Assembly (NCBI GenBank): GCA_016735295.1
Contig: JAERRU010000009.1
Location: 1-64,000 of the forward strand
Length of the DNA: 64,000 bases
Direction: 5' to 3'
From: SAR324 cluster bacterium
GTDB taxonomy: Bacteria > SAR324 > XYD2-FULL-50-16 > JAERRU01
The notes beneath the pieces were generated by a model that searched no databases, was not told the origin of the DNA, and worked only from the letters and a program-made list of their open reading frames with translations. Below are positions 1 through 64,000 of this stretch, piece by piece (within the stretch, counting starts at the first letter, position 1; each line of letters starts with the position of its first letter). Both the position numbers and the translations under genes were made by a program.

Positions 1-294
1 GTGAATAGAGCAAATGCCGAACACCGAATAGCGAATATTAAGGCGAATAAATTAATCAAAAATAGGCCATAAATTATTAAAAATAAGTAATAATCATTAT
101 TTTAAGTGAATAGCACAAATACCGAACACCGAATAGCGAGCATTAAGGCGAATAAATTAATCAAAAATAGGCCATAAATTATTAAAAATAAGTAATAATT
201 ATTATTTTAAGTGAATATCACAAATACCGAACACCGAATATCGGGCATTAAGGCGGATAAATTAATCAAAAATAGGCCATAAATTATTAAAAAT
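1..294. repeat. Tandem repeat, period 105 bp, about 2.8 copies in the window (copies begin at 1, 106 and 211; may extend upstream)
   Basis: Unit GTGAATAG..CAAAT.CCGAACACCGAATA.CG..ATTAAGGCG.ATAAATTAATCAAAAATAGGCCATAAATTATTAAAAAT... recurs at exact 105-bp spacing with few substitutions; third copy stops matching at about 294. Confidence 0.95.
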
Positions 295-334
295 GAACTA
301 TTTTTAAAAAATTCATAAAAAAAGATAACAATAT

Positions 335-374
335 TTGACATATTAATAAAGATTGGATAACCTCCCGAGGTTAT
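335..374 (+). promoter_or_regulatory. Possible promoter/leader element upstream of rpoB: TTGACA (335-340) plus palindrome ATAACCTC-CC-GAGGTTAT (357-374)
   Basis: Consensus -35 hexamer followed by an 8+8 perfect palindrome about 100 bp before the rpoB start. Confidence 0.35.
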
Positions 375-473
375 GATATTTAAAATATAAAAAAATTATT
401 AACACTCTGGCATAGTACTTAAGTTCCTGAATAGATAAGGACTATTTTTAACCCAAAAATAAAGAGCGCAAAG

Positions 474-3400
474 ATGTCTATTGATAACCCTAATGTTTAC
501 CGATACCGACTCAATTTTGGCAAAATTCCTACATTAATTGGCCCTCCTCATTTACTTCATGTGCAAAAGAATTCCTTTGAGGAATTTTTACAAGCAGATG
601 TGTTGCCCTTGGAAAGAAAGAATCAAGGCCTAGAGGCAGCGTTGAGGGGGATTTTCCCGATTGTGGATAATAGTGAAAGCCATAAAATGGAATATTTACA
701 TTATACACTGGGAGAACCTAAATTTGATGAGCGGGATTGTAGAGCAAGGGGAGTTTCTTACTCATTACCTCTTAGGGTTACGCTAAGGTTGATATATTTT
801 GATAAAGACAGTGCCGACGGGGTTAAAAAGATAAGTGAAGTTAAGGAGCAAGATGTTTATTTTGGAGATTTTCCCACCATGACGGGGCGTGGGTCTTTCA
901 TTATAAACGGCACAGAAAGAGTGATAGTGAGCCAATTGCACAAATCTCCGGGGATATTTTTCCGTAGTGAGGCGGCAAAAGGGGCTAATGCTAATAAACC
1001 AATATTTTCAGCACAAATATTACCGCAACGAGGTTCGTGGATTAATTTTGAATTTGATAATAAAGATTTTTTTAATGTTAGATTTGATAAAAAGCCTCGT
1101 TTTTTGGGAACATATTTTTTAAGGGCGTTAGGTTATACGGAAGAGGAATTAATCAAGAAATTTTATATAAGTGAAACAATATTTTTAGATAAAGCACGAA
1201 ACGAAGATAAAGATTCTCGTAAATATTTTAAGGGAGTGAGCGAGGGAGCAACGATTAATCAAAAAACAACCTACACAATACAGCACCCTAAGACTGAAGA
1301 TATAATAGTCACTAAAGGGCGTAAAATAAATAAAAACCACTTAAGAAAATTAAAAGAAGCGGGGATAGATAGAATAGAAGTAGCCGGTGAAGATTTATTA
1401 GGTCGATTTATTTGGCAAGATATTTCTGATTCTAAAGGAGAGCTTGTGGCCCGCTCTAATCAGGTTTTAACAGTGGAGTTGTTAGATGATATAATAAATA
1501 AGGGAATAAAAGAGATTAAATTAATTTATATCGGCAATCGCACGATAGGCAGTTCTTTAAGGGACACTTTAGCGATAGACAAGATAGAGAGCATAGATCA
1601 CGCGTTACTGGAGTTATATAAAAAGGTAAGACCAGGGGACGTGCCCACATTGGAAGTGGCTAAATTGCAGATTCGCAATATGTTTTTTAATCCAAATTTT
1701 TATGATTTATCGTTAGTGGGGCGTATGAAGTTAAATCGTAAATTAGGCTTAACTACAGATGAAAATTCTCGTATATTAACGCAAGACGATATTTTAGCGG
1801 TGGTGGGCTATCTATTGAAGTTAAAAGAAAATATAGGAGTGATTGACGACATAGATCATTTAAGCAACCGCAGAGTAAAAACAGTGGGCGAGCTTGTGGA
1901 AAATAGGTTCCAAGTTGGTTTGTCTAGAGTAGAAAAGGTGACCAAAGAGCGAATGTCGCTGCAGGCAGAAGATGGGATAAACATAACAGACGTAGTTAAT
2001 GCTAAGCCTTTGTTTGCGATGATTAATGAATTTTTTGGTAGTAGCCAGTTATCGCAATTTATGGATCAAACCAATTCTCTTTCAGAAATTACTCATAAAA
2101 GACGTCTTAGTGCATTAGGGCCAGGGGGCTTGGCAAGAGATAGAGCGGGTTTTGAGGTTAGGGATGTGCATAATTCCCATTATGGCCGTATATGTCCTAT
2201 TGAAACGCCAGAAGGGCCAAATATTGGATTAATTTCATCATTAGCGTGCTACGCTAGGATTAATGATCATGGCTTTATTGAGACTCCTTATCGTGAGGTA
2301 GAATCAGGCAAGGTATCTGATTCAGTTCGTTATCTATCGGCCTATGAAGATGATCAAACTAAGATAGTACAAGCAGAGGCTGTAGAGCAAAAAGATGGTG
2401 GATTAAAAAAAGAATTTGTTTCGGCAAGGGTGGGGGGAGAGTTTATGACTACTCATAAAAGCGAGATAGAATATATGGATTTATCTCCTAAGCAGTTGGT
2501 TTCAGTGGCTTCTTCGTTGATTCCTTTTTTAGAGCATGATGACGCTAACCGGGCTTTGATGGGTTCTAACATGCAAAGGCAGGCAGTTCCATTAATTAGG
2601 CCTCAAGCACCACTAGTGGGCACAGGCATGGAGCATCAGGTAGCGAGAGATTCAGGTGCTTGCGTGGTAGCTAAGCATGCTGGGGTGGTGGAGAGTGTTT
2701 ATTCATCAAGAATAGTGGTGGAATTTGGTAAAAATGAGGGAGATGAGATTAAGGCTAAGAGCAAGGATGAGGATGAAGATGGTGATAACGTTAAAGTTGA
2801 TATATATCATCTTGATAAATACAACAGATCAAATCAAAACACATGCATAGATAATCGTCCTTTGGTTAAAGAGGGTGATGTGGTTGAAGAGGGTCAAATT
2901 ATTGCTGATGCGGCGAGTATAGAATCTGGTGAAATAGCTTTGGGGCAAAACATGTTATTGGCATTTATGCCTTGGCATGGATATAATTATGAGGATTCTA
3001 TTTTAGTTAGTGAGCGGGTGTTGGTGCAGGATCGTTTTACTTCGGTTCATATTGAAGAATTAGAATGTTTATCGAGAGACACTAAATTAGGGCAAGAATT
3101 GATTACATCTGATTTACCTAATGTGAGTGAGTATTTTTTAAAGAATCTTGATAATTATGGGGTGATAAGGGTAGGTAGTTATGTTAAATCTGGCGATATA
3201 TTGGTAGGTAAAACCACGCCAAAGGGTGAATCGCACGTAAATCCTGAAGACAGGTTGTTAAGGGCTATTTTTGGCGATAAAGCGGCTGATGTGCGAGATA
3301 CATCGCTTAGGGTGTCGCAAGGAATAGAGGGGGTGGTGATAGATGTGAAGATGTATAACAGGCGGGGAATAGATAAAGATGAAAGACTATTAGAGATAGA

Positions 3401-4661
3401 GCGTGATAATTTGCGATTGATTGATGACGATTTTCGAGATGAGATTAGAATTATCAAAAGATTTTTTCAAAAAAAGGTAACGCCTTTTTTGAAAGAAGGA
3501 AAATTAAAGAAAGATTTATTGAATCCAAGAAATAAAGAGGTGTTATTTAAAAAGGGCACTAAATTAGTTAGTAAGGATTTACTAAATTTACCAGAAGAAG
3601 CTTGGGTGGTGATAGATCTTGATATAGGCAAAAAGAAGGCCCAAAGGTTATCAAATATATGTAATACTGTTTATCAGCAGTTTCAAGCGATTAATTTACT
3701 GTATGAAGGAAAGATTAGAAGAGAAACAATGGTTGATGATTTACCTCCTGGGGTGATTAGATCGGTCAAGGTTTATGTGGCGGTGAAAAGGCGTTTATCG
3801 GTAGGAGACAAGATGGCTGGTCGGCATGGCAACAAGGGGGTTATATCGCGAATAATTCCAGTAGAAGATATGCCATATTTAGCCGATGGCCGAGCGGTAG
3901 ATATAGCCCTTAATCCTTTAGGGGTTCCTTCTCGGATGAATGTTGGTCAAGTTTTAGAAACTCAATTAGGTTTTGTGGCTAATCAATTGGGCCGCAAGAT
4001 AGATGAGATGATAAAGGAATATAAACCAATGGATAAATTGACATCCTTTATAAAGAAAGTTTATAGCTCGCCTACATTTGATAAGTATTTGGCAGAATTA
4101 AGTGAAGATGAATTAAAGGAATTCACGAAAAAATTAAGTAAAGGGGTGCATGTTAGCACGCCAGTATTTGATGGGGCGACAGAAAAAGAAATTCAAAGAT
4201 TGGCTAAAATTTGTGATGTTGAAACTCATGGCAAGGTGCAGCTTTTTGATGGATTAACTGGTGATGCTTTTGAGCAGAAGGTAACGGTGGGATATATGTA
4301 TGTAATGAAATTGCATCATTTAGCAGATGAAAAAATACATGCTAGATCGATAGGTCCTTATTCGTTGGTAACGCAGCAGCCATTAGGCGGTAAGGCCCAA
4401 AGAGGAGGTCAAAGATTTGGAGAAATGGAGGTATGGGCACTAGAGGCTTATGGAGCGGCTTACGCATTAAGAGAAATGCTAACGGTTAAATCTGATGATG
4501 TGGTGGGGAGAAATAAGGTTTATGAGTCGATTGTGAAGGGGTCAAATAATGAATATTCAGGGATACCTGAGTCATTTAAGGTGTTAATTAATGAATTAAA
4601 GGCGTTGTGTCTTGATTTTAGATTAATAAAAGATCTTAGATTTTTAGATGGTGAAAGTTGA
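474..4661 (+). CDS. rpoB: DNA-directed RNA polymerase subunit beta
   Basis: Full-length beta subunit; motifs such as RRLSALGPGGLARDRAGFEVRDVHNSHYGRICPIETPEGPNIGLI and GGKAQRGGQRFGEMEVWALEAYGAAY. Confidence 0.99.
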   Translation: MSIDNPNVYRYRLNFGKIPTLIGPPHLLHVQKNSFEEFLQADVLPLERKNQGLEAALRGIFPIVDNSESHKMEYLHYTLGEPKFDERDCRARGVSYSLPLRVTLRLIYFDKDSADGVKKISEVKEQDVYFGDFPTMTGRGSFIINGTERVIVSQLHKSPGIFFRSEAAKGANANKPIFSAQILPQRGSWINFEFDNKDFFNVRFDKKPRFLGTYFLRALGYTEEELIKKFYISETIFLDKARNEDKDSRKYFKGVSEGATINQKTTYTIQHPKTEDIIVTKGRKINKNHLRKLKEAGIDRIEVAGEDLLGRFIWQDISDSKGELVARSNQVLTVELLDDIINKGIKEIKLIYIGNRTIGSSLRDTLAIDKIESIDHALLELYKKVRPGDVPTLEVAKLQIRNMFFNPNFYDLSLVGRMKLNRKLGLTTDENSRILTQDDILAVVGYLLKLKENIGVIDDIDHLSNRRVKTVGELVENRFQVGLSRVEKVTKERMSLQAEDGINITDVVNAKPLFAMINEFFGSSQLSQFMDQTNSLSEITHKRRLSALGPGGLARDRAGFEVRDVHNSHYGRICPIETPEGPNIGLISSLACYARINDHGFIETPYREVESGKVSDSVRYLSAYEDDQTKIVQAEAVEQKDGGLKKEFVSARVGGEFMTTHKSEIEYMDLSPKQLVSVASSLIPFLEHDDANRALMGSNMQRQAVPLIRPQAPLVGTGMEHQVARDSGACVVAKHAGVVESVYSSRIVVEFGKNEGDEIKAKSKDEDEDGDNVKVDIYHLDKYNRSNQNTCIDNRPLVKEGDVVEEGQIIADAASIESGEIALGQNMLLAFMPWHGYNYEDSILVSERVLVQDRFTSVHIEELECLSRDTKLGQELITSDLPNVSEYFLKNLDNYGVIRVGSYVKSGDILVGKTTPKGESHVNPEDRLLRAIFGDKAADVRDTSLRVSQGIEGVVIDVKMYNRRGIDKDERLLEIERDNLRLIDDDFRDEIRIIKRFFQKKVTPFLKEGKLKKDLLNPRNKEVLFKKGTKLVSKDLLNLPEEAWVVIDLDIGKKKAQRLSNICNTVYQQFQAINLLYEGKIRRETMVDDLPPGVIRSVKVYVAVKRRLSVGDKMAGRHGNKGVISRIIPVEDMPYLADGRAVDIALNPLGVPSRMNVGQVLETQLGFVANQLGRKIDEMIKEYKPMDKLTSFIKKVYSSPTFDKYLAELSEDELKEFTKKLSKGVHVSTPVFDGATEKEIQRLAKICDVETHGKVQLFDGLTGDAFEQKVTVGYMYVMKLHHLADEKIHARSIGPYSLVTQQPLGGKAQRGGQRFGEMEVWALEAYGAAYALREMLTVKSDDVVGRNKVYESIVKGSNNEYSGIPESFKVLINELKALCLDFRLIKDLRFLDGES

Positions 4662-4714
4662 GATGGGGCAGGATTTTTTTTCAGTAATTTTTTAAAAATT
4701 TAAATCATATAAAG

Positions 4715-7700
4715 ATGAGAAATGTAGAGCCTCAAGACCCACAGAAGTATCAAGCAATTCAAATAACTTTAGCTTCATCTGAGCAAATTTTATCATGGTC
4801 ATCGGGAGAAGTAAAAACTCCTGAAACGATAAATTACCGTACTCTAAAGCCTGAGCGAATGGGTCTTTTTTGTGGACAAATATTTGGCCCTGTTAAAGAT
4901 TACGAATGCATATGCGGTAAATATAAAAGAATGAAGCATCGTGGGATTAGGTGTGAAAAGTGCGGGGTAGAGGTGATAGAATCCAAGGTTCGGCGGGAGA
5001 GGTTGGGGCATATAAAATTATCTTGCCCAGTATCTCATGTGTGGTTTTTAAAGATTACTCCGAGCAAGATGGCTCATTACCTTGATATAAATGTTAAAGA
5101 TTTAGAGCGGGTGATTTATTTTGATTCTTATGTGGTGGTTGAGCCAGGGGGAACAGATATGAATTTAGGAGAGGTGATTGATGAGGCTACTTGCCGAGAG
5201 CTGATGGAGCACGATAATAAATTCGAAGCGATCATAGGAGCAGAGGGGATTAGAAAATTAATAAAAAGGCGGGGTTCGGTTGAGGATTTGAGCCATGATT
5301 TGAGGGAAGAGCTATATTCCACTAAATCAGAGACCAAGCGTAAGAAATTGGTGAAGCGTTTAAAGGTGATAGAATCATTTAAAAAATCAAAGATCGATCC
5401 TGCTAATATGATTTTGGATGTTATCCCGGTTATTTCACCTGAGTTAAGACCGTTGGTTCCATTAGATGGAGGAAGGTTTGCTACTAGTGATTTAAATGAT
5501 TTATACCGCCGAATAATTCATCGTAACAACCGGTTAAAGCGATTGCTTGATCTTAATGCACCTGAGGTTATTTTAAAAAATGAAAAAAGGATGTTGCAAG
5601 AATCGGTTGACGCTTTATTTGATAATGGGCGTCGGGGCAGAGCAATTCCTGGAGCGAACAAGCGACCGCTTAAATCATTAAGTGATTCATTGAAGGGTAA
5701 ATACGGAAGGTTCAGGCAGAATTTGCTAGGTAAGAGGGTTGATTATTCGGGACGAACGGTGATAGTGGTTGGTCCACAACTTAAATTAAATCAGTGTGGA
5801 ATGCCTAAAATAATGGCATTGGAGCTATTCAAACCATTTATTTATTATAATTTAATAAAAAATGAGAAGGCCTCCACAATCAAGCTGGCTAAGAAGATGA
5901 TAGAAGACAGGGATCCGGCGATATGGGCCGCTCTGGACGCTGTTATTAAGGATCACCCTGTGATGTTGAACCGAGCACCAACATTGCATAGGCTTGGTAT
6001 ACAAGCCTTCGAGCCAATTTTGATTGAGGGAAAATCATTACAATTGCATCCATTGGTGTGTACTGCGTTTAATGCTGATTTTGATGGAGATCAAATGGCG
6101 GTTCACGTTCCTTTAACGATAGAGGCAAAGATGGAGGCCAAGGTGTTAATGATGGCAATCAACAACATCTTATCACCAGCTACAGGCAAGCCTATTATGA
6201 TTCCAACCCAAGATATGGTATTGGGCATATATTGGATGAGCAAGTCTTTTCCTGGTCGAAAGGGAGAGGGCAAATATTTTGCTAATCCACAAGACGCAGT
6301 TAATGCTTATGAGTATGGAATGATAGATTTGCAAGCAAAGGTAAAGGTTAGGCTGAGTGATGGATTTATTGATACCACGCCAGGAAGGATGATTTTATAT
6401 AAAATAATGCCATCTAACTTTGATGTTAAGTATGTCAATAGATTGCTTAAGAAAAAAGATATAGAAGAGATGATAAACCATATTTACCGTGTGTCGGGCA
6501 ATGTGGCTACAGTAAGGGTGTTAGATAAAATTAAAAATACTGGTTATTTTTACGCCACTAAGGTTGGTTTTTCTATATCAATGAGTGATATGGTAATACC
6601 TGAAGAGAAGAAGCAAATTATTGATGGGGCGTCTGGTGAGGTAAATCATATACATGAGCAGCATGGGGAAGGGATAATAACTTCTGGGGAGCGTTATAAT
6701 AAGGTAGTTGATATATGGTCTAAGGCCACTGAGGATATTGCCCAAAAGATGATAAAATCATTAGCAAAAGAAGTTAAAGATGATAATGACAGGGTAACAT
6801 TAAATCCTATTTTTGCTATGGCAGATTCAGGAGCAAGGGGAAGCACCAATCAGAGCAAGCAGTTAGGGGGAATGAGGGGATTAATGGCTAAGCCATCAGG
6901 AGAAATAATTGAGGCTCCTATCACCGCTAATTTTAGAGAGGGATTAACTGTTCATCAGTATTTCATTTCTACTCATGGAGCAAGAAAGGGGCTAGCAGAT
7001 ACAGCATTAAAAACAGCTGGTTCAGGTTATTTAACGCGAAAATTAGTTGATGTAGCACAAGATGTGGTGATTAGTACGCATGATTGCGGAACTGATGATT
7101 ATACAGAAGTATCGGCGTTGAGTGTGAGTGGGCAGGTGATAGAGACTTTATCAGAAAGATTGTTAGGTAGAACTTTAGCCCAAGATGTATTAGATAGAGA
7201 TACTGGTAAGGTGCTATTTGAAAAGGGGATTATGCTTGATGAGGGCATGTCGGATGAGATAGCGGGTTTGGGCTATGATAAAATAAAGATAAGAGGCATA
7301 TTGCACTGCGCAGCTGAGCGAGGGCTTTGTGCTAAGTGTTATGGTCGTGATTTAGCAAGAGGGGGAGAGGTTTCACTAGGAGAAGCTGTGGGAGTTGTGG
7401 CGGCTCAATCGATAGGAGAGCCGGGCACGCAATTAACTATGCGTACCTTTCATATTGGGGGCACCGTGAGTAGACAGGCAGAAGATACTGATTGGATTTC
7501 ACATGGAGTGGGGATACTTTCATTAAAAAGGGTTAAGCTGGTCAAGAACCGAGAGGGTAAAATGATAGTTGTGTCTCGTAATTCTGAGGCACATATTGTT
7601 AATGAAAAGGGGGAAATATTGCTTAAGCATCGCATACCAGCAGGGGCGTTTGTATTTTTTGCTGATAAGGCAAAAATTAAGGTAGGCGATAAAATTGCGG

Positions 7701-8800
7701 AGTGGGATCCGTTCTCCATCCCAATTATTACTGATGTGGGCGGTAAAATTAAGTTAGTAGATCTTATTGATGGTAAATCAGTTAAAGCTCAAACTGATGA
7801 TATTACTGGCCGGGTCAGGCGGGTTGTGTTGGATTCAGTAGGCTATGAATATAGGCCTTCTGTGATGATAAAAAATGAAAAAACAGGTTTAGCGGTTACC
7901 AGAAAAGATGGTCGCGAGCATCCTGGATTTTATATGCCTATGAGGGCTGAGGTTTTGGTGCAAGATAAAAGCTTAGTTCAAGCGGGAGATATCATTGCTA
8001 AGTTACCACGCGATACGGTTAAAAATAAGGATATCATCGGTGGATTGCCACGGGTTATTGAATTATTTGAGGCGAGAGCACCTAAGGAATTATGTTGTAT
8101 GGTATCAGGCATTACTGGCTATGTTGAGTTTGGGGAGAGCATGAAAAGGAAAAGGCGGGTGATAGTGCGTAGTGATAGTGGTGATGAATTTAGGGAATAT
8201 TTGATACCTAAAGATAAACATATTTTGGTGATGGAAGGAGATTATATTGAGGCCGGAGAAAGGCTAACTGATGGCCAAGCTAACCCGCACGATATTTTAC
8301 GTATTAAGGGCTCGGGCGAATTAGTTAATTTTTTAGTTAATGAGGTGCAAGAGGTTTACCGTTTACAAGGGGTTAAAATTCATGATAAGCAAATAGAAAT
8401 TATCGTTAGGCAAATGCTATTAAAGGTTGAGATAGTAGATCCTGGTGATTCAACTTATTTGGTGGGTAATCCTATATCTAAGAAGGAATTTGCTAGAGTT
8501 AATAGTGAATTAGCGAAAGAGGGACTAGATAAAATACAGGCTTTACCTATGTTGCAAGGCATTACTAAGGCGGCGTTGAGCACAGATTCTTTTCTTTCTG
8601 ATGTATCATTTCAAGAAACGACTAAAATTTTAACTGAGTCTTCTATTGCGGGCCGAGTTGATGTGTTTGCGGGATTAAAAGAAAATGTAATATTTGGTCG
8701 GCTTATTCCTGCGGGCACGGGATTTTATCAAAAGAATCAATATGATTACGAGGTTAAAGGAGATGAGCTGGTAATGAATTATGAAGCTGATGAGGCGTAG
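4715..8800 (+). CDS. rpoC: DNA-directed RNA polymerase subunit beta'
   Basis: [15 protein letters not shown] catalytic motif, zinc-binding [23 protein letters not shown], trigger-loop region. Confidence 0.99.
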
Positions 8801-8821
8801 GCAAAATTAGATTAATATGGC

Positions 8822-10465
8822 ATGCAGGAAATAAATGGTGCTGAAGCGATAATTAAGGTTTTAGAAGACCTAGGTGTTAGGATAATATTTGGTTATCCTG
8901 GTGGTGCTAATTTGCCTATTTATGATGCCTTGGCTAAATCTACGCAAATTAAGCATATTTTAGCCAGGCATGAGCAGGGTGCTGCGTTTATGGCTGGCGG
9001 ATATGCTAGAGTTAAGGGGGTACCGGGAGTTTGTTTGGCTACATCTGGCCCTGGGGTAACTAACTTAATCACAGGTTTAGCCGACGCCTATCTTGATTCT
9101 GTACCTATATTGGCGTTAACAGGGCAAATTTCGCGTGATTTTGTGGGAACTGACGCCTTTCAAGAGGTGGACACTTTTAATATGACCATTCCCATTACGA
9201 AGCATAATGAGCTTATTTATAATGAAAAGGAGCTTGTTCCTGCGATTAGGAGTGCGTTTTTCATTGCTAGTAGCGGGCGTTATGGGCCTACGTTGGTTGA
9301 TATTCCTCGAGATATTCAAGAAAAGAAAGCTCATTATGATTTATCAGAGACTAGAGAAAATAAGGGTTATCAGCCTACTTTAGTTCCTCATATAGGTCAA
9401 ATTAAGCGATGTTTTAGGGCATTACGCAAGGCAGAGAGGCCTTTGATTATTGCTGGGGGAGGAGTTGTTTTGGCTAGAGCTAATCAAAAATTACTTGCTT
9501 TTGTAGAAAAAACTGGTGTGCCGGTAGTGAGAACTTTAATGGGTAAATCGGCGATGCCTGAAGATCATGATCTTTTTTTAGGCATGCTGGGCACTCATGG
9601 CAATGCTGATGCTAATCGGGCGGTGGTGCAATCTGATATGGTGTTGGCTATAGGCACTAGGTTTGGTGATAGATCTACTATGCAAAAGAAGAGTTATTTT
9701 TTAAAAGATAAGGTGGTGGTGCATATTGATATAGATCCGGCAGAAATAAGTAAAACGGTGGCAGTTGATATTCCTATGGTGGGAGATATTAATGAGGCGT
9801 TGAATTTATTATTAAAGGGCTTAGTTGAGCGGGCGGAATTTCCTAAGCAGAAGTGGTTTAAACGCAAGACGAATGATAATATTTTAGGAAAATGGGAAGA
9901 AGCTGAGATAATAGGATTAGCGGTTAGTGAGATTTCCAAAATAGACCAAGAGCTGCATTTAAGCACAGACGTGGGTCGCCATCAGATGTGGGCCACTCAT
10001 TTTTGTAATAATTCTAAACATTGGCCGTTATTAACATCAGGTGGGTTAGGCACTATGGGTTTTGGGCTTCCTGCAGCGATTGGGGCTTGGTTTGCGGATC
10101 CTACTAAACCAGCTATTAACATTACAGGCGATGGTAGTTTTTATATGAATATGCAAGAATTTGTGGTGGCGGTAGAATATGACGTGCCCTTAACGGTTTT
10201 TATTGTGAATGATCAAAAATTGGGCATGATTCGCGAGCTACAAAAAACTAAATATGGAGGCCGTTATTTTGGACATAATTTTAAGCATACAATTGATTTT
10301 GTTGGCCTAGCTCGGGCAATGGGAGGGCAGGGGTATAAGATTAATCATAAATTTGAGATATTACCAACTTTGCTCAAGGCTATAAAATCGAAGAAACCTT
10401 GTATTATAGATTTTGATCTTCATAGAGTTGCTAAGGGGTTAGCACCCACATTAAAGGCTATGTAG
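8822..10465 (+). CDS. ilvB: Acetolactate synthase large-subunit-like ThDP enzyme
   Basis: ThDP enzyme fold: FGYPGGANLPIYDAL, ARHEQGAAFMAGGYAR (catalytic Glu), ThDP-binding GDGSFYMNMQE...VNDQKLGMI. Confidence 0.85.
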   Translation: MQEINGAEAIIKVLEDLGVRIIFGYPGGANLPIYDALAKSTQIKHILARHEQGAAFMAGGYARVKGVPGVCLATSGPGVTNLITGLADAYLDSVPILALTGQISRDFVGTDAFQEVDTFNMTIPITKHNELIYNEKELVPAIRSAFFIASSGRYGPTLVDIPRDIQEKKAHYDLSETRENKGYQPTLVPHIGQIKRCFRALRKAERPLIIAGGGVVLARANQKLLAFVEKTGVPVVRTLMGKSAMPEDHDLFLGMLGTHGNADANRAVVQSDMVLAIGTRFGDRSTMQKKSYFLKDKVVVHIDIDPAEISKTVAVDIPMVGDINEALNLLLKGLVERAEFPKQKWFKRKTNDNILGKWEEAEIIGLAVSEISKIDQELHLSTDVGRHQMWATHFCNNSKHWPLLTSGGLGTMGFGLPAAIGAWFADPTKPAINITGDGSFYMNMQEFVVAVEYDVPLTVFIVNDQKLGMIRELQKTKYGGRYFGHNFKHTIDFVGLARAMGGQGYKINHKFEILPTLLKAIKSKKPCIIDFDLHRVAKGLAPTLKAM

Positions 10466-10522
10466 GTATTTGGTTTATTTTAAAATTAATTATAGTTTAA
10501 CGAGAAACTAAAATTTAAGAAT

Positions 10523-11308
10523 ATGAATTGGATTGATACGCACTGCCATTTAGAGATGATAGAAGGAGACACTAAAGATGTGGTGAGTAGCTCTATGGAG
10601 TTAGGGGTGGATAAAATGGTGACTATCGGCACGTCGCCGGCTAATAATAAACAGGTTTTATCTAATATCAAAAAATTTGATAATGTATATGGAACATTAG
10701 GCGTTCATCCTAATGACGCTAACCAGCAAGCGATGGTTTATCTTGATGGCATTACTGAGGAATTAAGCAGTAACAAAAAGATTTTAGCTATTGGGGAGTG
10801 TGGGTTTGATTTTTTCCGGCAACAAACGTCTTTGAGTGATCAAAGGGTAGTTTTTGAAAAGCAAATGCAAATGGCATTAGAGCTTAAATTACCGATAGTT
10901 ATTCATTCCAGGCAAGCGGAAGAGGAGACCATCGCTGCTATGGAACCATATTTAAAGAAGGGATTAAAGGCATTATTTCATTGTTTTACCTCAAAAGATA
11001 TTTTATTTGAATTAGGGATGAGGTTTGATAGTTGGTTTTCGTATAATGCAATAGCGACTTTTAAGAAGGGGGATGAGATAAGGGAATTTTTGCTTAAAAC
11101 ACCGACTGATAAAATTTTGATAGAAACAGATTCTCCCTATTTAGCTCCGGCACCTTACCGAGGAAAGGGAAATATTCCTGGCTATGTTAGTATAATAGGA
11201 AAGGAGTTAGCCGGATTTTTAAATATCGGTGAAGCTGAGTTTATGAAATTAACCTATGATAATTGTCATACATTCTATGATAGGCTTAAGTTGGGTGGTG
11301 TTATATAA
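10523..11308 (+). CDS. tatD: TatD family hydrolase
   Basis: IDTHCHLE, IGECGFDFF, PIVIHSRQA, HCFTS, ILIETDSPYLAP motifs. Confidence 0.95.
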   Translation: MNWIDTHCHLEMIEGDTKDVVSSSMELGVDKMVTIGTSPANNKQVLSNIKKFDNVYGTLGVHPNDANQQAMVYLDGITEELSSNKKILAIGECGFDFFRQQTSLSDQRVVFEKQMQMALELKLPIVIHSRQAEEETIAAMEPYLKKGLKALFHCFTSKDILFELGMRFDSWFSYNAIATFKKGDEIREFLLKTPTDKILIETDSPYLAPAPYRGKGNIPGYVSIIGKELAGFLNIGEAEFMKLTYDNCHTFYDRLKLGGVI

Positions 11309-11546
11309 AATAAAGACGTTTGCTTTGGTAAAGGAAAAGATAGGTAAGGGTTTGCTGGAGATTGATTTAGCAAAAAATTTAACTAAAAATCAGTTTATAG
11401 CAGAAATTTGCCGTTGTTATCCTAGTTTAAAAAAATATGAATCATCGTTAAAATTGGCATGTGATTATAAATATATGCTTGATGATGAGATAGTTAAAGA
11501 TACGGTTGAGGAGATTGCCATATTTTCTTCGGTAAGTGGGGGATAA
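11295..11546 (+). CDS. moaD: Molybdopterin synthase sulfur-carrier subunit
   Basis: Small ubiquitin-fold protein ending ...IFSSVSGG; overlaps the start of moaE; ORF track starts at 11256 but GTG codons at 11292/11295 fit better. Confidence 0.8.
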   Translation: MVLYKIKTFALVKEKIGKGLLEIDLAKNLTKNQFIAEICRCYPSLKKYESSLKLACDYKYMLDDEIVKDTVEEIAIFSSVSGG

Positions 11547-11956
11547 TGCGAGTAGAGGTTATATTAACTTTTGATAAAATAAGTCCTATTTTAGATTTAA
11601 CAGATTATATAGATGTTGATAATGGGGCAGTTAGTAGCTTTTTAGGGGTGGTGAGGAGAGAATTTAAGGAAAAGTGGGTGGGCTCTCTTTTTTATGAATC
11701 CTATCAAGAGATGGCTAAAAAGGAGATTCAAGCGATTGTAAAAGAGGTTAGAAATAAATGTGAAATAGATTATTTTTTATTTAAACATAGGTTAGGTAAG
11801 GTGATCGCGGGAGAAATTAGTGTTTTATTGGTGGCTAGAGCACCAAGGCGTAAAGATTCTTTTAAGGCGTTAATTTATGTGGCAAGTAGTTTTAAAAAAC
11901 GGGTGCCCATATGGAAGCAGGAGATATATGAAGATGGGACTAAGGCTTGGATATAG
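11546..11956 (+). CDS. moaE: Molybdopterin synthase catalytic subunit
   Basis: GAVSSFLGVVR, YESYQEMA, HRLGKVIAGEISVLLVARAPRR...PIWKQEIYEDG. Confidence 0.92.
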   Translation: MRVEVILTFDKISPILDLTDYIDVDNGAVSSFLGVVRREFKEKWVGSLFYESYQEMAKKEIQAIVKEVRNKCEIDYFLFKHRLGKVIAGEISVLLVARAPRRKDSFKALIYVASSFKKRVPIWKQEIYEDGTKAWI

Positions 11957-11998
11957 GATAAATGATTTTTCTATATTTTAATTTTAGGGTAAGATATT

Positions 11999-12427
11999 TT
12001 GAATAGACTTATCATTAAAACTAGCGAGGAAAAAGAAATTTTAATTGAGGTGGTTAAGGTGATTAATCTTAATCCAGACGCTAATATAGGAATGATTGGA
12101 GAATTGGGAGCGGGCAAGACTAGTTTGCTTAAATCTGTTTTGACGAGGATAGATAATAATTTTGCAAAACAGGTGAGTAGCCCGACCTTTTCATATTGCA
12201 ATATCTATCAAGAAAAAATAAAGGTAGCACATTTTGATCTATATCGCTTGCAAAGCGGGGCGGACTTAATTAGAATCGATTTATTAGAATATTTAAATTC
12301 ATCTTTATTGGTGGTGATAGAGTGGGCGGATAGGTTTATTGATGTTTTAAATGAGTGTAATTATCTTTTAGAGATAGCATTTGAGGGAAAGGATAAGAGG
12401 GTGTATACTTTTAAGGGGATAAAATAG
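11999..12427 (+). CDS. tsaE: tRNA threonylcarbamoyladenosine biosynthesis ATPase TsaE
   Basis: P-loop GELGAGKTSLLKS, SSPTFSYCNIY, HFDLYRL, VIEWADR; TTG start. Confidence 0.92.
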   Translation: MNRLIIKTSEEKEILIEVVKVINLNPDANIGMIGELGAGKTSLLKSVLTRIDNNFAKQVSSPTFSYCNIYQEKIKVAHFDLYRLQSGADLIRIDLLEYLNSSLLVVIEWADRFIDVLNECNYLLEIAFEGKDKRVYTFKGIK

Positions 12428-12507
12428 GAACTGATACCAATTAATTTTGAACGATATTTCATATTATTATTATATTATTATATCATTATATTAAGGAGTA
12501 AGTAACA

Positions 12508-13746
12508 ATGTATCTACGAGGTCAACAACCACTAGATGTTATGGTGGGATTAGATATAGGCACAACTAAAATTTGTGCGGTAGCTGCTCGGCACAAAGAG
12601 GGCAATGAATTAGAGATTTTGGGAGTAGGAAAGGTGGACGCTGAGGGGGTGAGAAAAGGGGTGATATCTAATATAGATATAGCGGTAAAATCAATCAGAG
12701 GAGCGATTGAGCAGTGTGAGCAGTGTTGTGGTTTTTCCATCCAAAATGTTTATGTGGGCATAGCAGGTCATCATATACAAGGAATTAATATGGAAGGAGT
12801 GGTGGCGGTGAGAGGGGGTAAAGTGGAAGAACAAGATATAGAGCGGGTGATAGATGCTGCTAGGGCGTTTCATGCACCTGATAAAGAGCTTATCCACATT
12901 TTATCACAAGAATATACAGTTGATGACCAAGATGGGATAAAAAACCCCTTAGGAATGGCCGGTAAGCGTTTACAGGCTAAGGTGCATATAGTGTTAGCCT
13001 CAACAACGGCTCTTACAAATATTGTTCAATCGTGCAATATGGCGGGTCTAAAGGTAGCTGATATAGTGTTAGAGCCTTTGGCTTCTAGTTTATCGGTGTT
13101 GCACCTTGAGGAGCGGCAAGAAAAGGTGATCATGATAGATATAGGAGGGGGGACGTCAGATATAGCAATATTTAATCGTGATTCGGTGGTGCATACATCT
13201 GTATTACCTTTAGGAGGAAATAATTTAACTAAAGATATAGCTTTTGGATTAAGAATTTCTAATAGCGAGGCCACCAGAATTAAACATGAAGATGGAGTGG
13301 CCATGAGAACTATGGTGAATGAGGGAGATTTGCTTAATATATCGGTTCAAGGGGGGCCTGATCGTATAGTAGAAAAAAGGGTATTATCGATTATTATGGA
13401 AGAGAGGCTTAGTGAGATGTTTGAGTTAATTAAGGATATGATTTTAAAATCGATTAATAAAGATATTTATGATTCCAGGATAGTATTAACTGGGGGGAGC
13501 AGCCTTATTCCTGGGATACAAGATTTAAGCAAAAAGGTGTTAGAGATACCAACGAGAATTGGTAAGCCGTTAAATATTATTGGGGTAAAGGATTTTGTTG
13601 ATTCACCAATATTTTCAGGGGTAGTAGGTTTTATTAGATATGGGATAGAGAATAAAATAATTTCTTATCCTACCAATCAAGCTCCTAATAAAACTAGAAT
13701 TAATGTGAGTAGGGGCATGGTGGAATTTTTGAAAAAGTTCTTTTAG
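12508..13746 (+). CDS. ftsA: Cell division protein FtsA
   Basis: Actin-like MVGLDIGTTKICAVAA, IDIGGGTSDIAIF, SHS2-type 1C domain, amphipathic C-terminus VEFLKKFF; AAGGAG upstream. Confidence 0.97.
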   Translation: MYLRGQQPLDVMVGLDIGTTKICAVAARHKEGNELEILGVGKVDAEGVRKGVISNIDIAVKSIRGAIEQCEQCCGFSIQNVYVGIAGHHIQGINMEGVVAVRGGKVEEQDIERVIDAARAFHAPDKELIHILSQEYTVDDQDGIKNPLGMAGKRLQAKVHIVLASTTALTNIVQSCNMAGLKVADIVLEPLASSLSVLHLEERQEKVIMIDIGGGTSDIAIFNRDSVVHTSVLPLGGNNLTKDIAFGLRISNSEATRIKHEDGVAMRTMVNEGDLLNISVQGGPDRIVEKRVLSIIMEERLSEMFELIKDMILKSINKDIYDSRIVLTGGSSLIPGIQDLSKKVLEIPTRIGKPLNIIGVKDFVDSPIFSGVVGFIRYGIENKIISYPTNQAPNKTRINVSRGMVEFLKKFF

Positions 13747-13753
13747 CATAGGT

Positions 13754-13804
13754 TTGACATAGGACAAGAAAAGATATACTACAACAAGAAAGCCAAATAT
13801 TGGC
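13754..13804 (+). promoter_or_regulatory. Possible ftsZ promoter (TTGACA 13754-13759, TATACT 13775-13780) with adjacent palindrome GCCAA-ATA-TTGGC (13792-13804)
   Basis: Hexamers near consensus but spacer only 15 bp; palindrome immediately downstream. Confidence 0.3.
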
Positions 13805-13869
13805 AAATAATTTTTGAGTGATAAATTACTATTTATATATAAGCAGTCTAATTACATTAAAATACAATA

Positions 13870-15345
13870 ATGTTTGATAATAAAATCGATCTTTCATCTA
13901 ATTATGATGAGTTAAGCAAATTCAAACCACCATTAATAAAGGTGATAGGCGTAGGTGGTGGTGGGGGGAATGTAGTTAACCGCATGATAGCCGATGGCAT
14001 AGTGGGGGTTGATTATTGTGTGATTAACACAGATATAGCGGTGTTAAATGAATCATCGGCTAACACAAAGTTAGTGATTGGTAAAAAATTAACAAAAGGG
14101 CAAGGGGCTGGTATGAAGCCAGATATAGGGCGTAAAGCGGCTTTAGAGGATGGGTCAGATATTGAAGAATATTTAAAAGGCGGTGAAGTAGTGTTTATTG
14201 CTGTTGGTATGGGCGGGGGCACAGGCACAGGTGCGGCGCCTGTTTTGGCACAAATGTCAAAAGAGTTGGGCATTTTAACGGTGGGAGTGGTAACAACGCC
14301 ATTTTTATTTGAGGGAAGAAAGAGAAACAAAATAGCTGCTGCTGGAGTAGATGAATTAAGGAAACATACAGACACTTTAATGATAATCCCTAATGATAGG
14401 TTATTAGAGATAGCAGGAAATGATAACCAGGTAATGACAGTGATAGAGTCATTTCGTATGGCTGATGATGTTTTGAAGCAGGCGATTAGTGGATTAACTA
14501 TGTTAATTAATCGCACAGGGGTGATAAATCTAGATTTTGCTGATGTAAAAACAGTGATGAAAAATAAGGGCAAGGCAATTATAGGCATAGGTAGTGGAGT
14601 AGGTGAGGGCAGAGGTTTAACGGCGGCGAGGAGAGCGATAAAAAGCCCGATATTAAACGAGGTTAACATAAAAGGAGCTACTGGTGCGATTATTAATATA
14701 GTAGCAGATAAGGAATTTACTTTGCTAGATGCTAAAAACACGGCGTCTTATATTGAGAGTTATGGCACAGAAGATGCGGACGTGATGTTTGGCTTGGTTT
14801 ATGATGAGAGCAAGAAAAGCGAGGTTACAGTAACGGTAATTGCCACTGGATTTGATGATCAATTAATTACGGAAGACGTTAATGAGCGAATTACTGTGCA
14901 ATCTAGTTTTGATCGATTTAATGAAGAAGAGCAAACAGAAGAAACGGATAAGGAACAAGATAGTGATTTAGCGAAGGTGATACATATCTCTCCTAAGCAG
15001 GGTGATTTTTCTAAAAAGGAGGCACTGGCTGGAAAAACTGGAGATGATGAAAATAAGAATTTAGATTTATTAGCAGGAGCTGGTAGTGAGGATGGAGTAG
15101 GCGAAGCAAAAATTGATGATACCAATACAGATGATAGAAATATAGATGACAATAATCAAGAGGATGATGGCAATGATAGTAATAATAATGAGGAAGTTGA
15201 GTTAGTTTTGAGTAGTGATGATCTTAAGCGAATAGAGCGAGATCCATTTATACCAGGTAAATTGGTGGGAGATAAAAAGCTCACTGAAGATAGAGAGTAC
15301 CCGGCATTTTTAAGAAGATACAACAAGAAAAATTCAGATAAATAA
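13870..15345 (+). CDS. ftsZ: Cell division protein FtsZ
   Basis: GVGGGGGNVVNRM, GGGTGTGAAPV tubulin signature; C-terminal YPAFLRR tail peptide. Confidence 0.98.
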   Translation: MFDNKIDLSSNYDELSKFKPPLIKVIGVGGGGGNVVNRMIADGIVGVDYCVINTDIAVLNESSANTKLVIGKKLTKGQGAGMKPDIGRKAALEDGSDIEEYLKGGEVVFIAVGMGGGTGTGAAPVLAQMSKELGILTVGVVTTPFLFEGRKRNKIAAAGVDELRKHTDTLMIIPNDRLLEIAGNDNQVMTVIESFRMADDVLKQAISGLTMLINRTGVINLDFADVKTVMKNKGKAIIGIGSGVGEGRGLTAARRAIKSPILNEVNIKGATGAIINIVADKEFTLLDAKNTASYIESYGTEDADVMFGLVYDESKKSEVTVTVIATGFDDQLITEDVNERITVQSSFDRFNEEEQTEETDKEQDSDLAKVIHISPKQGDFSKKEALAGKTGDDENKNLDLLAGAGSEDGVGEAKIDDTNTDDRNIDDNNQEDDGNDSNNNEEVELVLSSDDLKRIERDPFIPGKLVGDKKLTEDREYPAFLRRYNKKNSDK

Positions 15346-15347
15346 GG

Positions 15348-16196
15348 TTGATTAAAGGATTATTGTTGAAGAGAGTAAGTAGCTTGGCGATGCTGTATTC
15401 GGCTAATTTTTTGATTAGTTTAGGGATTTTCGAGGTAATATATAGTCAAATTGCAGAATTTAGGTTCAGTATTCTTTTTTTGGGGTTGGCGTCGTCTTAT
15501 TTAATTAGTTTATTATTAATAGATAAGATGCGGACGCTTAATTTTTCGATTATGAATAGCGGTTGGGCGGTAATTTCAGGTATTTTAATTTTCGCTAGCG
15601 AGGCGGTGTCATATTATGAGGTGTTTGGCTGGGGAGGCAATATATATCACACTTTCGCTCATTATTTTTTATTATGTATGGCGGTAATAGCTTTGTGGAC
15701 TAATCGAATTTCTGGGTTTAGTTTGTATAGAGTAAGGGGGGTGTTTATATTAGCAGGATTATTTGCTGGGGTAGTAGGAGCTTTGTTGACATACTATTAT
15801 AGTGAATTTTGGGTTTTATGGTCAGGATTATTTTTTGGTTATTTGGTTAGTTTTTTATTCATCGTTTATCTTAAGCAACGCACGCCTTTTTTAAGATTAA
15901 TAAATGGAAAATTAGCGGGGAGGTTGTTTGGTATAGATAGGGAGATTTATCATATTGGTTCATCTTTGGAGGATAATTTAAGGCTTAGCAGTTATTATGG
16001 GGTATTACCATCTCATGCTAAGGTAGTGAGTTATCAAACACCAAGCAGGTTTGTGTTGGTGGCTAATGCTTTTGATAGCCAACTTAGCATTAATTTTAGA
16101 GAGGTTGATGAGCAGATTTTAGAAGATGGAGATATTATATCTATCGGGGGAGCTAAGGCACAATTTTTTACTGATAAGGAGTATGTGGTTCACTAG
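15348..16196 (+). CDS. Polytopic membrane protein with C-terminal FHA-like domain
   Basis: Several hydrophobic helices, then IYHIGSS...YGVLPSHAKVV...FVLVAN...LEDGDIISIGGAKAQFFT resembling an FHA fold. Confidence 0.65.
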   Translation: MIKGLLLKRVSSLAMLYSANFLISLGIFEVIYSQIAEFRFSILFLGLASSYLISLLLIDKMRTLNFSIMNSGWAVISGILIFASEAVSYYEVFGWGGNIYHTFAHYFLLCMAVIALWTNRISGFSLYRVRGVFILAGLFAGVVGALLTYYYSEFWVLWSGLFFGYLVSFLFIVYLKQRTPFLRLINGKLAGRLFGIDREIYHIGSSLEDNLRLSSYYGVLPSHAKVVSYQTPSRFVLVANAFDSQLSINFREVDEQILEDGDIISIGGAKAQFFTDKEYVVH

Positions 16197-16977
16197 TATA
16201 ATTTATATTTTAGCGGGGCTGGGTCTACTTTTTCTTTTACGAATATTAATGGATACGCCCACCAGGCAAGAAGAGCGTGGATTTTGGGATATATCTCATC
16301 CATTTCATATAAGATTTATTAAGCTTAATAGTGGGGATAAGAACTTGGCAGAGTGGGCAGAAAGAAAAAAAATCGTTAGCTATATCCCTCGTTACTGGCG
16401 GAGGGTATATTTTTCCCATAGGGATTTGTTGATGATAGATGATAGAAACTACCGAGAATATACATTAAGAAACCGGAGAAGGCTTAAAAAGGCACTTATT
16501 TATCATGAAGATGTTTTAGATTTTGGTGGGCAGGCAACTTTTTTATATAATGAGCCTCGCATATCTGATCGCCGCGTGGTGCACAACAGGGCGGGCAGTG
16601 AAATGTCGCTTTTACATACTACAGATTTAGCTAAAACACCTATTTTAAGGCCTAGTGATCCTAAGGCAAAGACGGTTTATATTAGTAATAATGTAACCTA
16701 TATAGGTCGTTCAAGGGCCAATGATTTGGTTTTACACGATCATACGGTAGAGCCATATCACGCTAAAATATTATTTGTATTAGGCCGAGCTAAATTAATT
16801 AACCTTTCCAAAGAGGGAACAACCTTTGTTAATTCTAAGCGTATAGAAGAGATGTATTTGGGAAATAATGATGAGATAGGATTTAATTCGCAAAAATTTT
16901 ATTTTAAGCAGATTAATTCGGTAAATATATCTGCTAAAGATAAGCTTGATGAATGGCGATTGACTGGTGGTAATTAG
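16183..16977 (+). CDS. Single-TM protein with C-terminal FHA domain
   Basis: N-terminal TM (WFTSIIYILAGLGLLFLLRIL) and C-terminal VTYIGRSRANDLVLHDHTVEPYHAKI...LINLSKEGTTFVNSKRI...LGNNDEIGF; internal ATG at 16183 preferred over 16126. Confidence 0.8.
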   Translation: MWFTSIIYILAGLGLLFLLRILMDTPTRQEERGFWDISHPFHIRFIKLNSGDKNLAEWAERKKIVSYIPRYWRRVYFSHRDLLMIDDRNYREYTLRNRRRLKKALIYHEDVLDFGGQATFLYNEPRISDRRVVHNRAGSEMSLLHTTDLAKTPILRPSDPKAKTVYISNNVTYIGRSRANDLVLHDHTVEPYHAKILFVLGRAKLINLSKEGTTFVNSKRIEEMYLGNNDEIGFNSQKFYFKQINSVNISAKDKLDEWRLTGGN

Positions 16978-17000
16978 TTATTAGCTATTATTTCAGTTAA

Positions 17001-18011
17001 TTACGAATTATCTAGGTAGGCGCATATTTTTTTTTCTAATTGGGAGCAAGATATTTTTTCTTGGATAGCGTCAGAAACAAAGAGGCGTAATTTTTTTGCT
17101 TGCATGAATCCATAAAACATACTAAATAAAGGAGATAGAAGTTTAGATCGAGATATAGTTGAGCTGGGTGAGTTGGGTGAGTGCTCATCATTTAATTTTT
17201 TGCAGGCGTAGTCTAAATAATTTAGAGCAATTGACGCCTTTTGATGATCTTTATTTGGTGAAGCAAAATCTAGGCTACACTCCAATTCCTTCAAAAACCA
17301 TATATTACTAACAAATTCTCGACCTATCATAATGCCATCCACCTTATCTAAATGCTGCTTAGCACCGTTGATGGATGCTATTGCTCCATTTACGATAATT
17401 TCTAGATGAGGAAATTTACGTTTAATATCATATACCATTTGATAATTGATATTAGGAATTTTACGATTTTTTTTAGGATTTATGCCCGATAAAAGTCCTG
17501 ATCTAGCGTGTAAGATAAATGTGTTGCACCCAGCTAGATGAACTTTTCCGATAAAATTTTCTAAATGAAATTTTTCATTAAGCTCATCCACCCCAATTCT
17601 GGTTTTAATGGTAACTGGGATATTAACTTGGCTTTTAATCGCATCTACTAGCTCAGCCACCTTGTCTGGTGTTTTGAGCAGACAAAGCCCAAATCCGCCA
17701 GCGGTGGTGCGGGGGCTGGGGCAGCCTATGTTTAGGTTTATCTCATCATAGCCCAGCTTTTCTGCTATTTTAGCAGTTATTTGCATATGTTTTGGGTTAT
17801 TTCCCCCTAATTGAAGAGCGATAGGATTTTCTAGTTTACCGAAATCTAGTAAATGTAGTTTATCTCCTAGGGCAATAGCGGCGGCGGGAATCATCTCAGT
17901 ATAGAGCCAGCAATTTTTTGATATTAGCCGCACCAAGAATCTAAAATGTAAATTGGTGACGCCCATCATGGGAGCAAGGCAAATTTTTCTTTGATGATTT
18001 GGTGATAACAT
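17001..18011 (-). CDS. dusA: tRNA-dihydrouridine synthase, DusA type
   Basis: APMMGVTNLHFR, LNIGCPSPRTTAGGFGLCLL, HARSGLLSGINPKKNRKIP, IVNGAI. Confidence 0.9.
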   Translation of the reverse strand: MLSPNHQRKICLAPMMGVTNLHFRFLVRLISKNCWLYTEMIPAAAIALGDKLHLLDFGKLENPIALQLGGNNPKHMQITAKIAEKLGYDEINLNIGCPSPRTTAGGFGLCLLKTPDKVAELVDAIKSQVNIPVTIKTRIGVDELNEKFHLENFIGKVHLAGCNTFILHARSGLLSGINPKKNRKIPNINYQMVYDIKRKFPHLEIIVNGAIASINGAKQHLDKVDGIMIGREFVSNIWFLKELECSLDFASPNKDHQKASIALNYLDYACKKLNDEHSPNSPSSTISRSKLLSPLFSMFYGFMQAKKLRLFVSDAIQEKISCSQLEKKICAYLDNS

Positions 18012-18029
18012 TTTTTTACTATGCAGTGC

Positions 18030-18785
18030 TTAGCATCTAGTGACGATAGCTTGGCTACGCAGATATTTTTTTACCTCACTAATCGAAAAAATACCCTGAT
18101 GAAAAACGCTAGCGGCCAAAGCTCCATCAGCATAGCCAATTTTGAATGCATCACTAAAATGACTCAGTTTGCCTACCCCGCCTGAAGCTATCACCGGGAT
18201 GCGCACAGTTTTGCTAATTTTAGCAGTTATTTCCAAATCAAATCCACTTTGAGTTCCGTCTCTATCCATACTAGTTAAAATAATCTCACCAGCCCCTAAA
18301 TCAGCAACTTTTTTTGCCCATTCAAAGGCATCTAAATCAGTTTTTTCAGAGCCAGCCAAATTGTGCACAAACCAACGATTTCCATATTTTTTGATATCAA
18401 TCGCCACCACAATACATTGCGATCCTAGCTCTTTCGCTCCTTGTTGGATAAGATCAGGATTTTTTATCACGGCACTATTAAGAGCAACTTTATCGGCACC
18501 TGCTTTAACAATTTTTATCATACTATCAAGGCTGCTCACACCTCCACCTATGGTAAAGGGGATAAAAATTTTCCTAGCCACACTTTGAGCTAACTCAATT
18601 TTAGTATTTCGATTTTCTAAAGAGGCGCTAATATCAAGAAACACTAGCTCATCAGCATTTTGTTTTTCATAATCAATAGCTAGCTCTAAAGGGTGGCCAG
18701 CATCTTTAAGATTGTTGAAGTTTACTCCTTTAACAACTCGATTATTTTTAATATCCAAACAAGGAATAATTCTTTTAGCTAACAA
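18030..18785 (-). CDS. hisF: Imidazole glycerol phosphate synthase cyclase subunit
   Basis: MLAKRIIPCLDIKNNRVVKGVNF, GAGEIILTSMDRDGTQSGFDL, PVIASGGVG. Confidence 0.97.
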   Translation of the reverse strand: MLAKRIIPCLDIKNNRVVKGVNFNNLKDAGHPLELAIDYEKQNADELVFLDISASLENRNTKIELAQSVARKIFIPFTIGGGVSSLDSMIKIVKAGADKVALNSAVIKNPDLIQQGAKELGSQCIVVAIDIKKYGNRWFVHNLAGSEKTDLDAFEWAKKVADLGAGEIILTSMDRDGTQSGFDLEITAKISKTVRIPVIASGGVGKLSHFSDAFKIGYADGALAASVFHQGIFSISEVKKYLRSQAIVTRC

Positions 18786-18787
18786 GA

Positions 18788-19393
18788 TTAATCTTTATTA
18801 AAGCAGAAGTTTGATAAAATTTTCAAGCCGTTTTTTTGACTTTTTTCGGGATGAAATTGCAATCCATAAATATTTTTATGAGCACAAACGCTACAAAATG
18901 TTTGCTGATAATCAGTGGTCGCAATGGAAAATTGGGCACTAGTTTCTACAAAATAAGAATGAACAAAATAAACCCAAGCACCATTTTCAAGCCCACTGAG
19001 TAGATGATTATCATCCTTGGTAAAAGATAGCTGATTCCAGCCCATATGAGGAATTTTAAAGGGGATAGTAAATTTTTTAACTTGCCCCTTAATTAAATTA
19101 AGTCCTTTAGTGGTAGTATTTTCTTCTCCTATAGAAAATAAAATCTGCATACCCACGCACACTCCTAAAATAGGTATTCCTGTGTGGGCAATTTCGATAA
19201 TTTTTTCATAAAAGCCATAGTGTTTAAAATTACGCATCGCCACATCAAAAGATGATACCCCAGGAATAATAATTTTTTTGGCCCTAGCTAATTCCTTAGG
19301 GGAAGTGACTATTTTTGATGAAGCGTCTATTTTATCAAGGGCATTTTTTAAATTATATAAATTACCTATTCGGTAGTCTATAACGGCAATCAC
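18788..19393 (-). CDS. hisH: Imidazole glycerol phosphate synthase glutamine amidotransferase subunit
   Basis: MIAVIDYRIGNL, PILGVCVGMQILF, HMGWNQL, GLQFHPEKSQ. Confidence 0.97.
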   Translation of the reverse strand: MIAVIDYRIGNLYNLKNALDKIDASSKIVTSPKELARAKKIIIPGVSSFDVAMRNFKHYGFYEKIIEIAHTGIPILGVCVGMQILFSIGEENTTTKGLNLIKGQVKKFTIPFKIPHMGWNQLSFTKDDNHLLSGLENGAWVYFVHSYFVETSAQFSIATTDYQQTFCSVCAHKNIYGLQFHPEKSQKNGLKILSNFCFNKD

Positions 19394-19395
19394 AG

Positions 19396-19974
19396 TTACA
19401 ACACTCCCTTAGTGGAAGTTATTTTATCATTTTTCACCAACCAAGCTTTTTTTAAAGCCACCCCCAATCCTTTAAAAAGGGCTTCTAGTTTGTGATGATC
19501 ATTGTTGCCGTAAATTATTTCTTGATGCAAATTAAATTTAGCATTAATCGCCAATGAATAAAAAAAGTGCTCCACCATATCACAAGGAAACGCTCCTATA
19601 TTATTACCACCAAATTCACCTTTAAATACGTGAAAAGGCCTGCCTGATAAATCAACCACCGTTCTCACTAAAGACTCGTCCATCGGCAAAAAACAGCTAC
19701 CAAATCTAGTGATGCCCGGTTTTTGAGCGACCAATTTATTAATCAATAAGCCTAATACTATAGCCACATCTTCAATTAAATGGTGAGCATCTACCACTAA
19801 ATCACCCTTAGCAGTTATATTCAAATGAAATTCTCCATGAAAGCTAAATAGCTCTAACATATGATCTAACATACCGACATGGGTGTTAATTTTGCCTTTA
19901 GATGAATTTTCTAAATCAAGTTGGCAGGTAATGTTGGTTTCGTTGGTCACACGATCAAGGCTAGCTGCACGCAT
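19396..19974 (-). CDS. hisB: Imidazoleglycerol-phosphate dehydratase
   Basis: HVGMLDHMLELFSFHG, DAHHLIEDVAIVLG, NNDHHKLEALFKGLG. Confidence 0.97.
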   Translation of the reverse strand: MRAASLDRVTNETNITCQLDLENSSKGKINTHVGMLDHMLELFSFHGEFHLNITAKGDLVVDAHHLIEDVAIVLGLLINKLVAQKPGITRFGSCFLPMDESLVRTVVDLSGRPFHVFKGEFGGNNIGAFPCDMVEHFFYSLAINAKFNLHQEIIYGNNDHHKLEALFKGLGVALKKAWLVKNDKITSTKGVL

Positions 19975-20050
19975 TTTCAGATTATTTTAAAAAATATTAA
20001 TAAAAAACAAACAAATAATTTTTATTATATATAAGTTAAAGCAATTTTAA

Positions 20051-21340
20051 CTAATCATCAAGTTTTGCCTTGATTACTTTAGTATGAGCAAATAGCCCTT
20101 CCATATCAGCAAATCTTATTATTCTGGGGGCTAATTGTTTAAATTTATGTTCTGATAAATCAACAAACGAAGAAGTTTTAACAAAATCATTAGCACTTAA
20201 AGGAGATGAAAATCTAGCCGCTCGGTTGGTAGGAATGGTGTGGTTAGGGCCGGCCATATAATCACCTGTAACGGCAGTAGCGTAATCGCCAGCAAAAATT
20301 GCTCCTGCATTTTTAATATTTTTTAACAAATCATCATGCTGGCCAATAATCACTAAATGCTCAGGTGCTTCTTGGTTGATAATTTCTATTGCTTGAGATT
20401 TATCTTTTACAATCACCAAAGAGCAATTATTAAGGGCTTGTTTAATGATAATTTTTCGTTCTTGCTGATTTAATATTTCAACAATAAACTTTTTAACCGC
20501 CTCAGCTAATATCAAAGAAGGTGTAATCAAGGTAACTTTGGCCAAGGGGTCGTGTTCAGCTTGAGCAAGTAGTTCATAGGCAATGTCTTTCACCTTATTT
20601 TCGTGATAATCGCTATAAACCATTACTTCTGAAGGACCAGCCAGAGAATCTATACCTACTATACCAACAAGTTGTTTTTTCGCCTCGGTTACAAATTGAT
20701 TTCCCGGCCCACAAATTTTATCGACTTTTTTAATGGATTCTGTGCCTAAAGCTAGGGCCGCTAAAGCTTGAGCTCCACCAACCATATAAACCTCATTAAC
20801 GCCTAATAGATGGCACACCGCCAACACATCTAAATTGGGTAGCATATTATTTGAAGGTGGAGTAGCCACGGCGATATTTTTCACACCAGCTATTTGAGCT
20901 GGCACAACATTCATAATCACACTAGAAGGATAAGCTGCCTTGCCTCCTGGAATATAAACGCCGACTCTATCTATGGGAGTTACTATTTGACCTAATTTGG
21001 TGCCATCTGGTTGAATTTCTTGCCATGATTGGAGTAAATTTTTCTTTTGAAAATAATTTATTTGCTCGATAGCAATTTTAAAGACATCTAATTTTTCTAA
21101 AGATAAATTAACAAAGGCGTCATTAATGGCTTGTTCAGGCACTTTTATTTGATTAATTAATAGGTTATCAAATTTTTTTGTATAGTCTTTTAGGGCCTGA
21201 TCGCCATTTTGGTTAACATTTCGAATAATTTCCTTTACTTGCTCGGATAATTTAATATTTTCAGCCGTAATATCAGTATTAGATTGAGCTTGAGGGTTGT
21301 TAATGATATCTAGATAGGTAGCAGCGTTAATTATTTTCAT
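20051..21340 (-). CDS. hisD: Histidinol dehydrogenase
   Basis: VGVYIPGGKAAYPSSVIMNVVPAQIAGV, KICGPGNQFVTEAKK, SLAGPSEVMV, AEHDPLA. Confidence 0.97.
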   Translation of the reverse strand: MKIINAATYLDIINNPQAQSNTDITAENIKLSEQVKEIIRNVNQNGDQALKDYTKKFDNLLINQIKVPEQAINDAFVNLSLEKLDVFKIAIEQINYFQKKNLLQSWQEIQPDGTKLGQIVTPIDRVGVYIPGGKAAYPSSVIMNVVPAQIAGVKNIAVATPPSNNMLPNLDVLAVCHLLGVNEVYMVGGAQALAALALGTESIKKVDKICGPGNQFVTEAKKQLVGIVGIDSLAGPSEVMVYSDYHENKVKDIAYELLAQAEHDPLAKVTLITPSLILAEAVKKFIVEILNQQERKIIIKQALNNCSLVIVKDKSQAIEIINQEAPEHLVIIGQHDDLLKNIKNAGAIFAGDYATAVTGDYMAGPNHTIPTNRAARFSSPLSANDFVKTSSFVDLSEHKFKQLAPRIIRFADMEGLFAHTKVIKAKLDD

Positions 21341-21483
21341 TAGATTTTATTGAAGTAGTAACGATAAAAAACTAGTAAAATACAAATTAAGTTAAAAAGT
21401 AGTAGTTAATAATCAAATGGTAAAGCTATAAAAATCATATAACAAAGATATTATTATTAGTTAAGGTCGCTAAAATTAAGTGA

Positions 21484-21511
21484 TTGACTTTTATAAAATC
21501 ATTATTATAAC
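21484..21511 (+). promoter_or_regulatory. Candidate nuoJ promoter: TTGACT-N16-TATAAC
   Basis: Near-consensus -35 (21484-21489) and -10 (21506-21511) in the hisD/nuoJ divergent gap. Confidence 0.45.
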
Positions 21512-21557
21512 ATCAAACAGAATTATTTATAAACTTGGATTTTTGAATTTTTAAAAA

Positions 21558-22094
21558 ATGGAAGCGTCCTTGTTATCAAACAGTCTTTTTTGGGTATTAG
21601 GTTCAGTTGCTATTATTGCAGCAAGTGTGGCGGTGTTAGCCCCTAATCCTATGTATTCAGGTCTTAGCTTGATGTTAATTTTTTTTGTATTAGCAGCAAT
21701 ATATATTTGGATGAAGCAAGAATATTTTGGTGCAATGCAACTTTTAATTTATGTAGGAGCGATTATGGTGCTGTTTATATTTATGATAATGTTGCTAAAT
21801 ACAAGAACAGATTTTGAAGAAATAAACCTTAATTGGCGGTGGGGTACAGCCTTTTTATTATCAATAGGGTTGATGTCAGTTTTAATTCCAGCAGTAGTTA
21901 ATTTTAAAGGGAGTTTGCCTGTTTTAGGTAATTATACAGAAAATAATATAGAGCTAATAGGGGCTAGTGAGCTATTTGCTGAGGCTTTATGGGAAAAATC
22001 TATATTAATAGTAGAATTAATGTCAATTTTGCTGTTGGTGGGGGTGTTAGGAGCGGTGGTGTTGACTAAGAAAAATTATACAGATCAGATATAA
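21558..22094 (+). CDS. nuoJ: NADH-quinone oxidoreductase subunit J
   Basis: NPMYSGLSLMLIFFVLAAIYIWMKQEYFGAMQLLIYVGAIMVLFIFMIMLL. Confidence 0.95.
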   Translation: MEASLLSNSLFWVLGSVAIIAASVAVLAPNPMYSGLSLMLIFFVLAAIYIWMKQEYFGAMQLLIYVGAIMVLFIFMIMLLNTRTDFEEINLNWRWGTAFLLSIGLMSVLIPAVVNFKGSLPVLGNYTENNIELIGASELFAEALWEKSILIVELMSILLLVGVLGAVVLTKKNYTDQI

Positions 22095-22113
22095 TAGGAG
22101 CAAAGATTAATCA

Positions 22114-22416
22114 ATGTTAATAATCAATAATTTACTTTTGCTAAGTGTGATTTTGTTTACGATAGGTTTTTTAGGATTATTGACTAGGCGAAACGCGATA
22201 GTAGCTTTTATGAGTGTTGAGATAATGCTAAATGCGGGCAATCTTTTAATAGTTAGCTTTGCTAGCTATCACCGCTCATTAGATGGGGTGATGATAGCTT
22301 TTTTTATGATAGTGATAGCGGCAGTTGAGGCGGTGGTGGGGCTTTCTATTATTTTGATGTTGCACCGGCATAAGGCGGGGATATATATAAACAATTTCAA
22401 TACTTTAGGATCTTAG
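22114..22416 (+). CDS. nuoK: NADH-quinone oxidoreductase subunit K
   Basis: FMSVEIMLNAGNLLIVSFA...AAVEAVVGLSIILMLHR. Confidence 0.97.
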   Translation: MLIINNLLLLSVILFTIGFLGLLTRRNAIVAFMSVEIMLNAGNLLIVSFASYHRSLDGVMIAFFMIVIAAVEAVVGLSIILMLHRHKAGIYINNFNTLGS

Positions 22417-24339
22417 ATGGTGGGCTGGTCTTTTTTAATAATACTAATTCCGCTAGCTGGATTTGCGATAAACATTTTAGGTAGCAGGGTAATACCTAAG
22501 TGGTTAGCAATGTTGGTGGGGGTGATGGCGGTAATAATTCCATTTACTATAGCAGGAGGTTTATTTTTTGGAGTGGGGGAATTTTTAATTAGAGAGCATT
22601 GGTTTAATTGGTTGGAGACGGATAGCTGGTTATTAGAGGTGGCATACCGCCTTGATCATTTATCAATGGTGATGCTGTTAATAATTTTGGGAATAGGGGG
22701 ATTGATTCATATATATTCGGTGGGATATATGCGAGATAGAGAAGATGCGGGGCGATTTTTTAGTTATATGAATCTATTCATATTTTTCATGTTGGTGTTG
22801 GTGTTGGGGGATAATTTGTTGGTGATGTTTATTGGTTGGGAGGGGGTGGGGCTGTGTTCTTATTTGTTGATAGGGTTTGACTATCACCGCAAAGCAGCGG
22901 CAATAGCGGCAACGAAGGCATTTGTGACTAATAGAATAGGGGATGTTGGTTTTTTAATAGCTATTTTCATTTTACTTAATAATTTTGGCACATTAAGTTT
23001 CACAAAACTTAATCAAGTAATTCCTAACGCTTTGGCTAGTGGGGAGATAGGAGTAGGTTTGGTGAGTTTGATATGTATATTATTATTTTTTGCGGCTACG
23101 GGTAAGTCGGCGCAATTTCCTCTTTTCACATGGTTACCAGACGCAATGGAAGGGCCCACGCCGGTTTCAGCCTTAATACATGCGGCTACAATGGTTACTT
23201 CTGGTATTTATCTGATAGTTAGGCTATGGCCTATATTTGAGTTATCTGAGCTAGCCCAATCGGTTATTTTGTATACTGGAGCTTTTAGTGCCTTGGTTAG
23301 TGCTTTGATAGCGACTAAGCAGTGGGATATAAAGAAGGTGTTAGCCTATTCAACGATCAGCCAGCTAGGCTATATGTTTATGGCGTTGGGGGCGGGCGGC
23401 TATGGGGCGGCAATGTTTCATTTAACAACGCACGCATTTTTCAAGGCACTTTTATTTTTGGTAGCTGGCTCGGTGATAGTGCAGCTTCACCACCAACAGG
23501 ATTTAAGAAAGATGGGCGGGTTAAAACTTAGGTTACCGTTGGCAGGATTAATTTTTGCGATTGGGGCGTGGAGCATATCTGGGTTACCTTTTGGGGCGGG
23601 ATTTTTCAGTAAAGATGAATTATTATGGCAGCTATACCTTGATCGAGGATGGGATGTTTGGTTGTTAGCGGTTTTGATCGCCTTTTTAAGTGCTTATTAT
23701 ACGTATAGGCTTTTTTATCTAATTTTCTATGGTCAGTCTGCAGAACATTCACAAAAGAGCTATCCAAGCTTAGTAGCTGAGCCTGCGGCAATGAAATATG
23801 TATTAATTGTGTTGGCGGCGGGGACTGTTTTAGTTGGATTGTTGGGGGTACCTCATTATCTTGATATTTTTCATGTAGGAAATCTAATAAATTTATATTT
23901 AGCAAAGGTGGTGGTTATGCCTAGTCAGTTAGGGATAGATCAATCTATGACAGAAATTTTATTGATGTCCACATCTTTAGCGGTAGCGGTGGGTGGTTTT
24001 TTGTTAGCCAGAATGAGATATAGGAAATCTTTGCCCATAGAAAAAGATAATGGGTGGAACCGATTATTGGTGGGAAAATTTTTTGTAGACGATATTTATC
24101 AAGACTATATAGCGAAACCCTTTTCTAATTTGGTAAAGGGATTGGGGATAGCATATTTTGAAGATTTTTTTCATAGTGCACCTAAATGGGGGAGGCGATT
24201 TTTTTTGAAGATAGGAGAATCTATAGGTAAAACTGGGCAAAGCGGAAATATGCAAGATTACGCTTTAGCAATAGGATTTAGCATGATGATCGGATTTGCT
24301 ATAGTAGTAATATTATTTTTAACCAGCTGGCTTTATTAA
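22417..24339 (+). CDS. nuoL: NADH-quinone oxidoreductase subunit L
   Basis: GWEGVGLCSYLLIGF, KSAQFPLFTWLPDAMEGPTPVSALIHAATMVTSGIYLIVR. Confidence 0.98.
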   Translation: MVGWSFLIILIPLAGFAINILGSRVIPKWLAMLVGVMAVIIPFTIAGGLFFGVGEFLIREHWFNWLETDSWLLEVAYRLDHLSMVMLLIILGIGGLIHIYSVGYMRDREDAGRFFSYMNLFIFFMLVLVLGDNLLVMFIGWEGVGLCSYLLIGFDYHRKAAAIAATKAFVTNRIGDVGFLIAIFILLNNFGTLSFTKLNQVIPNALASGEIGVGLVSLICILLFFAATGKSAQFPLFTWLPDAMEGPTPVSALIHAATMVTSGIYLIVRLWPIFELSELAQSVILYTGAFSALVSALIATKQWDIKKVLAYSTISQLGYMFMALGAGGYGAAMFHLTTHAFFKALLFLVAGSVIVQLHHQQDLRKMGGLKLRLPLAGLIFAIGAWSISGLPFGAGFFSKDELLWQLYLDRGWDVWLLAVLIAFLSAYYTYRLFYLIFYGQSAEHSQKSYPSLVAEPAAMKYVLIVLAAGTVLVGLLGVPHYLDIFHVGNLINLYLAKVVVMPSQLGIDQSMTEILLMSTSLAVAVGGFLLARMRYRKSLPIEKDNGWNRLLVGKFFVDDIYQDYIAKPFSNLVKGLGIAYFEDFFHSAPKWGRRFFLKIGESIGKTGQSGNMQDYALAIGFSMMIGFAIVVILFLTSWLY

Positions 24340-24357
24340 ATCATTGAAATAACAAAT

Positions 24358-25776
24358 ATGGAATTTATTTTAGTAAGCTTGATATTGCTTCCATTGGCAG
24401 GTTTTTCAGTGGCTTTAATTTTACCTAGCGATTACAAGTGGCAGCGAATAAATTTTATTTTTTTCACATTATTATCTTTAGCGGCGGCTATATATAGTTT
24501 TAAATTTGATGGATTAGATAAATTTCACGATATTATCAATATACCTTGGCTTAGCGTGATGCAGGTTAATTTTAGGTTAGGGATAGATTATATTTCTTTA
24601 AGTTTAGTATTAACTACCACATTTATTTTTGTAGGCAGTGCTGTGGCGGGGGTTGGCAAGGAGAATATAAAAATAAACACTGCTTTAATGCTACTTTTAG
24701 AAGCATTTTTGATAGGGGTTTTCTTGGCTAGCGACGTGTTATTATTTTATATTTTCTGGGAATTGGTGATGTTGCCTGTGATAGGATTATTTTTCATCAA
24801 CATTAAAGATCAATACCGAGCGATATATTTTTACCTCTATACGATTGCTGGCTCATTGGTGATGTTTTTAGGGATAGTATATATATATTTTTACTATGGC
24901 GATCTAGCTAGCGGGGGGGGATATGTTGATTGGCTTGAGGTGCGGGCACTTAATAATAATTTGATATGGGCGTTATTTGCCATCGCATTTGCGATAAAGG
25001 CACCACTTTTTCCATTTCACGGGTGGCAGGCGGGGGCGTATCAGGCAGCACCAACATTTTTAACAGTAATTTTAGCGACATTACTATCTAAAATGGGGTG
25101 GTATGGATTTTATAGATATAGCCACAAATTATTAGGAGAGGGGGGAGAATTTTGGCAAGGCTCAATTTTATTTTTATCGGTGGTGGGGGTGATATATGGG
25201 GCAATGATGGCTTGGCAATCAAAAAACATTAAGAGTCTTTTTGCTTACTCATCTTTATCTCATTTGAACATGATGATATATGGTATTTTTAGTGATAGCG
25301 AGGTGGCGTTGGCGGGAAGTATATTTTTTGCGATACAACATTCGCTTATTATGGCAGGAATTTTTTGGATAATTCAATTTTTGGAAGGGAGGAAAGGGAT
25401 TAATCTAACTAATAATTTCAATGGATTATTCAAGGTAGCACCGGTTCTAGCAGGATTTTTCATATTTTTATCTTTAGCAAATATAGGATTACCTGGTTTG
25501 AGCGGATTTGTGGGGGAGTTTACAATTTTATCAGGAAATTTCAAATTTTATCCTGGATTAACGGTAGTAGCTACGGGAGGAGTTATTTTGGCAGCTCTTT
25601 ATCAACTTAAAATCATACAAAGATTATTTTTTGGGGAGGTATCTTTGATAAATGAGCGAATTAATTATAAATTAGGATATGAAATGATAGCAATACTAGC
25701 GATTATTATTATTGCGGTAATTATTATGGGTATATATCCATCTTTTTTATTTGATTTATTTAAAGAAATCGTCTGA
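24358..25776 (+). CDS. nuoM: NADH-quinone oxidoreductase subunit M
   Basis: FYIFWELVMLPVIGLFFI, FAIKAPLFPFHGWQAGAYQAAPT, LFAYSSLSHLNMM. Confidence 0.96.
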   Translation: MEFILVSLILLPLAGFSVALILPSDYKWQRINFIFFTLLSLAAAIYSFKFDGLDKFHDIINIPWLSVMQVNFRLGIDYISLSLVLTTTFIFVGSAVAGVGKENIKINTALMLLLEAFLIGVFLASDVLLFYIFWELVMLPVIGLFFINIKDQYRAIYFYLYTIAGSLVMFLGIVYIYFYYGDLASGGGYVDWLEVRALNNNLIWALFAIAFAIKAPLFPFHGWQAGAYQAAPTFLTVILATLLSKMGWYGFYRYSHKLLGEGGEFWQGSILFLSVVGVIYGAMMAWQSKNIKSLFAYSSLSHLNMMIYGIFSDSEVALAGSIFFAIQHSLIMAGIFWIIQFLEGRKGINLTNNFNGLFKVAPVLAGFFIFLSLANIGLPGLSGFVGEFTILSGNFKFYPGLTVVATGGVILAALYQLKIIQRLFFGEVSLINERINYKLGYEMIAILAIIIIAVIIMGIYPSFLFDLFKEIV

Positions 25777-27194
25777 TGGATATAGATTTTCAGTTAGCGA
25801 TTATATTACCTGAGCTGGTAATAGCGGGAGGGGTAATTTTTTTAAGTGTGGCGGGGCTTTTCTTGCGTCCAAATTTAAGAATGTGGGTTATACCTTTATT
25901 GAGTATAGCATTTATGTTGGTGGCGGGGGCGGTGCTAATCATAGATTCTACTAGCGGTTATGGTTTTCACAAGTTGATAGTTAAGAGGCGGGAGCTAGAT
26001 TTTTTCAAATTAATAATTTTGTTAGGGGGGGTATTAACCACTTTAATTTCGACTAGGTATCTGCAGCGGCGATCGATTAATTATTTTGAATTTTATGTAA
26101 TGCTTTTAGCGGCAATGCTAGGAGCAATGATAGCAGTATCAACCACACATTTTTTAACTTTACTGGTAGGAATAGAAATACTTGCCATTACTAGTTATGT
26201 GATGTGTGCGATTAGAAGATATGACAGATCTTCGGTGGAGGCGGCGTTCAAATATTTTTTACTAGGTTCATTTAGCACGGCATTTATTTTATTTGGGATA
26301 GGATTTATGTATGGGGGCACAGGTCAACTTCACTTTGGGGTTGATATATTTCCTAATGGCCAGCTTAATAATTCAGAAAATCTTTTTTTGGTGATAGGGG
26401 GGATAATGTTTTTGGGGGGATTAGCTTTTAAGCTAGCGGCAGCACCGTTTCATTTTTGGGCAGCAGATGTTTATCAGGGGGCGCCGACAGCGGTTATGGC
26501 TTTTTTGATATCTGTTCCTAAGATAGTTTTTTTAGTTATATTTTATAATTTTTTAGATAGCCACATTAAGTTTGCTCCCTGGGGAGTTTTTGTGCTTATA
26601 TTAGCTAATATAAGTATGTTAGTGGGCAATGCGATGGCATTTTTACAAAAGGATATAAAGCGATTAATTGCTTTTTCTAGTGTGGCTCATAGCGGATATT
26701 TATTACTTATTGTAATATTTCACCGTAGCGAAGGAATGGCAGTTTTGGGATATTATTTATTAGCTTATTTGCTGGCTAGTTTTGGTATGTTGGCGATAAT
26801 AATTAAAATATCTGCTGATAAAGAAAACATTTTATTAGGAGAATTAAAGGGACTTTTTGCGAGTTCACCGAGGAGTGTTTTTTTATTAAGTTTTTTCATA
26901 TTAAGTTTGGCGGGTATTCCTTTAACGGCGGGATTTTTTGGTAAATTATTCTTATTTTATGAAATCGCCCCGATAGGAGGATTTTGGATTGGCGGAGCAA
27001 TGATAATTAATAGTATTATCTCGGTGGGATATTATATTTTATTAATTGGCCACCTTTTCAAGCGAGGGGTATTTGAGCATTCAGTGGTAGCAGATTCAAA
27101 AAATCTTGAGATGGCTTATTGGTTAGCTTTTTTAATATCGGTGGGTATTTTACTTTGGCCACAGGTGGTTAATACATTTATGGGATTTGCTTAA
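25776..27194 (+). CDS. nuoN: NADH-quinone oxidoreductase subunit N
   Basis: FKLAAAPFHFWAADVYQGAPTAVMAFLISVPK, LIAFSSVAHSGYLL. Confidence 0.97.
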   Translation: MDIDFQLAIILPELVIAGGVIFLSVAGLFLRPNLRMWVIPLLSIAFMLVAGAVLIIDSTSGYGFHKLIVKRRELDFFKLIILLGGVLTTLISTRYLQRRSINYFEFYVMLLAAMLGAMIAVSTTHFLTLLVGIEILAITSYVMCAIRRYDRSSVEAAFKYFLLGSFSTAFILFGIGFMYGGTGQLHFGVDIFPNGQLNNSENLFLVIGGIMFLGGLAFKLAAAPFHFWAADVYQGAPTAVMAFLISVPKIVFLVIFYNFLDSHIKFAPWGVFVLILANISMLVGNAMAFLQKDIKRLIAFSSVAHSGYLLLIVIFHRSEGMAVLGYYLLAYLLASFGMLAIIIKISADKENILLGELKGLFASSPRSVFLLSFFILSLAGIPLTAGFFGKLFLFYEIAPIGGFWIGGAMIINSIISVGYYILLIGHLFKRGVFEHSVVADSKNLEMAYWLAFLISVGILLWPQVVNTFMGFA

Positions 27195-27219
27195 GTTCTC
27201 ATTTATTTATTGATAATTG

Positions 27220-28128
27220 ATGAGAAAAGATGTTTGCGCCGCTATTGACATAGGCACGAATGCGGTAAGATTTTCGGTGGCCGATGTGTACCAAGAAAAA
27301 TCAGGTAAAAAAAAGGTTAGTAGGCAAGTTTTTTTGCGGGTACCTATTAGGTTAGGGGCGTATAAGGGTGAGGGTAAAAGCGAGATAAGTGATTATTTAG
27401 TGGGGCAATTAATCAAGAGTTTAAAATCATTTAGGCTGTTGATGGATATTTTTCAGGTAACTAGCTATGAAGTAGTGGCTACTAGTGCTTTACGAGAGGC
27501 GAGCAATCGTTTTTTGATTCTGACAAGGGTTTTTCATGAAACCGAATTTAGAATTAAATTATTAAGTGATCAACAAGAAGCAAAAATAACTGCTCAGGCG
27601 GTGGCGAGCAAGTTAAATTTATCAAGCAACTATTTACTGCACATAGATATTGGCGGTGGTAGCACTGAATTAACTTTGCTTGATGGTGACAATATCTTAT
27701 TAGCACAATCTTTTCAGATAGGCACAGTTCGTTTATTACAAAATCAAGTAGGAGCGGCTCAGTGGGAAAAGTTACGCGATTTTATTCACCAAATAGTGCT
27801 TCATAAAAATAAATCAATGGTAATAAGTGGCTCAGGGGGAGCAATTGATACCATTTTTTGCTTGGTGAAGAAGTTTGCTCAGCATAAGAAAACCAATCAG
27901 CTTGAAACAGACGATCTATCAAGCCTAAAACATCTGGTGGCGAAGCAAGAGAAAGGCACTTTAGCTTATAACCTTGATTTAAGTGAAGACAGAGCCGATG
28001 TGGTTTTACCGGCGATTGATATTTTAGGATTTTGCCTTAATGAATTGCCTGTTAAAACTTTATTGGTGGTTGATATAGGATTAGCTGATGGACTAATGGA
28101 TTTTGGAGAGAATAAGCATTTTGGGTAG
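27220..28128 (+). CDS. Ppx/GppA family phosphatase-like protein
   Basis: AAIDIGTNAVRFSVADV, VVATSALREASN, LLHIDIGGGSTELTLL, VVDIGLADGL. Confidence 0.9.
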   Translation: MRKDVCAAIDIGTNAVRFSVADVYQEKSGKKKVSRQVFLRVPIRLGAYKGEGKSEISDYLVGQLIKSLKSFRLLMDIFQVTSYEVVATSALREASNRFLILTRVFHETEFRIKLLSDQQEAKITAQAVASKLNLSSNYLLHIDIGGGSTELTLLDGDNILLAQSFQIGTVRLLQNQVGAAQWEKLRDFIHQIVLHKNKSMVISGSGGAIDTIFCLVKKFAQHKKTNQLETDDLSSLKHLVAKQEKGTLAYNLDLSEDRADVVLPAIDILGFCLNELPVKTLLVVDIGLADGLMDFGENKHFG

Positions 28129-28254
28129 CCCTATTTGTTTTGAGGCGGGTGATTATATATTGAGGTTAGTGCGTTTATTATGCTAGCCGATGGATTGGCA
28201 TTTTGGGTGTGCCTGTTTGTTGCTAGGCCGGTGGTTGGCTATTGAGGTTGGTGA
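28116..28254. repeat. Degenerate direct duplication, period 82 bp, across the 3' end and stop codon of the Ppx/GppA gene
   Basis: GCATTTTGGGT...TATTGAGGTTAGTG at 28116 and GCATTTTGGGT...TATTGAGGTTGGTG at 28198; 43 of 56 positions identical by hand alignment, no gaps. Confidence 0.8.
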
Positions 28255-28260
28255 GTGAGA

Positions 28261-29610
28261 TTATTTTTTTTTGTCAGAAGATCGATCATTAATCAGGCTG
28301 CCCAAACTAGCTGACGTTTGGTTGGGGGATGTGATTTGAAATTTGGTCATTAAAAGATGATTAGGTAATATATTTTTTTGATTTACCGATAAAAGCGAGG
28401 CTCTTTCCATCACATTTTCTAATTCTCTCACATTTCCCTGCCAGTGATATGCACTTAATATATCGGTAGTTTCTTTTTCTAAGGGCAAGGGTGGTATTTT
28501 GTTGATAGTGCTGTGTTTTTTTATAAAATGATTAGCTAATAGGATTATATCGGCCGATCTTTCTCTCAGTGGAGGTAAAGAAAGCGGAATCACATTTAGT
28601 CTAAAATACAAATCTTCTCTAAAGTGACCACTTTTTACATGTTCCAATATATTTCGGTTGGTGGTGGCAATTACTCGCACATCAACTTTTATAGGGTCTA
28701 ACCCGCCAACTTTATCAATTTTATGTTCTTGTAACACTCGCAGTAGTTTGGCTTGCAGGGCAGGGGCCATTTCAGTTATTTCATCAAGTAAAATTGTACC
28801 CTTATTGGCTTGCTCAAACTTTCCTTTATGGTCTCTGATTGCTCCTGTGAAAGCACCTTTTTTGTGCCCAAAGAGCTCACTTTCTAGCAAAGATTCCGGC
28901 AAAGCGGCGCAATTTAAAGCCACAAAGGGCATATTAGCTCGATCAGAACTTTTATGGATAAATTCAGCTAGTAATTCTTTACCAGTACCGCTTTCTGCTT
29001 CGATTAATATGGTAGATTTGCTGTTGGCAACCGATTTAGATAAATCCAAAAGAGCAATCATGTTAGGATCTTTGGTTATTATTTGCCGGTAAGCAAAGCG
29101 GTCAGTCGGGTCTTTGGGGGTGTTATGCGAACTGGGGGTGGTTTGCTGGCCGGCTGAGGATAGATTATTATCAATATTACTATCAACAGTTCTATCAGCA
29201 GTATTATTAGCAATATTATTACCATCAGCAATAGGTAATCTTTTTTGGGCTAAGGCTCTTTCCACTAAAAAAACCACCACATCAAACTTAAATGGTTTTA
29301 AAATATAATCAAAGGCCCCATATTTCATAGATTCAACTGCCGATTTAATAGTGCCATGGGCTGTCATTATGATGACAGGTAAAGATGGCATTATCTCTTT
29401 AATATCTTTTAGCAATTGCACGCCACTACGCTTGGGCATAGTCATATCAGTTAAGACTAGGCAATATTGATTTTTTTTAATTTTTCTGATAGCGTCAATG
29501 GCATTATGAGATAGCTCCACTTCAAAATCACATCTTTTCAAAGTAGCAGAGAGGGCTATTCTCATTTCAACTTCATCATCCACAACTAAAATAGGTAGTT
29601 TTTTATTCAT
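28261..29610 (-). CDS. Sigma-54-dependent response regulator (receiver + AAA+) without an evident C-terminal HTH
   Basis: VVDDEVEMR, LTDMTMPKRSG receiver; AESGTGKELLAE Walker A, ELFGHKKGAFTGA, GTILLDE; protein ends about 36 aa after ENVMERASLLSVNQKNILPNHLL. Confidence 0.93.
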   Translation of the reverse strand: MNKKLPILVVDDEVEMRIALSATLKRCDFEVELSHNAIDAIRKIKKNQYCLVLTDMTMPKRSGVQLLKDIKEIMPSLPVIIMTAHGTIKSAVESMKYGAFDYILKPFKFDVVVFLVERALAQKRLPIADGNNIANNTADRTVDSNIDNNLSSAGQQTTPSSHNTPKDPTDRFAYRQIITKDPNMIALLDLSKSVANSKSTILIEAESGTGKELLAEFIHKSSDRANMPFVALNCAALPESLLESELFGHKKGAFTGAIRDHKGKFEQANKGTILLDEITEMAPALQAKLLRVLQEHKIDKVGGLDPIKVDVRVIATTNRNILEHVKSGHFREDLYFRLNVIPLSLPPLRERSADIILLANHFIKKHSTINKIPPLPLEKETTDILSAYHWQGNVRELENVMERASLLSVNQKNILPNHLLMTKFQITSPNQTSASLGSLINDRSSDKKK

Positions 29611-29703
29611 TATCGGTTAAAATTAGGATTAAATCTGTTGATTGAAAAAAAAGTTATTTTTTTAGTTATAATTTTATATTTGGTATTAGGCACCCACTCA
29701 AAG

Positions 29704-29768
29704 TATCATTTACCATAACTTAAAATGATATCTAATGTAGCGATTAATTGCAATGATAAATGATATAG
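29704..29768. promoter_or_regulatory. Inverted repeat TATCATTT-N11-AAATGATA plus further AATGATA half-sites upstream of glutathione reductase
   Basis: 29704-29711 and 29723-29730 are exact reverse complements; AATGATAAATGATA at 29752-29765. Confidence 0.4.
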
Positions 29769-29824
29769 CAATATAAGGGATGAGTTGGGGAGTGTTAAAC
29801 GATAAATAAATTTTTTGAAAATAT

Positions 29825-31171
29825 ATGGAAAAATGTGATTATTTTGTGATAGGCGGGGGCTCTGGCGGAGTTAGATCGGCTAGAATAGCTTCTCAATTAG
29901 GGGCAAAGGTGATTTTAGCAGAAAAAGGTGATTTAGGAGGCACTTGCGTTAATGTGGGGTGCATACCGAAAAAGCTTTTTTCTTACGCTGCAGGATTTAA
30001 GCGTGAATTTAAAATGGCAGCGAATTATGGATGGCTCATTGATGATAAACAAACTTTTAATTGGACGTCATTTATTGCTCACAAAAATAAAGAAATCTCT
30101 AGATTAAATAATATTTATCAAAAAATTTTAGATACTGCCAATGTGAAGGTTCTCAGGGGAGCAGCTAAATTTTTATCTAATGAGGTAATTAGCGTAGCCG
30201 GTAAAGAGTATCTAGCTAAGCACACTCTAATTGCTACTGGGGGAGTGGCCCGCAAACTTAATATCCCTAATGAGGGGTTAAGTGTTAATTCTGATCAGAT
30301 TTTTTATTTAGATAAATTACCCAATAAAATTCTAATAGTCGGTGGAGGCTATATAGCCACTGAGTTTGCGTCTATTTTTAATGGATTTGGGGCGGAGGTA
30401 CATATATCTTACCGAAAAAATATTTATTTGCAGGGATTTGATATGGATATAAGGCTCAAGATTCAAGAAATCATGAAGGGTCAGGGGATTAAGTTTAGAT
30501 ATAATACAAATCTTAAATCATTAGCGATGGTGGATGGATTAATTAAGGCTAGTTTTGATGATCATAGCCAAGATGTTTATGATAAAGTTTTGCTGGCGGT
30601 GGGTAGGGATATAAATATAGAAGGTTTGGGGTTGGCTAATACGTTAGTTAAAGTAGGCCCTAATGGAAAAATTATTGTTGATCAAAATATGGCCACTACT
30701 GATGATAAAATATTTGCGGTGGGCGATGTTTCATCTCCACTAGATTTAACGCCAGTGGCTATAAAGGAAGGAATGCATTTAGCTAATCGACTTTTTGGTG
30801 ATGGTAAGGGTAAATTGGAAAAGATAAATTATGACCAAGTACCTAGTGCGGTGTTCACCCATCCTAATATAGCCACAGTTGGCTTGAGCGAAGATGAGGC
30901 TAGAGCAAGGGGCATTAAGATTAAGGTATATCGTAGCAATTTTGTTCCTATGAAAATTGGTTTTGCTGGTGATAAGGAAGAGTGTTTGATTAAGATGGTC
31001 ACCTCAGCAAAAGATGATAAAATACTAGGATTGCACTTGATAGGAGATGATACACCTGAGATTATGCAAGGATTTGCGGTGGCCATATCTTTAGGAGCAA
31101 CAAAAGATGATTTAGCTAAAGTGGTGGGTATACATCCTACATTAGCGGAAGAAGTGGTTACTATGAATTGA
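29825..31171 (+). CDS. gor: Glutathione-disulfide reductase
   Basis: IGGGSGGVRSARIA, GGTCVNVGCIPKKLF redox motif, AVGDV, HPTLAEEVV. Confidence 0.93.
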   Translation: MEKCDYFVIGGGSGGVRSARIASQLGAKVILAEKGDLGGTCVNVGCIPKKLFSYAAGFKREFKMAANYGWLIDDKQTFNWTSFIAHKNKEISRLNNIYQKILDTANVKVLRGAAKFLSNEVISVAGKEYLAKHTLIATGGVARKLNIPNEGLSVNSDQIFYLDKLPNKILIVGGGYIATEFASIFNGFGAEVHISYRKNIYLQGFDMDIRLKIQEIMKGQGIKFRYNTNLKSLAMVDGLIKASFDDHSQDVYDKVLLAVGRDINIEGLGLANTLVKVGPNGKIIVDQNMATTDDKIFAVGDVSSPLDLTPVAIKEGMHLANRLFGDGKGKLEKINYDQVPSAVFTHPNIATVGLSEDEARARGIKIKVYRSNFVPMKIGFAGDKEECLIKMVTSAKDDKILGLHLIGDDTPEIMQGFAVAISLGATKDDLAKVVGIHPTLAEEVVTMN

Positions 31172-31177
31172 ATTGCT

Positions 31178-32230
31178 TTAATTTAAAGATTTTTCTAGTT
31201 TACGAGCACTTATTATTACCTGCTCTGGGGTGATGGAAGTTAGGCATTCTAGATAATTAGAGTTTTTGCACCTTCCAGAACCATTTTTTGAACAGGGGCG
31301 GCAAGGCAAGTTAACTTCAATTATTTCACTTAAAGCTAGTTGGGGGGTAAAGCCAAATTCTTTGACTGTCGGGCCGTATATAACGAGAGCAGGCGTGCCT
31401 ACCGCTTCGGCTAAATGGGTTAATGCGCTATCATTTGATATTACGTAGCGGGCGTGTTTCAACAGAGCGCATGTTTCTAGGATAGTTAGTGTTCCTGCTA
31501 AATTTATGGCTTTGCCGGCTAATTTATCGGCCAGTTGGCGAGATAAATCATCATCACTGCCGCCTACTATTATAAAGTGATTATTTTGTGATAATTTCAG
31601 GCAACTTTTTATAAAATTTTCAATAGGCCACTGCTTTAATTTACAAGACGCCCCAGGAGTTACTACAATATAATTATTAATTTTATTTAAGGAAATTTTT
31701 TGATTAAGCCTTTGTTCAATGGATTCATCAACAAATATTTCTGATAAGTTGTTTAGTTTATTTGTATTGGTAAATTTTTTTAGTATATCAAGATAGGTTT
31801 GGCGGCGAGAAGGATTTTTTTTTAATATGTTGAATTTAAAAGAAATTAATAATTGCCTTTGCCAAGTTTTTTTATTTAGCTTCAACCACATTGCCTTACT
31901 AAATAAATATCTTAACCATATAATCAAGCTTCTAGTTGATTTATGGGCATCTATCACTAGATCATAGTTTTTATTTATCTTTAATAGACCGGCAAGAATC
32001 CATAAACTCTTTATATGGTGTAGTCTAGGCCAACTTATTATTTCATTTATATGGGGGGATAAAGAGTGAATTTCGCTAAATTCTGCTAAAGTAACAAAAT
32101 CTATCTTTGCTTGAGGAAAAATATTTTTGAGTTCTCGAAATAAACAGCTAAGTAACACCACATCACCTAACGAAGAAAATCTGATAACTAGCACTCGGTT
32201 TATCCCACTAGTAGGGGCATACTTACTCAC
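31178..32230 (-). CDS. Glycosyltransferase family 9 (heptosyltransferase-like)
   Basis: VLVIRFSSLGDVVLLSCL, VVTPGASCKLKQWPIENF, VISNDSALTHLAEAVGTPALVIYGPT. Confidence 0.92.
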   Translation of the reverse strand: MSKYAPTSGINRVLVIRFSSLGDVVLLSCLFRELKNIFPQAKIDFVTLAEFSEIHSLSPHINEIISWPRLHHIKSLWILAGLLKINKNYDLVIDAHKSTRSLIIWLRYLFSKAMWLKLNKKTWQRQLLISFKFNILKKNPSRRQTYLDILKKFTNTNKLNNLSEIFVDESIEQRLNQKISLNKINNYIVVTPGASCKLKQWPIENFIKSCLKLSQNNHFIIVGGSDDDLSRQLADKLAGKAINLAGTLTILETCALLKHARYVISNDSALTHLAEAVGTPALVIYGPTVKEFGFTPQLALSEIIEVNLPCRPCSKNGSGRCKNSNYLECLTSITPEQVIISARKLEKSLN

Positions 32231-32308
32231 CTTTTTTAGTTAACACTAAGAATAATATATGGTCTTACGATAACCAGATAACCTGTTTAATTTTAGAATA
32301 ATGGACTA

Positions 32309-33049
32309 CTACATATATTTTAAAATACCAAAGCTAAGGCTAATCCCGCCTAAATCAGTGGTATTGGTGAAGGTATCTTTGTAGGTCACATTATTACTAG
32401 GATTTTTGGTGTCGGTATGTTTATAATCAACATCAATAGTTTTTTTATCTATGCCCTTATTATCAGAAAATATTAGTTCTAAATGAAAATCAGCAGAACC
32501 TAGTAAATAATTAGCCCCTAAGAATAAATTAACCGAAGATGTGCTTGCATTAATTTTGTGTTTATGGAAAATTCCTCCTCCCCCATATTGAGTGCTATAG
32601 TTGGTTGAAGCAAATTCAGCTCCTCCATAAAAGTTATAGTTACGCTTAGTTTGCTTGCCAAAATAAGCCTGATAGCCAACAAAAAATCCTTGTGCTTTTA
32701 AGTCATAATCAAACTTTTTTATTTTAGTATCACTGGTAAATTTAGTAGTTGATACATCGCTAATGCCCCCTGCTTGCACTTCTATACCCATATATAAAAT
32801 ATTATAAGTTAAAAAGGTTATTCCCCCCTTAATTTTGTAGGAATGGATTACATTGCTAAAAGTAATACTTTTACCACTATTACGGCTAGTTAATTTAGGG
32901 CTAACGGGACGCAAATTATAATCAAAGCCTATAATATAATTTAATCCTTTTTGACCTTGAGCAAAGGCTATCTGCCCACAGAACAAGGATATTAAAAAAG
33001 TAGCTGTTACTACTGATATACTAATTATTCGATATTTTGAATGTATCAT
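32309..33049 (-). CDS. Outer-membrane beta-barrel protein (porin-like), signal peptide
   Basis: N-terminal signal sequence ending AFAQ; alternating-polarity strands; C-terminal strand GGISLSFGILKYM. Confidence 0.65.
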   Translation of the reverse strand: MIHSKYRIISISVVTATFLISLFCGQIAFAQGQKGLNYIIGFDYNLRPVSPKLTSRNSGKSITFSNVIHSYKIKGGITFLTYNILYMGIEVQAGGISDVSTTKFTSDTKIKKFDYDLKAQGFFVGYQAYFGKQTKRNYNFYGGAEFASTNYSTQYGGGGIFHKHKINASTSSVNLFLGANYLLGSADFHLELIFSDNKGIDKKTIDVDYKHTDTKNPSNNVTYKDTFTNTTDLGGISLSFGILKYM

Positions 33050-33315
33050 AGACTTTTTATCTGCTAGTAAAAATCAACGCTATCTTAAAAAATTATCTTA
33101 AGCTTTAATTATGTTTTGCTAATTTATAGATTATTAATAATCTAAACACAAGCTGCCCTCGCATTATATCATTAGGCTTAGTTTAAGCAAGGGATAAATA
33201 ATCACTAAATCATGGCAATTAAATAATAATAAATAATTGACACCTAGCCTGATGTATCTATATCTATATTTACTTGTAGTTTATTATTTTAATAATCATT
33301 AAATATAGTTTGGTC

Positions 33316-34242
33316 ATGATTGCTTATCGGAAAATTATTAGTATTAGTTTAATTTTACTTATAAATTTAACATTTTCATCTATCAGTAACGCAAAGAATA
33401 AGGCTAGTGATGAACCACTTTTAGTGATAGCTAGCCTGCCTCCATACGCTTCTTTGGTAAAGGATATCGGGGGCTCAGCTGTGATGGTGAGTGAGGTGCT
33501 TAAAATTAATTCTGATCCACATTTTTTTGAAATAACGCCCTCCATAATAAAAATATTTAAAAAAGCACATCTATTTTTAGCGTCTGGTCAGGCATATGAG
33601 GCAACGATTATTAACAAGTTAAAGGGATTAAATGATAAATTGGTTATAGTGCACCTTAATGATATCAGCTCGCCAATTAAAAATGATGATAATTCTAGTA
33701 ATGATAAGTCAAATAAACCTAAACATAAACATAAGCAGCAACATAAATTAGATTTTGACGTGCATACATGGTTTTCTCCCGTGATATTAAAGGAGCAAGC
33801 CAACATGATATATCTTAAATTAGTTGATCTTATGCCTTCCAAAAAGGAGCAATTAAGCAACAATTATCAGCAGGTAATAGGAGAAATTTCTACCATTCAT
33901 GATCAATTAACTCAAAAATTAGCCCCTTATAAAGGAAAAACAATTTTTTCCTATCATGTGGTAACTGCCTATTTCGGTAGAGATTTTGGATTGATAAGCT
34001 ATGGGTTAGCTCCCTTTCATGTGGAACCTAGCTTTACTGATATTATTAAAATAACTAAAGCAATGAAAAAAGATAAAGCTAATTACATTTTAATAACTTC
34101 AGATAGTCAAAAAGGTAGAGCCGGCATTATTGCTAAAGAAACCAATGCCAGATTAATTAGAGCACATGAATTTAGATCTACTTGGCAAGATACAATCTTG
34201 AATTTATCAGATAAAATAGTTGAGGGATTTACAGAAAAATAA
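33316..34242 (+). CDS. znuA: Zinc ABC transporter substrate-binding protein
   Basis: Signal peptide, PHFFEITPS, His-rich loop KHKHKQQHKLDFDVHTWFSP, FSYHVVTAYFGRDFGL. Confidence 0.9.
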   Translation: MIAYRKIISISLILLINLTFSSISNAKNKASDEPLLVIASLPPYASLVKDIGGSAVMVSEVLKINSDPHFFEITPSIIKIFKKAHLFLASGQAYEATIINKLKGLNDKLVIVHLNDISSPIKNDDNSSNDKSNKPKHKHKQQHKLDFDVHTWFSPVILKEQANMIYLKLVDLMPSKKEQLSNNYQQVIGEISTIHDQLTQKLAPYKGKTIFSYHVVTAYFGRDFGLISYGLAPFHVEPSFTDIIKITKAMKKDKANYILITSDSQKGRAGIIAKETNARLIRAHEFRSTWQDTILNLSDKIVEGFTEK

Positions 34243-34245
34243 ATT

Positions 34246-35088
34246 TTGAGAAATACACAATCGGTGGCGATCGAATTTAAAGACGTCTATTTTAAGTATC
34301 AGCAAGGATATATTTTAGAAAAGGTTGATTTTAGCTTACGAAAGCAAGACTTTTTACTGATTTTAGGGCCAAATGGAGGCGGTAAAACTAGCTTACTTAA
34401 ATTAATCATGGGCATAAATCGCCCTACACAAGGTAAAGTAAAAGTATTTGGTGAAGAACCTCATATTTCTAAACCTAAGATAGGATACGTTCCTCAGAAT
34501 ATACCAGTAAACGATCGCTTTCCTATAACCGTGGAGCAGGTGGTGTCTTTAGGTAGTTTTTTATCTAATAAAACACTTAGTCGCCACGAAATATCACAAA
34601 GAACTAAAACTTGGTTAGATAAGGTAGGGTTAACCAAGGTGGCAAAATCGAGATTTTGTGAAATATCTGGCGGCCAGCAACAACGGGTAATTATCGCTAG
34701 AGTAATGATGAGCCAACCAGAAATTTTACTGCTTGATGAGCCAACTAATAATATTGATATAGAGCTAAAAGATAGTTTTTGCCAACTTTTATCAAATATA
34801 AGTAAACAAGTTACTGTGGTTATGGTAACTCACGAGCTTAGTTTTTTGCCAAAATCGGTTAACAAGATAGGCTGTGTAGAAAAAAAAGTGGTGATTCATG
34901 GCAGTTTATCATCATTAGAAGAAGATATACCTTTTCATGGTGAGCATAATAATAATAAATCTGGCCACGGCTCAACCCATGCTGAAGGGCATGATTGTGG
35001 CCATCAATGCATGGTAGATTATTTAGCACATCTTAATAATAATACTAATCTTGATATTTATAAAAGCTTAATGAAAACGAAAACATGA
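34246..35088 (+). CDS. znuC: Zinc ABC transporter ATP-binding protein with His-rich C-terminal extension
   Basis: GPNGGGKTSLLKLIMG Walker A, SGGQQQRVIIARVMMSQPEILLLDEPT; tail HGEHNNNKSGHGSTHAEGHDCGHQC. Confidence 0.92.
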   Translation: MRNTQSVAIEFKDVYFKYQQGYILEKVDFSLRKQDFLLILGPNGGGKTSLLKLIMGINRPTQGKVKVFGEEPHISKPKIGYVPQNIPVNDRFPITVEQVVSLGSFLSNKTLSRHEISQRTKTWLDKVGLTKVAKSRFCEISGGQQQRVIIARVMMSQPEILLLDEPTNNIDIELKDSFCQLLSNISKQVTVVMVTHELSFLPKSVNKIGCVEKKVVIHGSLSSLEEDIPFHGEHNNNKSGHGSTHAEGHDCGHQCMVDYLAHLNNNTNLDIYKSLMKTKT

Positions 35089-35918
35089 TAGATTTAATAA
35101 CTGAGATAAGTTTTTTAAAATCAATTTTATTAGCGGTGGGGTTAATTTCAGCTTTATTGGCAATTTTGGGCACTTTTGTGACTTTTAATAATTTAAATTA
35201 TTTAAGTAGTTCTTTAACCCACGCTAGTTTAGGAGGGATTGGTGTAGCAATTTTTGTAGGTTTGCCGGTGATATTGCTAGCACCAGTATTCGCTTTATTG
35301 TTGGGGGGAGCGGTGACTATATTTTTTTACAAGGAAAAATCTCGGATAGGCTCTTTTCTAGATTTAACATACGCTCTTGGTATGGCACTGGGAATTTTTT
35401 TAATTACGATTAGCCCTGGTTACCAGAAGGATTTTTCTGGTTTTTTATTTGGTAATCTATTGCTGGTAAGTGATACAGAAGTTTATGTGCTGGCGGCAGT
35501 GCTGGCTATGATATTGATATATTTAGCAATTAATTACCGTAAACTATTGTTAATCAGCTTTGACGCCCAATTTGCCTCAACTTGTGGCATTAATGTTAAG
35601 GGACAAAGTTTGGTACTTATTTTGGCATTGGCGTTTACTTTACCATTAATTATCAAAATCGCGGGGATCACTTTAACGATAGCATTAATTTCTGTAGCAC
35701 CTTTATTATTTGAGCAAAGAATAATTTCAGTAGGAAAGATAATGATTTTTTCTTATTTATTGAATTTAATAATATTTGGTGTTGGTATTGTAATATCTTT
35801 TTGGTTTGATTGGCCCACGGGTAGCATCACAAGTTTAGTGGCAGTGGGCATTTTTGTGATTGGCTATAGTGCCTTAAAGCTGACTAAAGTTATCACAAAT
35901 AAGCGTCAATCCCGTTAG
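35085..35918 (+). CDS. znuB: Zinc ABC transporter permease
   Basis: ABC-3 family membrane protein, follows and overlaps znuC. Confidence 0.92.
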   Translation: MIDLITEISFLKSILLAVGLISALLAILGTFVTFNNLNYLSSSLTHASLGGIGVAIFVGLPVILLAPVFALLLGGAVTIFFYKEKSRIGSFLDLTYALGMALGIFLITISPGYQKDFSGFLFGNLLLVSDTEVYVLAAVLAMILIYLAINYRKLLLISFDAQFASTCGINVKGQSLVLILALAFTLPLIIKIAGITLTIALISVAPLLFEQRIISVGKIMIFSYLLNLIIFGVGIVISFWFDWPTGSITSLVAVGIFVIGYSALKLTKVITNKRQSR

Positions 35919-35990
35919 TATATATATATATATTATAGATGAGCTAGCTGGTTAGTGATTATTAAGATAATTATTATTATTATTATTATT
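35918..35990. repeat. AT microsatellites: (TA)n then (ATT)n between convergent genes
   Basis: tatatatatatatatta and ttattattattattattattatt directly readable. Confidence 0.85.
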
Positions 35991-38787
35991 GAGATAAATC
36001 TCCTCTTAAATACTTAGCGTAGGCTTGATTGCGCTCTATTTCATTTTTTCCAATTAGGGCTAATTTTTGAAATGGATTATCCCCTTCTTGCTCGGTGGCT
36101 AGTATTTGATTAAATGTTTTTAGCGAGGTGGCATAATTTTCTTGAGTTAAATGAATGGAAGCCATAAAATAAAGAGCTTGGAGCACTTGAGGTGATTTTG
36201 GATATTTATCTATCGCTTCTTGATAGAAAATTAACGACTGCTGATAAGATTTTAATTGATAGGTCATATCGCCAAGATAGAAAAACGATAAAGGCACATA
36301 ATCAGGTATATTAGGATTGCTTAGCGGGTGACGATAATTATCTCTAACTTCTTTAAAGGAAGTAAAGGCACTTTCATATAATCCTAGTTCTTTTTGAATC
36401 AAGCCTAGCTTAAACCAAGAAGCGGGCAATAGGTGATAATAAAGGGGGTCATCATTATTTTGCATTTGAGCGATCAAATTTTCTAAAACTTCGATCGCTA
36501 TTCGGTAATCTTTTTTGATGATATAGATATCAGCAATTCTAGATTTAGCGTAGTTACCAAATAGGCTTAAGGGGGAGTCTAGCGATACTTCTTCAAAATA
36601 GACTAACGCTTCATTATAGATAGTATTTAATTTAAAATTATCACCAATAGCAAATCTAATTTCACCAAACCGGCTAGGGCTATCTTGCGTTAATAGTATT
36701 TGATAAAACCGGCTAGAATCTCGGTAATTATTTAATTTTGAATAGGCGTCAGCTAATAGCCACAAGATAAATTGATTATCACTTTTATTGATTGTTTGGC
36801 GAAATCTAACATATTGAGATATAATATCGCTATAATCATTATTCAGATAAGACTTAGTCATTAAGTGAGTGATATTTTCAATTAATAAAGCATCTATAGC
36901 CCCATTTAAATTATATTTCCCTTCTGGATAAAGTTTTCGGTATCTTTTTATCGCGGTGATAGATTTTTCCCCTTCTTCGTGAAAGTTGTGAGCAATAATA
37001 ATTCTTAAGATGGCCTCTTCTTTGATATTTTGATTTTCAGAAGACGTAAAAATATTTTCATATTCTGCTAAGGCAAGTTGATAATCTTTTATTTGATAAT
37101 CTTCAGCAGATATATTAGCAATTTTCATTCTAGCCATATTGGCTATTTCAGGAAATTTTTTGGTAGTAATAAATTCATAAAAAGCGATGGCCTCTTCATT
37201 TTTGGCTTCATCGAAATAATAATCACCCAAATCCATAGAGGCGATGGTGCTTAGTATATGATCGGGAAATTTTTCGATTAATTTTTTACTACGAGACACA
37301 AAAGAAGGATAAGATTTTTGATGATAATAGGTGTTAGCCTCAGCATATAATATATTAGGGTCATCACTAGGCATGTCGTCACTTAAGGAGCGAGCGATAA
37401 CAAAATTTTTGTGGGCATCAGGATAGCGATTAATGTGATATAAAGCTTGTCCTAGCTTATAATGAACCAAAGGAAGATAGCGAGAATAAGGAAAGCGTAA
37501 GATATAATCTTGTAATTGTCTTATGGTGGAAGAATAATTTTTTTTCAGTAAAGACACCACAGCCTGATGATAGAGGGCATCTTGAACATAATATGATTTA
37601 GGATATCTATTTACTAACTCTGCGTAATATTCACTAGCTTCTTCATAAAAATTATCAGCTTGGTGGTTTAAACCAATCATTAACATAGCTCTAGCGTGAT
37701 CGTAGCTAGTAATACCTAGTTCATCAGCTCTATCAATAGCGAAGCTATATTCTTTAATTACATTTTGGTAGCCATCAAATTTCTTTTGTTTTTTTTGCAA
37801 TTCATGCAAACTATCAGCGGCTCTAAACAGGGCTAATATGCCAATTTCTTCTGTTTTGGTATAATTATAACTTTGTTTAAAATTACTAAAAGCCCCTTCA
37901 TAATTTTGTTGACGAAATTTGGACTCACCTTCAATAAAGAAGTATTTGGCATCATGATTTTTATTATTAATATTTGTTGATTCCTCATCATCAAAAAATA
38001 ATCTACGATCACTGTCTTGAATGGGTAAGCCTTCATGTTGGCTAGAAATTTTAATTAATACTTGGTTTGGGGCAGGTAGGCTTTGGCTAGTTATTTTTAC
38101 GTAAGGGGTGTGTAAGCTTAGCGTGACTAACAGGTCATCCTTTTGTTTTTGGTAAGAAATATGTTTAATGAATTCAGATTGTAAAGAAGTGGGTTTAAAT
38201 TCTAAATTAGTATTTTTCAGAGTTAATTCTAGTTTAACATCGGGCAAGGAGCGGGTGATTAGGCGGTAATTAGCTGGTTTATTTAAAATAAAGGCGAGCT
38301 GTTCATTTTTCACCTCACGAATCAAAACAACTTTTTTGAGGGCATCGGGGGAATTAGCAAGATATCCCTTGGTTGATGTTACTGGATAAAGTTTAATGCT
38401 TAATGTTCCCTCTATAAGATTAGATACAAACACATTATGAGCTATATCATTAGTTTTCTTTTGTAATTTAATCCACACTTGGTTTGGTTCAATCTTAGAT
38501 ATAGTAACAAAATCAAGAATATTACTTTCAAATGCGTCAACTTTAGCGAGTGATTTAGGTACTGAGGCATTTCTTATTTTAATAGTGATGATATTTTTTT
38601 CAGGAAAATCTACTATTTCATAATTAGGAAAACGATCTGATTTAATGGTAAAGGTCGCGTAATTTTCATAATGATCAACATAATAGTCTCTCACAATGTT
38701 GGTAGTCAGGGCACTAGCAGGGAATAAGCCTGATATGCTTAAGATACTAGATAATATAAATATAAAAAATTTTTTCTGGTGAAGCAT
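35986..38787 (-). CDS. Large exported TPR protein with AMIN-like N-terminal region
   Basis: Signal peptide; N-terminal beta-rich repeats (VDFPEKNIITIKIRNASVPK...); then many TPR motifs (YFIEGESKFRQQNYEGAFSNFKQSY, ALYHQAVVSLLKKNYSSTIRQLQDYI). Confidence 0.75.
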   Translation of the reverse strand: MLHQKKFFIFILSSILSISGLFPASALTTNIVRDYYVDHYENYATFTIKSDRFPNYEIVDFPEKNIITIKIRNASVPKSLAKVDAFESNILDFVTISKIEPNQVWIKLQKKTNDIAHNVFVSNLIEGTLSIKLYPVTSTKGYLANSPDALKKVVLIREVKNEQLAFILNKPANYRLITRSLPDVKLELTLKNTNLEFKPTSLQSEFIKHISYQKQKDDLLVTLSLHTPYVKITSQSLPAPNQVLIKISSQHEGLPIQDSDRRLFFDDEESTNINNKNHDAKYFFIEGESKFRQQNYEGAFSNFKQSYNYTKTEEIGILALFRAADSLHELQKKQKKFDGYQNVIKEYSFAIDRADELGITSYDHARAMLMIGLNHQADNFYEEASEYYAELVNRYPKSYYVQDALYHQAVVSLLKKNYSSTIRQLQDYILRFPYSRYLPLVHYKLGQALYHINRYPDAHKNFVIARSLSDDMPSDDPNILYAEANTYYHQKSYPSFVSRSKKLIEKFPDHILSTIASMDLGDYYFDEAKNEEAIAFYEFITTKKFPEIANMARMKIANISAEDYQIKDYQLALAEYENIFTSSENQNIKEEAILRIIIAHNFHEEGEKSITAIKRYRKLYPEGKYNLNGAIDALLIENITHLMTKSYLNNDYSDIISQYVRFRQTINKSDNQFILWLLADAYSKLNNYRDSSRFYQILLTQDSPSRFGEIRFAIGDNFKLNTIYNEALVYFEEVSLDSPLSLFGNYAKSRIADIYIIKKDYRIAIEVLENLIAQMQNNDDPLYYHLLPASWFKLGLIQKELGLYESAFTSFKEVRDNYRHPLSNPNIPDYVPLSFFYLGDMTYQLKSYQQSLIFYQEAIDKYPKSPQVLQALYFMASIHLTQENYATSLKTFNQILATEQEGDNPFQKLALIGKNEIERNQAYAKYLRGDLSQ

Positions 38788-38955
38788 TTTTTATAGCATT
38801 TAGATAATTAAGAGATGATTAAGAGATAATAAAAAAATTCCTATAAGAGCCAGTTAAAAGCAAATTTGGTGCAAAAAATCTACTAATTTTAAATCAACTA
38901 GGCTATACCTACTAAACAAACATTTTTAAAATTATAAAAATAATAAAAAATAATT

Positions 38956-39750
38956 TTGCTGTATATAGCTGATAGCCTGATAATCATTGGTTACCTGATA
39001 AGTTGGTTTTTATTTGTCGGGGTAATTTTTAGAGCGCACATGCTTCGTGGGGCGATGATATTATTTTGGATAGTAAGTATTTTTTTGGCTACTGAGCTAG
39101 GATTTATTTTAATTACGGCAGGCACAAATTTTTTATTTGGCCATTACTGGGTAAATATTTTTTCGTTGGTAGTGGTGGTGGGATTAGTATTTTTGCCAAG
39201 AGCATTTTTGGTTAATTATGGCTTGGTAGTAGCAATTTTTTTGCCTTTGGTGATGTTGTTGGGTCGATTTATGAATAATCTCGATTTAAGTGCCAGATTT
39301 GGAGAAACCGCGATCTACAATGAAAAATTACTCACAATCCACGTGCTATTAATGGCCTCGGCATATTTAGCGTTTAGCCTGAATTTTTTGAGTTCTCTAT
39401 CATTTCTAAGACTCAATATACTATTAAAAGCAGGAGAATTAAAAAATCCACTAGCTGGTAGATGGAACGTGACCTTGTTAAATAAACTAAACCACCGCCT
39501 ATTATTGATGGGGATAATCTTGATTGCTCTAGGAATGCTAGTAAGTTTATTTTTCATAGAATTTAATAAACTAATCACAATTTCTCACTGGGTCAGAATA
39601 TTCATGCCTATAGGGCTACTTTTAGTGGGCAGTTGGGTGGTGATGGATTGTTATAAAAAGGGAGTTAGAGGCCGGTTATTGGCTCGTCGGTCAATATTTG
39701 TATTTGTGTTATCTATGGCTTCTTTGCTTTACGAATTTGTGCAGATTTAA
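38956..39750 (+). CDS. CcsA/YpjD-like cytochrome c assembly membrane protein
   Basis: Eight or so TM helices; IHVLLMASAYLAFSLNFLSSLSFLRLNILLKAGEL resembles the CcsA-family core; TTG start. Confidence 0.6.
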   Translation: MLYIADSLIIIGYLISWFLFVGVIFRAHMLRGAMILFWIVSIFLATELGFILITAGTNFLFGHYWVNIFSLVVVVGLVFLPRAFLVNYGLVVAIFLPLVMLLGRFMNNLDLSARFGETAIYNEKLLTIHVLLMASAYLAFSLNFLSSLSFLRLNILLKAGELKNPLAGRWNVTLLNKLNHRLLLMGIILIALGMLVSLFFIEFNKLITISHWVRIFMPIGLLLVGSWVVMDCYKKGVRGRLLARRSIFVFVLSMASLLYEFVQI

Positions 39751-39754
39751 TTAA

Positions 39755-39997
39755 TTATGGGGTAGTAATTTTAAATATTTTACGATTATTCTTTGCTCCC
39801 TTGATAAGTAAAATTTTATTTTTAGGAACCCGAAAATTTTTAGCAAGAAAATCTATCGCTTCACGGTTAGCTTGCCCATTTACGGGTGGTTTTTTGATGT
39901 ATAATATTTTGTAACCATCGTCTAGCATGTTTCCCCAACAAGTTTTTTGTTTGGCGGTGATCACCTTAACTAAAATTAATTTAGTTTTTTCATGCAT
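39755..39997 (-). CDS. DUF167 (YggU) family protein
   Basis: VKVITAKQKTCWGNM...LYIKKPPVNGQANREAIDFLAKNFRVPKNKILLIKGAKNNRKIFKI. Confidence 0.85.
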   Translation of the reverse strand: MHEKTKLILVKVITAKQKTCWGNMLDDGYKILYIKKPPVNGQANREAIDFLAKNFRVPKNKILLIKGAKNNRKIFKITTP

Positions 39998-41724
39998 TAA
40001 TTAGCAGGGGCTAAAGCGTTGATGATAATTTGTAGATAGGTATAGCGGCCATTTTTTTTTAATAATAAGCTACCCATAATATCCCAAAGCCCAGCATCAA
40101 ATTCAGGTAAATAATCGCCAAATATTATCAAATCAGTCTGCCTATTTAGCCGCCATTTAGTTAAAATATTGTTAGTATAGCTAGGTGATTTTAAAGATAT
40201 TCCTTTGAATAAAAAGCTGGGCCGCAAGTTTTGCATACCAAAGGGGGCTAATACTTCTAAGGCGTCATAAAGCTCTCTAGTGGCCATCCAAGGGAATAAT
40301 TCTAAATCGGCTAAAGGCGTTATGGTAGATGTTATATTTTGCTCAGATACTAGTTCTTCATATAATTTACAAAAATCACTTTTAAAGATAGCTAATTTTT
40401 CTTCTTTCATTTGAAAGGCAGCCGCTTGGCTGTGCCCCCCAAATCTTTCAAAGTGGTGTTGTAATTTATTTAATATAGTTAGTAAATTCACCTGAGCAGG
40501 CGATCTGCACGAGGCTTTTAATTGATCATTTTTTGCTGATGACAAAACAACCGCGGGCACGCCTAATTGTTGTGAAAGATTGCCAGCGATAATGCCAATC
40601 AATCCTTCATGGAAGCTATCATCGTATACGATAGCAGGAGAGTTAAGGGCATCATTTTTTATGCTTTCTAGGGCACTTTTTAGCATATCTTTTTGGCGAA
40701 CTTTTCTTTGTTGATTTAGTTTGGCGAGGTGGTTAAATCTTATTTTACTATCATCTAAGTTAGTGCTCATTAAAAAATCAAATGCTAATTTTCCGTGGCT
40801 AATGCGCCCAGCGGCATTGATTAAAGGAGCTATTTGAAAAGCTATTCCCTCACCAGTCAAGGTATCAGCCTGTAGATGTTTTTGTAGCCGGGTGAGATAA
40901 AAAGGTTGTTTTTGTGGCTCTTTTTGCCACCAAAGATTTATTCTTTTTAAGCCGTGATAAACAAAAATTCTGTTTAATCCAATAACAGGAGCCTGGTCAG
41001 CAATAGTGCCTAGCGTTACTAAATCCAAAAAATTAACTAAGTTAGGCACAGCCAAATCTTTGCTATCCCACCAGCCGAGGTCTCTAAGGACACGCCTAAG
41101 TTGAATCAACAAAAGATAAACTACACCAACGCCAGCGATATCTTTATCAGGATAAGAACAACCACTTTGTTTGGGATTAACAAATAGGCTTTTTGATGGA
41201 GCACTTTGTGAGTCTGGTTGGTGATGATCGGTAATAATTAGAGTAATTTTTTTGTTTATATAAAAATCCTCTTCGGCAAATATCTTAGAGCCGTTATCAA
41301 CAGTGATCAAGCACTCAGGCATCAATTTTAGCACATCATCCCGCGAGGCCTCATTAATGCCATATCCATGGGTAAATCTATCAGGAATCATCACGGCAAA
41401 GTTAGTAAAGCCGATTATTTCAAAAAATCTGGCCAATAAAGCCGCCGAGCTAATTCCATCGACGTCATAATCACCGTAAATTACGATTTTTTGCTTATTT
41501 TGAATAAATTTAACCAACAATTCAGCAGCAGCAGCACAATCTTTTAGTAGTGTTGGATCAGGAATATCTTTTAAAACTGGAGAGTCAAAATTAACATTCC
41601 CATGGGCAGTGCGATTTTCTACTAACGATTTTAATATATCATTTATGAAACACTGTTTATCCCCATGCCAGTTGGTAAGAGGATAGGAACAATCAATTTT
41701 AGTTTTACTTATATTATATGGCAT
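39997..41724 (-). CDS. recJ: Single-stranded-DNA-specific exonuclease RecJ
   Basis: VIYGDYDVDGISSAALL, LITVDNGS, ITDHHQP, LGTIADQAPVIGLNR, RFGGHSQAAAF. Confidence 0.95.
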   Translation of the reverse strand: MPYNISKTKIDCSYPLTNWHGDKQCFINDILKSLVENRTAHGNVNFDSPVLKDIPDPTLLKDCAAAAELLVKFIQNKQKIVIYGDYDVDGISSAALLARFFEIIGFTNFAVMIPDRFTHGYGINEASRDDVLKLMPECLITVDNGSKIFAEEDFYINKKITLIITDHHQPDSQSAPSKSLFVNPKQSGCSYPDKDIAGVGVVYLLLIQLRRVLRDLGWWDSKDLAVPNLVNFLDLVTLGTIADQAPVIGLNRIFVYHGLKRINLWWQKEPQKQPFYLTRLQKHLQADTLTGEGIAFQIAPLINAAGRISHGKLAFDFLMSTNLDDSKIRFNHLAKLNQQRKVRQKDMLKSALESIKNDALNSPAIVYDDSFHEGLIGIIAGNLSQQLGVPAVVLSSAKNDQLKASCRSPAQVNLLTILNKLQHHFERFGGHSQAAAFQMKEEKLAIFKSDFCKLYEELVSEQNITSTITPLADLELFPWMATRELYDALEVLAPFGMQNLRPSFLFKGISLKSPSYTNNILTKWRLNRQTDLIIFGDYLPEFDAGLWDIMGSLLLKKNGRYTYLQIIINALAPAN

Positions 41725-41744
41725 ATAATAGCGTCACAAAATAG

Positions 41745-42131
41745 CTAGGCTTTGCAAAGAGCGGTTACTTCAATTTCAACTAACGAATCGAGTGGTAATC
41801 TCGCTACTTGCACGGCAAATCTAGCTGGTTTGTGATTTTTAAAGTATTTGGCATAAACTTGATTAATATCAGCAAACGAGTTCATATCAGCTAAATAGAT
41901 GCCACATTTTACTATATCATTCAAATCTAACTCAGCGGCTTCTAGCACATAAATGATATTTCTAAATACTTGCTCAGTTTGTTCAATAATACCGCCAGAC
42001 ACTATTTTTCCGCTAGCTGGGTCAAGGGGGATTTGCCCCGAACAAAATAAAAATCCACCGGCTTTAATGGCATGTGAATAAGGACCTACAGGTTGAGGGG
42101 CTTTGCTTGAATTTATGACTTGTTGTTTCAT
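41745..42131 (-). CDS. ridA: RidA family reactive imine deaminase
   Basis: APQPVGPYSHAIKAGGFLFCSGQIPLDP, CGIYLADMNSFADINQVYAKYF, PARFAVQVARLPLDSLVEIEVTAL. Confidence 0.95.
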   Translation of the reverse strand: MKQQVINSSKAPQPVGPYSHAIKAGGFLFCSGQIPLDPASGKIVSGGIIEQTEQVFRNIIYVLEAAELDLNDIVKCGIYLADMNSFADINQVYAKYFKNHKPARFAVQVARLPLDSLVEIEVTALCKA

Positions 42132-42312
42132 GGGTTTTATTATGTTTAAAAATTTTATGGGAATTTCCTATTAATATATGGAAAGTAAATTTTTGATGAT
42201 TAATTTCATCTATAATAATAATAGGATAAAAATAATTATACTATATTATATGAATGATAAAAATTAATCACATAAAAATCAATAATAAAAGTCATTATTT
42301 TTTTAAAAAAAC

Positions 42313-42349
42313 TTGACTATAGCTACCCGCAGGGGTTAAAAATAGTCAA
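42313..42349. promoter_or_regulatory. Inverted repeat TTGACTAT-N21-ATAGTCAA with GC-rich core, upstream of the cytochrome c gene
   Basis: 42313-42320 and 42342-42349 exact reverse complements; inner ACCC-GCAG-GGGT stem. Confidence 0.4.
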
Positions 42350-42400
42350 AAGAATTTAAATTTTAACGGAAATACACAGAAACACTGCATATTTATAAAC

Positions 42401-43168
42401 ATGGCGGTTCTAGATTTTATAATGCCTAGCGTGGCTTTGATAGTAGTGATAATGCTTTTTACAATTCCAGGCATTTGGTCATTATTTTTTACGGCAGCAC
42501 TTTTTGGTACTTTTCTTGGTGAAGCTGAGAAATTTTTATTAAAATTATCTCAAAAAAATCCAGCTAAGGCAAAGACATCAGAGATTGATCCGTTAGCTGA
42601 GGGAGGGTCGGCAAACGATTTTCCAAGTACAAAAAACCGATTGGGTTTGTATTTTGGTAGAATATCGCTGGTGGTGATGGTGATATCACCGGTATTGATT
42701 ACTACCGGGGTTGCGGCTTATTTTTTATCTACTTTTGTAAGCACTAAACCTGTTGTAGAGCAAAGTGATTTTTTGCTTCCAGAACCAGTAGTTACCAATA
42801 AAGAGATTGATAAAGAGAGTATTTTTGTTGATAATTGCTCAGTTTGTCACCAAACAAATGGGTTAGGAATAACAGATACTTTTCCTCCTTTAGTAGGCTC
42901 ATCTTGGGTTAATGGAGACCCTGAAGTAATGGCTAAGATAGTTTTAAATGGGTTAACTGGTGAAATTATTGTTAAAGATAAAGTTTATAATAATGTGATG
43001 CCAGGCTTTTCTGGGGTGCTAAGTGATGAAGAGATAGTAGCGGTGATAAATCATGTTAGATCTTCATGGGGAAATGAAGGAAACGATGAAATCACCATAG
43101 ATACTTTAGCTGAAGTTAAAGACAGTTTAAATAATCGCTCCACCGCATTTACGGCTGATGAGTTGTGA
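42401..43168 (+). CDS. Membrane-anchored c-type cytochrome
   Basis: N-terminal TM segments; single CSVCHQ heme motif; distal VMPGFSG axial Met region. Confidence 0.85.
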   Translation: MAVLDFIMPSVALIVVIMLFTIPGIWSLFFTAALFGTFLGEAEKFLLKLSQKNPAKAKTSEIDPLAEGGSANDFPSTKNRLGLYFGRISLVVMVISPVLITTGVAAYFLSTFVSTKPVVEQSDFLLPEPVVTNKEIDKESIFVDNCSVCHQTNGLGITDTFPPLVGSSWVNGDPEVMAKIVLNGLTGEIIVKDKVYNNVMPGFSGVLSDEEIVAVINHVRSSWGNEGNDEITIDTLAEVKDSLNNRSTAFTADEL

Positions 43169-43204
43169 TTAATTACGGTTAATTACGGTTAATTTCCTGC
43201 TGTT

Positions 43205-45031
43205 TTACTCAGACTCATCTTGCTGAAAGTAAGTTTCAGCTTGAATTTTATTAAGTTGATCTATCTCAAAAATTAATTCTCGCTCTTCTTTTTTAAGGGA
43301 CTCACTTTCAATAAGGCTCTTATATTTCAAAGGAGTTTTGTGTTTTTCGATAGTCTCAATTAAAAGGGGCAAAACCTGATTTTCACTAATAACTTTTTTT
43401 GCTTCTTGTGCATTAGGCAGCACTATCCCGTAAAGATTTTGTGATGTTTGCACTAGAGCGTGGCCTCGTTTCAGGTAGGCCCCAGAAAAGCCTCCATCAA
43501 TATTAATAGCAAAATTATCTCCCGATAACATTTTATCACCCTTTTTAATGTCTTTTGGCGTATGGCCAAATACTATTCTTTTAATCGAAAAATCTTTTTT
43601 TAATTTATTTTGAAATTTTTTATCAGTAATATTTTTTTCCCAATGCAAAGTTTTTTCTTTATGGGTAGATTTATCTTTAATAAAATAGCGTTCAAAAGTC
43701 TTCATAGCGTGACGGCCATATAAGGGTGATTTTGGCCCGCACCAGAGGTAAAACATTAAATCAGTTTCTGTTAAATCCTGTTTTTGATCATTTAAATAGC
43801 GATGGGCCACTCTATCTATTATTGATTGAATATAGACCAATAAAGGTTTTCCCTTGCGACCTAATAATTCCTCATAGTCTCCTTTAGCATTTGAGGGGAT
43901 TGAGGCGTGGATATTTAAGAAATCTTGGTGGGTATCAAAAATTAGTGCTTTTTCAATAAATAAACTCATTAAATTTTTAAGCTTTCTGTTGCTCATGAAT
44001 TGATTTTTTAAATCATCAATCACCTCCTTTTCTCTAACATTAAGCTCATTTGCTTGATCAGGATTTAGCGTGGGAAAGTGGGTATCAGTTAAACCATCAG
44101 TATTGCTTGTGTTAAGCAATTTTCCTAGTTTATCGAGCCACAACCGGTTTTCCATTTGATATTCAGGACGCCGTAAAATTGAATCTTCTTGGGTTTTTAA
44201 CCTGATAATCGCTATAGCCTTTTCTATGCTTCTTCCATCAGGTGATTTAGCCCTAAAAGTATCAGGAATTTTGCCATTAGAATAAAATTCAAGAGCAAAT
44301 TTTTGCAACTTTGATATATCAAAATGCAATCTTTTTAGTAAATCTAAATGATCATACCGGCAAGTAACTCGCACCACCTCAGCCACTGAAGAATAGTCGC
44401 CAGCACAAGCCGCTAGCCATAGTATGTCATGGTTTCCCCAAATCATGGAAAGCCTTTTTTTGTAATAAGGAAGCTTCAAAGTGCGAATTATTTTTTCAGG
44501 CGTAGGCCCTCGATCAAATATATCACCCAACACAATAATTCTATCGGGAATTGTATCTAGGATACTTTGTGATAAATCTCTAATTACATAATTAAATAAT
44601 TCACCTTGATCGAAAAAACATAAAGGTAAATTTTGTGGAGCTAGATTTATTTGTAAAAGTAATTTAGATAACCGGTGCCTAGTTTCAATTAACTTGCGGG
44701 CATTTAGATGTTGAGCTTTATGTGATAGTATTTTGAGCAAATTTAATAAGGCGTCGTGGCGAGATATTTTAATATCAGATGACCACCTTTTGCGGCGAAT
44801 TAATCTAGTAATATTTTTGATAAATAGGTCGTCTTTAGAGTCTAGGGCTTCTTGAGCAGTAGTGTAAAGCATCCCAAAACGACCTTGGAGAACTCTGATA
44901 AATCTATCTCCATCTCCATGTAAATCACTGATCCAAAGAGTGCTGGCGATATTAGATTCAAGGCGCGCTCTGATTTGGAGAATTTTTTCCCCAATTTCTC
45001 TTATGGTAGCACTAGAAAATTTGAAATTCAC
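43205..45031 (-). CDS. fbp: Class III fructose-1,6-bisphosphatase
   Basis: WISDLHGDGDRFIRVL, VLGDIFDRGP, IWGNHDILWLAA, IVFGHTPKDIKKG metallophosphoesterase motifs in the long FBPase III layout. Confidence 0.88.
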   Translation of the reverse strand: MNFKFSSATIREIGEKILQIRARLESNIASTLWISDLHGDGDRFIRVLQGRFGMLYTTAQEALDSKDDLFIKNITRLIRRKRWSSDIKISRHDALLNLLKILSHKAQHLNARKLIETRHRLSKLLLQINLAPQNLPLCFFDQGELFNYVIRDLSQSILDTIPDRIIVLGDIFDRGPTPEKIIRTLKLPYYKKRLSMIWGNHDILWLAACAGDYSSVAEVVRVTCRYDHLDLLKRLHFDISKLQKFALEFYSNGKIPDTFRAKSPDGRSIEKAIAIIRLKTQEDSILRRPEYQMENRLWLDKLGKLLNTSNTDGLTDTHFPTLNPDQANELNVREKEVIDDLKNQFMSNRKLKNLMSLFIEKALIFDTHQDFLNIHASIPSNAKGDYEELLGRKGKPLLVYIQSIIDRVAHRYLNDQKQDLTETDLMFYLWCGPKSPLYGRHAMKTFERYFIKDKSTHKEKTLHWEKNITDKKFQNKLKKDFSIKRIVFGHTPKDIKKGDKMLSGDNFAINIDGGFSGAYLKRGHALVQTSQNLYGIVLPNAQEAKKVISENQVLPLLIETIEKHKTPLKYKSLIESESLKKEERELIFEIDQLNKIQAETYFQQDESE

Positions 45032-45070
45032 AATCCTTTAAGAAAAACAATCGTCTATCAAACAAACATC

Positions 45071-45121
45071 AAGTAAAAAATCATATATAGATTTATTTAT
45101 ATAAATAGTATCTTTTTACTT
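45071..45121. promoter_or_regulatory. Inverted repeat AAGTAAAAA ... TTTTTACTT in the divergent fbp / orphan-operon gap
   Basis: 45071-45079 and 45113-45121 exact reverse complements. Confidence 0.3.
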
Positions 45122-45249
45122 AAGAGGCAATAAAAATTAAGAAAAAGTTGCCTGTCTGGTTGTAAAATAAATCAATATGTGCGACATTTTTTGCTTGATG
45201 GTTTAGTTGATCTTGGAGGAAATATTTTTTCTTTAGTTACTTTGAACTG

Positions 45250-45579
45250 GTGAATATTGTCGTAAAAAAAGATAATGATACTTACGTTGCCGTAAGAATA
45301 TCTGATGAAGGTACTTTTAAAAAAATACAATGGCTTTGGGGAAAGACTGATTTTATTAGTTTTTTCGCTCAAGAGCAAAAGATATGGAGATGTCAAAGAG
45401 TGTGTTTGATGAAAAATAGTTCGCTCTATGATTTTGTAGAGACTAGCCACCACGGAGCAATGTTTGAAGAAACTAGGTGGGTTTATGAAAGTGAAGAAAT
45501 TTATATTGAATTACCAATTCACTTTTCTCACCTGATGATTGAAATTAGTAATAGCTTGTTAGCTAGGTCTTTAGCATGA
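45250..45579 (+). CDS. Uncharacterised protein (first gene of orphan operon)
   Basis: 109-aa ORF, GTG start, stop overlaps ATG of next gene (ATGA). Confidence 0.6.
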   Translation: MNIVVKKDNDTYVAVRISDEGTFKKIQWLWGKTDFISFFAQEQKIWRCQRVCLMKNSSLYDFVETSHHGAMFEETRWVYESEEIYIELPIHFSHLMIEISNSLLARSLA

Positions 45580-46091
45580 CTTGGTACCTAGGTGGGGCCG
45601 TCCTCACAATATTTTTCATCATTTTACTTAAAAGGGTGATTAAGCCCAATAGAGTCAAACAAAAACGCCATCAACGGCTAATTAAAGCTATCACGAGCGA
45701 AGATTTCTCCCCTACTGCCAACCAGCGGTTAGTCGCTTTTTTGCATAAGGGGATAAATAAACTTTGCTTGAGTGAAGATGGAAAAATATATGGAGTATCT
45801 TTTAAAAATAAACAACCTTCTGAGTTACCGCATGTTGCAGGCTGTCGATGTGAGTATCAGATTGAACCTATGCGTATTTCTAATATTTTTTCTGCAAAAA
45901 AGAGTAAGGCTGAGACATATAAAACTGATTTAGGTGATCTGGACTTTTATTCTTATAAGTACTATAAGTATAGTTTGATGATGTTATCTGATGAAGATAA
46001 GGAGAAACGAAAAACGATTGAAGATTTGCGATCTAGCCTTATTATGGACGCTTCTTTTGTTGATAAAGTGAAGCAACACCTAATGGAGTAA
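45576..46091 (+). CDS. Uncharacterised protein with N-terminal TM segment
   Basis: 171-aa ORF, ATGA coupling to previous gene, TM WYLGGAVLTIFFIILLKRVI. Confidence 0.7.
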   Translation: MTWYLGGAVLTIFFIILLKRVIKPNRVKQKRHQRLIKAITSEDFSPTANQRLVAFLHKGINKLCLSEDGKIYGVSFKNKQPSELPHVAGCRCEYQIEPMRISNIFSAKKSKAETYKTDLGDLDFYSYKYYKYSLMMLSDEDKEKRKTIEDLRSSLIMDASFVDKVKQHLME

Positions 46092-46099
46092 TAAATACT

Positions 46100-49000
46100 A
46101 TGCAAGAGGTATATTCTATTCCTTTTATCTCTAATACTATCCCTTCTATGGCCGCGGCTAAGCGTGATCCTGAGATGCTTTCCTTTTTAGAAACTATGAG
46201 ATTTGCCGCCTTAAGGTCGAATTTCATTTTTTTGCGGAGCAAGGATCGGGATCAATTTTCTCATTTGGGATATAGAGCAGATAAACATGTAGAGAGCAGT
46301 GTTGAGTTTTTAAGGCAGATAAGGCGTTATCATTATGGAATTATTCATTTGCACCTTAGTAGCCATAAAGATGCTTCTTTTGCCGTTCCTTTGATTGGCA
46401 GCTCGGTTAGCTCACCTGATTACCAGGTGTATGTTAGCGGGGTAAATTTTTTAGAGAAAAAGAAACTACAAGCCACTTTAGATCCTAGTTTCAAGAGACT
46501 TCCTTCTGGGTTTCACGATGGCGATGCGATTGATATTTTGGTAAATTTCAATAAAGTATTTTATTTAGAGCATTTCCGGCAAAGCATCCAAGACATTCCT
46601 ACTTTTAGTGATCGGCAAAAGGATGAATATATCAGCATTGCCCAAAGGGCTAGTCTTTTCAATCGACGAAATGGTAAATTAACTGCTGATTATATTAAAT
46701 TAATCAATGTCAATTTGATTAGTGAGTATTGGAATAAATATAGCAACCTATATTTGCAAATCACCACCTTTCTTGGCCAAAGCGAGAATCAGAACAAGCT
46801 TTATAGTGCCAAATTGTTATTATCAAGAATGATATCTGAGGCTAGGTGGGTTAGAATTAAGACTGATATATTTAAGCATTTGCCATTTGAATATCAAGAA
46901 ACCATTGGGAAGGTAAAAAATAAGACAGATTTTATTGATTATATTGCCACTGTGTTGTTGAATTTACGAAATGACGAGCGGCATCATAAAATTTGTAATA
47001 TATTATATAAACACCTATTGGTGCAGTCTTTACAGACAGATTCGGCTATTTTTAAGAAGATTAAATTTATTGATCAAGAATCTAAGGCGGATAATTATTT
47101 AAGCCAGCAATTAACTTCTTTTGTAACTAATTTCAATAAGTTGATTTCCGTGAAAGATGATAATTCATCAGATAAAGAGCAAATTCCTGACGAGGCTAAA
47201 AAATTATATACCGCTGAAATGGTTGGCTTACTGGGGCACTCATTAGGGGTTGGTATTACGGGTAATTTAAGCACTTATGAATATGACAATTACCGAATTT
47301 CGGTGGGTAATTTCTTGAAAAGCGACATTTATTCAGTGGATAAAATGGTGATTACCCCCCTCATGAAAGATAGTAAGAACATGGGGTTTTTGATATCAAA
47401 ATTACTTCCTAAAATCACCATCAACAAAATTACTGCCTGTAATATCGTAGATGATATACTTAAATATATAAATCCATATTTTCAATTTTTCAAAGATTTG
47501 CATGATATTGCTGAAGCCAGGCAAGTTGGGGAAGTGGCAAAGGACATGCAAAAGCAGCAGGTTGCCTATTCCAAAAAGATTATTAATATTTTGCCTAGGT
47601 TAGATTATCTGCTTTGTGTGGAATCTGCTAGTGCGATAGAAAAATCTATCTTTATTGATGCTAAGCGAGCCATTGGTATGCAGGTGTTTCCTACTGATTA
47701 TCAAACTTTAGATGATTATAGGCACAAGGCGGGATATAGCCAAATAGTAGTGCCGCATGTTCACACTTTACATCCCTTAAAGCTAGATCCTGGCTGGTTA
47801 TATGATGCATATACTTACTTCATTAAATATCAGGTTCATCGCCATTTATCGCAATTATTAAGCTCAAAACCTGATTTTTTAAAGAAGGGTGAGGTGAATA
47901 GGTATAATTATTTTATACAATATTTATTAGATAAGAGCATTTACCTAGGCTATGAGCAGTTAAAAAAGATTTTACTGAGTTACAAAAAGTGGGATATCCA
48001 CAATTTAGTGGAATTTGGTTATGAAACTAATATTTTACCTAGTGTGGATTACTATAATCATCTTTTGGATTATGATAATTGGCTGCCTAAAAATCAAAAA
48101 GAAGTCGATAAAAAATCGGTTATTCTTCCTTTGATAGATGATAAAAATAGTTTACATAATTATTTTAATCAACAATATGCTAACTGGCAAGATGAGTTGG
48201 GCAAGCGGACTGATGTTAGGTCAACTAGAAAAACTGATAAATGGATTACGGCATTTTTTCAAAATCTGATCAATGGCAATGTTCATGATATCTTTTCTGA
48301 AGATGCCCGGCGGCTATTACCGATCAATAATTGGCAATCTGAGCTACAATCTAAGATACAAGAGCATTTTAAGAATAATTTTAGTCAATTAAAAATTTTA
48401 CCTGAATATATTTTAATTAGATTAACTACGGATCAATCTTTTATCAGATATTTTTGTTTTAATTTTTTGATAGAGCTAGGAGATAATATGATTCCCATAA
48501 TATTTTATACTAGCAATGCTGATTTAGCTAAATATAATTGGAAATGGAACAATTTAATAGAGTCTCTAAAGCAAGAATGTCCTAATTTAATCAATAGTTT
48601 AAGACATGCATGGCGGAGAATATGCACTTATCAAACTATTTATTTGCGGTTAGTTCATGGGGCATCGTTAATTTTACTTGGTGATGTGATGCAGCGGTAT
48701 TTGCAGCAAGATGATCAAGAAGAAAAAGGATTGACGAAGTTTAGGAGAACATTGGATAAAAGCAAATTAATAATTTGCGAGGGAGATAGTAAAGAAGATG
48801 GAAAAAAGGTACTCAACCGAATTAAAGATAAAGGGGTTACTATCGCCCTTAATGAAGCGTTAGAAAGGTTTTATAGCTTTTATAAGGCCGATGAGAGGAA
48901 AGATAGATTAACCACCATGTTAGCTGAAATAAATCATCAAATGGCCGCTATTCCATATATCAAATATGCACCCTATAATATAAAGAGATTTCGCTTTAAT

Positions 49001-49507
49001 ATTAGTAAGATAGAAGATATTTTATCGGCAAAGATATCTGAATTAGATGATTTTAAGCTAAAAGAAGTATTAAATACCACTGAAGAAGTGTGGGGTGTTT
49101 ATACAAAATTAATTGAAGATGAGGTCTCTTATCCCTATAAATATAGATATCTGCATATAGCCTTTAATAATGCATATATTAAGATTAACAACATAGATCG
49201 AGGTGAGCTATTAGATTTTTTGAGTGCGGGCAGTAACTCAAGTCGAACAAAAAAGGCGGGTCATGGTTTTTTATTAAATCAATTAAGAGAGGCCATTTTA
49301 TTTAAAGATGTTTTGTCTGATAAAAAGCTTTTCTTTATTTATGCTGGTCAAAGCAGATCAACTGAGTTAGGTTATTTATTAGAGAGTTTACGGATAGTTA
49401 AGGGCTTAGAGGCTGAAATATATGTAGATAACCGAGATATTGATGACGACTTAAGAAAGCATTTGTTATTATATATAAGTCCTAGCAATATAATATCATT
49501 ACACTAA
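46100..49507 (+). CDS. Uncharacterised 1135-aa protein
   Basis: Uninterrupted long ORF directly after 45576..46091; no domain I recognise. Confidence 0.85.
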   Translation: MQEVYSIPFISNTIPSMAAAKRDPEMLSFLETMRFAALRSNFIFLRSKDRDQFSHLGYRADKHVESSVEFLRQIRRYHYGIIHLHLSSHKDASFAVPLIGSSVSSPDYQVYVSGVNFLEKKKLQATLDPSFKRLPSGFHDGDAIDILVNFNKVFYLEHFRQSIQDIPTFSDRQKDEYISIAQRASLFNRRNGKLTADYIKLINVNLISEYWNKYSNLYLQITTFLGQSENQNKLYSAKLLLSRMISEARWVRIKTDIFKHLPFEYQETIGKVKNKTDFIDYIATVLLNLRNDERHHKICNILYKHLLVQSLQTDSAIFKKIKFIDQESKADNYLSQQLTSFVTNFNKLISVKDDNSSDKEQIPDEAKKLYTAEMVGLLGHSLGVGITGNLSTYEYDNYRISVGNFLKSDIYSVDKMVITPLMKDSKNMGFLISKLLPKITINKITACNIVDDILKYINPYFQFFKDLHDIAEARQVGEVAKDMQKQQVAYSKKIINILPRLDYLLCVESASAIEKSIFIDAKRAIGMQVFPTDYQTLDDYRHKAGYSQIVVPHVHTLHPLKLDPGWLYDAYTYFIKYQVHRHLSQLLSSKPDFLKKGEVNRYNYFIQYLLDKSIYLGYEQLKKILLSYKKWDIHNLVEFGYETNILPSVDYYNHLLDYDNWLPKNQKEVDKKSVILPLIDDKNSLHNYFNQQYANWQDELGKRTDVRSTRKTDKWITAFFQNLINGNVHDIFSEDARRLLPINNWQSELQSKIQEHFKNNFSQLKILPEYILIRLTTDQSFIRYFCFNFLIELGDNMIPIIFYTSNADLAKYNWKWNNLIESLKQECPNLINSLRHAWRRICTYQTIYLRLVHGASLILLGDVMQRYLQQDDQEEKGLTKFRRTLDKSKLIICEGDSKEDGKKVLNRIKDKGVTIALNEALERFYSFYKADERKDRLTTMLAEINHQMAAIPYIKYAPYNIKRFRFNISKIEDILSAKISELDDFKLKEVLNTTEEVWGVYTKLIEDEVSYPYKYRYLHIAFNNAYIKINNIDRGELLDFLSAGSNSSRTKKAGHGFLLNQLREAILFKDVLSDKKLFFIYAGQSRSTELGYLLESLRIVKGLEAEIYVDNRDIDDDLRKHLLLYISPSNIISLH

Positions 49508-49530
49508 TAATAAAAATAATTTGATGTAGT

Positions 49531-50532
49531 ATGATAATAGTTACAGGAGGGGCTGGTTTTATTGGTAGTTGTTTGATTAAATATTTAAATGAACGTGGAT
49601 ATTTTAATATTTTAGTGGTGGATCAGCTTGATAATGCTGAGAAATGGAAAAATTTACTTAAGATTAGTTTTAATGATTTCATCGCTAAAGATGATTTACT
49701 AGCAAAGCTAAAGCAAATACCTAAGGTTAGTGAGATTTATCATTTAGGATCAGATAGCTTAACTGATAGCCAAGATGGTAATTATATTATGCAAAATAAT
49801 TATGAATATACAAAGAATTTGTGTAGGCATGCAATTATTAATCGGGCTAAGTTTGTATATGCATCTAGTGCGGGCACTTATGGTGCGGGAGAGCATGGCT
49901 ATGATGATCTTGAGACGGGGTTAGTTAATTTAAAACCGCTTGATTTATATGAATATTCCAAACATTTATTTGATTTATATGCCCAGCGTAATGATTTATT
50001 TAGAAAACATCGAATAATAGGACTTAAATATTTTGATGTATATGGCCCAGCAGAGGAGCATAAAGGAGATATGGGCAGTATGGTGCTGCGGGCTTATCTT
50101 CAATATAAAAAAAGTAAAGTAGTTAAGCTTTTTAAATCTTATCGTAAAGATATTGAGCATGGAGAGCAAAAGCGAGATTTTATTTATGTTAAAGACGCAG
50201 TCAAGCTCACTTATTATTTAGCACATCATCCTGAGAGGCTCGGCGGTATTTTCAATATAGGAAGTGGAGAGGCTCATAGTTTTAATGAGTTGGTGGCAGC
50301 TTTAGCTGAGGCGGTGGGTCGTAATATAGAGCCTACTTATGTTGCTATGCCTGTAAAAATTAGGGCTAAATATCAATATTTTATTGAAGCAAATATTAAT
50401 AAGTTACTAATCCAAACGACATTACCAAGTTATCCATTACCTAAGGGGTACACTTTGAAGGAAGGTATTTTTGATTATGTGGTGAACTATATGGAAAAGG
50501 AAAATTTTTCGATTAATACTTTACCTGAGTAA
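49531..50532 (+). CDS. hldD: ADP-L-glycero-D-manno-heptose 6-epimerase-like
   Basis: MIIVTGGAGFIGSCLIKYLNERG, YASSAGTYGAGEHGYDD, YEYSKHLFD, LKYFDVYGPAEEHKGDM, EQKRDFIYVKD. Confidence 0.93.
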   Translation: MIIVTGGAGFIGSCLIKYLNERGYFNILVVDQLDNAEKWKNLLKISFNDFIAKDDLLAKLKQIPKVSEIYHLGSDSLTDSQDGNYIMQNNYEYTKNLCRHAIINRAKFVYASSAGTYGAGEHGYDDLETGLVNLKPLDLYEYSKHLFDLYAQRNDLFRKHRIIGLKYFDVYGPAEEHKGDMGSMVLRAYLQYKKSKVVKLFKSYRKDIEHGEQKRDFIYVKDAVKLTYYLAHHPERLGGIFNIGSGEAHSFNELVAALAEAVGRNIEPTYVAMPVKIRAKYQYFIEANINKLLIQTTLPSYPLPKGYTLKEGIFDYVVNYMEKENFSINTLPE

Positions 50533-50539
50533 AAAAAAA

Positions 50540-51394
50540 ATGATAAATAAGCGTAAATTTTCAGTAGGAGATATAAAATTAGGAGGCGAGCAACTTTTTT
50601 TAATAGCGGGGCCTTGCGTTATTGAAGATGAGAAATCTACTCTTTTAATCGCAGAAAAATTAAAAATAGTGGTGGATGAATTAAAAATTCCTACTATCTT
50701 CAAATCATCTTTTCAAAAGGATAATCGCAGTTCGTTACAAAATTATGTGGGGCCGGGGTTAAAAAAGGGATTAAATATATTGAGCAAAGTTAAGCAAGAA
50801 TTTGGATTTACTTTGTTATCTGATATCCACTGTGCGACTCAAGCAAATGAGGTGGCAGAGGTGCTTGATGTTATTCAAATACCAGCATATTTATGTATGC
50901 AAAGTTCCTTGCTCCAAGCCGCGGCTAAAACTGGGCGGTGTGTTAATATCAAACACGGTCAATTTTTAGCACCTAAAAATATGAAATATCCACTTGCTAA
51001 GTGCGTGGAGAGTGGAAATGATAATATCATCTTAACCGAGAGAGGGCATAGCTTTGGATATAATGATTTGATAGTGGATCCGCGGGCTTTTTACGAATTA
51101 AATCAACTTGGCTATCCGGTGGTATTTGACATCACTCATTCAATAAGGAAGTATGGCGTACCTAGTGCCAAAAAAGAGGGTGGGGCCAGGCATTATATTC
51201 CACTTTTGGCTAGAGCTGGGGCGGCGGCGGGCATTGATGGTGTTTTTATTGAAGTTCACCATAATCCAGATGCGGCTAAATGTGACGCTGCTAGCCAGTT
51301 AAATGTGGATAATCTTAAGAAATTACTTGAAGTAATAAATGATTTTCATAAATTAGAAGTTAAACATCGTAATAATAATGGAACTATATCTTGA
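50540..51394 (+). CDS. kdsA: 3-deoxy-8-phosphooctulonate synthase (Cys-type metal site)
   Basis: LIAGPCVIED, KSSFQKDNRSS, VNIKHGQFLAPKNMKYPLAK, LTERGHSFGYNDLIVDPRAF, PVVFDITHSIRKYG. Confidence 0.95.
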   Translation: MINKRKFSVGDIKLGGEQLFLIAGPCVIEDEKSTLLIAEKLKIVVDELKIPTIFKSSFQKDNRSSLQNYVGPGLKKGLNILSKVKQEFGFTLLSDIHCATQANEVAEVLDVIQIPAYLCMQSSLLQAAAKTGRCVNIKHGQFLAPKNMKYPLAKCVESGNDNIILTERGHSFGYNDLIVDPRAFYELNQLGYPVVFDITHSIRKYGVPSAKKEGGARHYIPLLARAGAAAGIDGVFIEVHHNPDAAKCDAASQLNVDNLKKLLEVINDFHKLEVKHRNNNGTIS

Positions 51395-52400
51395 TTCGGC
51401 TAATCTTACAGAGATTAAAGAAGCTTTTAGCTTAGGTGGCCTGAGTGGGCTTACTACCACACCAACTTTTATGCACCGAGAGGGTGTTAAGAATTTGGAG
51501 CAAACTATTTTGGAGCTATCCACCATAGTGCCTATCTTGCAAATAGAGGCGTTGGGCAGTGATGCTAAAGCTATTGTGGGAGAGGCTGAACGATTGGTTG
51601 ATTTGGGGTTGGATAAAAGTAAAACTGTTTTTAAAATACCGGTATCTATTGAGGGAGTGAAGGCTTGTTACCAAATGGTTAAATCTGGGCTGATGGTTAA
51701 CATACATTTGGTTTATACTTTACAGCAGGCATATATGGCGATGGCTTCGGGAGCTACTTATGTTTGTCCTTTAGTGGGGCGGTTGCAAGACCAGGGGCAC
51801 GACGCTTTGAATTTGGTAGCTGATTGTGTGGAAGTGGTGGAGCGATATGATTATAAGAGTAAAATAATGTTTTCTTCGGTTAGAAATGTCGAGCACATTA
51901 AAAATGCCCTTCAGGTGGGGGCGCATGCCTGCACTGTTCCTTGGGGCATTATGCAAAAGTTAACTAATAATCACTTTACTGATATTGGGACTAGGGAATT
52001 TTTTGAACATACTAATTTGTTAACTATTAAGGTAAAAGACGTGGTGGCTAGGGCGCCTAAAGTTTTATTGACTAGCAGTTTAAATGATGGATTAGTGCAA
52101 ATGACTAAATCAAAATTGGGAGCGGTGGCGATAGTTGATGAAAATAATTTTGTTAAAGGAATTTTCACTGATGGAGATTTGCGAAGAACTATCGAGAGCA
52201 AGGGTGTGTCTAGTTTAACGGATAAATTTTCATCTTTTAATTGGCAAAAACCGGTAGGGGTTTCTCCTGAGAATACTTTAGATGACGCCTTGAAGATATT
52301 TAAACAACAAAAAATTGATACCTTAATCGTAGAGCAAGCTGGTAAATATTTAGGTATGTTGGATGTGCAAGAATTATTATCGGTTATTTCCCAAAGCTAG
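51378..52400 (+). CDS. FSA/transaldolase-like domain fused to a KdsD-like CBS pair
   Basis: N-term MELYLDSANLTEIKEAFSLGGLSGLTTTPTFM, FKIPVSIEG (Lys86), ATYVCPLVGRLQDQGHD; C-term LLTIKVKDVVA...LGAVAIVDENNFVKGIFTDGDLRRTIES... Confidence 0.9.
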   Translation: MELYLDSANLTEIKEAFSLGGLSGLTTTPTFMHREGVKNLEQTILELSTIVPILQIEALGSDAKAIVGEAERLVDLGLDKSKTVFKIPVSIEGVKACYQMVKSGLMVNIHLVYTLQQAYMAMASGATYVCPLVGRLQDQGHDALNLVADCVEVVERYDYKSKIMFSSVRNVEHIKNALQVGAHACTVPWGIMQKLTNNHFTDIGTREFFEHTNLLTIKVKDVVARAPKVLLTSSLNDGLVQMTKSKLGAVAIVDENNFVKGIFTDGDLRRTIESKGVSSLTDKFSSFNWQKPVGVSPENTLDDALKIFKQQKIDTLIVEQAGKYLGMLDVQELLSVISQS

Positions 52401-52426
52401 TTTATTTTTTACCGGTAGTTGGTATT

Positions 52427-53020
52427 TTGAAAAAACTGGTAGCGCGCATTTCTAATATAGTTACCTCATTTCGTATTTTTGGGGCTTTATTAGCGGCATT
52501 TTGTTATTGGCAAGGGTTGTCAATATTAACTTTGGGGATATTATTATCTTTAATCGGTAGTAATTTGTTAGTTAATTGGTGGGCTAGGTCATTTAGTGAT
52601 GAGAGCTTGCTCGAAAATAGGTTTAATTTTATTGCTGATAAGGTGCTAATAATTAGTATGATTATAATGTTAGCACTAGATAACCAATTATATATTAATT
52701 ATGTTTTGCTAGTATTGGCGAGGAATATAAGCCAGATTAGTTTTTTCCTTGTTTTGGTAGGGATAATGAAAATGCCACTTAAAGCGGGAGCTAATATTTT
52801 TTCAAATATGGCTAGCTATCTTATTTATCTGCTATTTATACTAATTATAGCTAAACAGGCATTTTTTTCGGTGCTAACAGAAAATAATGCTATTATGGTG
52901 CTTGATAAATCTATTTACGCCATATTGCTAACTAGCATTCTTTTTGAGTTTTACATGCTAGCTGATCATTTCAAACAACTTGGCCGAGTGATAAGGCGAG
53001 AGACAGATATTTTTCACTAA
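52427..53020 (+). CDS. CDP-alcohol phosphatidyltransferase homologue with degenerate catalytic motif
   Basis: PgsA-like topology, N-terminal ISNIVTSFRIFGALLAAFCYW; motif region LVNWWARSFSDESLLENRFNFIADKVLI lacks the DG and most catalytic Asp. Confidence 0.65.
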   Translation: MKKLVARISNIVTSFRIFGALLAAFCYWQGLSILTLGILLSLIGSNLLVNWWARSFSDESLLENRFNFIADKVLIISMIIMLALDNQLYINYVLLVLARNISQISFFLVLVGIMKMPLKAGANIFSNMASYLIYLLFILIIAKQAFFSVLTENNAIMVLDKSIYAILLTSILFEFYMLADHFKQLGRVIRRETDIFH

Positions 53021-53080
53021 AATAATCTATTTTATATACTCACCACCTACCCATCAGCTATAGCAACCTACATTCAAAGA

Positions 53081-54022
53081 CTATTTAGTTTTTTCAATTT
53101 TAATATTTTTGAATAGCCCATTAAAAGATATTTTCAAATTTACTTTCCTGCCATTTAGGTGAGGGGCAATAAAAAGTTCCATAGCACTACTATCATCATT
53201 AGCAATATCTTTGCTTACCGTGCCTTTCATGTTGATGATATAATCAGAGTTAGTTAAATTTTGATTCCATTTAGTCAAAGCCACCACAGAGCCTTGGTAG
53301 GAGCCACTTGATTTAATTTCTAATTTTTTCTTTTCTTCATTAAAATCTAAATCCACCTCAATACTAGGAAAAGATATCTTTTTTGGTAGGTTAAATAACT
53401 GAAAAAATATATGTTTATTATTTAAAATCAATGACGTAACATTTAAATTAGCCTCTATAGTGCTATTAACTATATTCACCACTCCATTTGCTCCAAGTAT
53501 CGGTGAGCCAGATAATACCCCTGCTGATCTTACCGTGGAAATATTGTTAATTAATAAATTGTTAACCTCAAAAGCTATATCTTTAGATAATAAACTATAG
53601 CTCCCTTCAATGTTAGAGCTATCCGCATTGCTGATAGTCGCCACAAAAGGGATTTTTAGTAATATTATTCTCCACGATATTAGCCCCACAGAAAATTGAT
53701 CAAATCTGATAGGGTCTTCTCCCAATTCTGGGACAACTAAAGATAAACTTTGTAAAGTAATACCATTAATACTAGTCTCAAGATTGCCTATGCTCACCTT
53801 CATTCCCTTTGGCAAATTTTCCGATAATTTCACCTCAATATATCTTTTTACCTTGTCTTCAGGCAAATTAATCCAAAAAGAAATCGCAACCACATATGAA
53901 CCAACTATTAATCCTATAACTGCTAAAAGTGCCCATTTCCAGTAGCATAACAGCCTATGTGATGAAAATTTATCAGTTAATCGCTTAGCAAAGGAGAGCA
54001 TACTGCCATTTAAAATTTTCAT
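53081..54022 (-). CDS. GspN-like type II secretion protein
   Basis: N-terminal TM followed by beta-rich GspN-type domain (LPKGMKVSIGNLETSINGITLQSLSLVVP...). Confidence 0.6.
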   Translation of the reverse strand: MKILNGSMLSFAKRLTDKFSSHRLLCYWKWALLAVIGLIVGSYVVAISFWINLPEDKVKRYIEVKLSENLPKGMKVSIGNLETSINGITLQSLSLVVPELGEDPIRFDQFSVGLISWRIILLKIPFVATISNADSSNIEGSYSLLSKDIAFEVNNLLINNISTVRSAGVLSGSPILGANGVVNIVNSTIEANLNVTSLILNNKHIFFQLFNLPKKISFPSIEVDLDFNEEKKKLEIKSSGSYQGSVVALTKWNQNLTNSDYIINMKGTVSKDIANDDSSAMELFIAPHLNGRKVNLKISFNGLFKNIKIEKTK

Positions 54023-54528
54023 TCCGCCCTCACCACAACAGTTAAACCAGCTAATTCTTTTTCTTGGATAGATCTGGCAGTCTCTATTTTTTCAATTACC
54101 AAAGGAGGCTGATTATGTTCAAGATAATAGATAAATTGAAAAATCTGATCGCTCCTTAAAGATTTAAATCTTAATATATAATTAGAGCCAAAATCTTTAT
54201 TTTTATTTTGATTAATTGTCGGTTGTTCAGTAATACCAGCCGATTCTAGTAATTCATTTAGGGTTTCTTTAAAGTAGAATGCACTTCGGTTATTTTTCGT
54301 TTTAAGGTCATTATAAAGATTCAAATCAGATTCTACCTTTACTAGTGTATGACGAGTGTTTTGATAATCTAGATAAGCATTATCAGACATATCCATAATG
54401 GTAAACAATCCAAATTTGATAGCCAAGACGGGCAAGATAACCAGAGTGAAGATTAAAAACATAATTTTTTCCCGAAAAGTCAGGTTTTGCCAATTTTGTA
54501 TTAATTTATTCTTCATGATCGATTTCAA
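54019..54528 (-). CDS. GspM-like protein
   Basis: WQNLTFREKIMFLIFTLVILPVLAIKFGLF N-terminal TM plus ferredoxin-like C-terminal domain; overlaps the GspN-like gene. Confidence 0.55.
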   Translation of the reverse strand: MKSIMKNKLIQNWQNLTFREKIMFLIFTLVILPVLAIKFGLFTIMDMSDNAYLDYQNTRHTLVKVESDLNLYNDLKTKNNRSAFYFKETLNELLESAGITEQPTINQNKNKDFGSNYILRFKSLRSDQIFQFIYYLEHNQPPLVIEKIETARSIQEKELAGLTVVVRAE

Positions 54529-54563
54529 TAAAATTTTTTTAAAATAGAGTTGGCGCTATAAAT

Positions 54564-55433
54564 CTATAAAAGATCTATTAACCGGCGATTTAGCAAAAGC
54601 TTATCTAGTGGGATAACCATTATTTGTTTTTTAGCCACTGTACTTCCTATTAGCCCAAATGATGAATCGTAAATCATTTTATATTGTAAAACGCCATGAT
54701 TGCGAATAATTTTATCGAATAAATTTTTCCAAGCGGATTTTTTCAAATTAAATGACACAGGAATTCTTTTTTTTGTGTGAGCAGCAATGTGCTTGATGGA
54801 TTTATTGCTTATTAATAAAAGAGGTCTATCAAAGGCAAATAATGATAATTCAAAATTATAAATGGGCATTTTAATTGAATTTTCATTATTTATCTCAAAT
54901 ATAGCTTTGATGTTGAATTTATCATCAGAAATCCCTATCAGGTCAATATTAATTAATTTTATGGTAGGCACGAAGAACTTAGATTTTAATGAAAAAGGAT
55001 AATCAATGCCATATAAATTTACAGAACCGATAATCTTATAATCTATTTCTAGGTGCTTATTGAAAAAATCTTTCAGATTTTTTTGTGAAATTTTTTCTAA
55101 TTCATCACTATAAATAAGCGTACGCACTTTAACTTCAGCAACCTCTTGTGGGGCTGAGCCTTGCACCTTAAAATCAGTTATTTTTAAAATTACTTCATCA
55201 AGGACGTGAATATCGAAAGATAAATCATAAGTGGGCAAATTATATTTACTAGTATTGGTAATATCTAAATAAATAGTTATAGTAACGCCATCTTTATTGA
55301 TATCAACTATTTCTAATCCCTTAAAATCAACCTTAGGGGCACTGCGAGCCTTTTTAAAGTTTAAAATAGCACAATTTGTGATAAGAAAAACTATTATTAA
55401 GCTAATGCCAGTTAGTTTAAAGGTGGCTAGCAT
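54564..55433 (-). CDS. LEA14/WHy-domain-like exported protein
   Basis: N-terminal signal/lipobox-like FLITNC; two beta-sandwich LEA-like segments (ITIYLDITNTSKYNLPTYDLSFDI; IKAIFEINNENSIKMPIYNFELSLF). Confidence 0.6.
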   Translation of the reverse strand: MLATFKLTGISLIIVFLITNCAILNFKKARSAPKVDFKGLEIVDINKDGVTITIYLDITNTSKYNLPTYDLSFDIHVLDEVILKITDFKVQGSAPQEVAEVKVRTLIYSDELEKISQKNLKDFFNKHLEIDYKIIGSVNLYGIDYPFSLKSKFFVPTIKLINIDLIGISDDKFNIKAIFEINNENSIKMPIYNFELSLFAFDRPLLLISNKSIKHIAAHTKKRIPVSFNLKKSAWKNLFDKIIRNHGVLQYKMIYDSSFGLIGSTVAKKQIMVIPLDKLLLNRRLIDLL

Positions 55434-55580
55434 TTTCAGGATGGTAAAGTTCTTTTTTATTAAAATATATTATTGCTAGTCTAGCATAATAAAAAAATAA
55501 AATCATAAACAGTAACTAATCAATTAATGGATAATCTTATGATAACCACAAAAAATAGCGAATAAATAATAATTTACTAA

Positions 55581-57038
55581 CTACATAAATGAAACAGATT
55601 TATCTTTTGTTGCCACTATCGCCTTGATAGTGTTAGTTGAACCACTGGCAAAATCTGGTAGCCCCACCACAAAAATTGATAGATCATCTTTTTCTAGTAT
55701 CTCTTGTTGATCTATCATCTCAATTACCCCATCTAGGCATTTTATGGAATTATCTAATTTTTTGATTCTAGTACTACATACCCCCCAGGATAATATTAAT
55801 TTTCGCATAGTTTTAGTGCTATCAGTTATCGCTAAAATGGGCATTGGGGGGCGATGTTTAGCCAATTTAAAAACAGATCTACCGCCTTTAGTAACGCAAC
55901 TAATCATTTTAGCTTTTAAGTCTATCGCCATTCTCACCGCTGAGTAACAAACGGCGTCAGAGGTATAAATTGGGTAAAAGTCATTCACAGGGTGCCGGCC
56001 ATACCAATTTTCATTCATAGATCTATCTTCCGCCGTTTTGATTATTCTACTCATGGTGGTAAGCACATTAACTGGGTCTAGCCCCACAGCAGTTTCTGCC
56101 GATAGCATCAAGGCGTCAGCTCCATCTAGCACAGCGTTAGCAATGTCATTAGCTTCAGCTCTAGTAGGTACTACCTTGGTGATCATAGATTCTAATATCT
56201 GGGTAGCTATTATCACCGGTCGGCCCTTTCTATTGCAAAGTTTTACGATTCTTTTTTGCTCAAAAGGCACTAGCTCAGCGGGTATTTCCACCCCTAAATC
56301 ACCTCGAGCTACCATTACTCCGTAGCTGATATCAATAATAGAATCAATATTTTTAATGGATTCTGGTTTTTCGATTTTCGCGATTATTGGTATTTCACCA
56401 TTTAATTCAGTCATAATTTTGGTGAATTCTTTAATATCATCAGCTGATCTAACAAAAGATAACGCCACAAAATCTAAATCTTGTTCAATAATAAATTTTA
56501 AATCAACTAAATCTTTTTTGGCAAAGCTATTGATTGATAAATTACTATCAGGAAGATTAATGCCCTTGCAACTTTTCAATATTCCGCTATTAAAAACTTC
56601 ACATAAAACATCAAATTCATTTACTATTTTAATGGCTTTAAGCTCAATGAATCCGTCATCAATTAAAATTTTATCACCACGCTTTACATCTTTAGCAAAT
56701 TGTTTATAAGAAGTGGCCACGGTGCTAGCATTGGTTCTTGATGGATCAGTAGTGATAGTTATTTTATCACCTTTAGCTACTGAGATCTCTTTATCAAGCA
56801 CAGCTAGTCTAATTTTAGGACCTTGTAAATCACCAAGAATAGCTACTTCTCTTTTGAGGGATTTAGCGATAGCACGAATTGATTTAATACTTTTAAGATG
56901 AGTATCATGATTAGCGTGAGAGAAATTAAGTCGAAAAATATTGGTACCAGCTAATAGCATATTTCTTAGTACTTTAGGAGTTTGGCAGCTAGGCCCGACG
57001 GTAGATATTATTTTGGTAAATCTGGTTTTATTGATCAT
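55581..57038 (-). CDS. pyk: Pyruvate kinase
   Basis: TKIISTVGPSCQTPKVLRNML, FRLNFSHA, IIAKIEKPESIKN, VMVARGDLGVEIP, IIATQILESM. Confidence 0.97.
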   Translation of the reverse strand: MINKTRFTKIISTVGPSCQTPKVLRNMLLAGTNIFRLNFSHANHDTHLKSIKSIRAIAKSLKREVAILGDLQGPKIRLAVLDKEISVAKGDKITITTDPSRTNASTVATSYKQFAKDVKRGDKILIDDGFIELKAIKIVNEFDVLCEVFNSGILKSCKGINLPDSNLSINSFAKKDLVDLKFIIEQDLDFVALSFVRSADDIKEFTKIMTELNGEIPIIAKIEKPESIKNIDSIIDISYGVMVARGDLGVEIPAELVPFEQKRIVKLCNRKGRPVIIATQILESMITKVVPTRAEANDIANAVLDGADALMLSAETAVGLDPVNVLTTMSRIIKTAEDRSMNENWYGRHPVNDFYPIYTSDAVCYSAVRMAIDLKAKMISCVTKGGRSVFKLAKHRPPMPILAITDSTKTMRKLILSWGVCSTRIKKLDNSIKCLDGVIEMIDQQEILEKDDLSIFVVGLPDFASGSTNTIKAIVATKDKSVSFM

Positions 57039-57300
57039 TTCGTTGTTGTTAAATAAATAATGCGATAAATTATCAAAGTAGATATATCTAGTGAGCCAAA
57101 TATTTTATATATACTAAGTGGTTAAGTGGTAGTAGATGGAGTATGAAAACTAATTAAGCCGTATATTAATAAAAAAATTACGAAGACTTATCATAGAGAT
57201 AAATAAATAATTTGCAAGTATCTATTTATTGCTAATTTAGAGGAATACTATTTTAAACCAGCTACATATATTAAATTATCAAATAAAAATTGATTATTAA

Positions 57301-58161
57301 TTATTTTGCTAATTTTAAAAGATGATAAGGGGGATAGATGAATTCCCAGTGAAAAGTAACTTCATCAGGGAAATCATCAGGCAAGAGGGGCAGTTCAAAA
57401 GAGGCGATTAACCCTTGTAAAACTTTAAGTTCCATTTCTCCAGATACTTTTGAATTTATAATTTTAAAATGCAAAAGTTCACCTAATTTATTGATTCTCA
57501 CAGATACCCACAAGCTGCCTCCATCAGGAATTTTCCCAGCGGCGTAATCACCGGGCATGCCCCACCATTTAATTATTTTAGCCGCCCATTGCTCAACATA
57601 TGTCTCAAATGACCATTGATAATTACTGAGGGCATAATTCAAATTTTTTTGGTTGGTTGATAATGATTTATCGGCTGGTAAATGTTTACTTATCTCAAGG
57701 GGAATATTATTATCGTTAAGTTTTGATTTAATTTTATGAGGGGGTAAAAATCCATATTGCTCTACTGGATTTAGCAAATGACGAGATGGCGATGGATCAT
57801 TTTTTTTATAAGATAAATCTTTTTTTAAAGTAGGTACCGATTTATTATTATTTTCATCATAAAGACTATCTTTATTAGTAATTTTTTCTGGTGGTTTTTT
57901 TACTACAATATCTTTACCGAATATTTTTTTATTATCAATTTTATCTTGAAGTGGTAAAGGTTTTTTAGGAATAGTCTTAGGCGAATCTAATATTTCAATA
58001 ATAGAAGCACTCGGCTGCTTAGGAGGCGTTTTTTTGAGCCCATAAAATAAAACCACCCCTAGAAAAATAATGGCGATTAAATGCAATAAAAGGCTTAAAA
58101 AAGAAATGAGGTATAGATTAGTTAGTATGATATTTGTTGACCAATAATCAGATAAGCGCAT
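57301..58161 (-). CDS. TonB-family energy transducer-like protein
   Basis: N-terminal TM, Pro/Lys-rich linker, C-terminal DGGSLWVSVRINKLGELLHFKIINSKVSGEMELKVLQGL. Confidence 0.7.
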   Translation of the reverse strand: MRLSDYWSTNIILTNLYLISFLSLLLHLIAIIFLGVVLFYGLKKTPPKQPSASIIEILDSPKTIPKKPLPLQDKIDNKKIFGKDIVVKKPPEKITNKDSLYDENNNKSVPTLKKDLSYKKNDPSPSRHLLNPVEQYGFLPPHKIKSKLNDNNIPLEISKHLPADKSLSTNQKNLNYALSNYQWSFETYVEQWAAKIIKWWGMPGDYAAGKIPDGGSLWVSVRINKLGELLHFKIINSKVSGEMELKVLQGLIASFELPLLPDDFPDEVTFHWEFIYPPYHLLKLAK

Positions 58162-58177
58162 AGTTTTAGAATAATTT

Positions 58178-58834
58178 CTAAATAGTAATCAACCAATCGC
58201 TAGGTAAATCTTTTTCTAGCTGTTCCATATTATAGCCTCCTTTTCTGATTAATAATAATTTTTGGGGAGGGATATATTTTAAGACGGTTGATTCTAAATG
58301 ACGAATATTTTTTTTTTTATAATTTTTCTTACAATCAACCACCAAATCAACCTGATTAGAAATATTAGCATCTATTTTGCTAATTAACGAATGCCCAGGC
58401 GAAAAAGAAATATTAGCGCTAGTAGCAACTAAAGGTTTGCCGCTAATTTGCAAAATTGCCCGCACACAAGCGTCGCTAGTCACCCGAAAAGCCAAAGAAT
58501 CACCACCAGAATTGAGCCATTTTCTCACTTTATGACTGCTAGGCAAAGCAATGCTCAAAGGGTTAGCATTAAGTTTTTTAAAAACGGCTAAAGCCTCTTC
58601 ACTAATCGGATTAACCCAAGGTATAACCTTTTCCCAAGCATCAGTAATCATTAATAAAGGTGCATTTTTACTGCGAGACTTAATCAAATAAATTTTATCC
58701 ACCGCCAAAGCATCATCCAAACAACAGCCTAGAGCATATAAAGTATCGGTAGGATATAAAATTACCCCAGAATTAGTAAATGCATATTCTAATTTTGTGA
58801 TTGATTCTTTATCAAACGGATAATATACGCTCAT
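58178..58834 (-). CDS. tsaC: Sua5/YciO/YrdC-type L-threonylcarbamoyladenylate synthase
   Basis: GVILYPTDTLYALGCCLDD, LIKSRSKNAPLLMI, LAFRVTSDACVRAIL, PLVATSANIS. Confidence 0.9.
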   Translation of the reverse strand: MSVYYPFDKESITKLEYAFTNSGVILYPTDTLYALGCCLDDALAVDKIYLIKSRSKNAPLLMITDAWEKVIPWVNPISEEALAVFKKLNANPLSIALPSSHKVRKWLNSGGDSLAFRVTSDACVRAILQISGKPLVATSANISFSPGHSLISKIDANISNQVDLVVDCKKNYKKKNIRHLESTVLKYIPPQKLLLIRKGGYNMEQLEKDLPSDWLITI

Positions 58835-58851
58835 AGCTTAAATCAAGCTAT

Positions 58852-59778
58852 TCAAAGATTTATTTGTCTAAGAAAATAATTCCAAATAGTATGATTTACC
58901 TTCTTAGCCGCTGCTCGCTGGTCTTTAGCTGAGCTTTTAAGACCCATAGGATACATTAAAGCTCGCCCTGAGTTGATGATAATTCTTCTAGGATCAATTA
59001 ATTCTCCTAAAAAACGGCTATCACCACCCTGATAACCAACTCCAGGAGTTAAAATAAGTGATTTATTGCCCAAAATAGTACTAACCATTAAAAGCTCCTC
59101 TTTGCGTAAAGATGAAGATAGCCCAACCACCGCTCCATCAGTGCCACTCATCCTAATCTTTAAAGCCAAATAGGCGTAACGAGGTATTTTTTTATCTTCT
59201 AACCAAGCCGATGGAACCATTTGCACCGATAACCTCTGCCTAGAATGAGAAACAGCAAATTTTAATGAGGCCAGCTCAGCAGCGTCTTCTTGGGAAATAT
59301 GAACTAGCATATTTTTTTCTACCTCATATTCTAAAGTACTCATAATGCAAATCGCTAAAGTACCAATTTTCATTTTATGAGCCAATTTGGTGGTAGCCAT
59401 CAAGTTTCCTGCAAAGGGAGCAACCGTAATAGCGTCCACCCCTCGCTGAGCAGCAAAAAATATGGCCGCCTCGTTAGTATCAGTAATATCGGCTATCTTA
59501 GAATCATAAAGAACAACCAAACCAAGCTCCTTGGCAAAGCCTATCAAATCTTGTATTTGGGCACTAGATTCAAAGTATGAAGGATTTATTTTTACTCCCG
59601 CCACATAATCAGCCACCGCCTTAAGATATGATTGCCCCCACTTTACTAAATCTATTCCTTTGGCTAACCCTTGTTCCCCTCTGCCTAGAGCATATATCGC
59701 TGGATCAAGCCCTGCACAAACAATTGATTTTTTCTCATTAACACTCTTTTGCCACTTGGTGATTAATCGCTCCATCAA
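58852..59778 (-). CDS. pyrF: Orotidine 5'-phosphate decarboxylase
   Basis: IVCAGLDPAIYALG, VKINPSYFES, VLYDSKIADITDTN, ILTPGVGYQGGD. Confidence 0.92.
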   Translation of the reverse strand: MMERLITKWQKSVNEKKSIVCAGLDPAIYALGRGEQGLAKGIDLVKWGQSYLKAVADYVAGVKINPSYFESSAQIQDLIGFAKELGLVVLYDSKIADITDTNEAAIFFAAQRGVDAITVAPFAGNLMATTKLAHKMKIGTLAICIMSTLEYEVEKNMLVHISQEDAAELASLKFAVSHSRQRLSVQMVPSAWLEDKKIPRYAYLALKIRMSGTDGAVVGLSSSLRKEELLMVSTILGNKSLILTPGVGYQGGDSRFLGELIDPRRIIINSGRALMYPMGLKSSAKDQRAAAKKVNHTIWNYFLRQINL

Positions 59779-59783
59779 CCAAA

Positions 59784-61178
59784 TTATTTAAAACTGCACG
59801 CCAGCTGATCGCCTAAAGTGCAAGCCTTTGCTAAATCAGCCATTGCCAGTTTAGTATTACCAAGTTTATCGTTTACAAAAGCTCTGAATAAATATGCTCG
59901 GCTATTATCTTTTTCTATTTCAATGCTTTTGTTTAAATCAATTAATGATAATTCATTCTCATCTAATTGATGATATACTACCCCTCTCCCCAAAAGCAGG
60001 CTATCATCGTCTGAATCTACTCGGTTAATGGCTTGATTGAAATAACTCAAAGAACGGGTAAGTAATTTATTTTGTGCAAAAAACCAGCCTAAATCTGCAT
60101 AAATATAAGGATCTCGATCGTTTATTTCTAAGGCTTTAGCGAAATTTTCTTCTGCTTTACCCTTATCCCCTTCTTTATATAATATTAACCCTAGGTGGTT
60201 GTAAACTTGCGGATTGTTGGTGTTATTATCAATCGCTATTTGCAAATATTCTTTTGCCAAAGCATATTTTTTTATTTGATAATATGTAATGCCCTTAAAT
60301 GCATTTCCTGTTGCCACACTGCCATTAGCGATGGCTTCATCAAAATTATCTATCGCCTCTTGATAACGCTCATCATTAATCATCACTACGCCTATCGCTA
60401 AGTAAACGTGGCTTAGCTCAGGTGATAAGGCTACCGCCTTTTTTAAACTAGCTAACCCCTTATTTATATCATCAAGAGCTACTAGGTTTAATCCTTTTAA
60501 AAAGTGATAGTAAGCAATTTTTTTAATTGATAAAGCTTTGTTTATTTTGGTTAAACTACCTTTATAATCACCAAAGTGATATAAAGAGTTTGCTAAATGG
60601 GCGTAGGGGGTGTGAGCTTTAGGGTTTAGCTCAATGGCTTTTTTCATGGTAGATAAATGATCTTCTTTTTGCCCTTTTATTCGGTAAACTTCTGCTAGCA
60701 GAGTGTAGATATAAAATGAATTACTCAATTTTTTAGCTTTAGTTAGTAATTCTATGGGCTCATCAATTTTACCTTGCAAAACGTAAAGGTAAGCTAAATT
60801 ATAAAGTGCTAGCCAACTAGGCTTTTCTTTTACTACTAGCTCTAGATCAATTTGTGCCTTAGCTAGATCAAATTCTTGTGGTAAAGTTATCCCCCGAATA
60901 AAAATTGCTTGATAATTTTTAGGTTCCACTTCAATCAGATTATCGAGGAAGCTAATAATTTTTTTGGTGTTATTAGATTTACGATCATTTAGTAAATCAA
61001 TGGCCTCATCCAATGAATTTGAGAATTTATCAGGAGTCCCCGTTTGTCCAAAACTACTATTAGGCAATATCAAAAAGGGAGTAGCTAACAGCATTAACGA
61101 GCCTAAAAATCCTAAAAATAAGTTATTTAATTTGCTCAATTTGCTCATTTTGTCATTAATAGCATGTTCGTTTTTCAT
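59784..61178 (-). CDS. Exported TPR protein
   Basis: Signal peptide plus many TPR units (AYAHLANSLYHFGDYKGSLTKINKALS, NPQVYNHLGLILYKEGDKGKAEENFAKALEI). Confidence 0.8.
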   Translation of the reverse strand: MKNEHAINDKMSKLSKLNNLFLGFLGSLMLLATPFLILPNSSFGQTGTPDKFSNSLDEAIDLLNDRKSNNTKKIISFLDNLIEVEPKNYQAIFIRGITLPQEFDLAKAQIDLELVVKEKPSWLALYNLAYLYVLQGKIDEPIELLTKAKKLSNSFYIYTLLAEVYRIKGQKEDHLSTMKKAIELNPKAHTPYAHLANSLYHFGDYKGSLTKINKALSIKKIAYYHFLKGLNLVALDDINKGLASLKKAVALSPELSHVYLAIGVVMINDERYQEAIDNFDEAIANGSVATGNAFKGITYYQIKKYALAKEYLQIAIDNNTNNPQVYNHLGLILYKEGDKGKAEENFAKALEINDRDPYIYADLGWFFAQNKLLTRSLSYFNQAINRVDSDDDSLLLGRGVVYHQLDENELSLIDLNKSIEIEKDNSRAYLFRAFVNDKLGNTKLAMADLAKACTLGDQLACSFK

Positions 61179-61241
61179 AAATCATTGCTATGTGAGGTTA
61201 TTAATAAAGATATTAATCATAAATTTAAATCACTAATATAT

Positions 61242-61889
61242 TTATGTATATCTACTAGATAGCCTATCTACCAAATTTTTAAAATTAACGCTAGGTAATT
61301 TATTGATTTTTTGCCATATAAGATTAATTTGCGTTTCTAATTTTGATAAATCACCGTTATTATTAATAATAAAGTGAGCTTTTTTAATTTTAAGTGAGGT
61401 TGGTAGTTGATTATTAAAAATTGATTTAACATATTCTTCGCTGGTATTACGGCTATTTATTAATCTTTTGGTGACGGTGGGTAGATTAGTTTTTATTAAT
61501 ATAACCTTTTGACAAAATTTATCGGCATCATTTTCTATAAGCAAAGCGGCGTCATAAATGATAGTGGCTGTTTTATCGGTAACGTAAACATTAGTTAACC
61601 TTTCTATTAGTAAATCATTAACAGCTGGGTGAAGTATATGGTTAAGCAGTTTTAATTGGTCAGGGTTGGTAAACACTTCTTGGGCTAATTTTTGACGATT
61701 TATTTTTTTATTATCAATTAAACAGTGGGCAAAATGTTTGATTAATTTAGGCCACACCAAAGATGATGGCTGAGTGGCTTGTTTAGCCAATTTATCAGCG
61801 TCTATCAAGGTTGCACCTAATTTTTTTAATATTTTAGAAGTAGTTGATTTTCCCACCCCGATAGAGCCGGTTAAGCCTATATATTTCAT
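61242..61889 (-). CDS. coaE: Dephospho-CoA kinase
   Basis: YIGLTGSIGVGKSTTSKILKKLGATLIDADKLAKQ, HPAVNDLLIERL, AALLIEND. Confidence 0.95.
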   Translation of the reverse strand: MKYIGLTGSIGVGKSTTSKILKKLGATLIDADKLAKQATQPSSLVWPKLIKHFAHCLIDNKKINRQKLAQEVFTNPDQLKLLNHILHPAVNDLLIERLTNVYVTDKTATIIYDAALLIENDADKFCQKVILIKTNLPTVTKRLINSRNTSEEYVKSIFNNQLPTSLKIKKAHFIINNNGDLSKLETQINLIWQKINKLPSVNFKNLVDRLSSRYT

Positions 61890-61949
61890 ATTTACAAGTT
61901 AATCTAATAGATAAATATTTAGATTAAGCACAATTTTTGCTAATCATAT

Positions 61950-62012
61950 TTAATAATTTTAATAATATTAATAATATTAATAATCTTAATTATCTTAATT
62001 ATCTTAATTATA
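61950..62012. repeat. Imperfect 9-bp AT-rich tandem repeat (attaataat / cttaattat)
   Basis: Repeated attaataat units passing into cttaattat units in the coaE / HK-like gap. Confidence 0.8.
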
Positions 62013-62168
62013 AGTTTAGCCTATTACTAAATTTACTTTTAAAAAATGATAAACTGTTATATCTATTATATAAAATATAGCAATCAATGTATTTATTCAT
62101 CTAAGATGCTAAAAATCTTCAATAATCCCACCATAATAGCTTAAAAGATTAAGTATACCTTTTAAAAT

Positions 62169-63092
62169 ATGAGTACAACCACCCTCAACAAAAAACAAAA
62201 AATTATTACTGAATCAGATAGGCTCTTAGCCGATTTTAAAAGTGATATAAAGCATTTAAGCCAAAGAGTAAAAGCCTTAGAATCTAAGGAGGCTAATGTT
62301 GAAAAATTATTAATAACTAACCAAAATTTAACCAATCACCTAGATTATAACTATCAAAGGCAAAAAAAATTAACTAATAGCAAAACCGAAGAATATAAAG
62401 TGCTAAATACTATACTTGACGATTTGAAAAATCCGGTCACCAAAGTGGTATCTAATCTTGGGCAAATAAAAGCAGAAATATCTGATGAAAAATTACAAAG
62501 CTCGCTACAAGATTGTCTTAATACCGCTAAATCGGTTTTAGCATCTTTTAATGAAACCACTAAATATGTAGGTGGCTTTGCCCAAAATTTGGATGATCAT
62601 CATGAAAACCTAGATTTACGATTATTTTTGCGTGATCTGCTGAGGCAAATTAATCAAGATACCAGCAAATTTCAATTGTTTGTGGATAGCCAAGTGCCTG
62701 AAAAAATTATGGTTAAAACTGGTTTTTTGAAAAAATCACTCACCGCCTTTATAAAAACCATCCTAGATAATTCTCAAAAAAATACACAATTAACAATCAC
62801 TGCCGGCAATAAATCATTAACCAATTCTAGTATTAAGAATGGGGTAGACATAAAAATACAAATAAAATCTAATCATAAAACAAATTTAAAATGGAGCGGC
62901 TCTTGGTTAGATTCAGTATCACTAGATAATCAATCAACAGATAAAATACCGCTTAATTGGGTTAAATATCGGCATGATTTGCAAAAGTATCATGGTGATT
63001 TGATATTATTAAAAAAAGACGGCTATTTAACAGGGGTAGAGATAGATTTACCACTACTTTATAGTAACCCATTAGGAGGCAAAGATAAATAA
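62169..63092 (+). CDS. Degenerate histidine-kinase-like protein
   Basis: Coiled-coil N-terminus; VLNTILDDLKNPVTKVVSNL (HisKA-like H-box with D in place of H); N-box-like FIKTILDNSQKNT; KYHGDLILLKKDGYLTGVEIDLPL. Confidence 0.6.
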   Translation: MSTTTLNKKQKIITESDRLLADFKSDIKHLSQRVKALESKEANVEKLLITNQNLTNHLDYNYQRQKKLTNSKTEEYKVLNTILDDLKNPVTKVVSNLGQIKAEISDEKLQSSLQDCLNTAKSVLASFNETTKYVGGFAQNLDDHHENLDLRLFLRDLLRQINQDTSKFQLFVDSQVPEKIMVKTGFLKKSLTAFIKTILDNSQKNTQLTITAGNKSLTNSSIKNGVDIKIQIKSNHKTNLKWSGSWLDSVSLDNQSTDKIPLNWVKYRHDLQKYHGDLILLKKDGYLTGVEIDLPLLYSNPLGGKDK

Positions 63093-64000
63093 ATGGGTTA
63101 CTACCGTAAAGTGATTTTCCCACTAATTAAACAATTTCAAGCTAATAGCGTTTGGCTATCTAGGCAAATAAAGATCAAGATAATAAGAATTAAAGATAGA
63201 TATGTAATTAGGCTATTTCGCTTTTGGCAACTAACTGGTGAAATTTGCTGGGAAAGAGATATATTTTCTCTAGCTCAATCATTGTCGTATGTAACGGTGC
63301 TTTCTTTGGTGCCTTTGTTTATGATATTTTTCTTTATCTTGAGCAAGATAACCGCCAATACAGAGTATTTAGAATATATTGAGATTATGATTTCTCGATA
63401 TTTTTTGTCTGATTACGCCGCAAACATAATAGAGGCGTTAAATAATCTATCCAAAAATGCTCTTAGTTTAGGATTGATAGGCTTTCCAACTTTATTGGTG
63501 CTGGGAATTTTTATTTATGTGAAAGTTGATACATCAATAAATCGGTTGTGGTCTACATTAGATATACGAGGAGTTTTTCAAAGTTTTAGTGCTTTTATTA
63601 ATAGCGTTTTGATTGGGCCGATATTGGTGGTAGCGGTTCTTTCTATGCCATCTTATTTTAAAATATTATTAAAGAACCAACAATTAAATTTAAACATAGC
63701 ACCTGGTGAAATAGAGATTTTATTATTTTCCGCAGCACCATTTGTATCAACTTTCGTGCTATTAACCTTGCTATATTATTTTATTCCGACAGAGAAGGTA
63801 AGGTTAAAATCAGCTTTAATTGGGGCTTTTTGGATTAGTATTGCGGTTAGGTTGGCTAACTGGTTGGTGGAATATTATTTAAAGAGTTTTTCTCAATTTG
63901 ATGTTTTGTATGGATCATTAACCATGCTGCCTGTATTGATGTTTTGGTTATATGCTATGTGGCTGATGATATTATTTGGTAGTGTTTTAACATATGTGCA
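63093..64000 (+). CDS. YihY/virulence-factor-BrkB family membrane protein (truncated by window end)
   Basis: ATG directly after previous stop; translation ...DIFSLAQSLSYVTVLSLVPLF...LLYYFIPTEKVRLKSALIGAFWISIAVRLANWLVEYYLKSFSQFDVLYGSLTMLPVLMFWLYAMWLMILFGSVLTY; open at 64000. Confidence 0.88.
   Translation, partial: MGYYRKVIFPLIKQFQANSVWLSRQIKIKIIRIKDRYVIRLFRFWQLTGEICWERDIFSLAQSLSYVTVLSLVPLFMIFFFILSKITANTEYLEYIEIMISRYFLSDYAANIIEALNNLSKNALSLGLIGFPTLLVLGIFIYVKVDTSINRLWSTLDIRGVFQSFSAFINSVLIGPILVVAVLSMPSYFKILLKNQQLNLNIAPGEIEILLFSAAPFVSTFVLLTLLYYFIPTEKVRLKSALIGAFWISIAVRLANWLVEYYLKSFSQFDVLYGSLTMLPVLMFWLYAMWLMILFGSVLTYV

Follow-up and report, generated by a model that had tools for sequence, protein, structure and literature searches.

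A transaldolase-CBS fusion encoded beside kdsA as a probable replacement for the arabinose-5-phosphate isomerase KdsD

Most Gram-negative bacteria cannot live without Kdo, the sugar that connects lipid A with the core of lipopolysaccharide (LPS). Its first dedicated precursor is arabinose 5-phosphate (A5P), and KdsD, the textbook enzyme for the first committed step of the pathway, is a proposed drug target. KdsD and its relatives KpsF and GutQ (TIGR00393) join a SIS catalytic domain to a CBS pair, while the SIS-only A5P isomerase of the Bacteroides fragilis type represents another variant A5P source in Bacteroidota. Escherichia coli FsaA and FsaB also form A5P, from glycolaldehyde and glyceraldehyde 3-phosphate (G3P) (PMC6298115, PMC9947464), and a synthetic A5P shunt was estimated to need >1 mM glycolaldehyde (PMC6298115). 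Proton transfer in FsaA runs predominantly through Tyr131, which also binds the catalytic water together with Gln59 and Thr109; donor contacts are made by Asp6 and Asn28 (PMC13259622). Among 5.39 million open-access papers, we found no description of a transaldolase-CBS protein, of a missing kdsD, or of A5P in connection with a transaldolase.

Here, we analyzed a 64,000-nt stretch of DNA from a SAR324 cluster bacterium (referred to as the window), in which a gene overlapping kdsA encodes a transaldolase-type barrel fused to a KdsD-type CBS pair. We propose that this protein would supply A5P to KdsA in bacteria without KdsD; the TalC-type transaldolase barrel would carry out catalysis, and the CBS pair of KdsD origin would be kept for regulation. 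The relevant features of the window are as follows.

49531..50532, + strand: hldD, ADP-glyceromanno-heptose 6-epimerase, 333 aa (TIGR02197, 327 bits; cut-off, 274.6)
50540..51394, + strand: kdsA, KDO-8-phosphate synthase, 284 aa (KDO8P_synth, 329 bits; curated cut-off, 314)
51378..52400, + strand: transaldolase-CBS fusion, 340 aa, ATG start; proposed alternative A5P-forming enzyme (KdsD replacement)
51384..52037, + strand: TAL/FSA TIM barrel, residues 3-220 of the fusion (Pfam TAL_FSA, alignments, and model)
52026..52388, + strand: KdsD/KpsF-type CBS pair, residues ~217-337 of the fusion, with the invariant motif FTDGD.RR (profiles, alignment, and PDB match)

Domain architecture and distribution of the fusion

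The kdsA stop codon (TGA) is located at 51392-51394, and the ATG of the fusion gene lies inside kdsA at 51378. The two frames share 17 nt, as the sequence-only reading that preceded this analysis had noted. On the same strand, the LPS-core gene hldD ends 7 nt upstream of kdsA. Directly upstream of hldD, a 1,135-aa ORF (46100-49507) matches no Pfam family at E ≤ 0.01, and 26 nt past the fusion gene there is a CDP-alcohol phosphatidyltransferase-like ORF (52427-53020; Pfam score below cut-off, TTG start).

Pfam TAL_FSA matches residues 3-220 of the fusion (4e-34, above cut-off), and Pfam CBS matches two stretches of the C-terminus (1e-14); Pfam detected no other domain, and the SIS catalytic domain is missing. 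The C-terminus aligns with positions 153-267 of the KpsF model TIGR00393 (NCBIfam), the match beginning only at position 153 and scoring 76.5 bits, under the cut-off of 203.7, and the KdsD and GutQ models of NCBIfam align with it over their CBS part only. In the PDB, the C-terminus comes closest to CBS pairs from arabinose-5-phosphate isomerases (4o9k, 3fna, and 3k2v), and the barrel comes closest to small transaldolases. An AlphaFold2 model (mean pLDDT, 92) consists of a TIM barrel and a CBS-like second half, and Foldseek placed the barrel on the transaldolase of Thermotoga maritima with a TM-score of 0.92 (by target) and an rmsd of 1.4 Å. Together with the Pfam match and the invariance of Lys86, this structural match supports that the protein has the features of the transaldolase/FSA superfamily, i.e., a TIM barrel with a Schiff-base lysine on the conserved strand. 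The profiles, the PDB matches, and the model thus agree with the earlier reading that a TAL/FSA barrel and a CBS pair resembling the C-terminus of KdsD are encoded in one ORF.

That reading had described the barrel as FSA/transaldolase-like. Of the two, TalC-type transaldolase is the nearer relative: the best-matching structures are transaldolases, Glu57 and Asn108 are TAL-like, and the score against the FSA equivalog TIGR00875 (159.9 bits) is under the cut-off of 245.95. Compared to the TalC-type small transaldolases (T. maritima TM0295, 1vpx; Thermoplasma acidophilum, 3s0c), the barrel has the same fold, ~32% sequence identity, and the shared residues Lys86, Asp6, Glu57, Asn108, Arg135, and Arg169; it differs by the added C-terminal CBS pair and the fixed substitutions Asn28→Thr, Thr110→His, Phe132→Leu, Asp137→Gln, and Ala165/166→Phe/Ser. 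Compared to FSA (E. coli FsaA, 1l6w), which makes A5P from glycolaldehyde and G3P, it shares the fold and the Schiff-base lysine but only ~25% identity, and it has none of Tyr131, Thr109, Asn28, and Gln59. On the basis of the sub-cut-off score and the missing FSA residues, we rejected the idea that the fusion is an ordinary FSA. With KdsD/KpsF/GutQ, it has in common a CBS pair of the same type including the FTDGDLRR motif and the same genomic and pathway position, whereas the SIS domain is replaced by an unrelated TIM barrel as the catalytic half; the barrel is likewise distinct from the B. fragilis-type isomerase, which is still a SIS protein.

Using the fusion protein as the sole query, we scanned 85,462 species genomes by short peptide patterns, a search that is not exhaustive, and obtained 79 loci. 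Of these, 76 encode the same fusion family, almost all at full length and with 51-64% identity. Because the same full-length fusion recurs in these 76 further loci, it represents a genuine conserved architecture rather than a chance event. Carriers are found among Cytophagales and other Bacteroidota, Desulfobacterales and other Desulfobacterota/"Deltaproteobacteria," Ignavibacteriota (Ignavibacteriales), and Chlorobiota MAGs; many are MAGs, and the isolates include Raineya, Thermonema, Thermoflexibacter, Runella, and Labilibacter. In a Desulfobacterota genome (G535 C166:24030-24656), the match is confined to the barrel (residues 1-210, 59% identity) of a 323-aa frame, the CBS part of which may have diverged or been replaced.

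In 37 of the 76 loci, kdsA is present, nearly always immediately upstream of the fusion gene. The downstream gene most often encodes a KdsC-like HAD phosphatase or is kdsB, and kdtA is also found in two loci (L109 and L064). The fusion is, therefore, linked to kdsA, kdsB, a KdsC-like phosphatase, or kdtA in many genomes, as expected for a member of Kdo operons. The HAD phosphatases score 39-55 bits against the KdsC models (cut-off, 208) and may represent a KdsC variant of their own; such distantly KdsC-like proteins are encoded beside the fusion at, e.g., L047:9029-9760, L071:9020-9718, L088:9005-9712, and L082:3150-3785. In L109 (9325-12414), genes for an aminotransferase and an iron alcohol dehydrogenase, which we take to resemble KdnA and KdnB of 8-amino-Kdo synthesis, lie between the fusion gene and kdsB; an aminotransferase gene is also found in L100.

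Near exclusion of KdsD and the fusion

The source assembly, which comprises 1.52 Mb in 42 contigs and has a completeness of 89.9%, contains kdsA as well as kdsB, the latter scoring above its cut-off. By profile search, the only SIS domains are those of one 615-aa GlmS-like protein. With the threshold relaxed to E ≤ 10, the matches to TIGR00393 were still limited to the GlmS-like protein and to CBS parts, with no SIS-CBS protein among them; SIS-only isomerases are also missing from this genome. The genome-wide search for a canonical kdsD that the sequence-only reading had suggested as a check thus returned none in this assembly, so that neither of the observations which that reading had named as contrary to it, a canonical KdsD and a C-terminus other than a CBS pair, was made. 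For this one genome, the missing KdsD could reflect the ~90% completeness of the assembly.

Among 47 named fusion-carrying genomes, KdsD above cut-off is absent from 45, while 2 (G073 and G064) have both proteins. For a controlled survey, we sampled 247 genomes from the Bacteroidota class that includes Thermonema, with a completeness filter of 90, and searched them for the fusion, KdsD, and KdsA, scoring SIS-only isomerases, which appear in this class as partial TIGR00393 matches to positions 1-152, as KdsD. Of the 187 genomes with kdsA, 146 have KdsD only, 39 have the fusion only, 1 (G331) has both, and 1, with a weak kdsA match (E 7e-54), has neither (Fisher's exact test, P = 6e-38, shared ancestry being ignored). 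Close fusions are confined to genomes with kdsA (40 of 40). Among 195 Desulfobacterota genomes, all from the class to which a Desulfobacteraceae genome belongs, KdsD is absent from 7 of the 8 with the fusion compared to 15 of the 187 others, 172 of which have KdsD (P = 7e-7, shared ancestry again being ignored). The pattern, accordingly, recurs in two phyla in addition to the source lineage. Four divergent fusions (35-37% identity) are present in genomes without kdsA; in all four, Lys86 has given way to another residue, three times Arg and once Ser, and Arg135 and His110 are also lost. Judged by these residues, the catalytic site is decayed where KdsA is gone. We note that these proteins (L124, L125, L126, and L127), despite having lost most catalytic residues, are full length and encoded in a conserved neighborhood.

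Because KdsD and the fusion nearly exclude each other among genomes with kdsA, we consider it quite likely that the fusion is a non-orthologous replacement for KdsD as an A5P source. The central idea of the sequence-only reading, an aldolase barrel that takes the place of the SIS isomerase, keeps the KdsD CBS pair, and feeds KdsA, receives strong genomic support from the absence of KdsD in this assembly, its near exclusion in two classes, and the adjacency to kdsA, kdsB, KdsC-like, and kdtA genes. A5P is probably the product, as suggested by the domains, the gene neighborhood, the exclusion of KdsD, the co-occurrence with kdsA, the conserved site, and the loss of the lysine without kdsA. A counterpoint to this role is that G073, G064, and G331 carry both KdsD and the fusion. 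By analogy, the CBS pair would probably sense a cytidine nucleotide such as CMP-Kdo, a ligand that we presume from the structures of KdsD CBS pairs.

Other explanations for this pattern appear less satisfactory. If the fusion were an ordinary transaldolase/FSA of central metabolism that has a CBS regulator and happens to lie near kdsA, A5P would come from another, unrecognized enzyme. The fold is compatible with this idea, and so is a second full-length fusion in Labilibacter marinus, which is encoded near genes for a transketolase and an FBPase-like protein (see below). However, neither the exclusion of KdsD nor the confinement of close fusions to genomes with kdsA would be expected for a central enzyme, Asn28, Thr110, and Phe132 are lost in every full-length member, and the source assembly has a separate transaldolase-like match (G000 C5:81488, 323-aa frame); we, therefore, regard this explanation as improbable. 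It is considerably less probable still that the fusion regulates or scaffolds KdsA instead of acting as a catalyst: although CBS domains serve in regulation and some divergent copies lack the lysine, the catalytic-site residues are invariant in genomes with kdsA, the losses occur in genomes without kdsA, and A5P would be left without a source. Finally, that the absence of KdsD is an artifact of incomplete assemblies is hardly credible. Even though the completeness of the source genome is 89.9% and MAGs make up many of the carriers, KdsD is absent from 39 of the 40 Bacteroidota genomes with the fusion and kdsA but from only 1 of the 147 with kdsA and no fusion at the same completeness filter, and the carriers include isolates of the five genera listed above.

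The second L. marinus copy (L104, 5117-9023) is encoded away from kdsA, downstream of a separate FSA gene and a transketolase gene and upstream of a phosphomannomutase-like gene, with the FBPase-like gene also nearby; the other copy adjoins kdsA (L102). The L104 protein keeps all family residues in the part examined. It represents a paralogue in sugar-phosphate metabolism, and not every copy of the fusion need serve Kdo synthesis.

Active site and candidate chemistry

An alignment was built from 77 members of the fusion family, 20 separate TalC/FSA proteins, and FsaA of E. coli, the sequence of which was checked against 1l6w. Apart from partial sequences, Asp6, Glu57, Lys86, Asn108, His110, Leu132, Arg135, Ser167, and Arg169 are fixed in the family, and all are present in the fusion of the window together with the family-specific Thr28. 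All full-length members carry the substitutions Asn28→Thr, Thr110→His, Phe/Tyr132→Leu, Asp137→Gln, and Ala166→Ser, whereas the 20 separate TAL/FSA proteins have Asn, Thr, and Phe/Tyr at positions 28, 110, and 132. The residue corresponding to Gln59 of FsaA is Glu57, as in TAL. Consequently, the family has neither the Tyr131 proton shuttle and the Gln59/Thr109 water site of FSA, with Leu132, Glu57, and His110 at these positions, nor the donor- and water-site residues Asn28, Thr110, and Phe132 of TalC. Because the FsaA equivalents of Asn28, Thr110, and Phe/Tyr132 belong to its donor and water sites, the alignment indicates that the fusion keeps the lysine but has remodeled both sites, the predicted water site now containing a histidine.

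If the fusion makes A5P, three types of chemistry come into consideration. Activity as a pentose-5-phosphate isomerase or epimerase appears somewhat more probable than all else, an aldol reaction from glycolaldehyde is distinctly less probable, and any other chemistry is rather improbable. Pentose-5-phosphate chemistry could proceed by epimerization of R5P at C2 through an imine/enaminol on Lys86, or by non-covalent isomerization of Ru5P in which His110 and Glu57 would act as an acid-base pair together with Lys86; the aldol option would be the addition of glycolaldehyde to G3P. We rank the pentose-phosphate options higher, if with less certainty than the role itself, given the abundance of pentose phosphates, the missing FSA proton shuttle, and the fact that no source of glycolaldehyde was recognized in the clusters. 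When F6P is bound to a transaldolase, its C2 is attached to the lysine and its phosphate sits on C6, four carbons further along. With C1 as the point of attachment, A5P or R5P would place the phosphate at the same distance, and the loss of Asn28 fits a substrate that lacks the C1 hydroxymethyl group of F6P. By the same reasoning, we rejected a Schiff-base route on the ketone of Ru5P, as an imine at C2 would shorten the distance between phosphate and lysine by one carbon compared to F6P, and the nitrogen would stay on C2 after proton transfer.

An FSA-type aldolase that forms an imine between Lys86 and the donor glycolaldehyde and adds it to G3P to yield A5P, the route that the sequence-only reading had put forward as one possibility, is the most serious competitor. 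The conservation of Lys86, Arg135, and Arg169 speaks for it, as does the precedent of FsaA and FsaB in E. coli (PMC6298115, PMC9947464). A5P, moreover, matches F6P from C2 to C6 in skeleton and stereochemistry and so fits the barrel geometry, and the loss of the donor-contacting Asn28 (PMC13259622) would suit a donor without a C1 hydroxymethyl group. On the other hand, the equivalents of Tyr131, the dominant proton shuttle of FSA, Thr109, and Asn28 are replaced throughout the family, free glycolaldehyde is not an abundant metabolite, no gene for its production was recognized in the clusters examined, and the synthetic A5P shunt would need it at >1 mM (PMC6298115). We, therefore, consider this aldolase unlikely, though still worthy of consideration. 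A more far-reaching reading, which we hold to be somewhat less likely than not, is that the barrel, its water and donor site rebuilt with Thr28, His110, and Leu132, is a pentose-5-phosphate epimerase/isomerase that would use a lysine imine and a histidine under the control of a KdsD-derived CBS pair, across a Gram-negative branch. To our knowledge, such chemistry has no precedent in the transaldolase fold.

Origin of the kdsA-fusion pair and implications

In 8 of 10 genomes of the same order, a separate TalC-like gene is located directly upstream of a full kdsD, with gaps of -1 to 120 nt. In these pairs (L028-L031, L033, L034, L036, and L037), an acyltransferase-like gene (LpxL type, by eye) is next where the sequence was read. 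Loss of the SIS part from such a pair would give the fusion, which suggests it as a model for the first origin. A local fusion event in the source lineage was rejected, as the fusion and the KdsA of the window are far closer to those of distant phyla. The fusion is 51-64% identical to fusions of distant phyla compared to 31-35% within the same order, and for KdsA, identity reaches 66% with fusion-adjacent proteins of other phyla and 44-48% within the order. In a tree, KdsA of the window groups with fusion-adjacent KdsA proteins, and KdsA proteins of the same order are set apart by a branch with 100/100 support; the window branch is long, and the tree does not pin down the exact donor. Because both proteins are far closer to those of distant phyla than to those of their own order, it is more likely that kdsA and the fusion gene were acquired together by transfer.

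While the pathway step and both folds are already known, the enzyme for this step would be new if our proposal is correct, and the fusion would be a clear case in which a regulatory CBS pair was retained and the catalytic domain exchanged. For many Cytophagales, Marinilabiliales, Desulfobacterales, and Ignavibacteria, it would also explain why their annotated genomes and metabolic models seem to have no A5P source.
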